Notes under the pieces: generated by a model
What the model was told of the DNA's origin: nothing
Database searches by the model: none
The model's input: the letters and a program-made list of their open reading frames with translations, nothing else
Assembly (NCBI RefSeq): GCF_012641075.1
Contig: NZ_JAAXLJ010000005.1
Location: 62,001 to 126,000, forward strand
DNA: 64,000 nt
DNA from: Secundilactobacillus angelensis
Lineage (GTDB): Bacteria; Bacillota; Bacilli; Lactobacillales; Lactobacillaceae
Direction of reading: 5' to 3'
Shown here: one piece after another, positions 1-64,000 of the stretch
How the letters are laid out: every line of letters begins with the position of its first letter
Numbering within the stretch: position 1 is the first letter of the stretch
Position numbers and translations under genes: made by a program

Positions 1-1
1 C

Positions 2-520
2 GTTGATGCCATTGTTAAGACCATCAAACAAAGTGTGACTGATCAAGGCTTAGACATGCCGGCCGTTTGGATTGAACCTGGTCGTTCAATTGCGGGTCCG
101 GCAGGATATAACCTTTATACGGTTGGTTCCCGGAAAGATGTTCCTGGGCTGACGTCATACGTAACCGTTGACGGCGGTATGGGCGATAACATCCGTCCAG
201 CTCTTTATCAAGCCAAGTATGAAGCGGTTTTAGTTGATCAGCCGACCGCAGCACCCACAGAAACGGTACACATTGCTGGTAAGTATTGCGAGTCCGGTGA
301 TATTTTGATCGATAAGCAACCTTTGCCAGCAAGTAAACCAGGTGACGTATTGGCAATTCTTGATACTGGTGCGTACGGCTACTCAATGGCATCCAATTAT
401 AACCGCAACCCAAGGCCAGCGGTTGTCTTCGTCGAAAACGGTCAATCAACGTTGGTTGTAAAACGTGAGACGTATGCTGATTTGACGCGGTTAGACCAAC
501 CATTACCAGAATCATTTTAA
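2..520 (+). CDS. lysA: Diaminopimelate decarboxylase, C-terminal part (cut by window edge)
   Basis: This is the C-terminal part of a PLP-dependent diaminopimelate decarboxylase, which turns meso-DAP into L-lysine. The reading frame is open from base 2, so the gene starts upstream of the window. Visible family signatures are EPGRSI (phosphate/substrate side), VDGGMGDNIRPALY, and the CESGD motif whose Cys and Glu close the active site across the dimer. It is the first gene seen in a same-strand lysine set, 47 bp before dapH. The identification is firm; only the N-terminus is missing. Confidence 0.95.
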   Translation, partial: VDAIVKTIKQSVTDQGLDMPAVWIEPGRSIAGPAGYNLYTVGSRKDVPGLTSYVTVDGGMGDNIRPALYQAKYEAVLVDQPTAAPTETVHIAGKYCESGDILIDKQPLPASKPGDVLAILDTGAYGYSMASNYNRNPRPAVVFVENGQSTLVVKRETYADLTRLDQPLPESF

Positions 521-567
521 TAAAAAACTACCTATTATTAATAAACTAAGAGAGTTGAGGCAATAAC

Positions 568-1278
568 ATGGCAAAATTAGACGCACAGCAAATTATTGAT
601 TTCATTGGCAACGCACCAAAGAAAACACCAGTTAAGGTATACATCAAGGGTGATTTAACTAACTTAGCAGTGCCTGATAGTATTAAGGCTTTCATTGAAA
701 CAAAGACTGGTGTATTGTTTGGCGATTGGTCCGATGTCAAAGCCTTTCTTGACCAGCATCAGACAGAGATTACGGACACTGAAATTGAAAATCAGACGCG
801 TAACTCCGCTGTCCCTCTACTAGATATGAAGGAAATCAATGCTCGTATCGAACCAGGAGCAATCATCCGTGATCAAGTGCTGATTGGTGACAACGCAGTT
901 ATTATGATGGGGGCTACCATCAACATCGGTGCCGAAATTGGTGATGATACCATGATTGACATGGGTGCTGTACTGGGTGGCCGTGCTATTGTGGGGAAGC
1001 ATTCCCACATAGGTGCTGGCACCGTTTTAGCTGGTGTGGTTGAACCCGCGTCCGCTGAACCGGTTCGGGTTGACGATAACGTGTTGATTGGTGCTAACGC
1101 AGTAGTCATCGAAGGTGTTCACGTTGGCGAAGGTGCTGTGGTTGCTGCGGGTGCGGTGGTTACACAAGATGTTGCACCGCATACCATGGTTGCAGGCGTG
1201 CCAGCCAAGTTTATTAAGAATGTTGATCAGAAGACTGAATCTAAAACGGGTCTCGAAGATGATTTAAGAAAGTTGTGA
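568..1278 (+). CDS. dapH: Tetrahydrodipicolinate N-acetyltransferase
   Basis: DapH transfers an acetyl group from acetyl-CoA to tetrahydrodipicolinate, the committed step of the acetylated DAP route used by Bacillus and lactobacilli. The 236-residue protein has an N-terminal alpha/beta domain (about 1-85) followed by hexapeptide repeats of a left-handed beta helix (about 90-210: [30 protein letters not shown] and so on) and a short acidic tail. The length matches B. subtilis YkuQ/DapH. It is followed after only 4 bp by the deacetylase gene, which supports the acetyl rather than the succinyl branch. Confidence 0.95.
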
Positions 1279-1282
1279 TGAA

Positions 1283-2434
1283 ATGGCAGTATTAACGGAA
1301 GACGCGCTAATCAATATTCGTCGCGATTTGCATCAGATTCCAGAACTGGCACTACATGAAGTCCAGACATCAGCTTATCTGGAAAAGATAATTGCCGGTT
1401 TTGATCAGACTCATTTGCAAGTAAAAAAGATCGCGGATTTACCTACCGCTTTACTGGTTAGAGTTGAAGGCAGTTCACCTAAAAGGACGGTTGGTTATCG
1501 GACCGATATTGACGCCTTACCAGTTACCGAAGAAACCGGATTACCCTTCGCTTCCAAGCATCCGGGTGTAATGCACGCCTGCGGACACGATATTCATATG
1601 ACTGTGGCATTAGGTGTCCTCAGCTACTTCGCTGAACATCAACCAGCTGACAACATGATTTTTTTCTTCCAGCCGGCTGAGGAAAGCGAAAATGGTGGTA
1701 AGTTGGCCTATGAACTAGGCGTGTTTAAAGATCAGTGGCGGCCCGATGAATTTTACGGGCTACATGATAATCCTGATTTACCAGCTGGTGCTATTGGGTG
1801 TCGAATGGGCACGCTGTTTGCTGGCACCACTGAAGTTAACATTGATTTAGAAGGTAAGGGCGGCCACGCAGCTTATCCACAAGATGCCAATGACATGGTG
1901 GTTGCTGCTGCTGAATTGATCAACCAGGTGCAAACCATCATTTCCCGGAGTATCGATCCCATTGAGGGCGGTGTGATTACCCTTGGTAAATTGGAAGCTG
2001 GTACAATTCGTAATGTGATTGCTGGTCATGCCCACATTGAAGGAACGATACGTGGGCTGACTCAGGTCATGATCAAACGAATCGATCAGCGACTGCAAGA
2101 CGTTGGCGAGGGTGTTGCCAGAAGCTTTAATGCTAAGGTGACAGTTGCCTTGAATCAAGGCGGCTACTTGCCAGTTGAGAATAATCCGGAATTGACCAAA
2201 CGCTTCATCAATTATATGAAGGACAATCCAGACGTTCATTTTGTTGAGACGGAACCTGCAATGACGGGTGAAGATTTCGGTTACCTGCTTTCTAAAATTC
2301 CTGGCACCATGTTTTGGCTTGGGGTTGAAGATGACTCGCAACTTCACTCAGCAACGCTAAATCCTAAGGAATCAGCCATTGAAGCAGGTGTTAATGCCAT
2401 CACCGGGTTGTTGACCAACCGGATGGCTGGATAA
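1283..2434 (+). CDS. ykuR: N-acetyldiaminopimelate deacetylase (M20D peptidase family)
   Basis: This M20D-family metallohydrolase (383 residues) is the likely deacetylase that releases LL-DAP from N-acetyl-LL-DAP. Metal-binding residues are visible in MHACGHDIH (Cys100, His102) and in the QPAEES segment (Glu133, Glu134); a lid domain with GKGGHAAYP follows. M20D proteins also include hippurate and IAA-amino acid hydrolases, so sequence alone would leave the substrate open, but its position between dapH and dapA settles it. B. subtilis calls the gene ykuR or dapL; the latter name is shared with an unrelated aminotransferase. Confidence 0.9.
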
Positions 2435-2474
2435 TCAGCTGCATGCAATCAGTCAATTAAAAAGGAGACATACC

Positions 2475-3371
2475 ATGACAACATTAGAAAACGTAGATTT
2501 GATGACTGCAATCATCACCCCATTTGACGAAAATGATAATATCAATTACCAAGCGTTGGAAAAATTGACCAACCACTTGATTGATACTGGTAGCAAGGGT
2601 TTCGTTATTGGTGGAACAACTGGTGAAACGCCAACGTTGACCCACGACGAAAAGATTGATTTGTATACTCGTTTTGGTCAAATAATTGGTGGTCGGGTTC
2701 CCGTGATTGCTGGTACTGGTAGCAATAACACCCGTGAAACAGCAGCCCTGACTAAAGAAGTCAGTGAAATTCAGGGTGTCGACTACGAACTCGTGGTGGT
2801 GCCATATTACAACAAGCCCAGCCAACGCGGTATGATTGCCCATTTCACAGCGGTTGCGGATGCAGCTGAAAAGCCAATCATCATTTATAACATCCCTGGT
2901 CGGACAGGCGTGACTATGGCTAACGAAACGGTTGTGACGTTGTCGCAAAATCCAAAGATCGCGGGCGTTAAACAATGTACTTCAATCGACGACATTGAAT
3001 TCTTAGTTGAACATACGCCTGACGATTTCTACGTTTACAGTGGTGAAGATGCCCAAGCACTCTCCGCCCGAGTAGTCGGCGGTGCCGGTGTCATTTCAGT
3101 TGCTTCTCATATCTACGGTGATCAGATGCGGTCAATGTACGATGCCCTCTATGCTGGTGATTTGGTTAAGGCTGGTGGTCTCAAACGACAATTGACGCCA
3201 AAGATGGCTGCCCTATTCATGTTCCCATCACCATCACCAGTTAAAGCGGTATTAAATGCCCAAGGTTATGGTGTTGGCGATTGTCGGTTACCAATCCAAT
3301 CACTGAATGATGACGAGTCTCGTCAATTAGCCCACGCATTAGGCATGGACGAAGGTGCATTAGTTAAATAA
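2475..3371 (+). CDS. dapA: 4-hydroxy-tetrahydrodipicolinate synthase
   Basis: DapA condenses pyruvate with aspartate semialdehyde, the entry point of DAP and lysine synthesis. The 298-residue TIM barrel shows GGTTGE (47-51), the YNIPGRTG segment with catalytic Tyr138, and the Schiff-base Lys166 in GVKQC. A clear AAAGGAGA ribosome binding site precedes the ATG. It sits between the deacetylase and dapB on the same strand with short gaps, consistent with one operon. Confidence 0.96.
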
Positions 3372-3396
3372 GTTGTAGAACAAGGAGTTTATGACA

Positions 3397-4176
3397 ATGA
3401 CAAAAGTGTTAATCGCCGGGTTTACCGGTGCCATGGGTCAAAAAGCTGTTCACTTAGTTCAAGAAAGTGACGGCTATGAATTAGTCGCCGGTTTTGCTGC
3501 CGGGATTACATCAAAGGATCCAAAAGACTATGATTTACCAGCCGGGGTTGCCATTTATGGTGACTTGAACGAGATTCAAACAGATGCTGACATCTGGATC
3601 GACTTTACATTACCAAGTGCAGTCTACGCAAACACCAAATTTGCAATTGAACACGGAATTCACCCCGTGATTGGGACAACCGGTTTAACCGACGATCAAG
3701 TGAGTGAAGTGCAGACTTTAGCTGCTGCTAAGCACCTCGGTGGGCTGATTGCACCCAACTTCGGTATGTCGGCTGTATTATTGATGAAGTTTGCCAAGGA
3801 AGCGGCCAAGTATTTCCCAGACGTTGAAATTATTGAAATGCACCATGATAATAAGGCGGATGCACCTTCAGGAACGGCTTTGAGTACCGCTAAACTGATT
3901 GACGAAGTTCGCCCAGAACATGAGCAGGGCAATCCCAATGAAACAGAGAGTTTATCGGGCGTTCGTGGCGGTGATTATCATGGCATTCACATTCATGCGG
4001 TGCGTTTACCAGGCTACGTTGCTCATGAACAAGTTCTGTTCGGTGGTCCCGGTGAAGCGTTGACGATTCGTCAAGATTCATTTGACCGTCAATCATTCAT
4101 GACTGGTGTCAAAGTTGCCATGGATCACGTCCTGGACTTAAAGCAATTAGTCGTAGGTCTTGAAAACGTACTTTAA
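3397..4176 (+). CDS. dapB: 4-hydroxy-tetrahydrodipicolinate reductase
   Basis: DapB reduces the DapA product with NAD(P)H. The N-terminal Rossmann motif is [10 protein letters not shown], and the substrate-binding signature appears as [15 protein letters not shown]. Two ATGs lie close together, at 3391 and 3397. The AAGGAG at 3382-3387 is 3 bases from the first and 9 bases from the second, so I take 3397, giving 259 residues and the usual short N-terminus MTKVLI. It lies between dapA and patA. Confidence 0.95.
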
Positions 4177-4200
4177 TTAAATTAAAAATGGAGTGACATT

Positions 4201-5385
4201 ATGCCTCAATTAGCCAGTGATTTAAGTCAGCAAGTTAATCAAAGATTAAACCAAGTCGGCCCCTCTGGAATCCGCGAAGTTGCCCAAAAATTCTCAACCA
4301 TCCCAGGCATCATCCAGTTGACCCTTGGTGAACCAGATATGAACGTGCCTGAACACGTTAAAGAAGCTGCGATTCAGAGTATTCGTGACAATGATTCTCA
4401 CTATTCGCCTCAAAAGGGAACCATGTATCTGCGGAAAGGGATTCATCATTACTTGATGGAAAGTCAGGGACTGGACTACGACCCTGAGACCGAGATTATC
4501 GCAACGGTAGGCGCCACGGAAGCGGTATGCGCTTCGTTACTTACCATCTTAAATCCTGGTGATAAAGTGGTCATCCCAACGCCAGCGTTTGCTCTGTATT
4601 TCCCACTGGTCACCATTGCTGGTGCCACGACTATTCAAGTTGATACTTCAAACAGCAACTTTGTGTTGACCCCAGAACGTTTGGAAGAAGTGCTGGATCA
4701 AGAAGGTGACTCAGTCAAAGCGGTTTTGCTAAACTATCCAGGCAATCCAACCGGGGTGGAGTATCCGCAATCAATGATTGAAGGTTTAGCCAAGGTGATT
4801 GCTGATCACCATTTGCTGGTGATTGCTGATGAGATTTATAGCGAACTGACTTATGGTGTTGATCACTATTCAATTGCCAATGTCATTCCAGAACGAACCA
4901 TTTTGATTAACGGCCTTTCGAAGTCTCACGCCATGACTGGTTATCGAATGGGTTATTTGGCTGGTCCGGCTGAGTTAATTGCCAACGTCACCAAGATGCA
5001 CGCTTTCATGGTGACCTCGCCGTCGAACCCAGCACAAGCTGCTGCGGCCGAAGCGCTTCATAACGGGCTGCAAGATCCTGTTGAGATGCGCAAAATTTAC
5101 CAAAAACGCCGCGATTTTGTCCAACATGCAATGGATGAAATGGGGCTGTCAATGGCAACACCATCTGGCGCCTTTTATGCCTTTGTTAAGATTCCAGACA
5201 GTTACGGTACAGATGACGTGAAATTTGCTTACGATTTAGCGGAGAAAGCTAAAGTTGGTGGCGTTCCCGGCAGTGCCTTCGGTGCTGGTGGAGAAGGCTA
5301 CATTCGTTTCTCTTACGCTGCGTCGGATGATGACTTGGCTGAAGCTATGAAACGGATGCAAGCATTTTTAACTCATAAAGCCTAG
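4201..5385 (+). CDS. patA: N-acetyl-LL-2,6-diaminopimelate aminotransferase
   Basis: This is a fold-type I PLP aminotransferase (394 residues, class I/II). Visible residues are the NYPGNPTG motif (178-185), Asp210 and Tyr213 in IADEIYSE, and the Schiff-base Lys241 in LSKSHAMTGYRMGY. By itself it could be any aromatic or aspartate-type aminotransferase. Its place between dapB and asd in an acetyl-type DAP operon points to the PatA step, amination of N-acetyl-2-amino-6-oxopimelate. It starts at an ATG after a weak GGAGTG site. Confidence 0.88.
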   Translation: MPQLASDLSQQVNQRLNQVGPSGIREVAQKFSTIPGIIQLTLGEPDMNVPEHVKEAAIQSIRDNDSHYSPQKGTMYLRKGIHHYLMESQGLDYDPETEIIATVGATEAVCASLLTILNPGDKVVIPTPAFALYFPLVTIAGATTIQVDTSNSNFVLTPERLEEVLDQEGDSVKAVLLNYPGNPTGVEYPQSMIEGLAKVIADHHLLVIADEIYSELTYGVDHYSIANVIPERTILINGLSKSHAMTGYRMGYLAGPAELIANVTKMHAFMVTSPSNPAQAAAAEALHNGLQDPVEMRKIYQKRRDFVQHAMDEMGLSMATPSGAFYAFVKIPDSYGTDDVKFAYDLAEKAKVGGVPGSAFGAGGEGYIRFSYAASDDDLAEAMKRMQAFLTHKA

Positions 5386-5388
5386 CAC

Positions 5389-5417
5389 TTGACTAATTGT
5401 GCAAAATAAAGTTTAAT
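5389..5417 (+). promoter_or_regulatory. Promoter upstream of asd
   Basis: TTGACT (5389-5394) and TTTAAT (5412-5417) are separated by 17 bases, just downstream of the patA stop. This suggests that asd is also transcribed apart from the rest of the lysine operon, which fits its wider role in threonine and methionine synthesis. Confidence 0.6.
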
Positions 5418-5471
5418 GCAATTATTAAAAACTAATTTGAAAATATGCGTGATGAAAACGAGGGATATCTG

Positions 5472-6563
5472 ATGAGTGAGAAATTACGAGTAGGAATTAT
5501 TGGTGCAACGGGTATGGTTGGTCAGCGATTTATCAAGATTTTGGCCGATCACCCTTGGTTTGAGATTGCTTTGGTTGCCGCCAGTGCTCACAGTGCTGGC
5601 AAGACCTATGAAGATGCTGTTAAGGGCCGTTGGAAGATGGAAGGCGACGTTCCTGAACAAGTCAAAGGGATGGTTCTTCATGACGCTGCTAAAGTTGATG
5701 AAATCGCGCCTCAAGTTGATTTCATTTTTAGCGCCATCAAGCTAGATAAGGCTGACACTCGTAAGTTGGAAGAGGCGTATGCCAAAGCAGAAACCCCAGT
5801 TGTTTCCAATAACAGTGCTCACCGTTGGACGCCAGACGTTCCAATGGTGATTCCCGAAGTTAACCCGGATCACACTGATGTCATCAAGTATCAAAGGGAA
5901 CGCCTTGGCACGACTCGCGGTTTTATTGCTGTAAAGCCGAACTGTTCTATCCAAAGCTACACGCCGGCGTTATCAGCATGGCGTCAATTTGAACCTACAC
6001 AAGTGATTGCGACAACGTATCAAGCTATTTCAGGTGCGGGTAAGACGTTTAAAGACTGGCCAGAAATGGAAGGCAACGTTATTCCTTACATCGCTGGTGA
6101 GGAAGCCAAGTCAGAAGGCGAACCGCTGAAGATTTGGGGCCACGTTGATGACGAGAAAAAGGCCATCGTGCCAGCAGAAGATACGGTGATTACGTCTCAA
6201 TGTATTCGGATTCCAGTCCTGTATGGGCATACTGCCGCAGCCTTTGTTAACTTCCGTCAGCACCCATCGAAGCAGGATTTAATTGATGCTTTGGAAAGTT
6301 ACACGGGTGAACCACAACGTTTGGGATTGCCAAGTGCACCGAAGCAATTTATTCGTTATATGACTGAGGATGACCGTCCTCAAGTTCGCCTGGACGTGAA
6401 CTTTGAGCACGGTATGGGTGTTTCCATCGGTCGGCTTCGCGAAGACAAAATTTTTGATTGGAAATTTGTCGGTTTGTCACATAACACGGCCCGTGGCGCT
6501 GCTGGTGGTGCCGTTGAATGTGCGGAATTATTGAAGGCGCAGGGCTACATTACTGCTAAATAA
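5472..6563 (+). CDS. asd: Aspartate-semialdehyde dehydrogenase (archaeal/fungal-like class)
   Basis: Asd makes aspartate semialdehyde, the branch point for lysine, threonine and methionine. I start at 5472 because a GAGGGA site lies just upstream and the protein then begins MSEKLRVGIIGATGMVG, the NADP-binding loop. The catalytic Cys158 is in KPNCSIQSY and a catalytic His lies in LYGHTAAAFV. The 363-residue length and the block SNNSAHRWTPDVPMVIPEVNPDH resemble the long archaeal/fungal class rather than the usual roughly 330-residue bacterial class. An open stretch extends upstream to an ATG at 5445 without a ribosome binding site. Confidence 0.94.
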   Translation: MSEKLRVGIIGATGMVGQRFIKILADHPWFEIALVAASAHSAGKTYEDAVKGRWKMEGDVPEQVKGMVLHDAAKVDEIAPQVDFIFSAIKLDKADTRKLEEAYAKAETPVVSNNSAHRWTPDVPMVIPEVNPDHTDVIKYQRERLGTTRGFIAVKPNCSIQSYTPALSAWRQFEPTQVIATTYQAISGAGKTFKDWPEMEGNVIPYIAGEEAKSEGEPLKIWGHVDDEKKAIVPAEDTVITSQCIRIPVLYGHTAAAFVNFRQHPSKQDLIDALESYTGEPQRLGLPSAPKQFIRYMTEDDRPQVRLDVNFEHGMGVSIGRLREDKIFDWKFVGLSHNTARGAAGGAVECAELLKAQGYITAK

Positions 6564-6566
6564 ACA

Positions 6567-6690
6567 GAGTGTGAAAACAAGCGTTCAGAGAGTGGAGAAT
6601 AAGGCGCAACCAATGGAAATCCCAGTTTTGGATTTCTGTTGGCTGTGCCTTATTTGCAACTCTCTGTTTGGTTGAGCACGTTTCAAATAA
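6567..6690 (+). repeat. Hairpin element family A, copy 1
   Basis: This imperfect palindrome of about 124 bp starts GAGTGTGAA and ends CACGTTTCAAATA. The outer arms (CAGAGAGT with ACTCTCTG) enclose an inner stem (AATAAGGC with GCCTTATT) and the family centre (GAAATCC with GGATTTC). It shares its frame with copies at 6694, 35220, 35345 and 40551 but has its own inner arm sequence. It lies directly after the asd stop and has no run of T typical of a terminator. Confidence 0.8.
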
Positions 6691-6693
6691 ATA

Positions 6694-6816
6694 GAGTGTG
6701 AGTAGAAGCGATTAGAGACTGGAGCGTAGTGAAGTTATGGTGAAAATCCCGAACTTGGATTTGTGCCATGACTTTATTACGTGCAAGTCTCTGCTTCGCC
6801 GAGCACGTTTCAAATA
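6694..6816 (+). repeat. Hairpin element family A, copy 2
   Basis: A second copy follows copy 1 head to tail after 3 bases, starting GAGTGTGAG and ending CACGTTTCAAATA. Outer arms are AGAGACT with AGTCTCT. The inner arms (GCGTAGTGAAGTTATGG with CCATGACTTTATTACG) pair with a few mismatches and do not match those of copy 1. The centre is AAATCC with GGATTT. Together the two copies fill most of the 358-bp gap before recQ. Confidence 0.8.
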
Positions 6817-6921
6817 GCTAGGATTTATGCTTTGAAAGTTCATCACCTGGTTGACGTAATTAACATTAGGACCAGTATTCTGTTAAACTGGAGAAAGATT
6901 ATTTGAAGGGAACTGAAATTC

Positions 6922-8691
6922 ATGAAGCCGCAGACCATATTAAAAGCCAAGTTCGGTTACGATAGCTTCCGTACTGGACAAGAAGCCGTTATCAATGACG
7001 TGCTGAATCACCAAAACGTGCTGGCTATCATGCCTACTGGTGGTGGTAAATCGCTTTGTTACCAGATTCCAGCGTTGATGTTAGACGGGGTCACATTAGT
7101 GGTTTCACCACTGATTTCATTGATGAAGGACCAAGTTGATGCTCTGAATGAAAACGGAATTGCAGCAACTTTTATTAACAGTTCGCTGGATTATGACCAA
7201 ATCAATCAACGGTTTAATGACGTGGAGAATGGTGATGTTAAATTACTGTACGTGTCACCAGAACGATTAGATTCAGGCTATTTAAACCGACTGGCGGAGT
7301 TGCCAATTGATTTAGTGGCTATTGATGAAGCCCACTGTATTTCACAATGGGGACATGATTTTCGACCAAGCTACTTGAATTTGGCACAGACTATCCAACG
7401 GTTGCCAAGTCAGCCGACGATCATTGCTTTAACAGCCACCGCTACCCCAATCGTAGCTAAAGATATCATTCAGCGGCTAGGTTTACAAGAAGAGGTTAAA
7501 ACGGGCTTCTCGCGTCCTAATCTGGCCTTTAAAGTTATTAAACAGCAGGACAGTGACAAGTATCTGGTGGATTACTTAAAGCAAAATTCTGGTCAATCAG
7601 GTATCGTTTACGCCAGCACCCGTAAGGAAGTCGAACGATTGACCAAGTTATTAAATAAAAAGCACATTGATGCGGCCATGTATCATGGCGGTTTGACAAA
7701 GGAAGTTCGGCGCGAAAACCAAGAAAATTTCCTTTATGATCGGGTGCCGGTGATGGTTGCAACCAATGCTTTTGGCATGGGAATCGATAAAAGTAACGTG
7801 CGTTTCGTGATTCATGCACAAGTGCCAGGCAGTTTGGAATCTTATTACCAAGAAGCTGGTCGGGCAGGACGAGACGGTCTTCCCAGTGAAGCTATTCTGT
7901 TGTTTCGGCAGTCGGATGTGTCAATTCAGCATTTTCTCATTGATCAGTCAGAACGAGACGATGCTGGTAAAAAGCGGGAATACGAAAAATTGCAGGACAT
8001 GACTCAGTATGCTAATACGCAGGAGTGTCTTCAAAAATTTATTTTAAATTATTTTGGTGAGGAAGGAACTGACTGCGGACAATGTTCTAATTGTTTAGAC
8101 GATCGTGAAGAACAGGATATTACCGTGGATACGCAAAAGGTCTTATCCTGTGTAAAACGGATGAGTGAACGGTTCGGCAAAATTCTGGTGGCACAAGTGC
8201 TGACCGGTTCAAGCGTGGCTCGAGTTAAGGAATTTCACTTTGACGAATTGACGACTTATGGCATCATGAAAGGCTCATCACAGCGGTCAGTGGCCGAACT
8301 GATTGATTTTCTCACTGCTGCTGGCTATTTGGTAGCCGAGGGTGGCCAGTATCCCGTGTTGCGTGTGAGTGACAGTGGTGTTGCCGTTTTGCAAGGCAAA
8401 CAGAAAGTTTATCGCAAGGTTGCGGTTCAAGCTAGTCATGTTCTACCACAAAACGATGATCTATTTGAAAATTTGCGGACAATTCGGCGTGAATTTGCCA
8501 AAAAGCAGGGCGTGCCGCCATTCGTTATTTTTTCAGACAAAACCCTTCGAGATATGTGTGCAGTGATGCCACAAAATGAAGAAGAAATGTTAACGGTCAG
8601 TGGGGTTGGGGAAAGTAAACTCGCCAAGTACGGCGAAGCGTTCCTAACAGCATTGAAGGCTGCTAATGAAGATGGTGTGAAGGCTGATTAG
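6922..8691 (+). CDS. recQ: ATP-dependent DNA helicase RecQ
   Basis: RecQ is a 3'-5' superfamily 2 helicase of recombination and fork repair. The 589-residue protein has Walker A with Lys43 (MPTGGGKSLCYQ), the DEAH box at 135-138 followed by the RecQ-specific CISQWGHDFRPSY loop, helicase motifs V/VI (FGMGIDK, YYQEAGRAGRDG), a zinc-binding RQC segment with four Cys (ECLQKF, DCGQCSNC), and a C-terminal HRDC domain (about 515-585). All three RecQ domains are present. It stands alone on the plus strand and ends at a shared terminator with the minus-strand oppA. Confidence 0.97.
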   Translation: MKPQTILKAKFGYDSFRTGQEAVINDVLNHQNVLAIMPTGGGKSLCYQIPALMLDGVTLVVSPLISLMKDQVDALNENGIAATFINSSLDYDQINQRFNDVENGDVKLLYVSPERLDSGYLNRLAELPIDLVAIDEAHCISQWGHDFRPSYLNLAQTIQRLPSQPTIIALTATATPIVAKDIIQRLGLQEEVKTGFSRPNLAFKVIKQQDSDKYLVDYLKQNSGQSGIVYASTRKEVERLTKLLNKKHIDAAMYHGGLTKEVRRENQENFLYDRVPVMVATNAFGMGIDKSNVRFVIHAQVPGSLESYYQEAGRAGRDGLPSEAILLFRQSDVSIQHFLIDQSERDDAGKKREYEKLQDMTQYANTQECLQKFILNYFGEEGTDCGQCSNCLDDREEQDITVDTQKVLSCVKRMSERFGKILVAQVLTGSSVARVKEFHFDELTTYGIMKGSSQRSVAELIDFLTAAGYLVAEGGQYPVLRVSDSGVAVLQGKQKVYRKVAVQASHVLPQNDDLFENLRTIRREFAKKQGVPPFVIFSDKTLRDMCAVMPQNEEEMLTVSGVGESKLAKYGEAFLTALKAANEDGVKAD

Positions 8692-8704
8692 ATGCGGTTT
8701 AAGA

Positions 8705-8748
8705 AAATAACCCTCGTCCCGATAAATTCATTTGGACGAGGGTTATTT
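8705..8748. terminator. Bidirectional terminator between recQ and oppA
   Basis: A 15-bp stem (AAATAACCCTCGTCC with GGACGAGGGTTATTT) with A-rich and T-rich flanks sits between two convergent genes. Confidence 0.85.
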
Positions 8749-8751
8749 AAT

Positions 8752-10413
8752 TTACTTGACCCAATAAGCACTCTTGTAATCCTCAACAACACCGCTAATA
8801 TTATGAACCACTCCGTTTAACTTAGGGTTGGTTAAGAAACTATCGGCTTGTTGATACAGGGGGGTGACACCTTGCTGCTGTGTTAACCGTTTCTCAGCGG
8901 TGAGCATTTGACCCCAACGCAATTGATTATTGGTACTTTGATTGTTGCTGATGATGTCCACCAGATGGTCATAAGTGGCATCGTGCCACCGACCGTAGTT
9001 ATGACGACTATTGCTGGTCATGGCCTGTAGAAACGACAGTGGATCTGGATAATCAGCTCCCCAACCGGTCAACAGCAAGTCGAACTGGCCGTGACTGATG
9101 CGAGTGGTTAAGTGAGTAGAATCAAGTGAGACCACTTTTACAGTTAATCCTGTGAGCTTACTTTCAAGCTGAGTTTTGATGTTTTTTGCGACCCGGACAC
9201 TATTCACATCGTTAGGAGTGACTAGCGTTAGTTTAAAATTTCGTCCGTTCAGTTGGCGTTTAGCCGTAGCCCATTCAGTTGCTGCAGACTTCACGTTCCC
9301 TTTAACGTATGATGAGGCTTCCTGTTGATTGGCAAAATCAGAATGGTTCAGGTTGTTTTTACTCAGTCCGGCGGTGACAAATCCTTTAGGCGGTAACGAA
9401 GCATTTTGTAGCGCGTTATTGATTAACTGGCGACGGCTAATTGCGTGCGAAATAGCTAATCTTGCGTTACGATTATTAATGAGTTTTTTATTGGTTGTTT
9501 CACTTGTGTTAAAATTATAAGCGATTATACGCATCAATGAGAATGGCCGGACTACGTAGTCCGGATTATTTTTGTTTTCAGGAATCTGTTTACCAATGAG
9601 TTGGATTTCAGCAACTTTGTTTTTCTGGTAGGCTTTCAAATCCTGGGAAGGGGACTTAGAGGTCACGATGGTTAATCGTTTCAGATAAACATGGGATTTA
9701 TCCCAGTAGTAAGGGTTAGGGACCAGGGTTCGCGAGGCACTATTGGCGTGCCACTTAACTAATTTGAATGGTCCGCTGTAAATTTGCTTATTAGCACTGG
9801 CACCGTATGCAGAACCATATCGTTGCACTGTTGCGCGATGTTGCGGCGCAAATAGTGGGTAGGCTAGCATGGTTTCAAAGTAAACCATTGGGTGCTCCAG
9901 TGTGACTTGAAGCTCATGATTTGACAGGGCTTTAACACCGAGACGGCTTGCTTTGAGTTCACCCTTCCTAATCTTGTCGGCGTTTTTGATCCCATCAAAT
10001 AAGTTAGAATTGACAGACCTAGTTTGCGGGTTAACGCTTCGTTGCCATGAGTAGACAAAGTCACTGGCGGTAATTGGCTGACCATTGCTCCAGCGAGCGT
10101 TATTTCGAAGCTTGAAGGTGTACGTTTTGGCATTTTTGCTGATCCGGTAACTTTGGGCTAAGCCGTTGTTAACTCGGCCATTATTGCCTAATCGGAATAA
10201 ACCCTCAGTTGAGCTTCGTAATTTATTGAAACTGCTGACTTTCGAGATATCCACCGTGTTTAGCCGAGTTTGCTCAACCACGGTGACATTTTGGTTCTGA
10301 GACATAACGCCCTTACTGTCAGATGCTTGTTTTGAATTCGATAATTTTTGTTGGCAGCCGCCTAACAGAAGCGCTGCTACAATAATGCCAATCAGTTTTA
10401 ATTTTGATGTCAT
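8752..10413 (-). CDS. Peptide ABC transporter substrate-binding lipoprotein (OppA type)
   Basis: This is a 553-residue extracytoplasmic solute-binding protein of the SBP_bac_5 family. The N-terminus is a lipoprotein signal (KLKLIGIIVAALLLGGC, lipobox LLGGC), so it should be anchored in the outer leaflet of the membrane. Family blocks include YTFKLRNNARWSNGQPITASDFVYSW and the late WGADYPDPLSFL. It lacks neighbouring permease or ATPase genes and so probably supplies an Opp system encoded elsewhere, or acts as an orphan receptor. A GGAGAGG site precedes the ATG. Peptide type is not determined. Confidence 0.88.
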   Translation of the reverse strand: MTSKLKLIGIIVAALLLGGCQQKLSNSKQASDSKGVMSQNQNVTVVEQTRLNTVDISKVSSFNKLRSSTEGLFRLGNNGRVNNGLAQSYRISKNAKTYTFKLRNNARWSNGQPITASDFVYSWQRSVNPQTRSVNSNLFDGIKNADKIRKGELKASRLGVKALSNHELQVTLEHPMVYFETMLAYPLFAPQHRATVQRYGSAYGASANKQIYSGPFKLVKWHANSASRTLVPNPYYWDKSHVYLKRLTIVTSKSPSQDLKAYQKNKVAEIQLIGKQIPENKNNPDYVVRPFSLMRIIAYNFNTSETTNKKLINNRNARLAISHAISRRQLINNALQNASLPPKGFVTAGLSKNNLNHSDFANQQEASSYVKGNVKSAATEWATAKRQLNGRNFKLTLVTPNDVNSVRVAKNIKTQLESKLTGLTVKVVSLDSTHLTTRISHGQFDLLLTGWGADYPDPLSFLQAMTSNSRHNYGRWHDATYDHLVDIISNNQSTNNQLRWGQMLTAEKRLTQQQGVTPLYQQADSFLTNPKLNGVVHNISGVVEDYKSAYWVK

Positions 10414-10448
10414 GGCCGTTTCCTCTCCATCCCATTCACTCTAAGTTG

Positions 10449-10477
10449 ATAATAATAAAGCAGTTTCATAACGTCAA
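10449..10477 (-). promoter_or_regulatory. Promoter of the oppA-like gene
   Basis: On the minus strand TTGACG (10472-10477) and TATTAT (10449-10454) are 17 bases apart, about 35 bp upstream of the start codon. It lies in the short divergent gap shared with the MerR-like gene. Confidence 0.65.
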
Positions 10478-10508
10478 GTCACGTAAACATTTTGCGAGGT
10501 GAACAGTA

Positions 10509-11321
10509 TTGATAGAAGGACAACAACTTTCTGCAGGGCAGTTTGCCCAGCTCATGAGAATCGACCGGCACGTGCTGAATCGGTTTGATGAACTGGGGCT
10601 GTTTGAACCGGCAGTTAGGGACAAAAATGGGCGCCGGTCATACGATTTAAACCAGGTCAATCAATGGCTGTCGCTACAAGCCACGGTGAAGTTAGAAAAC
10701 GATTTAAACCAAACTAAAGCGACGCTAAAGAACAATGAAAATGATCACGTTGCGATGCTCAAGTATCAGCAGCAACTCATTGAAGAACAACTCAATCAAC
10801 TCGGTGTTGCACATCAGCAGATTGCTCAAGAAATTTCCAATCAAGAAACAGCTCGCCAGGCGATGCCAGAGGCTGCAACGGTCGTGAACCAGCCACCAGT
10901 TGACCTCCTGACGACTACTCTGCCTGAGGAAATGGCAGTTAACGGTGCACAAATTCAACAACAGGTGGCCCACGTGCTATCAGTTATGGCTATCCCACCC
11001 GTTCATTTATTAGTGGGAAAGGTGCATTCTCACCATGCCGTAGAGATGGGTAACAGTGAATTGGTTACGGCATTGTATACGCCATTGGCCCCAAATAGTC
11101 ATGTGAAGGCTGATACTAGCCAAACTGGCGGCAGGGTCGTGATTGCTTATCATCACTTGGATCAGCCCTTAATGGTTGGGTTTGACCGACTACGCAAGTT
11201 CGCTGATGAGCACGACCTTGTTCTCGGCGGTGACTTTTATGAAGAGCCTATTATTAGTAGTTGGCAAACCAGTGAGCCGCATGACCAAGTTGTACGTTTG
11301 TCAGTTGAAGTAAAGGAGTGA
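10509..11321 (+). CDS. MerR-like transcriptional regulator
   Basis: A predicted 270-residue protein starts at a TTG after GAGGTG. Residues 1-60 look like a MerR-type winged helix (SAGQFAQLMRIDRHVLNRFDELGLFEPAVRDKNGRRSYDLNQVNQWLSL), followed by a Gln-rich coiled coil (about 60-120) and a C-terminal region (about 130-270) that could be a GyrI-like effector-binding domain. It is divergent from the peptide-binding lipoprotein gene and only 4 bp ahead of mutY. The effector and targets are not known from sequence. Confidence 0.7.
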   Translation: MIEGQQLSAGQFAQLMRIDRHVLNRFDELGLFEPAVRDKNGRRSYDLNQVNQWLSLQATVKLENDLNQTKATLKNNENDHVAMLKYQQQLIEEQLNQLGVAHQQIAQEISNQETARQAMPEAATVVNQPPVDLLTTTLPEEMAVNGAQIQQQVAHVLSVMAIPPVHLLVGKVHSHHAVEMGNSELVTALYTPLAPNSHVKADTSQTGGRVVIAYHHLDQPLMVGFDRLRKFADEHDLVLGGDFYEEPIISSWQTSEPHDQVVRLSVEVKE

Positions 11322-11325
11322 TAAC

Positions 11326-12444
11326 ATGATCGAATGGTCAGAAAACCAAATTCACGCCTTTAGAAAAACCTTACTGGATTGGTATGATGTTAATGGTCGT
11401 CAATTACCATGGCGACAAGATCATGAGCCTTACCACGTTTGGATTTCGGAAATTATGTTACAGCAAACACAGGTCAACACCGTGATTCCCTACTACCAGC
11501 GATTCATGACGGAATTTCCCACGGTGAGTGATTTAGCAGCGGCACCTGAAGCTAAATTGATGAAAGCCTGGGAAGGGTTGGGCTACTATTCTAGAGCTCG
11601 TAACTTGCAAAAAGCCGCCAAGCAAATTGTCAATGAGCGGGGTGGACAATGGCCCAAAACTGTTGAAGGGTTGCAAGAATTGGCGGGAATTGGTCCTTAC
11701 ACTGCTGGTGCAATTGCTAGTATTGCGTTCAATGAGCCGGTCCCAGCCGTAGATGGCAATGCTTTTCGAGTGTTCGCCAGACTGCTTGAAATTGATTTAG
11801 ATATTGCTAAGCCTCAAGCCCGGCCTATTTTTGAAAAGATCATTGAACGCATTATGTCTCCGGATCGACCCGGGGATTTTAATCAAGCAATTATGGATCT
11901 CGGGTCCAGTTATATGACGGCTAAAAATCCTGATTCAGCTCATTCTCCCGTAAAGGCTTTTAATCAGGCCTACATAGATGGTGTTGAAATGCAATACCCA
12001 GTTAAATCGAAGAAGCCGAAACCGGTTAAAGTCTCCTATTACGGAATCGTGATCCGGCAAAACGATCAATTTTTGATGCAAAAACGGCCTAGTGAGGGGT
12101 TACTGGCTAATTTTTGGACTTTCCCGTTGATTGCGGAAGACGATGTACTCGCTTTGAGCAAGACACCGGAACTCGTGACGGATGAAGAACGCTTAAACTT
12201 ACTAGAACAATTAATTCGTCAGGAATATGGGCTCCACCTTCGCCTAGTGCCGATGGGTGCTAAACCGGTGAAGCACACGTTTACCCACCGGCAATGGATA
12301 ATCTCATTATTAAGTGCTGAAGTGGCGCCAGACGCTGACCTCAGTTTCTTTCCTGGAAAATGGTTATCAACACAAGAATTAAATACCATTGCTCTGCCCA
12401 AAGTCCAGGAGAAACTCATGCAACGGTTAGTTAACACTAAATAG
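11326..12444 (+). CDS. mutY: Adenine DNA glycosylase MutY, lacking the iron-sulfur cluster
   Basis: MutY removes adenine mispaired with 8-oxoguanine. Catalytic Glu42 is in WISEIMLQQTQV, the helix-hairpin-helix is ELAGIGPYTAGAIA (118-131), and catalytic Asp143 is in AVDGNAFRVFARL. The C-terminal NUDIX-like 8-oxoG recognition domain (about 230-370) has a FTH loop. The segment where other MutY proteins carry four cluster cysteines reads DLGSSYMTAKNPDSAHSPVK, and no cysteine occurs anywhere in the 372 residues. Clusterless MutY is known in lactic acid bacteria. The rest of the active site is intact, so activity is expected. Confidence 0.94.
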   Translation: MIEWSENQIHAFRKTLLDWYDVNGRQLPWRQDHEPYHVWISEIMLQQTQVNTVIPYYQRFMTEFPTVSDLAAAPEAKLMKAWEGLGYYSRARNLQKAAKQIVNERGGQWPKTVEGLQELAGIGPYTAGAIASIAFNEPVPAVDGNAFRVFARLLEIDLDIAKPQARPIFEKIIERIMSPDRPGDFNQAIMDLGSSYMTAKNPDSAHSPVKAFNQAYIDGVEMQYPVKSKKPKPVKVSYYGIVIRQNDQFLMQKRPSEGLLANFWTFPLIAEDDVLALSKTPELVTDEERLNLLEQLIRQEYGLHLRLVPMGAKPVKHTFTHRQWIISLLSAEVAPDADLSFFPGKWLSTQELNTIALPKVQEKLMQRLVNTK

Positions 12445-12459
12445 AAAGAAAGTGAGCTT

Positions 12460-13926
12460 TTGGATGAAAAATTACATCATTCAGATCAACCTGTCGATCA
12501 AATGGGGCGGCCGTATAACCGGATAATCCTCGTCTTTACGATGTTAGTGGGAACATTTTGTACCTTCCTAACATCAACCATGCTGACAACTGCACTGCCA
12601 ACATTAATGAGTTCCTTTAATATTTCAGCCAATACCGTTCAATGGTTGACCACTGGATTCATGTTGATGATGGGAATCGTGATCCCCATTACCGGTTTTT
12701 TCCTTCAGCGGTTTGATTCACGAAAATTATACTTATCAGCGATTGTTATTTTTGGTATCGGGACGCTCATGTGTCTGGTTGCCACGAATTTCTGGATGAT
12801 TTTAGCTGGCCGGTTGATTCAGGGGGCTGGCGTGGGTATTACCGCACCGGTTTACCAAACGATTATGACCTCAATCTTCCCGCCATCTAAGCGAGGTGCT
12901 GCTATGGGTACTGCGGGAATGGTGATTGGCTTAGCACCCGCCATTGGCCCAACACTTTCTGGCTGGATTTTGATGCACTATTCTTGGCGAATGCTCTTCT
13001 TATTCATTCTGCCAATTTTACTGCTGGTCCTTGTGATGGGCTGGTTTACATTACGAAAAGTATTACCTACAAAAAAGGTTCCGATTGACTGGTTATCGGT
13101 TTTACTTTCGGTCATTGGTTTTGGTTCCATGCTGTTTGCCTTCTCGTCAGTCGGTAATTACCAGTGGACGGATCCCATCGTTTACGTGACTTTAAGTGTG
13201 GGCGTCATCGTCGTTGCACTTTTCATTTGGCGATCATTGATAATTAGTAATCCGTTATTGCAGCTTAAAGTTTTTGCTCATCGTGAGTTCTCGCTCTCCG
13301 CTGCGTTAGTCGCTGTGTCATTTATGGCAATGAACGGCTTTACGTTGATTTTGCCAATTTATTTGCAAACTGTCCGCGGTGAATCGCCATTGGCTTCCGG
13401 GCTGACGTTATTGCCAGGTGCAATTGTTATTGGGCTAATGAACCCACTTACAGGGCGGATTTTTGACCGTTTAGGCGCGCGTAATATGGCTATCGCAGGT
13501 ATGTTTTTACTGACGTTGACCACGGGTTCCTTTATTCCAATTACGGCAACCACACCAGTCATCGATATCGTGTGTCTTTACACCGTGCGGATGATGGGGA
13601 TCTCCATGGTCATGATGCCCGTTACGACAACGGGTATGAATGCTTTGCCTCTAAACTTGATTAGTGATGGGACCGTTGTTAATAACACGGCAAGACAAGT
13701 CTTTGCCTCCATGGGGACTGCCGTATTAGTCTCCGTGATGTCTAATGTGACGATGAACAGCATGCCTAACCATGGCGTAGCTAAGGCAACACCCATTTTA
13801 TTCAAACAATTAGCATTGCACGCTAACGTAGTTGGGTTTCGATACGCCTTTGCCATTGCCACTAGCTTTGCATTGATTGGCTTAATCATGGCCTTCTTCT
13901 TAAAAAAATCTAAGGGGGTGCGCTAA
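12460..13926 (+). CDS. DHA2-family multidrug efflux MFS transporter
   Basis: This is a 488-residue membrane protein of the EmrB/QacA/LmrB (14-TM) proton antiporter group. The family block STMLTTALPTLMSSFNISANTVQWLTTGFML and the motif C-like GTAGMVIGLAPAIGPTLSGW are present. It starts at TTG after a GAAAGTGAG site. It overlaps by one base (TAATG) with the next gene, so the pair should be translated together. A related exporter is encoded at 37267. Substrates cannot be read from the sequence. Confidence 0.9.
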   Translation: MDEKLHHSDQPVDQMGRPYNRIILVFTMLVGTFCTFLTSTMLTTALPTLMSSFNISANTVQWLTTGFMLMMGIVIPITGFFLQRFDSRKLYLSAIVIFGIGTLMCLVATNFWMILAGRLIQGAGVGITAPVYQTIMTSIFPPSKRGAAMGTAGMVIGLAPAIGPTLSGWILMHYSWRMLFLFILPILLLVLVMGWFTLRKVLPTKKVPIDWLSVLLSVIGFGSMLFAFSSVGNYQWTDPIVYVTLSVGVIVVALFIWRSLIISNPLLQLKVFAHREFSLSAALVAVSFMAMNGFTLILPIYLQTVRGESPLASGLTLLPGAIVIGLMNPLTGRIFDRLGARNMAIAGMFLLTLTTGSFIPITATTPVIDIVCLYTVRMMGISMVMMPVTTTGMNALPLNLISDGTVVNNTARQVFASMGTAVLVSVMSNVTMNSMPNHGVAKATPILFKQLALHANVVGFRYAFAIATSFALIGLIMAFFLKKSKGVR

Positions 13927-14435
13927 TGATTGCAATCCTATTATTTGCAGGCGCCTTTCTGTTCACTGGCAGTATGATTTTTATGGTGGCCGGGACTAAA
14001 AAGACCGTCTGGGTGACCATTGGTTTTATTTTGACGGTGGGTAGTGTTTTACTGATGATTTTGAATTACAATCAGTACTTAGGAATGAAAGAAGTCTCCG
14101 TAAGCCACGAGTACCCTCTGACCTCCAGTTTGAAGGGGCAAAAGCGGGTGTTACTCTATCGCCACCTTGGAACTAAAGATGAACGGGTTTACTTCTACAA
14201 GAACAATCCGCTTGAATCGAAACTGGCGCGCACTGATCCAGAAAAGGGTTCGGTTAAGTTGACTCAAAATGCGAGTCATAACCGTCTTATTGTAACCAAA
14301 ACATACCGGGTTTATCGAAACGAAGAGTTACGGCTGTTATTCAGTGTTGGCGTTAAAAATCACGATTATGTGAAGACCAACTGGCACTTCAATCTAAAAC
14401 CGGGGTGGCGGGTGATTGCCATGCCAGCAAAATGA
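13926..14435 (+). CDS. Small membrane-anchored protein coupled to the MFS exporter (DUF4811-like)
   Basis: This 169-residue protein has two N-terminal membrane segments (about 1-20 and 25-45) and a soluble, basic C-terminal part of about 120 residues with beta-strand character. Its start codon overlaps the stop of the DHA2 exporter. I recall DUF4811 proteins next to such exporters in lactobacilli and this fits in size and layout, but the family assignment is from memory. Its role is unknown; an accessory function in export is an inference from translational coupling. Confidence 0.6.
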   Translation: MIAILLFAGAFLFTGSMIFMVAGTKKTVWVTIGFILTVGSVLLMILNYNQYLGMKEVSVSHEYPLTSSLKGQKRVLLYRHLGTKDERVYFYKNNPLESKLARTDPEKGSVKLTQNASHNRLIVTKTYRVYRNEELRLLFSVGVKNHDYVKTNWHFNLKPGWRVIAMPAK

Positions 14436-14451
14436 CCAGGACGGATTAACT

Positions 14452-14479
14452 TTCACACCTTGGGAACATCGTGTATAAT
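14452..14479 (+). promoter_or_regulatory. Promoter of the 105-residue hypothetical gene
   Basis: TTCACA (14452-14457) and a perfect TATAAT (14474-14479) are 16 bases apart, about 36 bp ahead of the ATG at 14516. Confidence 0.7.
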
Positions 14480-14515
14480 GAGCACAATGCAATAATCAAA
14501 TTGGGGGAGCCGAAC

Positions 14516-14833
14516 ATGAATAACGTTTTTGATGTGTTAAAAATGATTACGATCAACCACCAAGGAGTTGATGGCGCACAACTTGTCGTCACCGATCTGG
14601 AAGGCAAACCCAATAGTCTGCTGACGGATCTTTTACGGGATACAGTCGGTAATATGCGGTTGTTTATCAATATGGAAAAAGTTGATTCACCCGACGATGT
14701 TATTGCTGAATTTGGTGATACAACACCGCTGCCTGACGACGTGCTGGATGAATACTCCAAGATTCTTAAAGAACGCGTTGCCGGACTTAATTTTGCACCT
14801 CAAAAAGACACGATTGAGTTATTGATTCGTTAA
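14516..14833 (+). CDS. Hypothetical protein, 105 residues
   Basis: I do not recognise this family. The start is the ATG at 14516, which has GGGGGA at a good distance; the upstream in-frame extension would overlap the promoter. The protein is acidic, soluble and mostly helical in appearance (MNNVFDVLKMITINHQG, ending KDTIELLIR), with no membrane segment or cysteine. It has its own promoter and lies between the exporter pair and the cold-shock gene. Confidence 0.7.
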   Translation: MNNVFDVLKMITINHQGVDGAQLVVTDLEGKPNSLLTDLLRDTVGNMRLFINMEKVDSPDDVIAEFGDTTPLPDDVLDEYSKILKERVAGLNFAPQKDTIELLIR

Positions 14834-14920
14834 ATTTGATAATGAATAACTAAGCTTATGATAACCAAATGACAATATGTCGATAATACTGTTTGAGATC
14901 CAGTTATGCTTGGATAAATA

Positions 14921-14946
14921 GCAGTATATCGGGCTTGATATACTGC
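14921..14946. repeat. Perfect 10-bp inverted repeat of unknown role
   Basis: GCAGTATATC and GATATACTGC flank a 6-base loop. No T-run follows, so it is not a typical terminator. It lies about 50 bp upstream of the cold-shock promoter and could be an operator or the tail of the preceding transcript. Confidence 0.6.
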
Positions 14947-14998
14947 CAGCGGATATATGATGATTCGGAACAAGCCATCATTTTTGAGCAGTTTATTG

Positions 14999-15027
14999 TT
15001 GCACTTTTTTGGATTACCTGTTATATT
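14999..15027 (+). promoter_or_regulatory. Promoter and start of the cold-shock leader
   Basis: TTGCAC (14999-15004) and TATATT (15022-15027) are 17 bases apart. Transcription from here would give a leader of about 110 bases before the ATG at 15146. Long leaders that control translation at low temperature are known for csp genes; here only the length is seen. Confidence 0.7.
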
Positions 15028-15145
15028 ATTGTTAATGTATTTATGCTTCGGAATTAAGGTACAACGTTCTTTTTAGAATGGCTCCTTATTCAAAAGTTTC
15101 AAATGCAAAATTTATTTGCGCATGGCGCATGGAGGTTTCATTCTA

Positions 15146-15346
15146 ATGGAACAAGGTACTGTTAAATGGTTCAACGCTGACAAAGGTTACGGTTTTATCA
15201 CTCTTGAAAACGGCTCAGATGTATTCGTACATTTCTCAGCTATCAATGCTGACGGCTTCAAGACTCTTGAAGAAGGCCAAAAGGTAACTTTGGATGTTGA
15301 AGACGGCGACCGCGGCCCACAAGCTGCTAACGTTACTGTTGCTTAA
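15146..15346 (+). CDS. cspA: Cold-shock protein
   Basis: This 66-residue single-domain cold-shock protein is an RNA chaperone that binds single-stranded nucleic acid through RNP1 (KGYGFITL) and RNP2 (VFVHFSAI). I start at 15146 because GGAGG lies 10 bases upstream and the protein then begins [10 protein letters not shown]; an open stretch upstream to 15116 is leader. A strong terminator follows. Its letter (cspA, B or C) within the species cannot be fixed. Confidence 0.95.
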
Positions 15347-15363
15347 TTCTTAATTAAGCTAAT

Positions 15364-15397
15364 AAAAACCACCAATCATTTTGATTGGTGGTTTTTT
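15364..15397. terminator. Terminator of the cold-shock gene
   Basis: A 15-bp stem (AAAAACCACCAATCA with TGATTGGTGGTTTTT) and a T-run follow the stop codon. The A-rich left arm could also stop minus-strand transcription from ydbT. Confidence 0.9.
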
Positions 15398-15418
15398 GTG
15401 CTATCAACAACTTTTGAC

Positions 15419-16837
15419 CTAGCTTGGGTTCACATACCACTGGTAAAGCGACTGTGCCACTTGTATTGGCAAGTAGCGAACCTCAACTTGCTGAGAAGAA
15501 TCACCATGGCGTAATTGAAGTCGTAGGTGAGCTAACTGTGTCCGTTTCATCCAAATCGACTGAGCGATTGTCATAGCTTGAATTCGACGCTTAGGAATTA
15601 AATAAGTTGACCGTTTAAAGAAGTGACCATCTTGTGTGCTGAGTAAGTGTCGACTTAAAATCGCTATGCCCATGTTATGTCCGGCATAAGAACCTAACCC
15701 GACCGCCACTGGCAATAACAGTAGCCCCAGCCAACCCCAAGGTCGAAAAAAGTAACCTAAGGCAACCACTGGAATTGCTGCCAGGACCACTGCATTTCTG
15801 ATCAGTAACCACTTTGCCTTTTTACTGATTCGAATATACGTTGGTTCAACTGATGGCAGCCATTGAATGAAAGGCTGAATTTGTTCGTAGTGGCGTTGAC
15901 TAATTACCGGCATCATGACTAGGTTATTTTGATCTTCCTTGTCTGCAGCCGAGGAGGCAAGAATCACCTGAACGGATGCTAATTTTAACCACTGTCGGAT
16001 AATAGTTTGCTCAATGACTACGGCTTGAATCCGGTTTAACGAAGCGGTAATCGTATTATGCTGGAAAAAGCCTTTTTCAGTGAGTAACTGATTATCCTGT
16101 TTTGTTAGTTGAAAATGGTAATAACGTTGGATGATGATGAGGTAGCTTGTTAGCATGCCGATGATTAGGATGCCCAGTATCGCACTGATTAGAAAGATGA
16201 TATTCAAATGCTCTGCCCGGCTAAACACTGATTGTAGCCATTTTTTAGGAATGATGTTGTCTAAATTATTATATAGCCAACCTAAGGCCACCATTAAAGG
16301 AAGAATTCCTAATGAGGTGAGTGCATAGAGGTTTAAGTCAGTCCAGTCGATGTGATAAATAGTGCCAGAAGTCGCCGGTGTGTCCGGGACCCCCTGATCG
16401 TTTGGCTGCCCGTTAACCCGATTTTGCAGCTGATCCACAACTCGTTTCGAAACGACTGGCAATTGACCTTCAGCCTTGGAATTTGATTGGCCAGCGGTTT
16501 CAATACTTACCGCTAACACTTTGAACGGTTTCATATAAAACCACTGTTTTAATTGCAAGGTTTGAATCCGATTATAGGGGATGTGAATCTGCTGCCGGAA
16601 AATGACACCTGAATGGATGGTGATTGCTTGGTCGTCCAATTCATACGTAAACCACCAGTATTTAACAACTGCTAAGATAATTGCTAAGGAGACGATGCCG
16701 CTTAGAATCATGAGGTACTGCCACCGGTGCAGTTCCTTAATTACGCCAAACATGATTAAGGTGAACAAGACAATGTTAACGAGATTCTTCCACACCATCA
16801 GTATCAGCGTTAGTGGGTGTAAGTGCTTAGTTGTCAT
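15419..16837 (-). CDS. ydbT: Membrane-flanked PH-domain protein, YdbT type
   Basis: This 472-residue protein has several hydrophobic pairs alternating with bacterial PH (bPH2, formerly membrane-flanked) domains, as in B. subtilis YdbT. The start is the ATG at 16837, 9 bases after GGAGG; an upstream in-frame ATG at 16858 lies before that site. It overlaps the end of ydbS by 11 bases, so the two are coupled. In Bacillus the YdbST pair is linked to envelope stress and resistance to some bacteriocins; the exact role here is not shown by the sequence. Confidence 0.82.
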   Translation of the reverse strand: MTTKHLHPLTLILMVWKNLVNIVLFTLIMFGVIKELHRWQYLMILSGIVSLAIILAVVKYWWFTYELDDQAITIHSGVIFRQQIHIPYNRIQTLQLKQWFYMKPFKVLAVSIETAGQSNSKAEGQLPVVSKRVVDQLQNRVNGQPNDQGVPDTPATSGTIYHIDWTDLNLYALTSLGILPLMVALGWLYNNLDNIIPKKWLQSVFSRAEHLNIIFLISAILGILIIGMLTSYLIIIQRYYHFQLTKQDNQLLTEKGFFQHNTITASLNRIQAVVIEQTIIRQWLKLASVQVILASSAADKEDQNNLVMMPVISQRHYEQIQPFIQWLPSVEPTYIRISKKAKWLLIRNAVVLAAIPVVALGYFFRPWGWLGLLLLPVAVGLGSYAGHNMGIAILSRHLLSTQDGHFFKRSTYLIPKRRIQAMTIAQSIWMKRTQLAHLRLQLRHGDSSQQVEVRYLPIQVAQSLYQWYVNPS

Positions 16838-17300
16838 AAGGAGTCGCCTCCATTGCAAGGGCCATGATCTGTTGTTTTAACTGTGATGCAGTTTCTGGCA
16901 ATACCGACTTAATTTTGTGTGAAGTTGCCGCAGTTTCAATACTCACGGTTTGCAGTTGCTGCCACTGCAGAATTGGACCGGCTTCTAAAGTGACGTTTTG
17001 GATGCGATTGATTGGAATCGCAGTTTGCTGATGAAAGAAGAATCCAGATTCTATCTCCACTTCTTGAGTCGATATTTGATAACGCCAAAACCGGTATCGA
17101 TAGGGAATCAATGCCAATTCTATGGCAACATCCAGCACCGTTAAGCCGGCACAAATCAGCCAAAATACAGGCGACCATTGCCACCATTTAGTGGCGGCAA
17201 TTAAGCCACCCGTAACGACCAGACCAACTAACAATGAACATCCCGCACTAACTCGCCAAACCGTTTTAATTTTTGCTGGTAATGCCTGTCCTTTTTCCAT
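16827..17300 (-). CDS. ydbS: Membrane-flanked PH-domain protein, YdbS type
   Basis: This 157-residue protein has two N-terminal membrane segments (about 13-55) and one bPH2 domain (STQEVEIESGFFFHQQTAIPINRIQNVTLEAGPI). Length and arrangement match B. subtilis YdbS (about 159 residues), which likewise precedes ydbT. GGAGGT is 6 bases ahead of the ATG. It is first of a two-gene minus-strand operon. Confidence 0.82.
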   Translation of the reverse strand: MEKGQALPAKIKTVWRVSAGCSLLVGLVVTGGLIAATKWWQWSPVFWLICAGLTVLDVAIELALIPYRYRFWRYQISTQEVEIESGFFFHQQTAIPINRIQNVTLEAGPILQWQQLQTVSIETAATSHKIKSVLPETASQLKQQIMALAMEATPYDN

Positions 17301-17603
17301 AATGACCTCCGTGGGTTGACCGAGTTACTTTTACAGCTTAAGAATACCTTATTAGCAATTGTTTATCCATGATGAATGTTGAGCTGTTAGGCTGATATAA
17401 AATTATCTGGGTTAGTTCGCGACTGCACCCAAGTTACCAGAACAATCTTTACGCAATTAATACACAAACAACAAAGGTTCATTACAGATCAACGGTACAC
17501 TTATCTCGAATGGTAAGGGTTGCGCATTGAGCATGCGTATAAATCCCATGACCATTCCCAGTAGTTCGGTCGCTACTGTGCTCTCCCTATAAAACACTGC
17601 ACA
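17301..17603. other. Unassigned intergenic stretch before the oxidoreductase gene
   Basis: About 300 bp hold no convincing reading frame. Short local stems occur (CAGTAG with CTACTG near 17560, GCGCAT with ATGCG near 17530), and a strong hairpin terminator follows at 17604. A small RNA on the plus strand is possible, but I found no good promoter and recognise no RNA family such as 6S, tmRNA, SRP RNA or T-box. Confidence 0.35.
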
Positions 17604-17641
17604 AAAACGGTTTTGAGAAAGCCTACTCTCAAAACCGTTTT
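17604..17641. terminator. Strong hairpin, 15-bp perfect stem
   Basis: AAAACGGTTTTGAGA pairs with TCTCAAAACCGTTTT around an 8-base loop, followed by TGTCG rather than a long T-run. No gene ends just upstream on the plus strand, so either an unannotated transcript stops here or it serves another purpose. Confidence 0.6.
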
Positions 17642-17748
17642 GTCGTCAAAAAATAGATATTATAAGCTTTTGTGGCACCAGTAAATAATGGGTGTGATAA
17701 GATGAGCTTAATTAAAAATATCGTGCAGAAGTGATTGGAGGCGGTTTT

Positions 17749-18435
17749 ATCAAAACTTTAGTAGTTGTGGGACACCCGCAAATTGAAGATTCTAGTACGC
17801 AGCAGTTTTTAAAGGAAGCTGCGAATTTACCAGACGTGATCTGGCATCCTGTCACCAGTTTTGCTGTAAACGTTGCGGCTGAGCAAGCATTGATTAAGCA
17901 GGCCGACAGATTAGTGCTGCAGTTTCCACTTTATTGGTACAGCGCACCAGCCATTTTAAAAAATTGGTTGGATCAAGTGCTGACTCGTCATTTTGTTTAT
18001 CCGGCTGCGATGGGCGGCTTAGTGGGTAAAGAATTAGGAATCGCCGTTAGTTTGGGCTCACCAGCTAAAAACTTCGCTGCTGGAGCCGGTGAAGATTTTA
18101 GCATTTCCCAGATTATGATTCCCTTTCAGGCGCTGGCCAATAAGACACAAATGACCTTCTTGCCGACGTTTATCATTGACCAGTTTGGGTACCAGTCCGA
18201 CGACACAAAAGCTAACCTACTCATTGATTATCAACGCTACTTGACCCAAGAACGGCTTGGACATTTTGATGATAAAACCAATTGGCTGATTGGCCAATTA
18301 ACGGATTTAATTACAACTGTACCGGAAGAAAAACGGCAAAGATTAACGTTAATTTTGGAAGAAATTAAAAATAATCAAGCAACTTTAGATGATCTGCAGA
18401 TGAACATCAAAATGATTCATGATATGGAGGATTGA
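17749..18435 (+). CDS. NAD(P)H-dependent oxidoreductase, flavodoxin-like fold (NQO/KefG type)
   Basis: This protein of about 228 residues has the flavodoxin-fold quinone reductase layout: KTLVVVGHPQIEDS at the N-terminus, LVLQFPLYWYSAPAILKNWLDQVLTRHFVY in the middle. It should bind FMN or FAD and reduce quinones or nitro compounds. The family normally starts MKTLV at this point. Here the codon is ATC at 17749, 7 bases after a perfect GGAGG (17737-17741). The nearest canonical start is a GTG at 17731, upstream of that site, which would add six residues. I favour ATC but the GTG is possible. A 58-residue gene follows after 3 bp. Confidence 0.82.
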   Translation: MKTLVVVGHPQIEDSSTQQFLKEAANLPDVIWHPVTSFAVNVAAEQALIKQADRLVLQFPLYWYSAPAILKNWLDQVLTRHFVYPAAMGGLVGKELGIAVSLGSPAKNFAAGAGEDFSISQIMIPFQALANKTQMTFLPTFIIDQFGYQSDDTKANLLIDYQRYLTQERLGHFDDKTNWLIGQLTDLITTVPEEKRQRLTLILEEIKNNQATLDDLQMNIKMIHDMED

Positions 18436-18438
18436 CTA

Positions 18439-18615
18439 ATGGCTGAACAAACCTGGGCAACGCAACAGTTGATGGCACTGGCAGCACAGACACCGCAATT
18501 TAAGGAGCGAGCGCTGTATTTAGCTTTAGCCGAGCTGAGTGAAGAACAGCAACGACGAATTAAACTGGCACAAGGAGAGTTAGATGGACGGACGTGGAAT
18601 CCTTCCAATTGGTGA
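18439..18615 (+). CDS. Small hypothetical protein, 58 residues
   Basis: An ATG at 18439 starts 3 bases after the oxidoreductase stop, with GGAGG at 18426-18430. The product (MAEQTWATQQLMALAAQ, ending RTWNPSNW) is soluble and helical with no recognisable domain. The tight coupling and the good ribosome binding site argue that it is real. It may assist the oxidoreductase, but this is only inferred from position. Confidence 0.7.
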   Translation: MAEQTWATQQLMALAAQTPQFKERALYLALAELSEEQQRRIKLAQGELDGRTWNPSNW

Positions 18616-18682
18616 AGCACTATTTTCCCGGGCAACGATTAGGGTTAGAATGAAGGCAAATAATATCTAAAGAAGCGGGGCG

Positions 18683-19006
18683 ATGAGGTTGTTATTGGGA
18701 TACGGGTTTTTGGTTGCGGCCATTGTTTTTGAAATTATTAGCAGTTCATTGCTGAAAGAGTCGGATGGTTTTCACCGGTTGCTCCCCACTATTTGCTTAG
18801 TCATTGGGTACACGATTACACTGTTTCTTTTCTCCAAGTCGCTTCGCTGGTTAGATCTGGGAGTGGCCTATGCGCTTTGGGGCGCCATCGGGACGCTTTT
18901 CACCACGATTGTTGGGATTGTTTTCTTCAAGGAACGCGTCAATCGCTCAAAGGTGGTTGGTGTGACGTGCATTATTATTGGTACGGTGATGCTAAATATA
19001 TTGTGA
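18683..19006 (+). CDS. SMR-family efflux protein, first of a pair
   Basis: A 107-residue, four-helix small multidrug resistance protein. The essential acidic residue of TM1 is seen as Glu17 in VAAIVFEIISSSLLK, and the GVAYALWGAIGT block of TM3 is typical. It is followed 11 bp later by a second SMR gene, the arrangement of heterodimeric pairs such as EbrAB or YkkCD. No guanidine riboswitch is visible in the short upstream gap. Confidence 0.9.
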   Translation: MRLLLGYGFLVAAIVFEIISSSLLKESDGFHRLLPTICLVIGYTITLFLFSKSLRWLDLGVAYALWGAIGTLFTTIVGIVFFKERVNRSKVVGVTCIIIGTVMLNIL

Positions 19007-19017
19007 GGTGAGGGCGG

Positions 19018-19404
19018 ATGTTTAGGTACTACGTGGCGTTAGGAATTTCAATCGTAACCGAGATTCTCGGGGCGATTTCACTGAAATTATCAAGGGAATT
19101 CACACAGTTTTCCTGGACGTTTCTATGCATTGGCGTTTTTTTAATCATGCTCTATAGCCTGTCATATGCTATGCGTGTCGTACCTTTGAGTGTTGCTTAT
19201 GGCGTATGGTCAGGTGCTGGAACAGTCTTAACCGCTGCAGTCGATGTGACCCTGTTTCACCAAACCTTTTCAATTGGTGAGCTCCTTGGATTGGCACTTA
19301 TCGTGGTTGGTATCGTGTCTCTGAACTGGTCTGGTGAAGCTGAAGAGGAAATCGATTACGAGGCATTGCAGGTGGAAAATAAGATGAACGTAAAGGGGCT
19401 GTGA
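19018..19404 (+). CDS. SMR-family efflux protein, second of a pair
   Basis: A 128-residue SMR protein with Glu15 in TM1 (ISIVTEILGAISLKLS), the TM3 block VAYGVWSGAGTV, and a C-terminal cytoplasmic tail of about 20 residues rich in Glu (EAEEEIDYEAL) not present in its partner. One partner with a longer tail is common in paired SMR systems and can fix orientation in the membrane. The stop codon lies inside the first bases of hairpin element B1, so the C-terminus may have been altered when that element arrived. Confidence 0.88.
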   Translation: MFRYYVALGISIVTEILGAISLKLSREFTQFSWTFLCIGVFLIMLYSLSYAMRVVPLSVAYGVWSGAGTVLTAAVDVTLFHQTFSIGELLGLALIVVGIVSLNWSGEAEEEIDYEALQVENKMNVKGL

Positions 19405-19511
19405 CACAACTCGGTAGATTCCAGAGTATAACGCAGAACAATGTCATTCCGATGGCCTTTATCGGGATGGCGTTGTTCTGCGTTATATGGCCGGAATCTG
19501 AGTTGTGGAAC
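19401..19511 (+). repeat. Hairpin element family B, copy 1
   Basis: An imperfect palindrome begins GTGACACAACTCGG and ends GGCCGGAATCTGAGTTGTG. Conserved outer parts (GATTCCAGAGT and ATGGCCGGAATCTGAG) flank a variable inner stem (AACGCAGAACAA with TTGTTCTGCGTT). The reverse complement of 62801-62910 has the same outer parts with a different inner stem. It overlaps the stop codon of the second SMR gene. Confidence 0.82.
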
Positions 19512-19593
19512 AGGTTAAGGCTATGTGCAAGTAATGAACTAAATCCTTGTCGATATAGACTTATGTCACAATCCCTTCACATTTTTGGAAAAC

Positions 19594-20271
19594 CTATGAA
19601 AGTTGTGCGTCCCCATTGAACTGATTAACATCAGTGGTATAGCCAACTACCGAAATTAAATCGTTGAGTTTTAACTTATCGTTAGCATCAGGTGAGAGGT
19701 TAACTTTACCATCTGTGTTGATAGCAATGACGTTGATGTGATACTTATTACGGACGGACAACTCGTTAAGCGATTTGCCAACAAACTCGGGATTATCGAC
19801 TTTGACTTCAGCCATGGTGACCTGGTCGTTTAACATCAGGTAATTGACGATATTAGGTTGGAGCTGATGAAAGACGATTCGCCGAGCCATATCACGCTCT
19901 GGACGAACAATCTGATCAGCACCAATTTTCTCAAGTACCCGTGCGTGACTTTCGTTTTCAGCCTTACAAATCACGTCTTTGGCACCGAGTTCTTTGGTCA
20001 ACAGGGTCGCCATGATGCTAGCTTGAATGTTTTGACCAATCGAAATGAAAACGTGGTCGAAGCTACCAATTTCCAGTTCCTTCATCGTATCTTCATCTTG
20101 TGCATCTGCAATAACGGCCCGCGTGACGATGTTAGTGAACTCGTTGACTCTTTCCTCGTCGATGTCCACAGCCAAAACTTGCTGGTTAGCCTGGACTAAT
20201 GACTGACAAATGGCACTGCCAAACTGTCCTAAACCAATAACGGCGTAATTTTCATTTTTTTGTTTAACCAA
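19594..20271 (-). CDS. ktrA: Ktr potassium uptake system regulatory subunit (RCK)
   Basis: The protein has an RCK_N Rossmann domain (AVIGLGQFGSAICQSL, NAD/ATP binding) and an RCK_C domain (about 140-225) that in Firmicutes often binds c-di-AMP. It gates the KtrB channel at the membrane. The start is uncertain: a GTG at 20280 touches the AGGAG, while a TTG at 20271 has a normal distance, so I use 20271. It overlaps the end of ktrB by 8 bases, with the ribosome binding site inside ktrB. Confidence 0.92.
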   Translation of the reverse strand: MVKQKNENYAVIGLGQFGSAICQSLVQANQQVLAVDIDEERVNEFTNIVTRAVIADAQDEDTMKELEIGSFDHVFISIGQNIQASIMATLLTKELGAKDVICKAENESHARVLEKIGADQIVRPERDMARRIVFHQLQPNIVNYLMLNDQVTMAEVKVDNPEFVGKSLNELSVRNKYHINVIAINTDGKVNLSPDANDKLKLNDLISVVGYTTDVNQFNGDAQLS

Positions 20272-21607
20272 TTGGCACACTCTCCTCTGGGTAACGGTAG
20301 GTTAGTTGCTTGCGGTTGGCATTTAAAATTGAAAACATCACGGTGTAGATTCCCACCCGGCCAATGAACATCAAAAACATAATGATCAGTTTCCCAAGCA
20401 GGTTCAGGTGTGGTGTTAGACCCAACGAAATTCCGGTGGTTCCAAACGCTGCTAATACTTCAAAGGTGACGGTTTGCAAACCATCATTGTTAGGAATTGG
20501 CTGGGTAGCGCAGAGAATTAAAGTTGCCGTTGCTAAAATAATCAGTGCAACGAAGATTAATGTCAGTGCCCGGAAAACGTTAGCTTGTGTAAACCGCCGA
20601 TGACCAAAAGTGGCGTCTCGTTTACCGCGCAGAGTTGCGATACTTTGCAGCGTGAGCAAACCAATGGTAGTGGTTTTGACACCACCAGCAGTTGAACCAG
20701 GCGTCCCACCAATGAACATCAGCAACATGGTGAAGGCGATACTAGCGATGGATAGTTGTTGGTATGGCAGAGTAATCAACCCCGCAGTTCGCGGAGTAAT
20801 GGCCATAAAAACGGTGTTGATCAACCGATTGCCATAGGAGACGTGTGGGCCGAGAAATGCTAGATTATTTTCACTTAGTAGGTAAACCACAATTGACAGC
20901 AGCATGAGTACTGAGCCGGTACCCAAAGCTAACTTGGTATGCAACGTCAAATGATGCCGTCTGGGATATAAAAGTAAGTCCTGCCACACTAGAAAACCGA
21001 AAGAGCCGGCAATAATTAAAATAGCCATTACACTTAATACATATGGGTCATTAGCGAATCCTTCTAGGCTGTTACCGAAAAGATCAAAGCCGGCGTTACA
21101 AAAGGCAGATACGGCGTGAAAAATGCTGAACCAGAGCCCTTTGATCAAACCATAACGGGGGTAAAAGTCGACCATCAATAATCCGGCACCGGCGAATTGA
21201 ATGATTAGTGAGAGGAACAAAATTAATTTGATGACACTGAGCTGTGATAGATTGTCAAGATTGAGTGATTCTTGTGCGAGCAGCCGCGTTGAAAGTTTCA
21301 TCTGCCGGCGCATGAACAAGAACAGCATGACGGTAAAGGTCATGAAGCCTAACCCGCCAAGTTCCATTAGCAGCAAAATCACCGTTTGACCAAAAATCGA
21401 CCAGTGGAGGGCGGTACTCACCAATGTTAAACCAGTGACGCACGTTGCACTGGTCGCGGTGAAAAGTGCATCCAGTACGGAGGTCGTATGTGTGCCACGA
21501 GTGGCAATTGGCAGGCTTAGCAAGATTGTACCAATTAAAATAATGATCAAGAAACCTAGGGTCAGCATTTTTGGCAGTGATAAGTGCTGACGTTTTGGAA
21601 TTGACAT
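20264..21607 (-). CDS. ktrB: Ktr potassium uptake system membrane subunit
   Basis: A 447-residue potassium transporter of the Trk/Ktr/HKT superfamily. Four pore-loop units can be traced, with segments such as SATCVTGLTLV, SAFCNAGFDLFG, TPRTAGLI and AAFGTTGISLG that contribute the selectivity filter glycines. A perfect AAGGAGG precedes the ATG. With ktrA it forms the minus-strand KtrAB unit for potassium uptake and osmotic adjustment. Confidence 0.94.
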   Translation of the reverse strand: MSIPKRQHLSLPKMLTLGFLIIILIGTILLSLPIATRGTHTTSVLDALFTATSATCVTGLTLVSTALHWSIFGQTVILLLMELGGLGFMTFTVMLFLFMRRQMKLSTRLLAQESLNLDNLSQLSVIKLILFLSLIIQFAGAGLLMVDFYPRYGLIKGLWFSIFHAVSAFCNAGFDLFGNSLEGFANDPYVLSVMAILIIAGSFGFLVWQDLLLYPRRHHLTLHTKLALGTGSVLMLLSIVVYLLSENNLAFLGPHVSYGNRLINTVFMAITPRTAGLITLPYQQLSIASIAFTMLLMFIGGTPGSTAGGVKTTTIGLLTLQSIATLRGKRDATFGHRRFTQANVFRALTLIFVALIILATATLILCATQPIPNNDGLQTVTFEVLAAFGTTGISLGLTPHLNLLGKLIIMFLMFIGRVGIYTVMFSILNANRKQLTYRYPEESVPIG

Positions 21608-21757
21608 ATCTGATCCTCCTTGTATGTATTCAATCTCACTATAGCGAAAATCAAGTTAGTTTAAAAGTAAAATGGTCATTCTTTCAGCTCTAGATTTATC
21701 GTGCGAAAAGTAAATTATCAGGAAATAAATAACACGACTAATAATTGGTAAGTCCCG

Positions 21758-21766
21758 TGGTATAAT
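21758..21766 (+). promoter_or_regulatory. Extended -10 promoter of codA
   Basis: TGGTATAAT (21758-21766) is a TGn extended -10 with a perfect TATAAT, about 45 bp upstream of the ATG at 21810. The -35 region is weak, as usual for this promoter type. Confidence 0.6.
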
Positions 21767-21809
21767 CAAGTTATATGCGTAAACAAAATAAGCTGGGGGT
21801 TGTAAAAAG

Positions 21810-23066
21810 ATGCTGATACAGCAAGTGTCAATTGAAAATAGCGAAACCTTGAAAGATGTTCGAATCGAGGACGGCAAGTTTGTTGAAATTGCTGAACACA
21901 TCACTCCAAAGGATAGTGAAGGACTGATCGATTGTCGTGGTAAATTATTGTTGCCACCATTTGTTGACCCTCACGTTCATTTGGATTCAACATTGACAGC
22001 TGGGGATCCAGAATGGAATCAGTCTGGTACGCTGTTTGATGGTATCCGAATCTGGTCTGCAAGAAAACAGAAGTTGACCATTGAGGACGTCAAGAAACGC
22101 GCGACGCAAACATTAAAAAAGCAAGCTAGTCATGGGACTCAGTTTGTGCGGTCACACGTGGATGTAACGGATCCTAATTTAACTGCATTGAAGGCGCTAA
22201 TCGAGGTTCGGGACGAAGTAAAAGACTTTATTGAGCTCCAGTTGGTTGCCTTTCCTCAAGAGGGAATCCTTTCTTTCCCACATGGTAAGGAATTAATGAC
22301 TAAGGCAGCTGAGATGGGCGTTGACGTCATCGGCGGAATTCCACACTTTGAATTTAACCGTGAGTACGGCGTGGAGTCCTTGCATTTTGTCAGTGATTTG
22401 GCTGAGAAGTATGATAAATTAATTGATGTGCACTGTGACGAAATCGATGACCCAGCTGCTAGAGGCCTTGAGACACTCGCAACCCTGGCGTACGAAACTG
22501 GCATGAGCGATAAGGTGACCGCTAGCCACACCACTGCTTTGGGCTCTTATAACGATGCCTATGCATACAAGCTTTTCCGTTTGTTGAAGATGTCTGGCAT
22601 TAATATGATTGCTAACCCACTGGTAAACACCTTCCTGGGTGGTCGGTTCGATACGTATCCAAAGCGTCGAGGAATGACCCGGGTTAAGGAGCTCACTGAA
22701 GATGGGATTAACGTTGCTTTTGGTGAAGATGACATTAAAGATCCATGGTATCCGATGGGTGATGGCAACATGTTAGATCCATTGCACCTGGGACTCCACG
22801 TCGCACAGACGATGGGCTATGATCAAATTATGAATTCATATCGTTACGTCACCAAAAATGGCGCGCGGGCAATGCACATTCTAGACCATTACGGAATAGA
22901 AGTTGGCAAGGAAGCCAACTGTATCATTATGAACCGTGATAACTTCTACGATGCACTGAACGAGCGGGCAGAAGTACTGTACGCGATTCACCATGGTGCA
23001 GTTACCGTCAAGACTCAACCACAAGAGGTAAAAACGTATTTCGCGTCAAATGATATGACTAAGTAA
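21810..23066 (+). CDS. codA: Cytosine deaminase
   Basis: A 418-residue amidohydrolase close to E. coli CodA: PPFVDPHVHLDSTLTAG with metal-binding HxH, NQSGTLFDGI, the HCDEIDD block with catalytic Glu, SHTTALG, and FGEDDIKDPWYPMGDGNML with the metal-binding Asp. It converts cytosine to uracil for pyrimidine salvage. No cytosine permease gene is adjacent. GGGGG lies ahead of the ATG. Confidence 0.93.
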   Translation: MLIQQVSIENSETLKDVRIEDGKFVEIAEHITPKDSEGLIDCRGKLLLPPFVDPHVHLDSTLTAGDPEWNQSGTLFDGIRIWSARKQKLTIEDVKKRATQTLKKQASHGTQFVRSHVDVTDPNLTALKALIEVRDEVKDFIELQLVAFPQEGILSFPHGKELMTKAAEMGVDVIGGIPHFEFNREYGVESLHFVSDLAEKYDKLIDVHCDEIDDPAARGLETLATLAYETGMSDKVTASHTTALGSYNDAYAYKLFRLLKMSGINMIANPLVNTFLGGRFDTYPKRRGMTRVKELTEDGINVAFGEDDIKDPWYPMGDGNMLDPLHLGLHVAQTMGYDQIMNSYRYVTKNGARAMHILDHYGIEVGKEANCIIMNRDNFYDALNERAEVLYAIHHGAVTVKTQPQEVKTYFASNDMTK

Positions 23067-23088
23067 TCATTCGGGTAATTAGTTAACA

Positions 23089-23136
23089 AAATCCCTTAGA
23101 ACAGTCGATAACGGTATGACTGTTCTAAGGGATTTT
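23089..23136. terminator. Terminator of codA
   Basis: An 18-bp stem (AAATCCCTTAGAACAGTC with GACTGTTCTAAGGGATTT) ending in TTTT follows codA by about 20 bp. Confidence 0.88.
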
Positions 23137-23208
23137 AGTAAATCGGGATTGAAATTCTGATGTCAAAATAAAATAAAAAAGTTCCGATTAAGTTCAGAAC
23201 TCACGATG

Positions 23209-23664
23209 CTAAGCGTGCTTTTTAGGTTTGTGTGCACGAGAATCTGCCGCCTTCTTTTTGGCGATAGCTTCCTTATGCAACGACCGCAGCTGATCCTTGT
23301 AACCTTCGATTTCTTCAGCATGGGTTTCGTGCCACTCTTTGAATGAAAATTGGCTGTCAGTATCACCTGGTTTAAGACCAGTTTGGAGCCAGAATAGAGC
23401 TTGAGTTAAACTGGAAAAGTTATGCATCCATAGAGTTTGACCGTTTTCAGAATCAAAGGCCACGTAGGACTTGTAGTGCTTCTTTAAAAAGGTGTGTTTA
23501 CGAATTTTGAACGCTTCCCGTTTACGAGTGAGCCGATAATCTGGTAGGATGTATTGACCAGTTAATGTTAGCTCTGGGAAAAATTCATTGGCTTGACTAT
23601 GTTGCTCTTTCAACAGCGCGTGGGCTTGATCGATGTTGATGAGCTGAGCGTGGATTTCTGACAT
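23209..23664 (-). CDS. Hypothetical protein, 151 residues
   Basis: I do not recognise a named domain. The start at 23664 follows GAGGAGG by 7 bases. The protein is charged and soluble, has a Trp/His-rich middle (QTLWMHNFSSLTQALFWLQTG) and a very basic Lys/His/Arg tail (KEAIAKKKAADSRAHKPKKHA), which might bind nucleic acid. It is a single minus-strand gene between codA and the RNase H gene. Confidence 0.65.
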   Translation of the reverse strand: MSEIHAQLINIDQAHALLKEQHSQANEFFPELTLTGQYILPDYRLTRKREAFKIRKHTFLKKHYKSYVAFDSENGQTLWMHNFSSLTQALFWLQTGLKPGDTDSQFSFKEWHETHAEEIEGYKDQLRSLHKEAIAKKKAADSRAHKPKKHA

Positions 23665-23852
23665 CAGAGTTCCTCCTCTTGAACTGCTGGATAAATTGAC
23701 AAAGTTCATCATTGAACGTTGATTTTTGTTAAATAGTGTTTACACTAATAACTTTAGCATAATTTTCACAGAATTAGTATGATTGACTACCGAAAAATTG
23801 GGATTGTAATAAGAATTTACTAAACTTAAATAATATTTAAAGTGATAAGTGG

Positions 23853-24686
23853 GTGACTATTTTGGGTAAATACTACGCAGTACGTAAGGGTCAGCACCCT
23901 GGTATCTATACCAGTTGGCCAGAAGCACAAAAGGAAGTTTCTGGTTTTTCTGGTGCCGAATTCAAGGGCTTTAACAGTGAGGCGGAAGCCAAGCAATTTA
24001 TGGGAGAAACAACCGCCGAACATTTAAATAATGACGGTATGATTATTGGCTATACAGATGGTGGTACTAGGAACTCGGGTAACGTTAAAGGCGGTCACGT
24101 AAAGGCTTCTGATCCAGCAGCCTGGGCCTATCGATTAGAATTACCTGGTAAAGTACTGAGTGATTCTCACGGGGAATGGGGAGCAACTAATAATCGAATG
24201 GAAATCATGGCGTTCATTAAAGCACTAGAAGCCTTGATTGACGCAAATCAGCAAAAAGCTGATATTACGCTAGTGCTTGATTCGAAATATGTTTTAGATG
24301 CAATCAATAAAGACTGGTTAAAAGGTTGGCAGCGACGTGGTTGGCGACGATCTGGCGGAGAGCTGATGAATGCTGAGCTATGGCAGCAAGTCAGTCAACT
24401 ATTACCAAAGTTTCCCAAGCTATCGCTGGTTTGGACAAAGGGACATGCAGATAATCAGGGCAATATTTTTGTAGATAGTTTATTGAATAAAACCATGGAT
24501 GCCATGTTAAAGCGTGGCAGACCCGTTTCGACTCGACCAGTCAACACGACAGCTGGTTCTAATAATAAAACGACAGGTAAGCCCAAGATGGTAAAACCGG
24601 CAGCCAAACCACAAAAGGAAGTTGACCAGTCAGTTTCAGACATTAAAAAGGCACTAGGACAACTGGATTTGTTTAAGAATCCATAG
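23853..24686 (+). CDS. rnhA: Ribonuclease H (type 1) with N-terminal hybrid-binding domain
   Basis: RNase H cuts the RNA strand of RNA-DNA hybrids. Residues 4-50 (KYYAVRKGQHPGIYTSWPEAQKEVSGFSGAEFKGFNSEAEAKQF) form a caulimovirus-VI/hybrid-binding domain. The catalytic core has Asp in GYTDGG, Glu in RMEIMA, Asp in VLDSKYV and Asp in FVDSLLN. A linker rich in Thr, Asn, Lys and Pro (about 220-255) leads to a conserved-looking end, SDIKKALGQLDLFKNP. The start may be the GTG at 23853 or a TTG at 23862. Confidence 0.92.
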   Translation: MTILGKYYAVRKGQHPGIYTSWPEAQKEVSGFSGAEFKGFNSEAEAKQFMGETTAEHLNNDGMIIGYTDGGTRNSGNVKGGHVKASDPAAWAYRLELPGKVLSDSHGEWGATNNRMEIMAFIKALEALIDANQQKADITLVLDSKYVLDAINKDWLKGWQRRGWRRSGGELMNAELWQQVSQLLPKFPKLSLVWTKGHADNQGNIFVDSLLNKTMDAMLKRGRPVSTRPVNTTAGSNNKTTGKPKMVKPAAKPQKEVDQSVSDIKKALGQLDLFKNP

Positions 24687-24704
24687 CCTAGTGCTTTTTA
24701 CTGT

Positions 24705-25271
24705 TTACTTTTCTTTATGAGCGACTTTCCTGAAGCGTCGTTCAACTTCCTTGCTCCAAAACCCACCGGACATTTGGGTTGGTTCGTTGACCATGACGAA
24801 TGCTTCAGGGGCTAGTTGATGAATTAAGTCCATCAGTCGGTGATCAGCTTTCCGTGGTGCCAAGATATTTAAAATCAGTCTTGAACCGTCACGACCATAT
24901 CCCCAAGTTTCTGTGACACCATAGCCGTTGTTACGTAAGTCTTCTGGCAGCTTTTTATTTTGCTGATACTTCGGATCGTCATTATCAATTTTGACGGTGA
25001 CCTGAAAGTTAACGTACCCCAGTGCAACATGGTCTTCGATGAGAATACCAAGGTAAATCCCAATTCCGAAACCAACGGTATAAGCAACGACGTTAATTGG
25101 GGAATTAATGTTTTTCAATGCAATTGCCAGGGCAATCACGTATACGAATTCCTCTAAAACTGCTAATAGTGGTGCCCACAGACGCTGACGGCGGACAACC
25201 AACATGGTTCGAAACGTATTTAGTGTTATATAACAAGCATTTAGGAGAAAGATAGTTAGTGCAAGTTTCAA
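24705..25271 (-). CDS. UPF0316 membrane protein with DUF2179 domain
   Basis: A 188-residue protein with three N-terminal membrane segments (about 1-85) and a C-terminal cytoplasmic DUF2179 domain (about 90-185), as in B. subtilis YebE. DUF2179 is a small ligand-binding-like domain also found at the end of YitT proteins. The function is not established. It is a single minus-strand gene that converges with the RNase H gene. Confidence 0.8.
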   Translation of the reverse strand: MKLALTIFLLNACYITLNTFRTMLVVRRQRLWAPLLAVLEEFVYVIALAIALKNINSPINVVAYTVGFGIGIYLGILIEDHVALGYVNFQVTVKIDNDDPKYQQNKKLPEDLRNNGYGVTETWGYGRDGSRLILNILAPRKADHRLMDLIHQLAPEAFVMVNEPTQMSGGFWSKEVERRFRKVAHKEK

Positions 25272-25396
25272 ATAAATCGCCTCTGCTTTCCATTTTGGAT
25301 ACTACTTTAGTTTAGTTGCAAAGTATCATTGATGGAAGCAATTTAACTCAGATTTGTGACATGTGATATGCTTATTAGCAAAGGAGTGTTCAATTC

Positions 25397-25948
25397 ATGA
25401 CAACAGAACGCGAAAAAATGACGGCTGGAGAACCCTATAATCAATTCGATCCTGAACTGATTAACCGTCGAGTATATATGAGACAACAACTGGAAGAAAT
25501 CAATCAGATTACTGATAATGACAATCGGAATGGTCGATTTAAAGCATTGTTGGCAGACGTTGGTGATGATTTCTTCGTAGAATCATCATTCAAATTCGAT
25601 TATGGCTTCAATATTCACATTGGCAATCATTTTTACGGTAACTACGACATGACCTTTCTGGATACCTGCCCAATAACGATTGGTGAGCACTGTTATTTTG
25701 GCCCCAATATTGGCCTGTATACACCAGTTCACCCACTGGATCCGGTACAGCGAAACGCAGATGTTGAACTAGGCAAGCCAATCACGATTGGTGATAATGC
25801 TTGGTTAGGTGGCCGGGTAACAATCTTACCAGGGGTCACTTTGGGCGATAACGTAGTGGTTGGCGCGGGCTCTGTGGTAACCAAGTCATTTGGCGATAAC
25901 GTTGTTATAGCAGGGAACCCAGCTCGAGTGATTAAAACCATCAATTAA
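25397..25948 (+). CDS. Maltose/galactoside-type O-acetyltransferase
   Basis: A 183-residue acetyltransferase of the LacA/Maa group. It has the N-terminal maltose-acetyltransferase helix (REKMTAGEPYNQFDPEL), left-handed beta-helix hexapeptide repeats, the catalytic His in LYTPVHPLD, and the C-terminal GAGSVVTKSFGDNVVIAGNPARVIKTI. It acetylates sugars with acetyl-CoA, probably to detoxify non-metabolised sugars. AAAGGAG precedes the ATG. It stands alone. Confidence 0.9.
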   Translation: MTTEREKMTAGEPYNQFDPELINRRVYMRQQLEEINQITDNDNRNGRFKALLADVGDDFFVESSFKFDYGFNIHIGNHFYGNYDMTFLDTCPITIGEHCYFGPNIGLYTPVHPLDPVQRNADVELGKPITIGDNAWLGGRVTILPGVTLGDNVVVGAGSVVTKSFGDNVVIAGNPARVIKTIN

Positions 25949-25975
25949 ATGTGATTCCTTATCAATTGCACACAT

Positions 25976-26003
25976 TTTACTTATTCTTTCAAACGTGTAT
26001 AAT
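25976..26003 (+). promoter_or_regulatory. Promoter of a short leader or small RNA before the BCCT gene
   Basis: TTTACT (25976-25981) and a perfect TATAAT (25998-26003) are 16 bases apart. The predicted transcript starts near 26010 and runs into a hairpin with a T-run at 26099. Confidence 0.55.
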
Positions 26004-26005
26004 GA

Positions 26006-26099
26006 AAATGTAAATTCATTCGGGTTACATTTGGAAGTGGCAATTTGTTGCAGAGAAAGCTGTTGCAAGTGGTCTTAGACCGTTTTCGACAGCTTTTTT
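26006..26099 (+). ncRNA. Candidate structured RNA or attenuator leader
   Basis: Downstream of a good promoter lie three hairpins in 94 bp. The first is AAATGTAA with TTACATTT. The second is GCAA with TTGC. The third is a branched terminator stem, AAAGCTGT (26056-26063) with ACAGCTTT (26089-26096), containing an inner GGTC/GACC hairpin and followed by TTTTTT. No reading frame fits. It could be an independent small RNA or a leader that attenuates the BCCT gene 300 bp downstream. I match it to no known riboswitch class. Confidence 0.5.
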
Positions 26100-26383
26100 G
26101 TGTTTTGTACTTTGCTGACCCTTATGAAAATACGTCGGGTGTTTTCAGAGTTGAAAGGTAACAATTTCATCGGTGGTTTCAAGTACATCTTAGCTAATAA
26201 AAAGCCATGGTGTACTTCACGAATTAAAGCACGAGACGCAAGGTAGAGGTTTTAACTGGCTCACAAATGGTCTGAATTCGATAACGGGATTCTTATCAGG
26301 CGTGAGTTGAGGGCGGCCTTTTACAGCCTTGCCGGACACTTTGGTTTGCGCCACACTCTGTCCCCGGTATGTACAATTATTAG
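26100..26383. other. Unassigned intergenic stretch before the BCCT gene
   Basis: About 280 bp show no supported gene; a short open stretch from 26329 is a shadow frame. I see no clear repeat or insertion-sequence end. Perhaps this is a long leader of the transporter gene. Confidence 0.35.
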
Positions 26384-26395
26384 AGGAGGAATATT

Positions 26396-28009
26396 ATTTT
26401 AAGAAGCAAGTTAATCAACAAGTGGGTCTTTGTGCCAACTGTGGGATTATTCTTACTGGCAACTTTAGTGTTAATGATAGGTGGAAAGGGTCTTCAAACA
26501 CCGCTATCTGGCCTATTGAGTTGGATGAACCTAAAGTTAGGGTGGATGTACCTTGGTATTTATATCATCAACTTTGTCTTCTTAATCGGATTGGCATTTA
26601 GCCGATATGGGAAAATTAAAATTGGAAAACCTGATGACAAGCCGGTTTACAGTGGTTTCAAGTGGGGCGCAATGGTTTTTGCCACTGCGATTGATGCCAG
26701 CATTATGATGCTGTCGATCACTGATCCACTGACGGTTATTCAAAATCCACCTTTTCACATCAAAGCCTATTCTCACGCCGCCTATATCTCTGCCACAATG
26801 ATGGGGCAGTTTAACTGGGGGCCAATGGCTTGGATGATGTTTGCACCCGCTGCAGTTTTGATTGGTTACCTGATGTATCGTAAAGGTCAGCCAGTTCAAA
26901 AACTCAGTGATGGGATCGGCATGCTAGACGGTGATAATCATCAATCAACAAAAAAGTTTTTTGGTGGCTTGATCAACGTCCTTGTCGTGATTGGTATTAT
27001 TGGTGGTGTTGGTTCATCGATTGGGATGGAAGTTCCAATTACAGCCAAAGCATTTTCAAGTGCAACCGGTGTTAAGTACGGTTTGCCGCTAGAAATGGGC
27101 TTGTTTGCCGTCTTGTTTGTTCTGTTCGCTGTTACAGTCTTTAAAGGCTTAAACGGTGGGATCGATCGATTGAGTATGGCACACATTTGGTTAGCCATCG
27201 GTTTTCTGGTCTTAATTTTATTCTTTGGCCCAACGCGTTACATTATTACGAACGAAGCGCGCAGTTTAGGCATGCTGGCACAGAAGTTTGTGCCAATGGC
27301 TACGAATACGCAGCCAAGTGCCACCCAGCAGGATACGATCTTTTACTGGGGCTGGTGGTTATCATACATGCCAGTAATGGGATTGTTCATTGCGAAGATT
27401 TCCAGAGGTAAGACGATTCGTCAGATGCTCATGGGTATGTTGCTGTACGGCTTTACCGGCTGTGCATTATTCTACGCCGTCATGGGTGGTTACGCACTCT
27501 GGCTGCAACAAAATGGGGTCATTAACCTGGTCCACATTTTAAACACTCAGGGTCAGGCTGCTGTCATTGCAACCGTTATTGGGACGTTGCCGATGAAGCA
27601 AGTCATGACATTGCTTTACTGCTTGTCATGTTTCATCTTCTTGGCGACAACCATTTCTGGTTCAGCATACATTCTGTCATCGTTCACAAGTACACCACTG
27701 AAGCGCCGCGAACCAACCCGTTTCAATCGGATGACATGGGTCATTATTTTTATGATCTTTGCCTTCTCATTGGTCTTAGTGGGTGGTTTCAAAGTGATTC
27801 AGACGATTTCTGTCTTAGCTGGATTCCCGTTGATCGGGGTTTGTGCGGTCATACTGATGTCAATTCATCGTTTGGTCAAGCACGATCACGAGCTGGTCTT
27901 TACACCATCTCCAGAAATTGCGGAAGTGGCAGCTCGTCCAGTTACAGTGGAACGAAAGTCGGCTATTCGTGGTAAGTTGATCTTATCGCCTAACCGCTTA
28001 GCTAATTAA
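26396..28009 (+). CDS. BCCT-family betaine/carnitine/choline transporter
   Basis: A large membrane protein of about 537 residues with 12 predicted helices and the BCCT signature in TM8 (FYWGWWLSYMPVMGLFIAKISRGKTIRQ), so an osmolyte or quaternary amine importer. A perfect AGAGGAGGA (26382-26390) follows an in-frame TAG by one base, and no ATG, GTG or TTG occurs in frame until GTG at 26432, inside the first hydrophobic helix. ATT codons at 26393 and 26396 sit at the right distance and give LRSKLINKWVF before TM1. I therefore set the start at 26396, with 26432 as the conservative alternative. Substrate is undetermined. Confidence 0.85.
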   Translation: MLRSKLINKWVFVPTVGLFLLATLVLMIGGKGLQTPLSGLLSWMNLKLGWMYLGIYIINFVFLIGLAFSRYGKIKIGKPDDKPVYSGFKWGAMVFATAIDASIMMLSITDPLTVIQNPPFHIKAYSHAAYISATMMGQFNWGPMAWMMFAPAAVLIGYLMYRKGQPVQKLSDGIGMLDGDNHQSTKKFFGGLINVLVVIGIIGGVGSSIGMEVPITAKAFSSATGVKYGLPLEMGLFAVLFVLFAVTVFKGLNGGIDRLSMAHIWLAIGFLVLILFFGPTRYIITNEARSLGMLAQKFVPMATNTQPSATQQDTIFYWGWWLSYMPVMGLFIAKISRGKTIRQMLMGMLLYGFTGCALFYAVMGGYALWLQQNGVINLVHILNTQGQAAVIATVIGTLPMKQVMTLLYCLSCFIFLATTISGSAYILSSFTSTPLKRREPTRFNRMTWVIIFMIFAFSLVLVGGFKVIQTISVLAGFPLIGVCAVILMSIHRLVKHDHELVFTPSPEIAEVAARPVTVERKSAIRGKLILSPNRLAN

Positions 28010-28023
28010 ATTTTGAATTGAAT

Positions 28024-28074
28024 AATAGTTCTGGTAAAAATTGTTAAAAAAGATTTTTACCAGAACTATTTTTT
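28024..28074. terminator. Terminator of the BCCT gene
   Basis: An 18-bp stem (AATAGTTCTGGTAAAAAT with ATTTTTACCAGAACTATT) ends in a T-run just after the stop. Confidence 0.88.
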
Positions 28075-28216
28075 GAAATGAAAGCAAACCCGGTATCTTC
28101 GCGGTTGCGAAAGTCGGGTCAGTTATCTTAAAATAGCAGAGGGCAAACAGAAACAGAGAAATGTAATAAAATAATACGGATGTTTTCAAAATTAAATTGA
28201 AAACGGAGGAAATGTT

Positions 28217-29353
28217 ATGTTGATATGGGAAGTTCGTGGGGTCAACTTTATCATTAATCTGCTATTATTAACGGGATTTACTTTATTGTACTCTTGGCTG
28301 CAACGAACCGACTTTCACCTTCAAATTTGGGAACGACTTCGTGGAGTAAGCCAAATCGTGCTCACAATTGGGTTTCTAGTCCTTTTTCACTTGGCTTCAG
28401 AGCTTCGTATCATGGAGGCACACGATAGGCAAGGACTCGGCTGGAGTTATTTGGCGTTTCAAATTGGTGTCATTATTTTTGCTCTGTTCTTCAAGCGGAG
28501 TCGCTGGTTGTTCTTAAGTCTCACGGTGACGTTGCTGTTCTGGTACTGGTGGTTGCCTAATTTGACGTGGTGGGGTTATTTCTTTGTGGCAACCATGATT
28601 GTGATGGGGATAGCCGATCGGTTTGGGTATCTGATTATTGATCGGCCTATTTTGTATTATCCGTTCTGCTTTTTATTTTCAGCTCCGTTTCTGTGGGCCA
28701 ACTGGATCTCGTTGCGTGGTATTGAAGTCGGTTGGGTAATTGCATTAGCTCAGTGTTTCGTCGTGTATTATTTACTCTGGTTTATCTATTACCAGCTTAA
28801 GCGTCAAAACGAACGACAAGCACTGCTCATTTACGAAGCCAGGCGGGATAACTTAACCAAGCTCAGTAATTTTAGAATCTTTACCGAAGACTTACACCAA
28901 GCCTTCAAAGAGTACGGCGAAAATGGTACGCAGTATTTGCTTTACACCTTTGATATTGACCATTTCAAATGGGTGAATGATCGCTATGGTCATTTGGAGG
29001 GTAATGAAGTATTGAAGGCGGTAGCGACTGAATTAAATCGGCTCTTACCTACAATCAGCACCAACAGCAAGGCTTATCGAGTCGGTGGTGAAGAGTTTTC
29101 GTTCATCGTGTTCGACGTGGAAACTCAACAAGGGACTGCCGAGATGGTCGCGGATCAGGTGCGACAGGAAATTGGCGGCCTAAAGTTCATTACACCGCAT
29201 GATGAACAATTTCAAATTACCATCTCCATGGGCCAAGATCAGGTTGATGCTGAGGACCAGAATTATTTGGATGTTTATAAGCGGGCGGATCAACGATTAT
29301 ATCATTCAAAAGAAGCCGGTCGGAATAGAGTTTCCACAGTTACTCAGCCTTAA
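28217..29353 (+). CDS. Membrane diguanylate cyclase (GGDEF domain)
   Basis: A 378-residue protein with about six N-terminal membrane segments (1-190) and a C-terminal GGDEF domain. The active-site loop is GGEEF (about 289-293) and DIDHFKWVNDRYGHLEGNEVL supplies the metal-binding Asp and the nucleotide-binding residues, so it should make c-di-GMP from two GTP. No RxxD inhibitory site is seen five residues ahead of GGEEF. No EAL or HD-GYP gene occurs in the window. GGAGG precedes the ATG. The signal sensed by the membrane part is unknown. Confidence 0.9.
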   Translation: MLIWEVRGVNFIINLLLLTGFTLLYSWLQRTDFHLQIWERLRGVSQIVLTIGFLVLFHLASELRIMEAHDRQGLGWSYLAFQIGVIIFALFFKRSRWLFLSLTVTLLFWYWWLPNLTWWGYFFVATMIVMGIADRFGYLIIDRPILYYPFCFLFSAPFLWANWISLRGIEVGWVIALAQCFVVYYLLWFIYYQLKRQNERQALLIYEARRDNLTKLSNFRIFTEDLHQAFKEYGENGTQYLLYTFDIDHFKWVNDRYGHLEGNEVLKAVATELNRLLPTISTNSKAYRVGGEEFSFIVFDVETQQGTAEMVADQVRQEIGGLKFITPHDEQFQITISMGQDQVDAEDQNYLDVYKRADQRLYHSKEAGRNRVSTVTQP

Positions 29354-29426
29354 ATTAAAAGATTAGCCGGAGTCATGTTAAAATTTAAAGCGTGAAGAAT
29401 ACTTAAAACAGAAAGGAATTCTCAGA

Positions 29427-30368
29427 ATGCAAAAAGTAATTATTCCGGAGATTGCTGACAAGCAAACCGACCATTATTTAACTAAGAAAGGTTACGAGGT
29501 GCTCACTGTTGCTGATGCTGATGAGGCGACTATTTTGGCAACAGCACCAGACGTTGCTGGCATTATGATGTTTGTGTCACCTTTCCCCAATGATTTGTAC
29601 GACAAGTTGCCAAATCTGAAAGTACTTGCCCGTTATGGTGTGGGGTATGACAGTATTGATGCAGAGTACGCTGCAACCAAAGGTGTTTGGGTGACTAATA
29701 CCCCTGGCGCCAATGCGACTAGTGTGGCAGAAAACGCTGTAACAGATATGATGATGTTAGCAAAGCAATCATTTGAAGTTTCAACTTTGATGCGTGCTGG
29801 CCAGCAAGATGCTGCTAAGCAAATCTTTGGCCATGAAATAACCGGTTCCACAGTGGGAATAGTAGGTTATGGTCATATCGGTCAAGCGGTTGCCAAAATG
29901 CTCAGTGGTTTTGGCGTAAAAGTTCTAATTTACAACCGAACTAAGCGACCAACTGAGTACGGCGAATACGTGGACTTGGAGACCCTGATGAAGCAATCCG
30001 ATTACGTGACGTTGCACATTGCGGCCACTAAGCAAACGACACACTTGATTGGTGAAAAGGAGATTAGCCTGATGAAACCTAGTGCCTCACTGATTAATTT
30101 AGCACGAGGCTCAGTAGTAGATGAACAGGCATTGATCAAAGCACTCGAGGACCATCAAATCGCCAGCGCTGCCTTAGACGTTTTTGACGAGGAACCGTTA
30201 CCAGCCGATAGTCCATTTTTCAAGATGGATAACGTCTTTTTGACGCCACATACTGGCTCGAATACCGTTGAGGCTGGTGTGAAAATGGCACTTGGCGCGT
30301 CTAAGATGATTGATGAGGCGTTATCTGGTCAAAAACCAGAATGGGCAGTTAACGCGCCGAAGTTATAA
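29427..30368 (+). CDS. D-isomer 2-hydroxyacid dehydrogenase (phosphoglycerate dehydrogenase-like)
   Basis: A 313-residue NAD-dependent dehydrogenase. It has the dinucleotide motif VGIVGYGHIGQAVAKML, catalytic Arg in NLARGSVVDEQAL, Glu in DVFDEEPLP and His in TPHTGSN. Lactobacilli use such enzymes as D-hydroxyacid, glyoxylate or phosphoglycerate dehydrogenases; there is no ACT or extra C-terminal domain of full SerA. An AGAAAGGAA site precedes the ATG. The substrate is not resolved. Confidence 0.87.
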   Translation: MQKVIIPEIADKQTDHYLTKKGYEVLTVADADEATILATAPDVAGIMMFVSPFPNDLYDKLPNLKVLARYGVGYDSIDAEYAATKGVWVTNTPGANATSVAENAVTDMMMLAKQSFEVSTLMRAGQQDAAKQIFGHEITGSTVGIVGYGHIGQAVAKMLSGFGVKVLIYNRTKRPTEYGEYVDLETLMKQSDYVTLHIAATKQTTHLIGEKEISLMKPSASLINLARGSVVDEQALIKALEDHQIASAALDVFDEEPLPADSPFFKMDNVFLTPHTGSNTVEAGVKMALGASKMIDEALSGQKPEWAVNAPKL

Positions 30369-30444
30369 AATTCGTTAATTATTAGCTGATAGTTACTCCT
30401 TTTATTAGTGGTACCTAGATTATCTTGTGTGTTTTGGGGCAAAT

Positions 30445-30469
30445 TAGTTTGTACAAATCATACAAGCTA
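30445..30469. promoter_or_regulatory. Candidate operator upstream of osmC
   Basis: TAGTTTGTA (30445-30453) and TACAAGCTA (30461-30469) form an inverted repeat with one mismatch, with core TTGTA-N7-TACAA. It lies just upstream of the -35 box of the osmC promoter. MarR/OhrR regulators of peroxide-reactive OsmC proteins bind TACAA/TTGTA-type palindromes, so such a regulator is plausible. Confidence 0.45.
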
Positions 30470-30475
30470 AATGCT

Positions 30476-30503
30476 TTGGAATCGCTTTCTTGCGTGCTAC
30501 ACT
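30476..30503 (+). promoter_or_regulatory. Promoter of osmC
   Basis: TTGGAA (30476-30481) and TACACT (30498-30503) are 16 bases apart, about 35 bp before the ATG. Confidence 0.55.
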
Positions 30504-30536
30504 ACAGGCACAAAAAATAAAAGGGGGATCCTGACA

Positions 30537-30962
30537 ATGGCAATTGATGGATCGTTATATCATACTGAGGCAGTTAATGAAAAAGGTTTGAGCGGTGTCA
30601 GCTTCATTCGTGGTAATGAAGGCTTAGCGCTTGGTGTAAGCAGTTCACTGGTCAAGGGGTCTGGAACGAATCCAGAACAATTAGTTGGGTTAGCGATTAG
30701 TACGTGTTTTAACGCAACCATTGAAATCATTGAGCAGTTGCACAAATTACCACACACCAGTGTTGTTCATACGGGTGTTGATCAATTAAAGGACGACACA
30801 GGCTATAAGTTTGTGGTTAGAGTCCAAGTGTTGATGACTGGTGTTGACCATGAGCAAGCACAGGCATTAGTTGATGAAGCCAAAAACTACTGCCCAGTGG
30901 CTAAGATGATTAAGCAGAACGCTAACGTTTCGTTTGAAGTAGTTGATGAATTTGCGTTTTAA
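30537..30962 (+). CDS. osmC: OsmC/Ohr-family peroxiredoxin
   Basis: A 141-residue OsmC-family thiol peroxidase that reduces organic hydroperoxides. The two reactive cysteines are seen in ISTCFNAT and NYCPVAK. The start at 30537 has AAGGGGGA upstream; the frame continues upstream but only into promoter sequence. It might be closer to Ohr than OsmC, which I cannot separate by eye. A terminator follows. Confidence 0.88.
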   Translation: MAIDGSLYHTEAVNEKGLSGVSFIRGNEGLALGVSSSLVKGSGTNPEQLVGLAISTCFNATIEIIEQLHKLPHTSVVHTGVDQLKDDTGYKFVVRVQVLMTGVDHEQAQALVDEAKNYCPVAKMIKQNANVSFEVVDEFAF

Positions 30963-30971
30963 TCAGTCAAT

Positions 30972-31008
30972 AAAAAGTTCGTCCGCGATGTATGCGAACG
31001 AACTTTTT
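30972..31008. terminator. Bidirectional terminator after osmC
   Basis: AAAAAGTTCGT pairs with ACGAACTTTTT, with T-runs on both strands, between convergent genes. Confidence 0.85.
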
Positions 31009-31011
31009 TGG

Positions 31012-31674
31012 TTATAAACGTTGATGCTTTAATTTTCGAAAAATGTATCGGTCACTTAACGCAATGAAAGTACCCTGGAATAGTAAGGCAACGATGGTAC
31101 CGATATTCACAGCCCATAGGTGACGCTGGATCACAAAACAGATGGCAATAATCGTAATCGGGATAATGAAGGCGACGAGCGATGCAGTCACCGCGTTGCC
31201 GTGTAAATATCTAAATCTTAGAATCTGCATGAAATCGTCATTTGGATGAAGGATGAGATTAATCCGCTGGTAGATGGAGATACCACAACCAATCATCATC
31301 ACGCCAATAATGTCTAAAATCACTGATGGTACCAGTGATAACTGCTGGATGTGAAAGACGGTCAATAGCTGGGCGATCCCGCTGACTAGGTAGCTGAACG
31401 GGACCATGAAAAGGACGTTGCCCAACATCCGATGCCAATCAAACTGGTGGAGTAACATCGCGTTTGATAGGATAACCGCAATGCCCTCAAGTAGCAAAAT
31501 ATTGCCCAGGTTCATATTGAACAGGTGGGACATGTTGACAGCAGACGCGGTCCATAACGCGCTACCAAGGTTTAGGGAGACCGTCAGTGCGTTCCCTAAT
31601 GAATTGATTATAATAGAGATAATAAGTAAGATACAATCTCCTAAAATAGTTGTTTTCCCGTTGTCTTGATACAC
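31012..31674 (-). CDS. Integral membrane protein, YczE/YyaS-like
   Basis: A 220-residue membrane protein with about five or six helices. Blocks such as NSLGNALTVSLNLGSALWTASAVNMSHLF and FHIQQLSLVPSVILDIIGVMMIGCGISIYQ resemble the YczE/YitT-type group. I start at the GTG at 31674, 7 bases after GGAGGG; the frame is open further upstream to 31773 but without a ribosome site and across the divergent promoter region. The function is unknown. It diverges from the HAD gene. Confidence 0.62.
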   Translation of the reverse strand: MYQDNGKTTILGDCILLIISIIINSLGNALTVSLNLGSALWTASAVNMSHLFNMNLGNILLLEGIAVILSNAMLLHQFDWHRMLGNVLFMVPFSYLVSGIAQLLTVFHIQQLSLVPSVILDIIGVMMIGCGISIYQRINLILHPNDDFMQILRFRYLHGNAVTASLVAFIIPITIIAICFVIQRHLWAVNIGTIVALLFQGTFIALSDRYIFRKLKHQRL

Positions 31675-31755
31675 GCGCGATCCCTCCATAACGATTCCAT
31701 TATACGGGATTACATTTAAAAAGAAAGGGCGATTGCCCTGGTAGAGGTGATTCAA

Positions 31756-32433
31756 ATGGTTAAATTCGAGCAATATTCAGGCGTGCTTTTTGATCTGCAC
31801 GGCGTGATCGCCGATTCTTCTCAGTACCATCTTCAAGCCTGGCACCAACTGGCGGATGAACTTGGTATTGCGTGGTCTTCAACGCTTAACGAAACGCTGC
31901 TAGGCATGGATCGGCCAGAGGCAGTGGTTACTATTTTAAAAGCTGGTCATCGATTAGATCAGTATTCAGAGGAAGAACGCCGAAAATTAGGTGAACATAA
32001 AAACCAGATGTACCTTGAGTTGATTTCTCACATGTCACCAGTGGATGTGCTGCCAGGAATTATTGATTTCCTCGATGAGTTGAAGGCACAGCATTATGGT
32101 GTCGTGCTCGCTTCTGCTTCGGTTAATGCGCCACTAGAAATTAAAAAAATGCAATTGGAGAATTACTTTCCGCTGATTGTGGATCCAGCGACACTTAGTC
32201 ACAACAAACCAGATCCAGAGATTTATCAGCGTGCGGCAGAAATGTTAAAACTTCCTTCAGATAAGTGCATCGGGATTGAAGATTCCAAAACTGGTCTGAC
32301 GGCCGTGAACCGCTCGGGTGCTTTATCGGTTGGCGTTGGAGAGACGGCTGAAATTGCTTCAGCAACTGTGAAGTTTCATAGTACGAACGAGCTTACCTTA
32401 GCAGGAATTCGCGAGCAAATTGACAGGCATTAA
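31756..32433 (+). CDS. Beta-phosphoglucomutase-like HAD phosphatase with altered motif I
   Basis: A 225-residue HAD protein with the layout of beta-phosphoglucomutase: motif I FDLHGVIADSSQYHLQAW, cap residues, motif II ASASVNAPLEIKKM, the Lys in HNKPDPEIY and motif IV GIEDSKTGLTAV. In beta-PGM motif I is DxDG; the first Asp (Asp13 here) is the nucleophile and the second the general acid/base. Here the second is His15. Mutase activity may be lost or changed. The gene stands alone, away from maltose or trehalose phosphorylase genes. Start ATG 31756 has AGAGGTG upstream. Confidence 0.8.
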   Translation: MVKFEQYSGVLFDLHGVIADSSQYHLQAWHQLADELGIAWSSTLNETLLGMDRPEAVVTILKAGHRLDQYSEEERRKLGEHKNQMYLELISHMSPVDVLPGIIDFLDELKAQHYGVVLASASVNAPLEIKKMQLENYFPLIVDPATLSHNKPDPEIYQRAAEMLKLPSDKCIGIEDSKTGLTAVNRSGALSVGVGETAEIASATVKFHSTNELTLAGIREQIDRH

Positions 32434-32460
32434 AAAAGATCACTAATTAGTGATCTTTTT
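32432..32460. terminator. Bidirectional terminator
   Basis: A near-perfect palindrome, AAAAAGATCACTAAT with ATTAGTGATCTTTTT, lies between the convergent HAD and DUF488 genes. Confidence 0.88.
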
Positions 32461-32821
32461 ACTTAAGCAATTTTTCTAAATAGTCTTTTAATACCACAGC
32501 TTGGTTATGAGTTTCATCCTTTGCACCGAAAAGCATGATGACGTTGCCCTCAGCTAAATGAGTTTTGATTAAATCCAAAAACTCATCTCGATCTGGATTT
32601 GCATCGAGTTCAGCTACATAACGGGTTTTAAATTCGTCGTACTTCTCAGGATCATGTCCGAACCATTGACGCAGTTCCTTTGAGGGAGCAATGGACTTAA
32701 ACCATTCATCAAGTGCGGCGTTGACCTTGGAAATTCCGCGTGGCCATAACCGGTCAACTAGGATCCGATAGCCATCCATATCGGCTGGTTTTGTATAAAT
32801 TCGTTCAATTTTGAGTGCCAT
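32459..32821 (-). CDS. DUF488 family protein (YeaO-like)
   Basis: A 120-residue protein with the DUF488 blocks RILVDRLWPRGISK, LDEWFKSIAPSKELRQWFGHDPEKYDEFKTRY and LLFGAKDETHNQAVVL-like end. The family is widespread in bacteria with no assured function. It converges with the HAD gene and diverges from the glycosylase gene. Confidence 0.88.
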   Translation of the reverse strand: MALKIERIYTKPADMDGYRILVDRLWPRGISKVNAALDEWFKSIAPSKELRQWFGHDPEKYDEFKTRYVAELDANPDRDEFLDLIKTHLAEGNVIMLFGAKDETHNQAVVLKDYLEKLLK

Positions 32822-32878
32822 TTTGTATCACCTCTTCTATAATATACAATATCACATTACAATGTTAGGGGAAAAATA

Positions 32879-33508
32879 ATGATAACTATGGCAGAATTTT
32901 TTAGTGGTCGTCCCACTGAAATGATCACCCGAGATTTGCTGGGAAAACTGATGAGATACGAGTCACCTAAGGGGCTGGTCAGCGGCTATATCGTTGAAGC
33001 TGAAGCATACTTGGGTGCCGCGGACTCAGCGGCCCATGCATATGAAGGGCGTCGGACTAAAGCTAATGACGCGCTGTACGGAGCGCCTGGTAATATTTAC
33101 ATTTATACGTCTCGTGGATACTATGCTTTTGATATTGCAGTTCAAAGCAAAGGTGAACCACAAGGAATTTTAATCCGGGGTGTTGAGCCTAAAGAGGGGC
33201 TGGGCATCATGATGGCTAACCGGCCTAAAAACGGATCAGAACTAACCAATGGGCCGGGAAAACTGATGCAGGCGTTCGGCGTCAGTGATCTCCACTGGAA
33301 TAATAAGATGCTTGATGATAGTCCCTTTACGGTTGATTTACTTGATACTCGCGAGCCGTCAGAGATTTTAACCTCTGCTCGGATCGGTGTCAGCAAGCGC
33401 GGTGGTCAGACTAACGCGCCTTACCGGTATTACGTAGCGGGAAACCCCTACGTTTCGGGGATGCGCAAGCGAGATATGAACTTAGAAACCCACGGGTGGG
33501 TTAACTAA
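32879..33508 (+). CDS. 3-methyladenine DNA glycosylase (AAG/MPG family)
   Basis: A 209-residue alkyladenine glycosylase that removes alkylated purines. The catalytic Glu is in VEAEAYLG, followed by DSAAHAYEGRRTKANDALYGAPGNIYIYTSRGYYAF and the substrate-binding LTNGPGKLMQAFG block. The length is typical for bacterial members. The start at 32879 has AGGGGA at a fair distance; an ATG at 32888 is an alternative. It converges with menG, the stops being 1 bp apart. Confidence 0.93.
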   Translation: MITMAEFFSGRPTEMITRDLLGKLMRYESPKGLVSGYIVEAEAYLGAADSAAHAYEGRRTKANDALYGAPGNIYIYTSRGYYAFDIAVQSKGEPQGILIRGVEPKEGLGIMMANRPKNGSELTNGPGKLMQAFGVSDLHWNNKMLDDSPFTVDLLDTREPSEILTSARIGVSKRGGQTNAPYRYYVAGNPYVSGMRKRDMNLETHGWVN

Positions 33509-33509
33509 T

Positions 33510-34235
33510 TTACTGTTTGGTGTACGATTTTCGTGCGCTGTGAAAAGCTGCCGCGCCCATGTCAAAGGTTTGGTAGTCAATTTTTTCGAATCCCGCATTG
33601 GCATACATTTTCGCTAACGTTTTTGCATCGACAAATTCCGCTGCCGTCTTTTCCAGGTAGACATAGTCTTCATAGTTATGAACGGCCAGTTTGGTCATCA
33701 TCGGAATAAGCTTGAAATAAACTTGCCAACCCAGTTTAACTAGCGGCTGAGTTGGGTGTGACGTTTCTAGCGAGCCCACTTGACCGCCGGGGCGAACCAC
33801 TCGATGCATTTCACGTAAAACTTGATTAGCATCCGGCACGTTACGCAAGCCGAAACCAATTGTGACCACGTCAAAATGATCATTGTCGTAAGGGAGTGCC
33901 ATTGCGTCGCCTTGAACCAAGGTAACCCGATCATTCATTCCAGCAGCCGCAACTTTTGTTTTGGCAACAGCTAACATTTCCTCGCTAAAATCTAAGCCGA
34001 TGACTTGGCCAGAGGGACCAACCGCCTTCGCTAATGCAATCGTCCAATCTCCTGTGCCGCAGCAGAGATCGAGGACGAAACTACCAGGTTTAATGGCTAA
34101 TTTTTCCATCGCTACTTTTCGCCAATGTTTGTGAGTACCCAACGAAATCAGGTTGTTCATCCGATCGTAGTTGCCAGCGACCCGTTTGAAAAGTGATTGT
34201 ACTTGGGGCTCTGGTGTCTGGTTAGTAAGTGACAT
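33510..34235 (-). CDS. menG: Demethylmenaquinone methyltransferase (UbiE/MenG)
   Basis: A 241-residue SAM methyltransferase with family signatures: FKRVAGNYDRMNNLISLGTHKHWR at the N-terminus, SAM motif I VLDLCCGTGDWTIAL, and GFGLRNVPD. It performs the last step of menaquinone synthesis. Other men genes are not in the window, so whether this species makes quinone or takes up precursors is open. AGGAGG precedes the ATG. Confidence 0.92.
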   Translation of the reverse strand: MSLTNQTPEPQVQSLFKRVAGNYDRMNNLISLGTHKHWRKVAMEKLAIKPGSFVLDLCCGTGDWTIALAKAVGPSGQVIGLDFSEEMLAVAKTKVAAAGMNDRVTLVQGDAMALPYDNDHFDVVTIGFGLRNVPDANQVLREMHRVVRPGGQVGSLETSHPTQPLVKLGWQVYFKLIPMMTKLAVHNYEDYVYLEKTAAEFVDAKTLAKMYANAGFEKIDYQTFDMGAAAFHSARKSYTKQ

Positions 34236-34278
34236 TTTACATTCCTCCTGAGTAAATTCAATAGCTCAATCATACCAA

Positions 34279-34318
34279 AAAACGTCTCGCAAGTCTGTTT
34301 CCACCTGCGGGACGTTTT
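34279..34318 (-). terminator. Terminator of map
   Basis: On the minus strand AAAACGTCCCGCA pairs with TGCGAGACGTTTT (one G-U pair), followed by T residues, directly after the map stop. Confidence 0.78.
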
Positions 34319-34334
34319 AATGTGCTGATTTTAA

Positions 34335-35126
34335 TTATAGATACTTAGCATCTTCAACTGGGTCTTGAGAAGTTAAGATCTTAGGACCATCTTTTGTGAT
34401 TACTAAGGTATGTTCGTATTGAGCTGAAGGGGTACCATCAGCTGAAACGTAGTATTCCCAAGTATCGCCAGGAACTTGCTTAGAGGCAATCTCCCAAGTA
34501 CCTAAGTTGACCATTGGTTCAATGGTGATAGTCATGCCTTCACGCAAACGTAAGCCCTTGCCTGGTTCACCATAGTGAGGGACATTTGGTTCTTCGTGCA
34601 TTGTCGGTCCAATCCCATGGCCAATCAATTCGCGAACGTCGCCCATGTGGTTTTCGTCTTCAACGTAGTGTTGAATGGCGTAACCAATGTCACCGATCCG
34701 GTTACCAACGACAGCTTGGTCAATACCAAGGTAGAGCGCCTTTTTAGTCACGTCCATGAGGTGCTGCTTTTCCTCGCTAATTTCGCCAACCGCGTAGGTC
34801 CAGCAAGAATCACTCATGAAGCCGTCCAAGTTAACCACCATGTCAACGGCAACGATGTCACCCGTCTTAAGTAAGAGTTCCTTACGGGGAATAGCGTGGG
34901 CAACTTCGTCGTTAACGCTGACGCAAGTTGCGTATTTGTAACCTTCGAAGCCCTTTTCTTCAGCTTTGGCGTGGTGTTCTTCAATGTATTTGTTAGCAAA
35001 CTTTTCAATGTCCCAGCTAGAAATACCAGGTTTGATAATATCGCGCAGACCCAAGTGAACACCAGCCAAAACGGCACCGGATTTACGCATCATTTCAATT
35101 TCACGTTCTGATTTTATAGTAATCAA
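34335..35126 (-). CDS. map: Methionine aminopeptidase, type I
   Basis: A 263-residue M24 metallopeptidase that removes the initiator Met. Family blocks are CVSVNDEVAHAIP, GDIVAVDMVVNLDGFMSDSCWTY (metal Asp residues), GHGIGPTMHEEPNVPHYG (metal His), ITIEPMV (Glu) and YEHTLV (Glu). It starts at TTG (35126), 9 bases after AAGGAG. Here it is a single gene and not in the secY-adk-map cluster usual in many Firmicutes. Confidence 0.95.
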   Translation of the reverse strand: MITIKSEREIEMMRKSGAVLAGVHLGLRDIIKPGISSWDIEKFANKYIEEHHAKAEEKGFEGYKYATCVSVNDEVAHAIPRKELLLKTGDIVAVDMVVNLDGFMSDSCWTYAVGEISEEKQHLMDVTKKALYLGIDQAVVGNRIGDIGYAIQHYVEDENHMGDVRELIGHGIGPTMHEEPNVPHYGEPGKGLRLREGMTITIEPMVNLGTWEIASKQVPGDTWEYYVSADGTPSAQYEHTLVITKDGPKILTSQDPVEDAKYL

Positions 35127-35188
35127 GAATATATGCTCCTTTGTTCTTTTATGAATTCAACAGTTATAATGGTACACCAAAAAACGAA

Positions 35189-35218
35189 GGTGCGAAAGCA
35201 AACGTTTTGAGACTGGCA
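35189..35218 (+). repeat. Truncated left arm of a family A hairpin element
   Basis: GGTGCGAAAGCAAACG through GAGACTGGC repeats the left end of family A copies, then stops abruptly where the next full copy begins. It looks like the remnant of a deleted or recombined copy. Confidence 0.65.
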
Positions 35219-35219
35219 T

Positions 35220-35339
35220 GGTGTGGAAGCAAGCGTTTAGAGACTGGAGCCTAAGTTACTTCTGGCAGAAAATCCCCGGGATTGGGATTTTTGCCAGAAG
35301 TGACTTAGGTGCAAGTCTCTGCTTGCTGGAACCCGAATA
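35220..35339 (+). repeat. Hairpin element family A, copy 3
   Basis: The copy has outer arms GCAAGC and AGAGACT with AGTCTCT and GCTTGC, and inner arms CCTAAGT, ACTTCTGGCAGAAAATCCC pairing with GGGATTTTTGCCAGAAGT and ACTTAGG. It begins GGTGTGGAAGC and ends GGAACCCGAATA. It lies between the divergent map and Zn peptidase genes. Confidence 0.82.
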
Positions 35340-35344
35340 GGCAA

Positions 35345-35463
35345 GGTGTGGAAGCGGACGTTTTGAGAGCGGTGTGTAAGCAGGTAACGTTAAGAGCCTT
35401 GGGCTTGGGGGCTTATAACGTTACCTGCTTACACGTAGCTCTCAGTCCGCTGGAACCCGATTA
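35345..35463 (+). repeat. Hairpin element family A, copy 4
   Basis: The copy follows copy 3 head to tail. Outer arms are GCGGAC and GAGAGC, pairing with GCTCTC and GTCCGC; the inner stem GTGTAAGCAGGTAACGTTA pairs with TAACGTTACCTGCTTACAC. It shares ends (GGTGTGGAAGC, GGAACCCGATTA) with copy 3 but none of the inner sequence. The central AAATCCC of other copies is replaced by AGAGCC with GGGGGCT. Confidence 0.82.
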
Positions 35464-35512
35464 AGCTATATAACAGATTCCCCCCCATAACCTTAAGCAT
35501 TCATTAAATTTC

Positions 35513-35541
35513 TTGTCCCCACTGCAATAACTTGTTACAAT
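35513..35541 (+). promoter_or_regulatory. Promoter of the Zn peptidase gene
   Basis: TTGTCC (35513-35518) and TACAAT (35536-35541) are 17 bases apart, about 38 bp upstream of the ATG. Confidence 0.65.
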
Positions 35542-35578
35542 GTTCTGCAACAATAATATATCTAAAGGGGGACGTTTA

Positions 35579-36286
35579 ATGACATCACCGATATTTGCCT
35601 TTTTTGATCCAACCTATATTTTAGTGATTGCGGGTTTACTGTTATCAATGTTGGCATCAGGTTACGTCAATTCGACGTATGCTAAATATGATCGTTATCG
35701 TGCTCAAAGTGGGGTAACCGGGACCTCCGCTGCAGAATATATTTTACAGCAGTCGGGAATTCATGATGTGTCTGTTCACCCAATCGCAGGTAATCTGACT
35801 GATAATTATAACGGTGGTAATAAAACGCTGAATCTGTCTGAATCAACGGCTAATTCGTCATCGGTGGCGGCTGTGGGAGTAGCGGCTCATGAATGCGGAC
35901 ATGCGGTCCAAGATGCCACTAATTACGCGCCAATGAGGTTGCGAACCGCCATTGTGCCAATTGCTAATTTTGGCTCTTCCATTTCTTTCCCGCTGATTTT
36001 AGTGGGTGTCTTTATGGGAATGAACCAAACATTAATTCACATCGGGATTTTTCTATTTTCTTTCGCACTCCTCTTTCAATTGGTGACGTTGCCCGTTGAA
36101 TTCAACGCTTCACACAGGGCACTGCGAATTCTTAGTGACGGCGGCTTGCTTACGGCTGAAGAAGTACCAATGGTAAGACGGGTTTTAACAGCAGCAGCAC
36201 TTACTTACGTTGCGGCCGCTTTAGCAACATTTTTGCAACTATTGCGATTAATCATCCTCTTCGGGGGAAATCGTGACGACAATTAA
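35579..36286 (+). CDS. Membrane zinc metallopeptidase (YugP family)
   Basis: A 235-residue protein of the Zn_peptidase_2/YugP family. An N-terminal helix (about 10-30), the zinc motif HECGH (104-108), and further helices (about 125-185 and 205-230) are seen, so the active site is at the membrane. The start ATG at 35579 follows AAGGGGGAC. Substrates are unknown. A 56-residue gene follows 48 bp later. Confidence 0.88.
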   Translation: MTSPIFAFFDPTYILVIAGLLLSMLASGYVNSTYAKYDRYRAQSGVTGTSAAEYILQQSGIHDVSVHPIAGNLTDNYNGGNKTLNLSESTANSSSVAAVGVAAHECGHAVQDATNYAPMRLRTAIVPIANFGSSISFPLILVGVFMGMNQTLIHIGIFLFSFALLFQLVTLPVEFNASHRALRILSDGGLLTAEEVPMVRRVLTAAALTYVAAALATFLQLLRLIILFGGNRDDN

Positions 36287-36334
36287 GCAGGATTGATTTA
36301 TAATAAGAATAGGACGAAAAGGTTGGTGGGAAAG

Positions 36335-36505
36335 ATGGACTTAATTTCATACTTAAAAGATCAAATCGAATTTTTAACAGAGCAATTTAACGAAGCAGAA
36401 ACAGATAAAGACGTTACGATGAAGTACATTACAGAGTCACGCTTGGATGAAGCCAAGAAAATCAAAAAAGCGATTGATGATGGCACGATTAATAGTTTAA
36501 GTTGA
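36335..36505 (+). CDS. Small hypothetical protein, 56 residues
   Basis: The start at 36335 follows GGTGGGA; the frame extends upstream to 36293 without a ribosome site. The product (MDLISYLKDQIEFLTEQFNEAETDKDVTMKY, ending IDDGTINSLS) is highly charged and helical, possibly a coiled coil. I know no function. A terminator follows. Confidence 0.68.
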   Translation: MDLISYLKDQIEFLTEQFNEAETDKDVTMKYITESRLDEAKKIKKAIDDGTINSLS

Positions 36506-36511
36506 TTTAGG

Positions 36512-36537
36512 CACGGCCAATTTGGTCGTGTTTTTTT
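36512..36537 (+). terminator. Terminator
   Basis: CACGGCCA pairs with TTGGTCGTG (with a G-U pair) and is followed by seven T. Confidence 0.75.
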
Positions 36538-36558
36538 AATGGATTGGGGGGATTGATA

Positions 36559-37100
36559 ATGGATCTGAGTGAATATTATGATCAAATTGAGCAAATGGGG
36601 TATTCACAAACCTTTGAAGCGTGAGAAGACCTGTTATTTGAAGGGGATATTGCAACCCGACTTTATCTGGTGAATCAGGGTGCCGTTCGGTTGTGGCATA
36701 ATGATGACGGTCGCGATATCACCGTTCAGTTCTTCTTTGAGGGGCAAGTCGTGTCTTCCTTTGAAAGCTTTTATCTGGATAAGCCTAGTCTGTTTGCAAT
36801 TACCGCCATGGAGAAAACGGTGGTGATGGTCGTTGACGGTACAAAACTGCGCCGAGAAATTGAATCAAATTCTAAGTTGATGGCAGCTTTTACGGACTAT
36901 GTCTGCCATCGGTTCATCGACTATACCCAGTACTTTCTTAATCGGATTGAAGACTCACCCGAGTTGCGCTATCAAAATTTAGTGGCCTCTGACCCCAATC
37001 TGGTTGACCGTGTTCCTCAGTATGAATTGGCGTCGTATCTGGCATTACACCAGTATCTCTTTCGCGAATTCGTAGTCGGTTAAATCATGCTGGCAGTTAG
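36559..37100 (+). pseudogene. Broken Crp/Fnr-family regulator gene
   Basis: Read together, the frames give a full Crp/Fnr-like protein of about 180 residues: MDLSEYYDQIEQMGYSQTFEA, then EDLLFEGDIATRLYLVNQGAVRLW (cyclic-nucleotide-type barrel), a dimerisation helix, and an HTH ending VPQYELASYL / TPVSLSRIRSRLNHAGS. Two lesions interrupt it. A TGA at 36622-36624 stands where the family has Gly (GGA to TGA would explain it). A one-base loss near 37042-37044 shifts the HTH to another frame, so the intact frame ends early as HQYLFREFVVG. It lies upstream of a DHA2 exporter that it may once have controlled. Confidence 0.85.
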
Positions 37101-37266
37101 TACGTTGTCATATGATAGTTAGAACTGTTACTTTTTGTTAGGGTGATAAAACTTAAAAGTAAACAAGACAAATAATAAAAATATTTTTTGGCTTAACCTG
37201 TCTTTTACACAATTGATTTTAGCCCCGATTACGCCTATGATTATAGTCGTAAGGGGGAATCTGAAA

Positions 37267-38643
37267 ATGAGTCAATCTACTACTCTATCTGGCCGCACAC
37301 GCCTATGGTTTGTGACGACTTTGCTGATGGGGACTTTTACAATGTCTATCAGTCAATCAGCTCTGTCGACTGCCTATCCAACGTTAATGCGGTATTTTTC
37401 AATTTCAGCGTCAACGGTTCAGTGGCTGACGACGGGGTTCATGCTGATCATGTGCATTATGATGCCAGTTAGCCCGTGGCTGTTGAGTAACATCGGTTTT
37501 AAGCCATTATTCTTATCCGTTTTAACGATGTTTGACGTGGGTACACTATTAATTATCTTAGCCCCCAACTTTCCGTTAGTTCTGTTGGGACGTGCAATGG
37601 AAGCCATCGGTGTGGGAATTTTGTTTCCATCATATCAGACGGTACTCTTGACGATCACACCTCGTGACGAACGCGGCAGCGCGATGGGTGTTGCAGGGTT
37701 GGTCATGGGGTCTGCTTTGGCGGTTGGTCCAATTATTTCAGGGATCGTATTGCGGTTTACTACTTGGCAAGGACTATTTATTGTCTTTATGATCGTCATC
37801 AGCCTGGTTATTTTGCTATCGCTGAAAACCATCGTCAACGTCATGCCACAGGTTCCATCGCACTTAGACTGGCTTTCAGTTGTCAGTTTAATTGGGTTTA
37901 TCGGCGTTCTATACGTGGTTAACTTGGTTGGTACTCCAGGGGTTAACTGGGGAATAGCCAGTGTGATCTTGATCGTTAGTATCGTTTTGCTGCTGTTTTT
38001 CGGGATCAGACAGTTACGCCTACCTGAACCATTGCTTGATTTGCGGGTCTTCAAAGTCCGTCAGTTCAACGCTTCAGTGTGGTTAACGGGTTTATCATAC
38101 ATTGCACTGATTGTTGTCACCATTGTTTTCCCACTCTATTACCAAATTATTTTGGGTGTCAGTCCCTTCATTTCGGGGATGGCTTTAGTACCCGGTGCCT
38201 TGTTCCTGAGTATTTTGAACCCGTTGACGGGGCGCTTAGCTGACAAGATTGGGTTTAAGAAAGTACTGCTCATTGGTATGGTCATGATTCTCGTTGGCTG
38301 GGGCATTTTAGCATTAGTCCCCGTTAAATTCTCGCTTTGGGGTATGATGCCGATTGCGATGCTGATTGAAGGTGGCAACGCCTTTGTTATGATGCCAGCG
38401 ACCACGTTGGGTGCGGATGCGCTACCTAATGAAAAGGTTTCTCATGGGACTGCTGTAATCACCACTATGCGTCAACTTCTTGGCTCTACCGGTGTTGCTG
38501 TGGCAACCATCTTACTGTCACTGGGTGGTGTTGCCACTGCGACCCTAGGTAATTTTCACATTGTGTTCATTACTTTCTTCATTCTTGAAATTATTGGGCT
38601 ACTTTTAGCACTAAGTTTGAAAGAAAAGAAAGCTCAAAATTAA
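37267..38643 (+). CDS. DHA2-family MFS efflux transporter
   Basis: A 458-residue membrane protein, paralogous to the exporter at 12460: both have a STVQWLTTGFML-like block after TM1. Here it reads SQSALSTAYPTLMRYFSISASTVQWLTTGFML, with GVAGLVMGSALAVGPIISG as the antiporter motif. The start ATG 37267 follows AAGGGGGA; the open frame upstream to 37213 has none. The upstream Crp-like gene is broken, so control may have been lost. Substrate unknown. Confidence 0.9.
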   Translation: MSQSTTLSGRTRLWFVTTLLMGTFTMSISQSALSTAYPTLMRYFSISASTVQWLTTGFMLIMCIMMPVSPWLLSNIGFKPLFLSVLTMFDVGTLLIILAPNFPLVLLGRAMEAIGVGILFPSYQTVLLTITPRDERGSAMGVAGLVMGSALAVGPIISGIVLRFTTWQGLFIVFMIVISLVILLSLKTIVNVMPQVPSHLDWLSVVSLIGFIGVLYVVNLVGTPGVNWGIASVILIVSIVLLLFFGIRQLRLPEPLLDLRVFKVRQFNASVWLTGLSYIALIVVTIVFPLYYQIILGVSPFISGMALVPGALFLSILNPLTGRLADKIGFKKVLLIGMVMILVGWGILALVPVKFSLWGMMPIAMLIEGGNAFVMMPATTLGADALPNEKVSHGTAVITTMRQLLGSTGVAVATILLSLGGVATATLGNFHIVFITFFILEIIGLLLALSLKEKKAQN

Positions 38644-38721
38644 TCCGAGATAAAAACTTGCAAAAAGAGTTTCTTTTTTATTCTAAATATTTCAAAAAAA
38701 TCTCTCATTTTTACAATTTTA

Positions 38722-38762
38722 AAAAGCGATAATACCCCGTCATGACGGAATTTATCGCTTTT
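38722..38762. terminator. Hairpin after the MFS gene
   Basis: AAAAGCGATAA (38722-38732) pairs with TTATCGCTTTT (38752-38762), enclosing the smaller palindrome CCGTCATGACGG. It acts most likely as terminator of the exporter; it also lies 56 bp before the TACAAT of the next gene. Confidence 0.7.
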
Positions 38763-38853
38763 ATTAATTTCTCATTTTTCTATTTTCGTTCGGCTTTTTT
38801 TAAGCTACAATAGAGCTATGCAAATTAGTTGCATTGGAAGGAGAATTGTCCAC

Positions 38854-40551
38854 ATGACTGAGTCAGGAAAAGTAGAAACATCTGCGTTATACATGAATCC
38901 GGATCGAGAAGTTGCCGTACTTAATTATACGAACAAGTACGTTTCCGATATCTTTACATTGATCAATAGTAAAGAACTAGAGGAAGTTGTTCGTTTGTTT
39001 TTAGAGGATCGTCGTCATACTCAAGAGAGTAATCGAAGCGATTTTGAGGATGCGGATCCAAAAACTTACATCGATACGTTAAAGGCGGTACTGCTTGATC
39101 GTCCTGATGCTTTTGAAACTTATAAGCGTGAAGAAATCTTGTATAGCGTTGAAGATTTGTATTCATACTACCGATCATATCTTCGAATCGGAGTTGTCAA
39201 CCTGCATGGCAGTGAAGCTACTTCCAAGAATTTCATGCAAATGGATAATAAATTTAACGATGTTGTCATTGAAGCTTACCGGACAATTGAAGAAAAATTG
39301 CAAGGCTTCCGTAATAAGACTTATCGTCAGGTGAGCGCTGGGACTTCAGCTTGTGTGTTGACACAATCATTAGATTGGCCAATTCCAAGCGGCTACGAAG
39401 CGTTGAAGCCTATTCGATTCCTGGAGACCCTGATGTTGCGGCCACCAATGATGATGAAGACACCTTCAAATAAACGTGAAGGAACTTTTACCGCTGTTCC
39501 TGACAATCCAATCGATAAATTCCACGGATCAAGAAACGAATGGTACTGCTTCCCAGCTAAAATTGGTGAGAGCTTGGCTTACATCTACTTCCATCGTGAT
39601 TACTTTGTCAGTGGTATTTCCTTGGCTAACTTGTTTGAAGTTGCCAGTGCCAAAGATGTTGCCGGTCATAAGCCAGACGAGATCCTGCTGTTCGGTTTGC
39701 AAAAAACTGAAGGCGATGTTTGCCATTATCACCACGATGAAGAAAACGATATTTGGGTCGGTGAAGTGCCATATAACGACAAGACCACTTACTTCGGTTA
39801 CATGAAGAAAATGTGCTTAACGTTGCATAACCTGCACATGATCTACGAAAACCGCTTGCCAATTCATGGCTCAATGGTGCGAATCAAGTTCGCTAACGGT
39901 AAGAATAAAAACGTGGTCTTCTTCGGCGATTCAGGTGCCGGGAAGTCTGAATCACTGGAAGCCTTACAAGAAATTGCGGATGACAAGATTCTCAGTCTTG
40001 AAACGATTTTTGATGATATGGGTAGCTTTACGCTAACGGATGATGATTTGTATGCGCAAGGGACTGAAATTGGGGCATTCGTGCGACTAGATGATTTAAG
40101 CTCTGCCGTGGCCTTCAATAATATGGACCGTGGTGTTTACTTGAACCCAGACCGGAAGAATGCTCGGGTCATTATTCCAGCGGATCCGTATAATCGAGTT
40201 GTGGGCCACCACGGGATCGATATGTGGGTCTATGCCAACAACTATGATAAGGACATTGGTATTCACCGTTTTGATAATGAAGAGGAAGCCAAGGCAACCT
40301 TCATAGAAGGCAAGCGCTTTGCGTTAGGGACTACCGATGAAGTCGGCATGAGCACAACTTTCTTTGCTAACCCATTTGGGCCAGTGCAAGAAGAAGCCAA
40401 AACGCGGCCAATAATCGACAAGGTATTTAAACGTCTATTCGATCAAGGGGTCTATGTAGGTGAAATTTACACCCACCTTGGTACGGATAAGAGTAAGGAT
40501 AGCTTGAATGAAAGTGCTAGAGAACTGTTGGATGAGTTGTGGAACTCATAG
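38854..40551 (+). CDS. PEPCK/HprK-superfamily ATPase (annotated as PEP carboxykinase in lactobacilli)
   Basis: A 565-residue protein starting at ATG 38854 (AAGGAG upstream). The P-loop VVFFGDSGAGKSESLEAL (about 358-366) matches the HPr kinase type (GDSGxGKSE) more than the ATP-PEPCK type (GLSGTGKTT). A second acidic motif, ETIFDDMGSF, lies 30 residues further, and a basic block RPPMMMKTPSNKREGTF lies in the N-terminal half. Lactobacillus homologues are, as I recall, labelled phosphoenolpyruvate carboxykinase. I am sure of the fold, less so of the reaction. It is a single gene followed by family A repeats. Confidence 0.75.
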   Translation: MTESGKVETSALYMNPDREVAVLNYTNKYVSDIFTLINSKELEEVVRLFLEDRRHTQESNRSDFEDADPKTYIDTLKAVLLDRPDAFETYKREEILYSVEDLYSYYRSYLRIGVVNLHGSEATSKNFMQMDNKFNDVVIEAYRTIEEKLQGFRNKTYRQVSAGTSACVLTQSLDWPIPSGYEALKPIRFLETLMLRPPMMMKTPSNKREGTFTAVPDNPIDKFHGSRNEWYCFPAKIGESLAYIYFHRDYFVSGISLANLFEVASAKDVAGHKPDEILLFGLQKTEGDVCHYHHDEENDIWVGEVPYNDKTTYFGYMKKMCLTLHNLHMIYENRLPIHGSMVRIKFANGKNKNVVFFGDSGAGKSESLEALQEIADDKILSLETIFDDMGSFTLTDDDLYAQGTEIGAFVRLDDLSSAVAFNNMDRGVYLNPDRKNARVIIPADPYNRVVGHHGIDMWVYANNYDKDIGIHRFDNEEEAKATFIEGKRFALGTTDEVGMSTTFFANPFGPVQEEAKTRPIIDKVFKRLFDQGVYVGEIYTHLGTDKSKDSLNESARELLDELWNS

Positions 40552-40676
40552 AGCGTGAACCGCGGCGTTTAGATAGCGGCGTGTAAGACAAGAACCACCT
40601 AAATCCCTGAACTTGGGATTTGGGTGGTTCTTGTCTTACACATAGCTGTCTGCCGCGGTGAACGCGTTTCAGCAAG
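40551..40676 (+). repeat. Hairpin element family A, copy 5
   Basis: Outer arms CCGCGG and GATAGC pair with GCTGTC and CCGCGG. The inner stem GTGTAAGACAAGAACCACC pairs with GGTGGTTCTTGTCTTACAC and the centre is AAATCCC with GGGATTT. It begins GAGCGTGAAC, directly at the stop of the PEPCK-like gene, and ends CGCGTTTCAGCAAG. Confidence 0.82.
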
Positions 40677-40762
40677 GTAATAGGAACCAAGCCCGAACTT
40701 GGAATTTGCGTGGCTCTCGTCTTACACATAGCTATCTGCCGTGGTGAGCGCGTTTCAGCAAG
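40677..40762 (+). repeat. Hairpin element family A, partial copy 6
   Basis: This segment repeats the centre (GGAACCAAGCCCGAACTTGG) and the right arm of copy 5 (GTCTTACACATAGCTATCTGCC, then CGCGTTTCAGCAAG) but has lost the left arm, so it can no longer fold fully. Its right arm matches copy 5 closely, which points to a recent local duplication. Confidence 0.75.
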
Positions 40763-40809
40763 GTAACATTACGAAAGTATTAACATTCTGAAAATCCATC
40801 ACATATCCC

Positions 40810-40838
40810 TTGATAGAATTTCGGATAGCAGATATACT
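40810..40838 (+). promoter_or_regulatory. Promoter of the small membrane protein gene
   Basis: TTGATA (40810-40815) and TATACT (40833-40838) are 17 bases apart, about 33 bp before the GTG start. Confidence 0.7.
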
Positions 40839-40871
40839 ACTTTAAAATCAAAAAGTAAAAGGGATGATAAC

Positions 40872-41102
40872 GTGCAATTAATTTTTACAAAACTACTATG
40901 GTCAACGTTGATGTTTACCGGTATCATTGGGTCAATTGTTGGCTTTGTGCTACCAATCATCCCGGGCATTCCGTTTATGATATTAGCTGTTTACAGTTTG
41001 AAAAAACTATCACCGAAATTTCACCGCTGGCTTAGTCGTACTCGTCTGGCTGAATGGCTAACAAAGCATCAACCGACATTGGCAAAATGGTTGATCAACT
41101 AG
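40872..41102 (+). CDS. Small membrane protein, DUF454/YbaN-like
   Basis: A 76-residue protein starting at GTG after AAAAGGGATG. It has one long or two short hydrophobic segments (about 5-45) around GFVLPIIPGIPFMILAVYSLKKLSPKFHRWL, which resembles the core of DUF454 membrane proteins, then a basic tail ending LTKHQPTLAKWLIN. It is shorter than typical DUF454 members. Function unknown. Confidence 0.65.
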   Translation: MQLIFTKLLWSTLMFTGIIGSIVGFVLPIIPGIPFMILAVYSLKKLSPKFHRWLSRTRLAEWLTKHQPTLAKWLIN

Positions 41103-41116
41103 AATCGTAACACCAA

Positions 41117-41157
41117 AAAGGGACTCAAACAGTATCTGATTACTGTTGAGTCCCTTT
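41117..41157. terminator. Terminator between the small membrane gene and lactate oxidase gene
   Basis: AAAGGGACTCAA (41117-41128) pairs with TTGAGTCCCTTT (41146-41157), extended by ACAGTA with TACTGT. The T-run is stronger on the minus strand, so it mainly serves the minus-strand gene. Confidence 0.8.
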
Positions 41158-41183
41158 AAATTTGAATGCTTAAAGTTTTTAAA

Positions 41184-42293
41184 TTAGTATTGAATATGCA
41201 ATAATTCAGCGTGCTTGATATCGTCAATTGTCTTAGTGCCAGCTAACTGCATCACGATCTTCAGTTCGTTGTTCAGATGTTCGAAGACAGAGAACACACC
41301 ATCAGCGCCGCCAAGGGCTAAGCCATAGATTGCTGGCCGGCCAATACCGACTAAGTCGGCACCTAATGCGATTGCCTTGAAAACGTCTGAGCCGCGACGA
41401 ACGCCAGAATCAAAGATAACCGGAACTTGGTGGTTAACGGCCTTTGTGACGCTTTCCAGAACATCGAAGCTAGCTGGACCACCATTCAACTGACGGCCAC
41501 CATGGTTCGAAACATAGATACCAGCAGCACCAGCACCGATTGCGTAGAGTGCATCTTCAGGTGATTCAATTCCTTTAACGATGACTGGTAAATCAGTGTA
41601 GTCGATGATGCGCTTAACGTCATCAGGACCAATCTTTTGAGCAGCAGAAGCATAAATTTCTGAAATACCTTTCCCTTCACCATCGCCCTCACTAAACTTG
41701 ATCAGGTTGGCCATTGGGATTGGGAATTGGAAGTGGTTAATAATATCAGCTTCACGGTAGCCGCCCACAGTGGCATCAACGGTGAGGATAATGGCTTTAA
41801 CGCCGGCCTTCTTGGCTTCATCCAAGAGTGAACGGTTGAAGTCCCAGTCTTTACTCATGTAGAGTTGGAAGAATTGTGGCGCGCCTTCACCACCAGCAGC
41901 AGTGTCAGCAATCGAGGTTGATGAATAAGTACTTTGGGCCATTAAGCCACCAGCCTTTGCGACACCCTTAGCGGTATCAACTTCACCTTTAGCGTGGGCT
42001 AAACCTTGTGCGGCAGCTGGGGCCATCATGATCGGTGTTTTTAAGTCCAAACCAAACACTGTGGTATCAGTCTGTGGATCTTCAATATTGCTCAAGGCCT
42101 TAGGCACGATTTGTCTGTGCTGGAAAGCTTTGCGGTTGGCTTGTAGGGTCCACTCGTCTTCGGAACCACTAACTATGTAACCAAATCCGCCCGTAGGAAT
42201 AATCTTCTTAGCGTCAGCTTCTAGTTGATTTAAATTTAAAATGTCTAAAACTTTTTCGTTTTCGTTTTGTTCGTAACCATTAGTCATAACCAT
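41184..42293 (-). CDS. lox: L-lactate oxidase-type FMN-dependent 2-hydroxyacid oxidase
   Basis: A 369-residue FMN enzyme of the glycolate/lactate oxidase family. TIM-barrel blocks are PIMMAPAAAQGLAHAKGE, FFQLYMSKDW, LPVIVKGI and the active-site VSNHGGRQLNGGP (catalytic His and Arg), then FDSGVRRGSDV and GRPAIYGL. It would oxidise L-lactate with oxygen, giving pyruvate and peroxide. I start at 42293, 8 bases after GGAGGC, rather than at 42311. Alternatives are other L-2-hydroxyacid oxidases. Confidence 0.88.
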   Translation of the reverse strand: MVMTNGYEQNENEKVLDILNLNQLEADAKKIIPTGGFGYIVSGSEDEWTLQANRKAFQHRQIVPKALSNIEDPQTDTTVFGLDLKTPIMMAPAAAQGLAHAKGEVDTAKGVAKAGGLMAQSTYSSTSIADTAAGGEGAPQFFQLYMSKDWDFNRSLLDEAKKAGVKAIILTVDATVGGYREADIINHFQFPIPMANLIKFSEGDGEGKGISEIYASAAQKIGPDDVKRIIDYTDLPVIVKGIESPEDALYAIGAGAAGIYVSNHGGRQLNGGPASFDVLESVTKAVNHQVPVIFDSGVRRGSDVFKAIALGADLVGIGRPAIYGLALGGADGVFSVFEHLNNELKIVMQLAGTKTIDDIKHAELLHIQY

Positions 42294-42393
42294 AATATTT
42301 GCCTCCAGCAAAGATAATTATTTTTGAATGACTTTAGAATACTTACTTTTTGTAAGTGAGTCAAGAATAAGGCTTTGCTATGTGCCAAATTAA

Positions 42394-42435
42394 AAAACCG
42401 CAACGTGACCATATTTGCTGTCACATAGCGGTTTT
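42394..42435 (-). terminator. Terminator of the DUF2252 gene
   Basis: On the minus strand AAAACCGC pairs with GCGGTTTT and inner GTGAC with GTCAC, followed by six T, just after the stop. Confidence 0.8.
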
Positions 42436-42437
42436 GA

Positions 42438-43793
42438 CTATAATCGATACTGTTTAAAAGCTTGGAAATCAGCTGCGACTTGATCGACATAGGCAACAGT
42501 CCACGTTTGAATAGCACTGTCAAATTTATCGGAATGGCCGGTGTATCCCAAAATTACGCCAGCAGTTGGGCTTTGAGCATGCCCAATCCCCAAAATCCAA
42601 GCACAGGTTTTCGCATAAGCATCGAATTGATCCCAGTCCAATAACGAAAGGTCGATAGAGGCTTTCATATCACGAAATTGGCGGACGTAGTAACTTCGAT
42701 TAGTCGTGGAGAAATAACCTAAGAAGGAATCCGATGCGGATTGGAGAATTTTTTGACAGTCCACGATTCGCTTACCTTCATTGAGTTCATACTGAACGTT
42801 GTCCTCATTCAGTTGATCGGCCAGCTGACGGTGTGGTAGGGCTTCTTTAATTTGCAAGATGAGGTGCGACTCGTCCGTTCCAGTTAATAGTAGCAGGTAA
42901 CAACGAGAGCCAAAACTGCCGACGCCGACGCTATGGCGGACAATATCAGTGACGTGATATTGCGACAACATTAAACTAACGTCAGGAGACAAGGTTTGCC
43001 GATATTGCGTGAGATATTTGGTAATGTGTTTTGTGACTTGATCATTAACGTGACGTGTCCGCGGCGGATTTTCCTTGAAGACTGTTTCGCCAGAGCTATT
43101 GGTAGTCGTAAACTTGCGGACGACCTGTTCCGAATCCCGTTTACCTGCTTTCTCGAGAAATTTTATAAGCTTTTTGGTGTGAACTTCTTTCGATGGAATC
43201 GTGTTGAGGACAGTTTTCACATCGTTAACGGGATAAAAGCGATTCAGCGCGGTAAGTTCAAACATGTTTTGGAGACTTTTACGGTAGGTTTCACCGAGTT
43301 CTTTGATCAGCTGCTGCAGACCATTTTCGTCAAATGAATTTTCACGGCCAGCTAACAGAGTGCTGACTGCTAAACGTTTAACGTCCCACTCGAAGGGGTT
43401 GATGCCAGCTTCATCAAAGTCGTTCAGGTCAAACAAGAGGTTGCGTTCTGGTGAACCGAAAAAGCCGAAGTTGCCAATGTGAGCATCACCGCAAATGACC
43501 GCATGAATTGGCGAATTTATCTGGTGTGCCAAATCGTATTCCATTAATTCGGCGGTGCCACGGAAAAAGGAAAAACTCGATTGGGTCATGCGCTGGGTCC
43601 GTTCAGGTAATAACTCTGGAATCAAAATCGCACGAACTTGGTCCATGAGCTGATTGGGATCACGATCCATTGCGTTGTATTCTCCAAGCTGTTCAAAGGG
43701 AAAGGCCTCTCTGAGTTTTTTGCCAAACTTTTTTTGCTGTTTTAACGATTGCTGTACGAATAACTGACTAAAATCAAATGGTTTCACACTCAT
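42438..43793 (-). CDS. DUF2252 family protein (kinase-like fold)
   Basis: A 451-residue DUF2252 protein. Blocks with a phosphotransferase look are AVICGDAHIGNFGFFGSPERNLLFDLNDFDEA, and SVGVGSFGSRCYLLLLTG further on; the family is related to aminoglycoside phosphotransferase-like kinases, but no reaction is assured. The start 43793 follows GAGGGG. It is a single minus-strand gene with its own terminator. Confidence 0.85.
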   Translation of the reverse strand: MSVKPFDFSQLFVQQSLKQQKKFGKKLREAFPFEQLGEYNAMDRDPNQLMDQVRAILIPELLPERTQRMTQSSFSFFRGTAELMEYDLAHQINSPIHAVICGDAHIGNFGFFGSPERNLLFDLNDFDEAGINPFEWDVKRLAVSTLLAGRENSFDENGLQQLIKELGETYRKSLQNMFELTALNRFYPVNDVKTVLNTIPSKEVHTKKLIKFLEKAGKRDSEQVVRKFTTTNSSGETVFKENPPRTRHVNDQVTKHITKYLTQYRQTLSPDVSLMLSQYHVTDIVRHSVGVGSFGSRCYLLLLTGTDESHLILQIKEALPHRQLADQLNEDNVQYELNEGKRIVDCQKILQSASDSFLGYFSTTNRSYYVRQFRDMKASIDLSLLDWDQFDAYAKTCAWILGIGHAQSPTAGVILGYTGHSDKFDSAIQTWTVAYVDQVAADFQAFKQYRL

Positions 43794-43977
43794 AGCTGGG
43801 CCCCTCACATTAGTTGTTAGGTTTAGTTTAACACGCAACAGTCTGAATGTAGCAAGCAGATAGAAAGCCAATGCAATCGAAAATTAAAGATGGTAAAATT
43901 GAAAAGAGTTTCAGAAATTCAAAAAATCGTAATTGTTTAGTAAAATTTTTACTATTTTTCCGCTTTTCGGCTTATAC

Positions 43978-43991
43978 TGAAAGCGGAGACA
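43978..43991 (+). promoter_or_regulatory. Candidate cre (CcpA) site at the pgm promoter
   Basis: TGAAAGCGGAGACA fits the cre consensus TGWAANCGNTNWCA except one base. It overlaps the end of a TATACT -10 (43973-43978), where CcpA binding would repress or tune pgm by carbon source. Confidence 0.5.
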
Positions 43992-44034
43992 TAATTGAGA
44001 ATGAGTAATTTAAACTAAGAGGAGTGGCGATACG

Positions 44035-45762
44035 ATGACTTGGCAAGATAACTATCAAGTATGGAAGAACTATCAAGACTTGGATCCAGCACTAGCACAA
44101 GAACTAGTTGATATGGCGGATGATCAAGAAGCACTGGAAAACGCCTTTACAAAACCAATGGCGTTTGGAACGGCAGGGATGCGAGGCTTGATTGGTCCCG
44201 GAATTGGTCAAATGAACCTTTATACCGTGGGTGCAGCTGCTGAAGGGCTAGCCCGCTTCATGGATACTTTATCTGACGAAGACAAGCAACGTGGGGTAGC
44301 AATCAGTTTCGACTCCCGTTATCAATCGCGAGAATTTGCCCATCATTCTGCACAGGTACTTGGTGCACATGGGATTCCAAGCTTTGTTTTCGATGATATT
44401 CGACCAACACCAGAATTATCATTTGCTGTCCGTCACTTACACACTTACGCTGGGATCATGATTACGGCTAGTCATAATCCTAAGCAGTACAACGGGTTTA
44501 AAATCTATGGTCCAGATGGTGGTCAAATGCCGCCAAAGGCCGCTGATCAAATTACCGAGTACGTTAACGGTATCGATAACATGTTCACCGTTAAAACTGT
44601 GAAGGAAACAACCCTGAGAAAGCAAAACCTCGTTCACATCATTGGTGAAGATGTTGATGAAGACTATCTGGCTGGTGTTAAAGCAGTTTCAGTCAATCCT
44701 AAGCTGATCGATGAAGTTGGTAAGGACATGACGCTGATTTACACACCATTGCATGGAACTGGGCACATCATTGGCTACCGGGCATTGAAAGATGCCGGCT
44801 ACAATCACTTTACGATGGTCAAGGAACAAGCCATTGCTGATCCTGAATTTCCAACCGTTACTCATCCAAATCCCGAATTTCCAGAGGCCTTTAACATGGC
44901 GATTGAGCTAGGTAAAAAAGAGGGCGCTGACCTGTTAGTTGCCACTGACCCTGATGCTGACCGTTTAGGTGCTGCTGTTCGGATGCCGAATGGCGACTAT
45001 CAACTGATGACCGGTAACCAGATTGCTTCAGTTTTATTGAACTACATCTTGAAGGCTAAGCAAGACGCCGGCAAATTACCTGCAGACGGCATGGTCGTTA
45101 AGTCCATTGTCTCCACTGAATTGGCAACTAAGATTGCTGATCACTACGGCGTCAAGATGGTCAACGTGCTGACTGGTTTTAAATACATTGCCGAGCAGAT
45201 TAAATTGGCTGAACAAAATCATGATCACACGTTCCTATTTGGGTTTGAGGAAAGCTTCGGTTACTTGATCAACCCATTTGTTCGGGATAAGGATGCGATT
45301 CAGTCAACTATCTTGCTGGCCGAAGTTGCTGCTGATTACAAGCAGCAGGGACTGACCCTTTATGACGGGATTCAACAACTATACAAAACGTATGGTTACT
45401 TTAAAGAAAAGACGACTGCCAAGGAATTTGACGGTGTCGATGGTGCTGACAAGATGGCTGCAATCATGAAGTCACTGCGGGCGAGCCAACCAACAGAGTT
45501 TGCTGGTGTTAAAGTTGAAACCACCGATGATTATCAAACTCAAGTTGCGACTCACCAGGATGGCAGTACCGAAAAGTTGACTCTACCAGTTTCAAACGTC
45601 TTGAAGTATTGGTTGGCGGATGGAACCTGGATTGCTGTTCGGCCTTCAGGGACTGAACCCAAGATCAAGTTTTACATTGGCACTAACGGCAAGACGGATG
45701 AAAAAGCTACTCAAAAATTAACCGATTTCGAAAACGCACTGAATCAGTGGGTAGAAGATTAA
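44035..45762 (+). CDS. pgm: Phosphoglucomutase (alpha-D-glucose-1,6-bisphosphate dependent)
   Basis: A 575-residue alpha-D-phosphohexomutase. The phosphoserine is Ser146 in ITASHNPKQYNGFK, the metal loop is TDPDADRLG, the sugar-binding loop is GFEESFGY and the phosphate-binding loop is RPSGTEPKIKFY. It links glucose 1-phosphate and glucose 6-phosphate, so it feeds the product of the neighbouring galactose genes into glycolysis and supplies UDP-glucose synthesis. GAGGAG precedes the ATG. Confidence 0.96.
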   Translation: MTWQDNYQVWKNYQDLDPALAQELVDMADDQEALENAFTKPMAFGTAGMRGLIGPGIGQMNLYTVGAAAEGLARFMDTLSDEDKQRGVAISFDSRYQSREFAHHSAQVLGAHGIPSFVFDDIRPTPELSFAVRHLHTYAGIMITASHNPKQYNGFKIYGPDGGQMPPKAADQITEYVNGIDNMFTVKTVKETTLRKQNLVHIIGEDVDEDYLAGVKAVSVNPKLIDEVGKDMTLIYTPLHGTGHIIGYRALKDAGYNHFTMVKEQAIADPEFPTVTHPNPEFPEAFNMAIELGKKEGADLLVATDPDADRLGAAVRMPNGDYQLMTGNQIASVLLNYILKAKQDAGKLPADGMVVKSIVSTELATKIADHYGVKMVNVLTGFKYIAEQIKLAEQNHDHTFLFGFEESFGYLINPFVRDKDAIQSTILLAEVAADYKQQGLTLYDGIQQLYKTYGYFKEKTTAKEFDGVDGADKMAAIMKSLRASQPTEFAGVKVETTDDYQTQVATHQDGSTEKLTLPVSNVLKYWLADGTWIAVRPSGTEPKIKFYIGTNGKTDEKATQKLTDFENALNQWVED

Positions 45763-45788
45763 AGGTGAGTCAGTTTCTATTAACAAAT

Positions 45789-45849
45789 AAATAAAGGCGG
45801 TTTAGTTTGCTCAATCGGAGGGTTGAACAGATTGAATCGCCTTTATTTT
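45789..45849. terminator. Terminator of pgm
   Basis: AAATAAAGGCG pairs with CGCCTTTATTT around a longer loop and ends in a T-rich stretch. Confidence 0.75.
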
Positions 45850-45897
45850 ACTCATATACGCCTTTGAAAAATTTGTTAAATATTGATTTTACGCTAA

Positions 45898-45911
45898 AGA
45901 AAACGATTTCA
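45898..45911 (+). promoter_or_regulatory. Candidate cre (CcpA) site upstream of galK
   Basis: AGAAAACGATTTCA fits the cre consensus TGWAANCGNTNWCA except for the first base. It lies 7 bp upstream of the -35 box of the gal promoter, so catabolite control of the gal operon is likely. Confidence 0.55.
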
Positions 45912-45918
45912 TTTTTCG

Positions 45919-45947
45919 TTGACAATCACGTGAATTTAGGTTAAGTT
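45919..45947 (+). promoter_or_regulatory. Promoter of the gal operon
   Basis: A consensus TTGACA (45919-45924) is followed after 17 bases by TAAGTT (45942-45947), a weak -10, 41 bp before the galK ATG. Confidence 0.6.
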
Positions 45948-45988
45948 AGAGGTAGTAAAAATTTAGTAAAATTTGTGGAGGCATAATT

Positions 45989-47161
45989 ATGGACTATCAG
46001 AGCTTAAAAGACGAATTCAATCAAGCTTTTGGCTACGCAGGTGAACGTGTCTACTTTTCACCAGGTCGAATCAATCTAATTGGTGAACATACCGATTACA
46101 ATGGCGGTCATGTTTTTCCTTGCGCAATCACCATGGGCACATACGGTGTTTACGCAGCCCGTAAAGATGATCAAGTTCGACTTTATTCCGCCAACCTTCC
46201 AGACGCAGGTATTTTAACTTTTCCAATTGATAAACTAGACTTTGATAAAAACGATAGCTGGGCTAAGTTCCCACGCGGTGTCATGTATGAGATGGCTAAG
46301 CAGGGTAAGACGGTTAACCATGGTTTTGATCTCTTCGTTCACGGAGATTTACCAGATGCATCAGGTTTGTCTTCGTCAGCATCAATCGAACTGTTGATTG
46401 GTAACATTTTAAACCAAGAGTTTGACTGGGGTGTTGATCAAATGACGTTGATCAAGAATGGCCAAGCAGTTGAAAACGATTATTTAGGCCTTAATACTGG
46501 TATCCTCGATCAATTCGCTATCGGCATGGGCAAGAAGAACCAAGCCGTATTGCTTGATGCTAATACCATGAAATATGAATACGTTCCCGTTGAATTGGGC
46601 GACAACGTTATCGTCATCATGAACACTAACAAGCGCCGTGAACTGACAGATTCTAAGTACAACGAACGTCGGTCAGAATGTGAAAAAGCGGTGGCGCTTT
46701 TACAAAAGGGCGGCGTTGACGTTAAGACACTGGGTGATCTAACGCAAGAAGAATTCGATAAGGATGCTTACTTGGTCAACGATGACACCTTAATTAAACG
46801 TGCCCGCCACGCGGTAATCGAAAACCAGCGGACGTTGCGTGCCAAGAAGGCTTTGAGTAATGGTCAGCTTGAAGAATTCGGTAAGTTAGTTAATGCGTCG
46901 CACGTTTCACTGCACTATGACTATGAAGTTACCGGTCAGGAATTGGATACTTTAGCTGAGACCGCATGGAAGCAACCGGGTGTCTTGGGCGCTCGTATGA
47001 CTGGTGCCGGTTTCGGTGGCTGTGCAATTGCTATTGTTAACAAGGCTAACGTTGATGACTTCATTAAGAATGTCGGTAATGTTTACAAGCAAGAAATTGG
47101 TTATGAAGCCAGCTTCTACGTTGCAAGCATTGGTGATGGCCCTAAGGAACTTAAAGCTTAA
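45989..47161 (+). CDS. galK: Galactokinase
   Basis: A 390-residue GHMP kinase that phosphorylates galactose at C1. The galactokinase signature is GRINLIGEHTDYNGGHVFP, the ATP-binding motif 2 is GDLPDASGLSSSASIELL, and motif 3 is GARMTGAGFGGCAIAIV. GGAGG is 8 bases before the ATG. It is the first gene of galK-galE-galT-galR, the Leloir pathway. Confidence 0.97.
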   Translation: MDYQSLKDEFNQAFGYAGERVYFSPGRINLIGEHTDYNGGHVFPCAITMGTYGVYAARKDDQVRLYSANLPDAGILTFPIDKLDFDKNDSWAKFPRGVMYEMAKQGKTVNHGFDLFVHGDLPDASGLSSSASIELLIGNILNQEFDWGVDQMTLIKNGQAVENDYLGLNTGILDQFAIGMGKKNQAVLLDANTMKYEYVPVELGDNVIVIMNTNKRRELTDSKYNERRSECEKAVALLQKGGVDVKTLGDLTQEEFDKDAYLVNDDTLIKRARHAVIENQRTLRAKKALSNGQLEEFGKLVNASHVSLHYDYEVTGQELDTLAETAWKQPGVLGARMTGAGFGGCAIAIVNKANVDDFIKNVGNVYKQEIGYEASFYVASIGDGPKELKA

Positions 47162-47249
47162 TAGTTATCACAAGGCGCAAAGCAATTAAACCTGCAGAGC
47201 GCTTTTATATCGGAATTAGGTCAAAGAGAAAGCATGGAGGTAATTAATT

Positions 47250-48254
47250 ATGACAGTTGTTGTATTAGGTGGTGCGGGCTATATTGGTTCACACACTGTT
47301 GATCGATTAGTTGAAAAGGGGTATGACGTGGCCGTAATCGATAATTTGATCACAGGTCATCGGGCAGCGGTTAACCCCAAAGCCCGTTTTTACCAAGGTG
47401 ATATTCGTGACCGCGCCTTCTTGGATGAAGTTTTTAATCAGGAAACTGACGTGGAAGGGATTATTCACTTCGCAGCCTTTTCAATTGTGCCAGAATCCAT
47501 GAGTAACCCACTGAAGTACTTTGATAACAACACTGGTGGCATGATTACCTTGCTTAAAGCAATGAAGGATCACGACATTAAGCGGATCATCTTCAGTTCA
47601 ACCGCAGCAACTTACGGTGAACCAAAGCAGATTCCAATCAAGGAAACTGATCCTCAAATTCCAACTAACCCATATGGTGAAAGCAAGTTAGCCATGGAAA
47701 AGATTATTCACTGGTCTGATGTGGCATATGGTATTAAGTTCGTGGCTTTACGTTACTTCAACGTTGCGGGTGCCAAAGCTGATGGCTCAATCGGTGAAGA
47801 CCACCATCCAGAAACCCACCTGATTCCAATCATTTTGCAAGTTGCTGCGGGTGAACGTACCGGCTTAAAGATCTTTGGTACCGACTATCCTACTAAGGAT
47901 GGGACTAACGTGCGTGACTACGTCCATGTTGTGGACTTAGCGGATGCACATATCCTGGCTTTGGAATACCTGAAGGCGGGCAATGATAGTGATGCCTTTA
48001 ACCTTGGGTCATCAACTGGGTTCTCTAACAAGCAGATTCTGGAAGCTGCACGTGAAGCAACTGGACAACCAATTCCCGCTGAAGACGCCCCTCGCCGTGC
48101 CGGTGATCCAAGTACCTTAATTGCGGCCAGTGATAAAGCACGTAAAGTCTTAGGTTGGAAACCACAATACGACGACGTGAAAGAAATTATTAAGACTGCC
48201 TGGAACTGGAAGCAAACACATCCAAAGGGCTACAATGACCGAGGTGAAGCCTAA
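47250..48254 (+). CDS. galE: UDP-glucose 4-epimerase
   Basis: A 334-residue short-chain dehydrogenase-type epimerase. The NAD motif is GGAGYIGSH and the catalytic Ser/Tyr/Lys set is seen in FSSTAATYG and [11 protein letters not shown]. It interconverts UDP-galactose and UDP-glucose. GGAGGT precedes the ATG. It lies between galK and galT with galT starting 1 bp after its stop. Confidence 0.97.
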
Positions 48255-48255
48255 A

Positions 48256-50740
<2,485 letters not shown>

Positions 50741-50764
50741 ATAGTCTAATTTGATAGAAAGTTT

Positions 50765-50803
50765 AAAAATCTAGCAAGGCGGTTTAGCCGAGCTAGATTT
50801 TTT
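50765..50803. terminator. Terminator of the gal operon
   Basis: AAAAATCTAGC pairs with GCTAGATTTTT, with an inner GGCGG/CCG hairpin, and a T-run follows. Confidence 0.87.
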
Positions 50804-50975
50804 GCGTATTCTGATTCACAAATAAAAAAAATTAGGCCGTGAAACGTTGCTGATACGACACTGAAATACCACCTTAAATAGTGAACTAGTGAAAAGTGTT
50901 GTAAAGATTCTCGATGCATGTTAGATTAATGATTCAATAAATACAGCGATTATTTATGATTTGATAAAAATATTT
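50804..50975. other. AT-rich intergenic stretch, no feature seen
   Basis: Between the gal terminator and the promoter of the dehydrogenase gene I see no reading frame, repeat or RNA motif. Confidence 0.4.
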
Positions 50976-51003
50976 TTGACAAATTTAAAAAAATCACGAT
51001 AAT
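50976..51003 (+). promoter_or_regulatory. Candidate promoter of the LDH-family gene
   Basis: A consensus TTGACA (50976-50981) is followed after 16 bases by GATAAT (50998-51003). A second TATAAT at 51039-51044 has no good -35. The leader would be about 100 or 55 bases. Confidence 0.5.
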
Positions 51004-51105
51004 TTTTAAAAAAGTAAACATTTTTTGACGAAATGCAGTATAATGAATGTGACATAAATAACAAACACATTGGGTATCAGGATCGACTGAAAGGAGACCA
51101 TCATT

Positions 51106-52035
51106 ATGATTAAAAAACACCGTAAAGTATTACTAGTGGGTGACGGCGCAGTTGGCTCATCATTTGCATTCTCACTTCTTCAAAACTGTGGCATCGATGA
51201 ATTAGTCATCGTTGACATTCAAAAAGAACACGCTGAGGGTGATAGTCTTGATTTGGAAGACCTGACACCAATGATGATGCCAGCTCAAATCAGAACTGGC
51301 GAATATTCAGACGCTGCGGATGCAGATATTGTGGTTCTGACCGCTGGCGTTCCCCGTAAGCCAGGTGAAACTCGCTTAGACCTTGTCAATAAGAACACTA
51401 AGATTTTGGAATCAATCGTTACGCCAGTTGTTAATAGCGGTTTTAATGGGGTCTTTGTTGTTTCTGCTAACCCAGTTGACATCCTGACTGCTTTGACTCA
51501 ACATATTTCTGGCTTCCCTAAGAACCGTGTTATCGGTACCGGTACCTCATTAGATAGTGCCCGCTTACAAGTGGCGCTCAGCAAGGAATTAGATGTCAGC
51601 ACCAGTGATGTTGACGCCTACGTCTTAGGCGAACACGGCGACAGTTCATTTGCTGCTTATAATGAAGCAACGGTTAACGGTCAACCATTATTGAGCTTAC
51701 CAAACGTCGATCGTGACCGTTTAGCTCAGATTGAAGAAGACGTTAAGAAAAAGGGTGGCGCCATCATCAGCCGTAAGGGCGCAACGTTCTACGGTGTTGC
51801 TGTCAGCTTGATGAAGATTTGCCGGGCCATCCTGTTAGATGAAAACCTGGTAATGCCAATTTCAGCACCAGTCAGTGGCCAATATGGTTTGGAAGATGGC
51901 TATATCGGTACACCAGCCGTTATTAACGGTAGTGGTATTCGTCAGGTGATTGAAGTTAGTTTAACTGACGAAGAAACCGTCAAGATGCAAGAATCAGCAC
52001 GGAAGATGAACGAAGTTTTACTCGCTGCTGAATAA
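51106..52035 (+). CDS. L-lactate/malate dehydrogenase family protein with Arg at the specificity position
   Basis: A 309-residue NAD-dependent enzyme of the LDH/MDH superfamily: Rossmann loop LLVGDGAVGSSFAF, catalytic Arg90 in GETRLDL, substrate Arg in GTSLDSARLQ and catalytic His in LGEHGDSSF. The overall build is LDH-like. At the specificity position (Gln102 in standard numbering) the sequence is AGVPRKPGETR, with Arg84 instead of Gln, as in malate dehydrogenases. It may use oxaloacetate or other 2-oxoacids instead of, or beside, pyruvate. AAAGGAG precedes the ATG. Confidence 0.85.
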   Translation: MIKKHRKVLLVGDGAVGSSFAFSLLQNCGIDELVIVDIQKEHAEGDSLDLEDLTPMMMPAQIRTGEYSDAADADIVVLTAGVPRKPGETRLDLVNKNTKILESIVTPVVNSGFNGVFVVSANPVDILTALTQHISGFPKNRVIGTGTSLDSARLQVALSKELDVSTSDVDAYVLGEHGDSSFAAYNEATVNGQPLLSLPNVDRDRLAQIEEDVKKKGGAIISRKGATFYGVAVSLMKICRAILLDENLVMPISAPVSGQYGLEDGYIGTPAVINGSGIRQVIEVSLTDEETVKMQESARKMNEVLLAAE

Positions 52036-52059
52036 TTAACTGTTAAAATAGAATTAATT

Positions 52060-52098
52060 AAACGAGTTGGGTAAGCAATTACTGACAACTCGTTTTTT
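52060..52098. terminator. Terminator of the LDH-family gene
   Basis: AAACGAGTTG pairs with CAACTCGTTT, followed by a T-run. Confidence 0.83.
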
Positions 52099-52113
52099 AG
52101 TTGAGGTGGAAAA

Positions 52114-52896
52114 ATGGACTTTATTACAAGCGATCACGTCAAACTTTCCTATACGGATGAGGGCGATGGTCAACCAGTGTTATTGCTAGGCGGTATTGGT
52201 AGCTACCGAGAGATCTGGTTACCCACTAAGCAGTTTTTGATTGCAGCCGGTTACCGGGTAATTAACTTAGATGCTAGAAATCAGGGTGCTTCACAGCGGA
52301 CAATTAAAGGTAGACGGATCAGTAGGCACGCAATCGACGTGCAGGAATTGTTGGCACACCTAGAAGTGAATCAGGTGATTGGTGTCGGTAATTCCATGGG
52401 TGCCAGCACGCTGTTTGCGTACGTGTCGTTGTTTGGTACACAACAGTTCAGTGCTATTGTTGATATTGATCAAAGTCCTAAAATGATCAGCGATAAAACG
52501 TGGCAGTATGGGTTTAAGGGGCTGACTTGGGAAACCTTTCCTGGGATGCTAAAATTCCCGTTAGGCTCGGGAACCGCCACGCCAGTTTCCGAAGAGGTCC
52601 GTGCCGGTGTTCAGACTGCTAGACAGGCCCATCCGTATGATAGTGACGAAAATTATGCTTGTCTGGTAGACCATGCTTTCCAAGATTGGCGGGACGTCCT
52701 GTTGGGTTTACAGGTACCCTTATTAGTGATTGCTGGGGGAAAGTCGCCTTATTTTGATCCGAAATTTGCGAAAGCTGCAGCTAATTTGGCGCCACAGGGA
52801 CAGTCACAAGTCATCAATAATGCCGGCCATATAGTGATGGCTGAACAACCAGCAGCGTTTAATGAAGTGTTGGCTACCTTTCTGAAACAGCTATGA
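52114..52896 (+). CDS. Alpha/beta hydrolase
   Basis: A 260-residue alpha/beta-hydrolase-fold protein. The nucleophile elbow is GVGNSMGAS, the oxyanion region LLLGGIGSYREIW, an acid near VPLLVIAGGKSPYFDP, and the catalytic His in NNAGHIVMAEQP. It lacks a signal peptide and is cytoplasmic. The substrate is unknown; esterase or haloperoxidase-like activities are possible. GAGGTGG precedes the ATG. Confidence 0.82.
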   Translation: MDFITSDHVKLSYTDEGDGQPVLLLGGIGSYREIWLPTKQFLIAAGYRVINLDARNQGASQRTIKGRRISRHAIDVQELLAHLEVNQVIGVGNSMGASTLFAYVSLFGTQQFSAIVDIDQSPKMISDKTWQYGFKGLTWETFPGMLKFPLGSGTATPVSEEVRAGVQTARQAHPYDSDENYACLVDHAFQDWRDVLLGLQVPLLVIAGGKSPYFDPKFAKAAANLAPQGQSQVINNAGHIVMAEQPAAFNEVLATFLKQL

Positions 52897-52922
52897 ACAA
52901 ATGACCAGTGTTGGCTCAAGTA

Positions 52923-52963
52923 AAAAAAGCACTATTCGGCTAGAAAGTCGAAATAGTGCTTTT
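52923..52963. terminator. Bidirectional terminator between the hydrolase gene and citR
   Basis: AAAAGCACTATT pairs with AATAGTGCTTTT with A- and T-runs outside, between convergent genes. Confidence 0.85.
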
Positions 52964-52977
52964 AATTTACTCTCAGA

Positions 52978-53928
52978 TTATGATCGATCCATTTCAAGCA
53001 AAACGCGATTGGCAACGGACTCGTTGGTGACAAAGTCCGTTAACAGACCACCGCGTAGTGCACCCAATAAAGCGCGTCCTTTGAACTTACTCTTGACGAT
53101 GGCTAACCGGTGCGGCACCGTCAAAATGGCATCTAGTGATGCGCCAAAGAGCTTATCGTGACCGGTATTTAGAATATGCCCGTCAATGTCATACGGACGG
53201 CCGTACAGCATCCCAGCGACATCGTCCGGTTCAATTTCTCCCAGGATCTCGTTGCGATGGTTACGCCAGAGGGGAATGGAATCTACAGAGGCCAATGTAC
53301 CGACACCGGCAAATAGCAGATCCATTTTAGCCATGGTAGTAAAGGCTGATACCAATGCTGGTTCCTGTTTTAGGGCAGTCCGGGTGGAATCGTTGATGAT
53401 GTATAAAGGTGCTGGAATCGTTCTGAAACTTGCACTGAACTTAGTCGCAGCCTTTTGAACTAACGGCGTCGCTCCAAGGGTTGAGTTGTATTTTAAATTA
53501 TCACCCATGAACTGAGTAAAGACGAGATCATCCATGATTTCAGACTGGAAATGGTTGATGACGTTGGCTACGGTACCACCCCAACCAACGCCAATCACCG
53601 TACTGCGGTGCAGCATGTCCTGAATTTCTTCAGCGGCAAATTCGACAACGTTTTCATAGTCTTCATTGGTATTATCGGCGTCTTTGAGAATGAAGGCGTT
53701 TTGAAGGTCAAACTGTTTCTTAAACCGTGCTTCCATCTCCATGTTTCGGTCAATGGGAGCATTGATTGAGATTTTAACTAAGCCATTGTTTAAGGCGTCA
53801 TCTAATGACTTAGTGATCAGATAACGGCTGAGATTGTATTTTTTAGATATTTGCGAAATGGTGAGTTTAGATAGGTAGTAATCACGGGCAATGTTCGCCA
53901 GTTGCTCGCGAGATTTCATGTTATCCAA
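52978..53928 (-). CDS. citR: Citrate cluster regulator, SorC/CitR family
   Basis: A 316-residue SorC/DeoR-like regulator with an N-terminal HTH (YLSKLTISQISKKYNLSRYLITKSLDDALNNGLV) and a sugar-phosphate-type effector domain (VIGVGWGGTVANVI, GVGTLAS). It starts at TTG 53928, downstream of AAAGGAGGA. It diverges from mae-citCDEFXG, the arrangement of CitR/CitI in Weissella and Leuconostoc, where it activates the operon in response to citrate. A palindrome in the shared gap is its likely target. Confidence 0.88.
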   Translation of the reverse strand: MDNMKSREQLANIARDYYLSKLTISQISKKYNLSRYLITKSLDDALNNGLVKISINAPIDRNMEMEARFKKQFDLQNAFILKDADNTNEDYENVVEFAAEEIQDMLHRSTVIGVGWGGTVANVINHFQSEIMDDLVFTQFMGDNLKYNSTLGATPLVQKAATKFSASFRTIPAPLYIINDSTRTALKQEPALVSAFTTMAKMDLLFAGVGTLASVDSIPLWRNHRNEILGEIEPDDVAGMLYGRPYDIDGHILNTGHDKLFGASLDAILTVPHRLAIVKSKFKGRALLGALRGGLLTDFVTNESVANRVLLEMDRS

Positions 53929-54044
53929 CGGGGTTCCTCCTTTAAAATCGGACATAAAAATCACTTCACCACTATCATATCATGTTCAAACCAAAATGCT
54001 CACTTTTTTAAACAGTTTTATCAGAACAGAAATTGTTATTTTAA

Positions 54045-54070
54045 AAATATAAAAAATCTGATTTATATTT
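54045..54070. promoter_or_regulatory. Candidate CitR operator
   Basis: AAATATAAA (54045-54053) and TTTATATTT (54062-54070) form a perfect 9-bp inverted repeat with 8 bases between. It overlaps the -35 box of the cit promoter. AT-rich operators in the divergent region are known for CitI/CitR of related bacteria. Confidence 0.55.
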
Positions 54071-54097
54071 GAAAAAGTTAAAAAGACGGAGTAAACT
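54069..54097 (+). promoter_or_regulatory. Promoter of the citrate operon
   Basis: TTGAAA (54069-54074) and TAAACT (54092-54097) are 17 bases apart, about 60 bp before the mae start. Confidence 0.6.
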
Positions 54098-54158
54098 ATA
54101 AGTGTAGTGGAGTTTGATAATAATATCACAAGTGTTTATTTTGGAAGGAATGGTGCGA

Positions 54159-55340
54159 TTGACTGATAATAATGAAATTTTGAGAGTGCATGAGGATCAT
54201 ACTGGTGTCTTGGATATCCAATCCGACCTTGGTGTACATAATAAAACCGATTTAGGCAAAGCATATACGCCTGGAGTTGCAGTTCTTTCCAAGCTGATTG
54301 CCAAGCATCCGGAACTCAAAAACAAATATACGGTTAGCGGTAAATTAGTTGCGTTGATTACAGATGGTTCAGCTGTTTTGGGCTTAGGAAACATTGGCCC
54401 AGCTGGTGGTTTACCCGTTATCGAAGGTAAAGCCTTACTGTACAAGGATTTGGCTAATATTAATGCTATTCCAATTGCAGTTAACCAAGTATCGACTGAC
54501 GAAATCGTCAAGACCATTCAGAATATGTCGCAGTCATTTGCAGGTATTCATTTGGAAGACATTGCGGCACCAAAGTGTTTTGAGATTGAAGAAGCACTGA
54601 GTCAATCTCTGGATATTCCCGTGTATCACGATGACCAAGAAGGCACAGCCATTGTTGTTCTAGCAGGGCTGATCAATGCTGCCAAAGTTGTCGCTAAAAA
54701 ATTAGAATACCTCCACGTGGTTATTAATGGAATCGGTGCGTCCGGTTTAGCTACTGCTAAGTTATTGTATGCAGCTGGTATCACACACTTGACACTCGTT
54801 GATGTCTACGGGGTAGTTACACCTGATGACACTCGGTATAATAAGTACCAGCGCGAGTTTGCAGCCAAGATCAAGGCAAATAATGACCAAAAGAACCTGA
54901 AGCTGACAGACGTTATGGATGACCAGGATGTTTTCGTTGGTCTGTCTGATCAGCACTTGTTATCTGGTCATGATGTGCAACGGATGGCTAAGGATCCAAT
55001 CGTCTTTGCGTTGGCTAATCCGGTACCCGAAATCGAACCTGATGAAGCTGCCAAAGCTGGTGCAAAGGTTATCGCTACTGGTTCAAGTCAGCACCCTAAC
55101 CAAGTGAATAACATTTTGGCATTCCCTGGTTTATTTAAGGGCTTGCTTGCTAGCGGGATTACCCACGTTGATGCAAAGTTGCAGTTAGTGGTCGCTAAAG
55201 CATTAGCTAGCGTCGTTGAAACACCAACAGCTGAAGAAGTCGTTCCGGGTGTCTTCAATGAACGAGTAGTTGAAATGGTAAGCCAAGCTGTCGTTGATTA
55301 CAGCGATGGTGAGAAAGAAGAATTGATTACGGAGGCCTGA
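54159..55340 (+). CDS. citM: Malic enzyme / oxaloacetate decarboxylase of the citrate operon
   Basis: A 393-residue malic enzyme-family protein. Blocks are HNKTDLGKAYTPGVA, ITDGSAVLGLGNIGPAGGLPVIEGKALL, YHDDQEGTAIVVLAGLINA and the NAD-site INGIGASGLATAKLL. In cit operons of lactic acid bacteria this gene (mae/citM) decarboxylates the oxaloacetate from citrate cleavage to pyruvate. It starts at TTG 54159 after GGAAGGA; the frame upstream to 54114 has no better start. Its stop is 1 bp before citC. Confidence 0.9.
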   Translation: MTDNNEILRVHEDHTGVLDIQSDLGVHNKTDLGKAYTPGVAVLSKLIAKHPELKNKYTVSGKLVALITDGSAVLGLGNIGPAGGLPVIEGKALLYKDLANINAIPIAVNQVSTDEIVKTIQNMSQSFAGIHLEDIAAPKCFEIEEALSQSLDIPVYHDDQEGTAIVVLAGLINAAKVVAKKLEYLHVVINGIGASGLATAKLLYAAGITHLTLVDVYGVVTPDDTRYNKYQREFAAKIKANNDQKNLKLTDVMDDQDVFVGLSDQHLLSGHDVQRMAKDPIVFALANPVPEIEPDEAAKAGAKVIATGSSQHPNQVNNILAFPGLFKGLLASGITHVDAKLQLVVAKALASVVETPTAEEVVPGVFNERVVEMVSQAVVDYSDGEKEELITEA

Positions 55341-55341
55341 T

Positions 55342-56406
55342 ATGGACAATCAAATTGTCGATCTGTATCTTAGCAACCCCAAAGTAAAAGCGGACTGGGA
55401 AGCTTTCTTAACGAGTTTGAATATCACTAATTTCTCAGCTAATGAGGTCGATCAAATCGACTATACGATTGGTATTTATAACGGTGATGACCTTGTTGCC
55501 ACCGGCTCCGTTGCTGGCAATGTGCTGAAATACATTGGCGTCTGCAACAAGGGCGTGACCACGGGTTCCAGATTCAATGCGATTGTTTCGGAACTAGTGA
55601 ACCGTCAATTTGCGCAGCACGTTTATCACTTATTTGTGTTCACCAAACTCAAATATAGTGAGAGCTTCCAGCACATTGGTTTCAGCGAGCTGGCACATTC
55701 AGACGAGGCGGCGTTCTTAGAAACGGGAAGTCCGGATGTTCACGACTTTCTGGCTGAGATTCCGCGCGTTGATGGTCAGGACGACAAACAAGTCGCTGGT
55801 ATTGTCATGAACGCTAATCCGTTTACCCGCGGCCATCGTTACTTGGTGGAGCAGGCTGCAAGTCAAAACGACCTAGTCTACGTGTTCGTCGTGAATACGG
55901 ATGCTTCGTTATTTACCACCGCAGAACGGTTCCAATTAGTAAAGGATGGTACGGCTGACTTGGACAACGTCATCGTGGTTAATGGTGGCGACTACATGGT
56001 TAGCTACGCCACGTTCCCAGCCTATTTCTTAGCGTCACCGAATCAGGCAGTGACATACCAAACGACCTTGGACGCCCGCATCTTTCGGAACGTCATCGCT
56101 CCGGCATTGAACATCAAGGCCCGTTACGTTGGTTCCGAGCCGTTATCGCGGACAACCAATATTTACAACGAAGTGCTGAAACGGGAATTACCACCTGCAG
56201 TTGAGGTGAAGGTAATTGATCGTAATCAGGCACTCACAAGTGATCAGCAAGTGATCACTGCAACACAAGTTAGACAGCTCATCAAAAATGGTGAGACAAG
56301 CAGTTTAGCGGCCCTTGTGCCGGAGACGACTGCTTCGTTTATCCAGCATCATTTAACAACCCTACAAAAACGGATTCAGGAAGGAATGAACATTGATGGA
56401 AATTAA
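55342..56406 (+). CDS. citC: [Citrate (pro-3S)-lyase] ligase
   Basis: A 354-residue ligase that acetylates the prosthetic group of citrate lyase to activate it. A GNAT-like N-terminal domain (about 1-130) precedes a nucleotidyltransferase domain with IVMNANPFTRGHRYLVEQAA (HxGH-like) and DASLFTTAERFQLVKDGTADL. GGAGG is just ahead of the ATG. It overlaps citD by 11 bases. Confidence 0.95.
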   Translation: MDNQIVDLYLSNPKVKADWEAFLTSLNITNFSANEVDQIDYTIGIYNGDDLVATGSVAGNVLKYIGVCNKGVTTGSRFNAIVSELVNRQFAQHVYHLFVFTKLKYSESFQHIGFSELAHSDEAAFLETGSPDVHDFLAEIPRVDGQDDKQVAGIVMNANPFTRGHRYLVEQAASQNDLVYVFVVNTDASLFTTAERFQLVKDGTADLDNVIVVNGGDYMVSYATFPAYFLASPNQAVTYQTTLDARIFRNVIAPALNIKARYVGSEPLSRTTNIYNEVLKRELPPAVEVKVIDRNQALTSDQQVITATQVRQLIKNGETSSLAALVPETTASFIQHHLTTLQKRIQEGMNIDGN

Positions 56407-56689
56407 GGATACAGCCGTTGCTGGTACTTTGGAGTCATCAGATATTCAGATTATGATCTCTAAAGCTGCCGACGGAATTCAGATTGATTTACAGTCCGAT
56501 GTTGAAAAACAGTTCGGCGACCAAATTCGTCAGGTCATTACAACAACGCTTAATAACTTAGGCATTAACGCAGCTAAGGTAAAAGCGGTAGACAAAGGTG
56601 CGCTTGACTGTGTGATCAAGGCCCGTACGATTGCGGCAGCGCAACGTGCTAGTCAGACCACCGATCAACCAGCATGGGAGGTATTATAA
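56396..56689 (+). CDS. citD: Citrate lyase acyl carrier protein (gamma subunit)
   Basis: A 97-residue carrier subunit. Starting at ATG 56396 puts the prosthetic-group serine at position 14 (AGTLESSD), the position known for citrate lyase ACP, which supports this start over the TTG at 56393. GGAAGGA lies upstream, inside citC. Confidence 0.95.
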   Translation: MEIKDTAVAGTLESSDIQIMISKAADGIQIDLQSDVEKQFGDQIRQVITTTLNNLGINAAKVKAVDKGALDCVIKARTIAAAQRASQTTDQPAWEVL

Positions 56690-56690
56690 A

Positions 56691-57605
56691 ATGGCTGAAA
56701 ATGAAGAACGTTTACGTCGGACAATGATGTTTGTTCCGGGTAATAACCCAGCAATGGTGAAGGATGCCGGTATCTATGGCGCCGACTCCATCATGTTTGA
56801 CCTTGAAGATTCCGTTTCACTGTCAGAAAAGGATGCTGCGCGTGTCTTAGTATACGAAGCACTTCAGACCCAAGATTACGGCAATGCTGAATTAGTTGTC
56901 CGTGTTAACGGCCAAGATACTGAATTCTACGCCAACGATGTTAAGGCAATGGTTAAAGCCGGAATTGACGTTATTCGTCTCCCGAAGGCTGAATCTGCAG
57001 ACATGGTAAAACAGCTTGAAGCTGATATTTTAGCTGCTGAAAAAGAATTTGGCAGAGAAGTCGGTTCAACTCATCTGATGGCGGCGATTGAAAGTGCAAA
57101 GGGTGTGCTTAATGCACCTCAAATTGCTGCAGCTTCAGACCGGATGATTGGGATCGCTTTATCAGCTGAAGATTACACCACTGATATGAAGACCCACCGT
57201 TATCCAGATGGCGCCGAACTTGAATTCGCCCGTAACATGGTGCTTCATGCTGCCCGTGCGGCAGGTGTGGCTGCTTTTGATACCGTCTTTACCAACATGG
57301 ACGATACAGAAGGCTTCTACCGCGAGACAGAATACATTCACCAACTTGGTTTCGACGGCAAGTCACTGGTTAACCCTCGTCAAATCGAAATGGTTAACAA
57401 AGTCTACGAACCAACGCAAAAGGAAATTTTGAACGCTAAGAACGTGATCAACGCCATTGAAGAAGCCCGCCTTAAGGGTTCGGGTGTTATTTCAATGAAC
57501 GGTCAAATGGTTGACCGGCCAGTTGTTCTACGTGCGCAACGTGTAATGGGGCTCGCTAAGGCGTCCAACCTAGTTGATGAGGAGGGTAATTACATTGAAA
57601 AATAG
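56691..57605 (+). CDS. citE: Citrate lyase beta subunit (citryl-CoA lyase)
   Basis: A 304-residue TIM-barrel subunit that cleaves the citryl-thioester to oxaloacetate. The N-terminus is [34 protein letters not shown] with the metal-binding acidic residues, and later [20 protein letters not shown]. The start 56691 follows GGGAGG. It starts 1 bp after citD stops and overlaps citF by 11 bases. Confidence 0.96.
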
Positions 57606-59133
57606 TGTTAATCGCGACTTACCAGAAGATGTTATGAAGGATTTAAATTATCAACCATTTGAATCCACCGAAATTGGTCACCCAGAGATTCAGCGGGTTG
57701 CCCCTAAAGTGCACGTTTCTACCGGAGACGACAAGGTTGTGACCTCAATCAAGCAAGTCATTAAGGATACGTTAAAAGATGGTATGACCATCTCTTTCCA
57801 TCACCACTTCCGAAACGGTGACTTTGTATTCAATATGGTGATGCGTGAAATTATCGATGCTGGTTACAAGGACTTAACCTTAGCACCCTCATCACTGACT
57901 GGTGTCATGAATGATTTAGTGATTGAAGCCATTAAGGCTGGTACCATTACTCACATCACCAGTTCAGGGATGCGCGGTTCACTGGGTGATTTCGTGTCAC
58001 ACGGCGGTTTAAAGAACCCAGTTATTTTCCGTTCACACGGTAACCGTGCCCGGGCAATCGAACACGGCGACATTAAGATTGACGTTGCCTTCTTGGGTGT
58101 GCCTAACGCGGATGCACTTGGTAACGCTAACGGTATGGAAGGTGACGCTGTCTTTGGTTCATTGGGTTATGCTTTAATGGATGCCCAATACGCCGACAAA
58201 GTCGTTTTATTGACTGATAACATTGTGAGCTACCCAAACACACCAGCTTCAATCAAGCAGACCCAAGTGGACTACGTGGTTAAAGTTGATAAGGTCGGGG
58301 ACCCTGATAAGATTGGTTCTGGCGCTACTCGTTTCACTAAGGACCCTAAGGAATTAAAGATCGCCGCTACGGTTAACGACGTCATTGTTAACTCACCATA
58401 CTTCAAGGACGGCTTCTCGTTCCAAACTGGTTCAGGTGGTGCTGCCTTAGCTGTTACCCGTTACCTGCGTCAATCAATGATCGACAACCAGATCAAAGCA
58501 TCATTTGCCTTGGGTGGGATTACTAAGCCAACTACCGATCTGTTAAAAGAAGGTTTGGTCGACAAGGTCATGGATGTGCAAGACTTTGACAAGGGCGCTG
58601 CCGATTCCATGCACACCAGTGCCAACCAACAAGAAATCGATGCTTCATGGTACGCTGATCCTGATAACAAGGGTGCCATGGTTGATCAATTGGACGTTGT
58701 GATCTTGAGTGCCTTAGAAATTGACACCAAGTTCAATGTCAACGTCATGTCTGGCTCCGATGGCGTGATTCGTGGTGCTATTGGTGGTCACCAAGATGCC
58801 GCAACGGCTAAATTGACCATCATTTCCGCACCACTAGTTCGTGGTCGGATCGCAACCATCGTGCCAGATGTCACGACTGTTGTGACACCAGGTGATTCTG
58901 TTGACGTTTTGGTTACTGAATACGGGATTGCAATCAACCCTAAGCGCAAAGATCTTCAAAAGGCGCTTGGCAACTTGCCTGGTGTGCCGGTTTACAAGAT
59001 TGAAGACCTCCAAAAGTTGGCTGAACAAAAAGTGGGTAAGCCAAAGCCGCTTGAATTCACTGACCGTACCGTTGCTATGATTGAATACCGTGATGGCTCA
59101 ATCATTGACACCATTAAAGAAGTTAAGGATTAA
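57595..59133 (+). CDS. citF: Citrate lyase alpha subunit (citrate:acetyl-ACP transferase)
   Basis: A 512-residue CoA-transferase-like subunit that exchanges acetyl for citrate on the carrier protein. Blocks are [36 protein letters not shown] and [17 protein letters not shown]. It starts at TTG 57595, 9 bases after GGAGGG inside citE. It is coupled to citE and followed by citX. Confidence 0.95.
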
Positions 59134-59173
59134 TATCGTTTAAGAACTGTTATTCCCTGAAAGGACTGAGTTG

Positions 59174-59728
59174 ATGACCGCCATTTTCCAAACTGGTCAG
59201 CCGCAAGAAATCACTGATGTGCTTGAGAACCGTGACGCACGGGTGGCACTGCAGCAGCAATTGCTGACACGTTACCCAGACGAAACGTTGCTTGCCATCA
59301 AACTGAATATTCCTGGGCCAATTAAAAACAACCAACAAATCAAGCGGTTATTTACCGCTGGTATGCAACGCTTTTATGACCAGCTAGGGGCGCAGACTCG
59401 CCACTTTCATACGTTGACGCAATGGGACAAGCCAACTGGAAATGAGCTATTCATTACCGTTGAGCTTGATCCAACGGCAGCCAAACAGTTAGCCGTTGAT
59501 TTTGAAGATCACGATCATCTGGGGCGTCTATTCGACGTGGATGTTTTGCGAGCTGGTCGGGAGCGGGCATTATCCCGTTCGGATTTTAATTTGCCAGTGC
59601 GAAAGTGCTTAATCTGCAATCGTGAAGCAAAGGATTGTGCGCGCTCTAGACGTCATTCTGTAACTGAATTACAGGCTCGAATCAGTGAGATTTACACTAC
59701 TGAATTTGAGCCTACAGGAGGACGTTAG
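59174..59728 (+). CDS. citX: Apo-citrate lyase phosphoribosyl-dephospho-CoA transferase
   Basis: A 184-residue CitX that attaches the prosthetic group to CitD. Signatures are GRLFDVDVL and the C-terminal Cys-rich RKCLICNREAKDCARSRRHSVTEL. ATG 59174 follows AAAGGAC; a TTG at 59171 is in frame just before it. It is a separate gene, not fused to citG as in some relatives, and is followed after 2 bp by citG. Confidence 0.93.
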   Translation: MTAIFQTGQPQEITDVLENRDARVALQQQLLTRYPDETLLAIKLNIPGPIKNNQQIKRLFTAGMQRFYDQLGAQTRHFHTLTQWDKPTGNELFITVELDPTAAKQLAVDFEDHDHLGRLFDVDVLRAGRERALSRSDFNLPVRKCLICNREAKDCARSRRHSVTELQARISEIYTTEFEPTGGR

Positions 59729-59730
59729 GC

Positions 59731-60579
59731 ATGAATGACACTGAAAAAGACACGTTGGTTGGCGATGCTTTACGTGCGTTACTGTATGAAGTTAGCGTCA
59801 ATCCGAAACCGGGGCTAGTTGACCCGGTGTCTAGCGGCCCCCATCCCGATATGGATGTGTTTACCTTTATTGATAGTGCCATGAGTCTACGATTGTATTT
59901 CAACCAGTGCGTGACGCAGGGGACCACTTTTCAAGGCAATGATCTGAAAGAACTGTTCTTAGCTATTCGCCCCGCTGGAGTTGAGGCGGAAAAGACTATG
60001 TTCCAGGCTACTAAAGGCGTTAACACGCATAAGGGTGCAATCTTTTCTCTAGGTGTTCTAGTGACAGCTGATGCATATCAGAGTGCTCATAGCGAGTTCT
60101 CAACGCAGCAAATTGTTCAGTTAATGCTAAAGAATCTGACTGCTAACGACTTTAAGGGATTGGCTGATAAAGCGCCTGAAGCGTTAACAGCTGGTGAGAA
60201 AGAATATTTAACCTATGGTATTAAAGGTATTCGCGGTGAAGCTGAAGCGGGTTTTCCAACGGTCATGACCGTTGGGTTGCCAGCCTTGCGCAAACACCAA
60301 GGAACAATTAATCAGCGGCTGCTAGACACACTGATGACCATCGTGGGCAACAGTGTAGACACTAACTTAGTGAAGCGTGCTCAAACCAACGATATCGTCC
60401 ACTGGGCGCATCAGCAGTCAGAACAGTACTTCGCTCTAGGTGGCAGTCGAACGGCTCAGGGAATGGTATTTCTTAACGAATTAAACGAGATTTTTACTGC
60501 CCGCAACCTCAGTTTGGGTGGGTCAGCGGATTTACTGATTCTCACCATTTTTATGGGATTACGTGAGGGCATCATCTGA
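59731..60579 (+). CDS. citG: Triphosphoribosyl-dephospho-CoA synthase
   Basis: A 282-residue CitG that makes the precursor of the citrate lyase prosthetic group from dephospho-CoA and ATP. Blocks are EVSVNPKPGLVDPVSSGPHPDMDVFTFIDSAMSL, GVNTHKGAIFSLGVL and GIKGIRGEAEAGFPTV. AGGAGG precedes the ATG. It is the last gene of the cluster; a strong terminator follows and there is no citrate transporter gene. Confidence 0.95.
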   Translation: MNDTEKDTLVGDALRALLYEVSVNPKPGLVDPVSSGPHPDMDVFTFIDSAMSLRLYFNQCVTQGTTFQGNDLKELFLAIRPAGVEAEKTMFQATKGVNTHKGAIFSLGVLVTADAYQSAHSEFSTQQIVQLMLKNLTANDFKGLADKAPEALTAGEKEYLTYGIKGIRGEAEAGFPTVMTVGLPALRKHQGTINQRLLDTLMTIVGNSVDTNLVKRAQTNDIVHWAHQQSEQYFALGGSRTAQGMVFLNELNEIFTARNLSLGGSADLLILTIFMGLREGII

Positions 60580-60587
60580 AGACCGAA

Positions 60588-60626
60588 AAGAAGGGTCAAC
60601 GTTCATCGTGAACGTTGACCCTTCTT
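60588..60626. terminator. Bidirectional terminator between citG and pepO
   Basis: An 18-bp perfect stem, AAGAAGGGTCAACGTTCA with TGAACGTTGACCCTTCTT, has only 3 loop bases and a T-run. Confidence 0.9.
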
Positions 60627-60638
60627 TGTTGTCTTAAA

Positions 60639-62558
60639 TTACCAAATTTTAACGCGGTCTTCAGGTGCTTTGTACATCTTATCTCCTGGTTGAATATCAA
60701 AAGTACTAAAGAAATCATCCAGGTTTTGGACTTGAACGTTGGCCCGCAGTTTAGCTGGGGCGTGAACGTCGATGGACAGTAGCAGCTGTTCGCGTTCCGG
60801 AGTAGCTTTTTGGCGCCAAATCTTGGCCCAGTTCAGGAAGAAGGCGTTCAGATCGACATCGGGTTCACCCTTAGCGGCCTCTAACGCACAGCTCAGACCA
60901 CCACCGTCAGCAATGTTTTCGGATACAGTGAGCTTACCATTCACTTTTTGACCAGCGTATGGCAGACCATCAAACTCCTTGATCATGTTTTCGGCTAATT
61001 TGTGGAAATGTTCGTTATCTTCTTTGGTCCACCAGTTGTTCAGACTGCCGTTTTCATCAAATAACGATCCGTTGTTATCAAAGGCGTGCGAAATTTCGTG
61101 GGCGATAACTGCCCCGATGCCGCCAAAGTTTTCACTGGAAGACTGTTTGAGACTGTAGAATGGTGCTTGAAGAATTGCAGCTGGGAAGACGATGATGTTA
61201 TAGAACGGATGGAAGTAGGCGTTCACGGTTGAGGCACTCATTTCCCAACGAGTACGATCGACTGGTTGGTTCCAGCGGGCAAAATCGTCCTCATTCCGGA
61301 TGCGAGTAAAGGCCATCACGTTCGATAAGACACTGCCGCCTTCACTTGCAGGCGTTACTTTAAACTTACTGTAAAGCGGGTCAATTTTGTCTGGATAGCC
61401 AACTTGAATACCCAACTTGTCAAGCTTTAAGACGGCCTTTTCACGTGTGGCCTTGCCTAACCAAGTATTGTTAGCCAAACGCTTTTTGTAGACGTTGACC
61501 ATTTTAACAACCATGTCATGAACATCTTGTTTAGCAGCTTCACCAAAGTATTTACGGCCATAATAGTCACCAACGACTTGATCGAAAACTCCGGTAGCTA
61601 AGTCGTAAGCAGCTTTTTCTTGACTACGGGCTTCTTTTCGGCCACTCATTGCTCTGCCATATATGGTACTGGTTTGCCGCTGTTCTTCAGTTAAGTAGCT
61701 AGAAAGTCCCATCACTGTTTTGAACAGTAACCAGCTCTTCATCATCTCGAAGTTGTCATCGGTTAATAAATCACCCAATGCGTCAAAATAGGCAGGTTCG
61801 GTTGCAATGATCTTTTCTGGGGTACCGTTGACCAAAGAGGTAATGGCGGTACGTAAGTCGAGCTTATCAGTGCTACCAGCGATTTGATCGAGTGTCCGAG
61901 GGTTGTACATTTTACTGTAATCGGCGCCCTCTTCCGCAGACTTAACGTGGGGTGCGATTAATTTATCAAATGCAGTTGCCTGTTCAATAATGGTTTGAGC
62001 TTCGGCTTCTTCATAACCAGCCTGCTGGAATAATTGAGCCATCATCTTTTGCAGGACGGGCATTAATTGTTTAGCAGCCTGATTGTCCTTATCATAATAG
62101 GTTTTATCGGGCAAGAACAGGCGCGGACCACTAGCAAATAAAGCGTACTTAGTGGAGTCTTTCATGTCAGAATCAATATCAAGTGAAAATGGGGTTGGCA
62201 GACCGCTTAAAATCCAATCAGCCAACTGATCACTAAGGTCATGATAGTTCTTGAGGGCTTCGATGCGGTCAAGGTAAGGCTTTAAAGGTGCGCTGCCATC
62301 TTTTTCACGCTTATTGAAGTCACTAACCAGTTCATAAAACTGCTTAAATTCGCTCATTTCAGCATTTTCAGGTTTTAACTTGCCGGCTAATAAGTCCTTA
62401 AAGTCAGCCATTAAGGTTTTCTCAATCCCGTCTGAAAGGTCAGTAAAACCACCAGTAGTGGAGTGATCACCAGGAATCGTAGCTGTTTTAAGCCACTCGC
62501 CATTTACCGCGTCGTATAGATCCGTTTTGATTAAACTCTGATCAATTTTATCTGCCAT
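60639..62558 (-). CDS. pepO: Neutral endopeptidase, M13 family
   Basis: A 639-residue intracellular M13 metallopeptidase that cuts oligopeptides. The zinc motif is VIAHEISHAFDNNGSLFDENG with His residues and catalytic Glu, the third ligand is in ENIADGGGLSCAL, and the substrate block NAYFHPFYNIIVFPAAILQAPFY is present. No signal peptide. The start 62558 follows GGAGGT by 6 bases; the frame is open upstream to 62594 without such a site. Confidence 0.95.
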   Translation of the reverse strand: MADKIDQSLIKTDLYDAVNGEWLKTATIPGDHSTTGGFTDLSDGIEKTLMADFKDLLAGKLKPENAEMSEFKQFYELVSDFNKREKDGSAPLKPYLDRIEALKNYHDLSDQLADWILSGLPTPFSLDIDSDMKDSTKYALFASGPRLFLPDKTYYDKDNQAAKQLMPVLQKMMAQLFQQAGYEEAEAQTIIEQATAFDKLIAPHVKSAEEGADYSKMYNPRTLDQIAGSTDKLDLRTAITSLVNGTPEKIIATEPAYFDALGDLLTDDNFEMMKSWLLFKTVMGLSSYLTEEQRQTSTIYGRAMSGRKEARSQEKAAYDLATGVFDQVVGDYYGRKYFGEAAKQDVHDMVVKMVNVYKKRLANNTWLGKATREKAVLKLDKLGIQVGYPDKIDPLYSKFKVTPASEGGSVLSNVMAFTRIRNEDDFARWNQPVDRTRWEMSASTVNAYFHPFYNIIVFPAAILQAPFYSLKQSSSENFGGIGAVIAHEISHAFDNNGSLFDENGSLNNWWTKEDNEHFHKLAENMIKEFDGLPYAGQKVNGKLTVSENIADGGGLSCALEAAKGEPDVDLNAFFLNWAKIWRQKATPEREQLLLSIDVHAPAKLRANVQVQNLDDFFSTFDIQPGDKMYKAPEDRVKIW

Positions 62559-62800
62559 TTGATAACCTCCATCTTGTATGTAAACTGTTTTCATTATACT
62601 GCTACGCTGACTAGTTTGACACCAAATGTAATGGTGAATTACCCGCCGCTAAAGTCACCAGCGTTTAACTGCGATATTGCTTTTAGAATATCACTAGCAA
62701 ACGTATGTTCTCATTATACTATATCTCAACCAGATTACCAGCTCACGATGCAAGAAAAAGCAATTCATGACTTCCTCGACTTCAATATAGCCTAATCGAG
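62559..62800. other. Upstream region of pepO with two similar -10 elements
   Basis: Two minus-strand TATAAT boxes lie at 62593-62598 and 62713-62718, each within the shared context TTNTCATTATACT (plus strand). The first is about 35 bp before the pepO start, the second 120 bp further. Clear -35 boxes are not seen. An open stretch on the plus strand here has no ribosome site and is not called. Confidence 0.45.
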
Positions 62801-62910
62801 CGTCAAAACTCAGATTCCGGCCATGCAATACAAATAAGACTAATCCCGACAAAGTACAACGGGATTAGTCTTATTTGTGTTACACTCTGGAATCAACCGA
62901 GTTTTGTCAC
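62801..62910 (-). repeat. Hairpin element family B, copy 2
   Basis: Read on the minus strand it begins GTGACAAAACTCGG and ends GGCCGGAATCTGAGTTTTG, matching copy 1 at 19401 in its outer parts. The inner stem ACAAATAAGACTAATCCCG pairs with CGGGATTAGTCTTATTTGT and is unrelated in sequence to that of copy 1. Confidence 0.82.
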
Positions 62911-62999
62911 TCACTCTGCCAATTTATTATTCACGCGCGACTTCAGTTTGGTAACAACCCAACGAATCGTAAGTTGAGCTTCAGAAAGTTGGTTTCTGT

Positions 63000-63224
63000 T
63001 TAAATTTTCCACCAGTTTTTTTCGATCACAGTGACGTCGCTTAGTTCATCTAAGTCAAATTTTTCGATGTCCCCGTTGTGTGTCAGATAAAATACACCGT
63101 GATTTGGTGACGTGTTGACCATTCCAGTGATTGCTTTAGAAGGGCTTAAGCTCAGCTTGATGACCCAGTTATGGTGGTAGGCTTCTTTAATAGTTGATAA
63201 TAAATTGTTAGTTGTTTCTTGCAT
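63000..63224 (-). CDS. Small hypothetical protein, 74 residues
   Basis: GGGGGA lies at a good distance from the ATG. The protein (MQETTNNLLSTIKEAYHHNWVIKLSL, ending VTVIEKNWWKI) looks like a small beta-barrel with a helical start; the middle is GVFYLTHNGDIEKFDLDELSDV. It has no known domain to me. It is a single gene that diverges from the stress protein gene. Confidence 0.7.
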   Translation of the reverse strand: MQETTNNLLSTIKEAYHHNWVIKLSLSPSKAITGMVNTSPNHGVFYLTHNGDIEKFDLDELSDVTVIEKNWWKI

Positions 63225-63470
63225 TGATAATCCCCCCGATTTGAAAACTCATGATTCATTATAGGGAGCTAAAATTTGGAATTCAATCTTGACATTTCGA
63301 CCAGGTAAAGTGACGTACTGTTGCGTTAGGATTTACAAGCAGAAAAAAATTTGACCACAATTTTCATGAAAACGGGGCTGAAAATTATTGGTTGATTTGA
63401 GTACGTATTTCTACGTTAGCGCTTTCAAATGTGGTAGCATAAAACTAAATAAGTAGTGGAGGTGTCGCTT

Positions 63471-63899
63471 ATGTTTGAGAAAATTTTGGTGCCTGTTGAT
63501 GGTAGTGAAAATGCTTACCGGGCACTTGATGCAGCGGTTGACATTGCTAAACATTATGAGTCCAAAATCACGGTAGTTGCAGTGGCCAATGACCAGAGCT
63601 ACACCCAGTACGGCGCGATTTTTGGTGACGACATTATGGCACATATGAAGCAACAGGCTGAGGAGACGTTGAAGACTGCCAAGGCCCGAGCGAAGGATGC
63701 CGGCGTAGACGTTGAGACGGACTTCGAGGTTGGAATCCCCAAACAAGCCATTTCCGAAACATTACCAGACTTGCTTGATACCACTTTGACGGTGATTGGC
63801 AAGTCAGGTGTTCACGGCTTGAATCGAGCAATCATGGGCTCGACCACCGGGTATGTTGTTCGCCGCTCCATCACACCGGTACTGGTTGTGGGCGAGTAA
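63471..63899 (+). CDS. Universal stress protein UspA family
   Basis: A 142-residue UspA protein: MFEKILVPVDGSENAYRALDAAVDIAK at the start and the ATP-binding GKSGVHGLNRAIMGSTTGYVVRRS at the end, so likely an ATP-binding member. The start 63471 follows GGAGGT; an in-frame GTG at 63456 overlaps this site. A hairpin follows the stop. Confidence 0.93.
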   Translation: MFEKILVPVDGSENAYRALDAAVDIAKHYESKITVVAVANDQSYTQYGAIFGDDIMAHMKQQAEETLKTAKARAKDAGVDVETDFEVGIPKQAISETLPDLLDTTLTVIGKSGVHGLNRAIMGSTTGYVVRRSITPVLVVGE

Positions 63900-63922
63900 A
63901 CTTATTTAACAGTCAGATAAAG

Positions 63923-63962
63923 AAGCATGCACTTTGTGAGTTTAGACAGCGCATGCTTTTTG
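63923..63962. terminator. Terminator of the stress protein gene
   Basis: AAGCATGC pairs with GCATGCTT around a 20-base loop, followed by TTTTG. Confidence 0.65.
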
Positions 63963-64000
63963 CTTGTAAATAGCAAGTGTTTCTACCATCAAATTAGTCG

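Follow-up and report, generated by a model that had tools for sequence, protein, structure and literature searches.

A REP/MITE-like hairpin repeat family of the Lactobacillales that is often placed at stop codons and may act as a 3'-end RNA element

Our preferred explanation for the hairpin elements of Secundilactobacillus angelensis, whose chances we consider evenly balanced, is that they belong to a REP/MITE-like repeat family of the Lactobacillales acting as 3'-end RNA hairpins, with the terminator dispensable and with whole-hairpin exchange among copies. Short non-coding palindromic repeats, single or head-to-tail, would set their 5' end against a stop codon and, in the mRNA, form one long hairpin, a 3'-end structure stabilising or delimiting the upstream transcript; an ordinary intrinsic terminator would therefore be dispensable and in many cases absent. 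The sequence would be renewed mainly by copies exchanging whole hairpins, with selection on one single strand tolerating G.U in addition. We infer that the hairpin acts at the mRNA 3' end, where REP hairpins act too; REPs near stop codons were reportedly described by Liang, Rudd and Deutscher in 2015. A bolder version, in which an order-wide mobile hairpin with a single-stranded + strand, perhaps RNA, places itself at stop codons, replaces terminators and serves as a block-refreshed mRNA 3'-end element, appears doubtful to us. A numerous non-coding lactobacillus repeat that occupies the terminator positions of relatives and can supply a stop codon is of general interest, since annotation and expression models would miss a standard part if the element forms or protects mRNA 3' ends. 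In addition, copy-rich and copy-free species within one genus (G204, G038) render both function and mobility testable.

The host assembly is a 2.6-Mb draft genome, of which the 64-kb stretch of DNA analysed here (the window) is part. A preliminary description of the window had listed five full copies. All five were recovered where it had placed them, but a search with R2, one of our two family models (R1, R2) and able to detect also a sister type, brought the total to seven, two of them being of this sister type with the same frame, besides partial copies at about 35187-35217 and at 40690-40763:

6566..6691, + strand: full element 1 (112.1 bits with R2), beginning 2 nt past the stop codon (6561-6563) of ORF 5445..6563
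6692..6816, + strand: full element 2 (110.5 bits with R2), head-to-tail after element 1
19395..19526, + strand: full element of the sister type, with ends CTCGGTAGATTCC..GGAATCTGAG (81.3 bits with R2)
35187..35217, + strand: truncated copy, 5' part (by eye), complete in G009 at the orthologous position
35221..35346, + strand: full element 3 (115.8 bits with R2), in the gap between divergent genes
35343..35471, + strand: full element 4 (127.6 bits with R1), head-to-tail after element 3
40549..40678, + strand: full element 5 (128.5 bits with R2), whose opening TAG is the stop codon of ORF 38818..40551
40690..40763, + strand: decayed second copy, 3' part
62785..62916, - strand: full element of the sister type (75.4 bits with R2)

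For element 4 only an opposite-strand match was listed with R2, the probable cause being its overlap with element 3. The first of the sister-type elements likewise touches a gene, as ORF 19018..19404 terminates within its first ten bases. The earlier view that the copies lie outside genes is thus too simple for those at 6566 and 40549, and the placement at stop codons had been missed.

Full copies are about 120-140 bases long (typically about 125) and contain no gene. The five original copies share a common fold of 46 pairs, in which an outer helix of 4 bp is followed by stem 1 (7-8 bp), a 4-nt 5' bulge of the type GNTT, stem 2 (7 bp), a 3x3 internal loop and a stem of about 27 bp closed by a loop of about 7 nt. 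Their folding z-scores were -8.5, -7.4, -9.1, -9.1 and -11.8, with none of 200 dinucleotide shuffles equalling a copy. The AAATCC/GGATTT pair noticed earlier is present at the tip of four of the five copies, being absent from the one at 35345, and the one-sided bulge, of four nucleotides on the 5' side, stands behind a C-G pair that is invariant in 89/89 copies. In an alignment of these 89 copies (88 distinct), itself fitted to the covariance model, 42 of the 46 pairs varied on both sides with 94.4% of cells paired, in agreement with the claim that the arms differ and pair nonetheless. Cells changed on both sides numbered 1037, compared with 288 +/- 19 after shuffling, and no shuffle out of 500 attained any of five covariation measures; sliding the partners by 1-3 columns left 162-224 both-side cells and lowered pairing from 94% to 37-47%. 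Among the unpaired bases, A2, G9, G19 and T21 (these two in the bulge), A138 and T145-T146 (in the tail) are near-invariant, and the motif C-G-N-T-T is common to bulge and tail. The T-run is indeed missing behind the hairpin, the tail consisting of C-G-N-T-T and then mixed bases, and the ends occur as two covarying types, AGAG..CACGTTT and AAGG..CCCGATT.

The two strands of the element are not equivalent. Among 80 elements aligned by a sequence-only profile, 84% of 3632 cells were Watson-Crick, and G.T wobbles (287) far exceeded A.C mismatches (30), with 250 other mismatches; omission of the conserved G.T beside the internal loop left 225 versus 27 (76 elements). In clear-majority columns of the structure-scored set, which is biased towards wobble since such pairs enter the model's score, changes of C>T versus G>A in G-C pairs stood at 28:3 and those of A>G versus T>C in A-T pairs at 12:3; since A>G is in excess besides C>T, deamination bias alone is insufficient. 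Equal numbers of G.T and A.C are expected in double-stranded DNA, so the ratio of 287:30 implies that one single strand is kept. The asymmetry was the same with the upstream gene opposed (49:5, 17 elements) as for elements adjoining the stop codon of a co-oriented gene (163:21, 53 elements). It is therefore a property of the element's own + strand and does not arise from per-site selection on the mRNA of the neighbour. It shows that one strand is recognised in single-stranded form, RNA and single-stranded DNA fitting alike, and we take it to reflect a single-stranded phase, of either nucleic acid, through which the element or the copies it derives from have passed.

Placement was counted for 116 elements forming 83 arrays in 861 kb of two genomes (S. 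angelensis and G009), with ORF calls and a terminator score purpose-made for the present analysis; 78 arrays had a called gene on both sides and the other five were dropped. A co-oriented gene precedes 66 of the 78, and in 51 of these 66 cases the array starts between -25 and +8 nt from the stop codon of that gene, where uniform random placement within the gap predicts 9.5 (maximum 17 in 2000 trials). Restricting the count to profile-only elements gave the same picture (58 arrays, 47 behind a co-oriented gene and 41 near its stop codon, 7.4 expected), and sister-type arrays alone are placed more loosely (9/19 near a stop codon, 1.9 expected). The placement is polar: arrays in tandem gaps are co-oriented in 27 cases versus 7 opposed (p 0.0008), and an element's 3' end abuts an opposing stop codon in 2/46. 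Of 19 loci from other genomes, two of them of the same genus, 11 start -3 to +5 nt from a co-oriented stop codon. The reading frame often ends in a TAG or TAA belonging to the element itself. Inspection of the 40549 site by eye showed the element complete and abutting the stop codon in seven genomes of the genus, S. angelensis among them, and internally deleted in G012; G010 has a different element-like hairpin, a terminator-like hairpin follows TAA in G005 and G002 and TAG in G011, and in G004, G007 and G014 TAA is present and the element is not, the out-of-register G003 row having been left out. Here and at two sites of G009 (by eye), the last protein residues are unchanged whether or not the element is present. 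A 3'-end role is not obvious for other arrays, namely those behind a complete terminator (a few directly behind the T-run, also locus L263 and plasmid L315), those between divergent genes (e.g. 35221) and plasmid elements in antisense orientation, some among PTS genes and some separating lacT from lacE. At the site of elements 3 and 4, S. pentosiphilus (G008, L190) shows by eye, about 600 bases upstream of the gene, what resembles the end of a transposon OrfB/TnpB-type gene.

The same observations can be accommodated, if somewhat improbably, by a purely selfish single-stranded DNA element whose + strand hairpin is the substrate of a putative single-strand transposase or recombinase and for which gene ends are merely tolerated. 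Such an element would show a strand asymmetry independent of neighbour direction, and G.T is the better-tolerated mismatch in DNA too; moreover, the near-invariant G19 and T21 of the bulge and T145 and T146 of the tail resemble protein contacts, and the arrays are polymorphic between species. On the other hand, stop-codon placement with an unchanged last residue at the compared sites needs more than tolerance to account for it. A REP-type transposase, suggested earlier as worth looking for, did not turn up: PF01797 had no match in the S. angelensis genome at E <= 0.001, which led us to reject HUH/RAYT mobilisation within this genome, nor any in G009, G002 or G005 (the element matches in the latter two being lower bounds), and matched in 7/15 genomes of the genus. 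Element strand also tracks gene strand (29:13 for elements, 205:97 for genes, in 400 kb of a single GC-skew sign), against selfish DNA and against insertion by replication strand, which was likewise rejected.

The preferred 3'-end reading anticipates fewer terminators behind the elements, and this was observed at convergent gene ends, where 4/20 had a terminator behind the element versus 107/174 without an element (p 0.0005). The difference was not significant at tandem ends (2/15 versus 80/232, p 0.15), and all ends of both genomes together gave 6/35 versus 187/406 (p 0.001), a count that sets aside 31 gene ends whose element is close to the stop codon without adjoining it and from which a 60-base minimum length removed 11/46 element rows. 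Because the terminator score can fire inside elements, only the stretch behind arrays was scored and the G009 interval scores were not used. With profile-only elements the numbers were 6/30 versus 201/430, sister-type hairpins being able to pass as terminators in the no-element group. At the 6566 site, the nearest named relatives of ORF 5445..6563 are S. mixtipabuli (98%) and S. silagincola (96%). Four elements stand there in S. silagincola; of the seven other named relatives, five lack the element and carry a terminator (scores 14.6-21.6), with scores of 11.6 in odoratitofui (cut 12) and 3.9 in collinoides. Behind the arrays the score was 4.3 in S. angelensis and 4.8 in S. silagincola. Along 166 kb of synteny, all six profile arrays of S. 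angelensis are common to G009, and 8/14 G009 arrays (seven sites) are absent in S. angelensis, 2/14 being not cleanly anchored, one of which is the shared 40549 site. At the seven G009-only sites the S. angelensis intervals score >=17 on one strand, two of them being sister elements. At three of them (109782, 197941, 205574; by eye) the element of G009 is accompanied by a terminator-like hairpin, which argues against simple replacement.

The preliminary description had also missed the spread of the family, which extends beyond the S. angelensis genome across the order. Raw R1/R2 counts (e.g. 123 in this genome) include opposite-strand duplicates and are inflated because the models match palindromes on either strand; duplicate removal reduced 134 matches to 87, ten of which (reversed, partial and sister-type rows) are omitted by the sequence profile. 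The profile yielded 92 elements in the 861 kb of S. angelensis and G009 and, with 24 R2-only elements, the 116 used above, 62 of them in 461 kb of S. angelensis. R1 found matches in 15/15 genomes of the genus and in 22/31 genomes overall, the own one included. With R2 the covariance-model search proposed earlier reached 148/251 Lactobacillaceae genomes in 23/36 genera (13 candidates scored per genome) and 44/198 genomes drawn from the order, including six families besides its own (17 candidates scored). Among 299 genomes of the phylum, under stricter filters and with 11 candidates scored, it matched its own genome only at 1e-5, so R2 seldom picks up ordinary hairpins. Ten chosen genomes, with up to 150 candidates scored and opposite-strand matches included, gave at least 150 (three genomes), 142, 130, 44, 35, 33, 2 and 0 matches. 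By eye and by folding, fourteen loci from other families of the order keep the frame.

This patchy distribution bears on a further alternative, in which the hairpin is a housekeeping RNA signal, either a new kind of terminator or a ribosome-coupled 3' signal, under per-site selection and with little mobility. The 40549 site, full in seven genomes of the genus and internally deleted in an eighth, would suit such a signal, as would the elements standing where relatives have terminators; the eight G009 arrays absent from the syntenic stretch of S. angelensis, the range from 0 to at least 150 matches among genomes of genus g24 and the lack of a match in 103/251 Lactobacillaceae genomes (13 candidates scored each) make it decidedly unlikely.

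Some of the distribution is probably due to transfer. The locus of family f8 is part of DNA identical to two Secundilactobacillus genomes, over 715 bases with S. angelensis, which indicates transfer and not old presence in f8. An identical element with its right flank was observed in S. angelensis (L029), G007 (L075) and the other-family genome G354 (L323), the identity between the last two covering 805 bases, and this sequence identity points to recent horizontal transfer of element-bearing DNA. Elements are also present on plasmids of Lacticaseibacillus paracasei, L. rhamnosus and Lactiplantibacillus plantarum; in plasmid blastn searches a g22 element retrieved 17 records, and neither element 3 of the window nor an f2 element had a match. 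A blastn match to an Enterococcus faecium plasmid was unconfirmed by the covariance model, and no named Enterococcus host is claimed. Carriage by phages was rejected, three different elements having no blastn match to phages, and the model recognised none of the 14 stretches returned by a pattern scan of viral contigs as an element. On the Klebsiella pneumoniae plasmid CP069368.1 (23362-23430) there is a 69-base, 78% blastn match to an f3 element, either chance or foreign DNA. Several S. angelensis contigs end in or beside elements (C2:1-80, C49:15-142, C70:1-77, C76:75-202, C85:171865-171937); assemblies may thus break there and copy numbers may be underestimated.

A clue to turnover comes from the plasmid man operon, where L. 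paracasei pMGB0245-2 and pMGB0734-3 differ at 11/1232 flanking positions versus 27/121 within the element, although each of the two hairpins can fold (-67.5 and -74.4 kcal/mol, respectively); the second of them also occurs on the Pediococcus inopinatus plasmid, with 21/1230 flanking differences. With flanks differing by 0.9% and a still folded hairpin by 22%, a swap of the whole hairpin explains the difference better than many compensations, and, judging from this one site, such swaps may account for much of the covariation between copies. The earlier proposal that structure is kept while sequence drifts, through selection or copying of the folded form, is supported on both counts, by the wobble excess and by the apparent hairpin swap at one site. 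At the man site of L. plantarum pLP12-1 (L317) only the 3' tail is left, following deletion between GAGCG repeats. L317 is therefore a deletion scar retaining the 3' tail, and we discarded it as a clean empty site. The plasmid elements L317 and L322 have lost the hairpin partly or wholly between short direct repeats (GAGCG / GAGCGC), a scar being left. Where the element is missing, the site is occupied by a terminator or by a sister element, and no target duplication was seen. Dispersed copies reach at most 92% identity in S. angelensis (44 elements) and 90% in G009 (37 elements), variable arms included, which implies that spread in these genomes is not very recent. A mobile or gene-converted hairpin, as proposed earlier, fits this evidence, and the elements may well be mobile. 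Repair templated by the hairpin in DNA alone (quasi-palindrome correction) would keep the arms complementary without any function and accords with arms that are very different between copies and pair nonetheless, but such repair acts equally on both strands and should yield as many A.C as G.T, as opposed to the observed 287 G.T versus 30 A.C, and with stems 1, 2 and 3 differing together at the plasmid site it is highly improbable.

Comparison with known systems places the element among repeats that work like REPs or MITEs. REPs (PU-BIMEs) are short extragenic palindromes mostly found behind coding regions, plausibly transcribed, whose GTAG ends often supply a TAG stop (PMC3733652). Location mainly behind genes (66/78 arrays) and the supply of stop codons are shared. 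REPs differ in their length of 20-40 bp versus about 125 bases and in the GTAG/CGTC tag at one end, whereas the 89-copy consensus has no fixed tag and the bases preceding AGAG vary among 62 arrays; the lactobacillus element has one bulged architecture order-wide, and its genome gave no match to a Y1 transposase. Judged by these features (tag, length and transposase) it falls outside the REP families. It is non-coding, dispersed, multicopy and polymorphic among relatives, as MITEs are. RUP, NEMIS, ERIC and YPAL are described as non-coding, dispersed, gene-adjacent and transcribed, their strong structures altering mRNA stability (PMC3733652); the present element shares the lack of coding, the dispersal, the position beside genes and the strong fold. 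It differs from other MITEs in having arms that vary freely; no target duplication was seen, the sites without an element being occupied by a terminator or a sister element. Intrinsic terminators are likewise hairpins at gene ends, whose place the elements occupy, but they consist of a short stem and a T-run instead of a rod of about 46 pairs with no T-run behind.

EFAR is modular, about 170 bp long, folds into two stem-loops and inserts into small stem-loops, removing most of them. This insertion resembles the terminator replacement at lactobacillus elements, and its two stem-loops set it apart, by description, from a single unbranched rod. It is a repeat of enterococci, in the same order, counted among bacterial MITEs (PMC3733652), and may be the same element as Efa-1 of E. 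faecalis, given as 163 nt, intergenic and present in 65 copies (PMC2267715). Lac-1 of L. johnsonii, which appears there as a genic family of 231 nt (PMC2267715), is unlike the hairpin element. EFAR, compared by description alone, remains the nearest possible relative. Our literature search found no paper on the hairpin family, most subscription papers being beyond its reach, so that this is no proof of novelty. Integron attC ends carry RYYYAAC / GTTRRRY boxes, which are lacking in the consensus start AGAGTGTG and the tail CGTTTC.

The absence of a named family, suspected at the outset, holds for Rfam release 15, where the window and 20 loci of other genomes gave at gathering score no more than cspA and a single tRNA, both away from any element; permissive limits added weak microRNA-type hairpin models and similar ones, all far below their cut-offs. 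The cspA thermoregulator RNA (RF01766) lies at 14954-15397 of the window (103.7 bits). Long near-perfect hairpins beside T-runs, seen by eye at about 8724, 28045, 45816 and 60605 of the window and outside the hairpin family, are probably bidirectional terminators.
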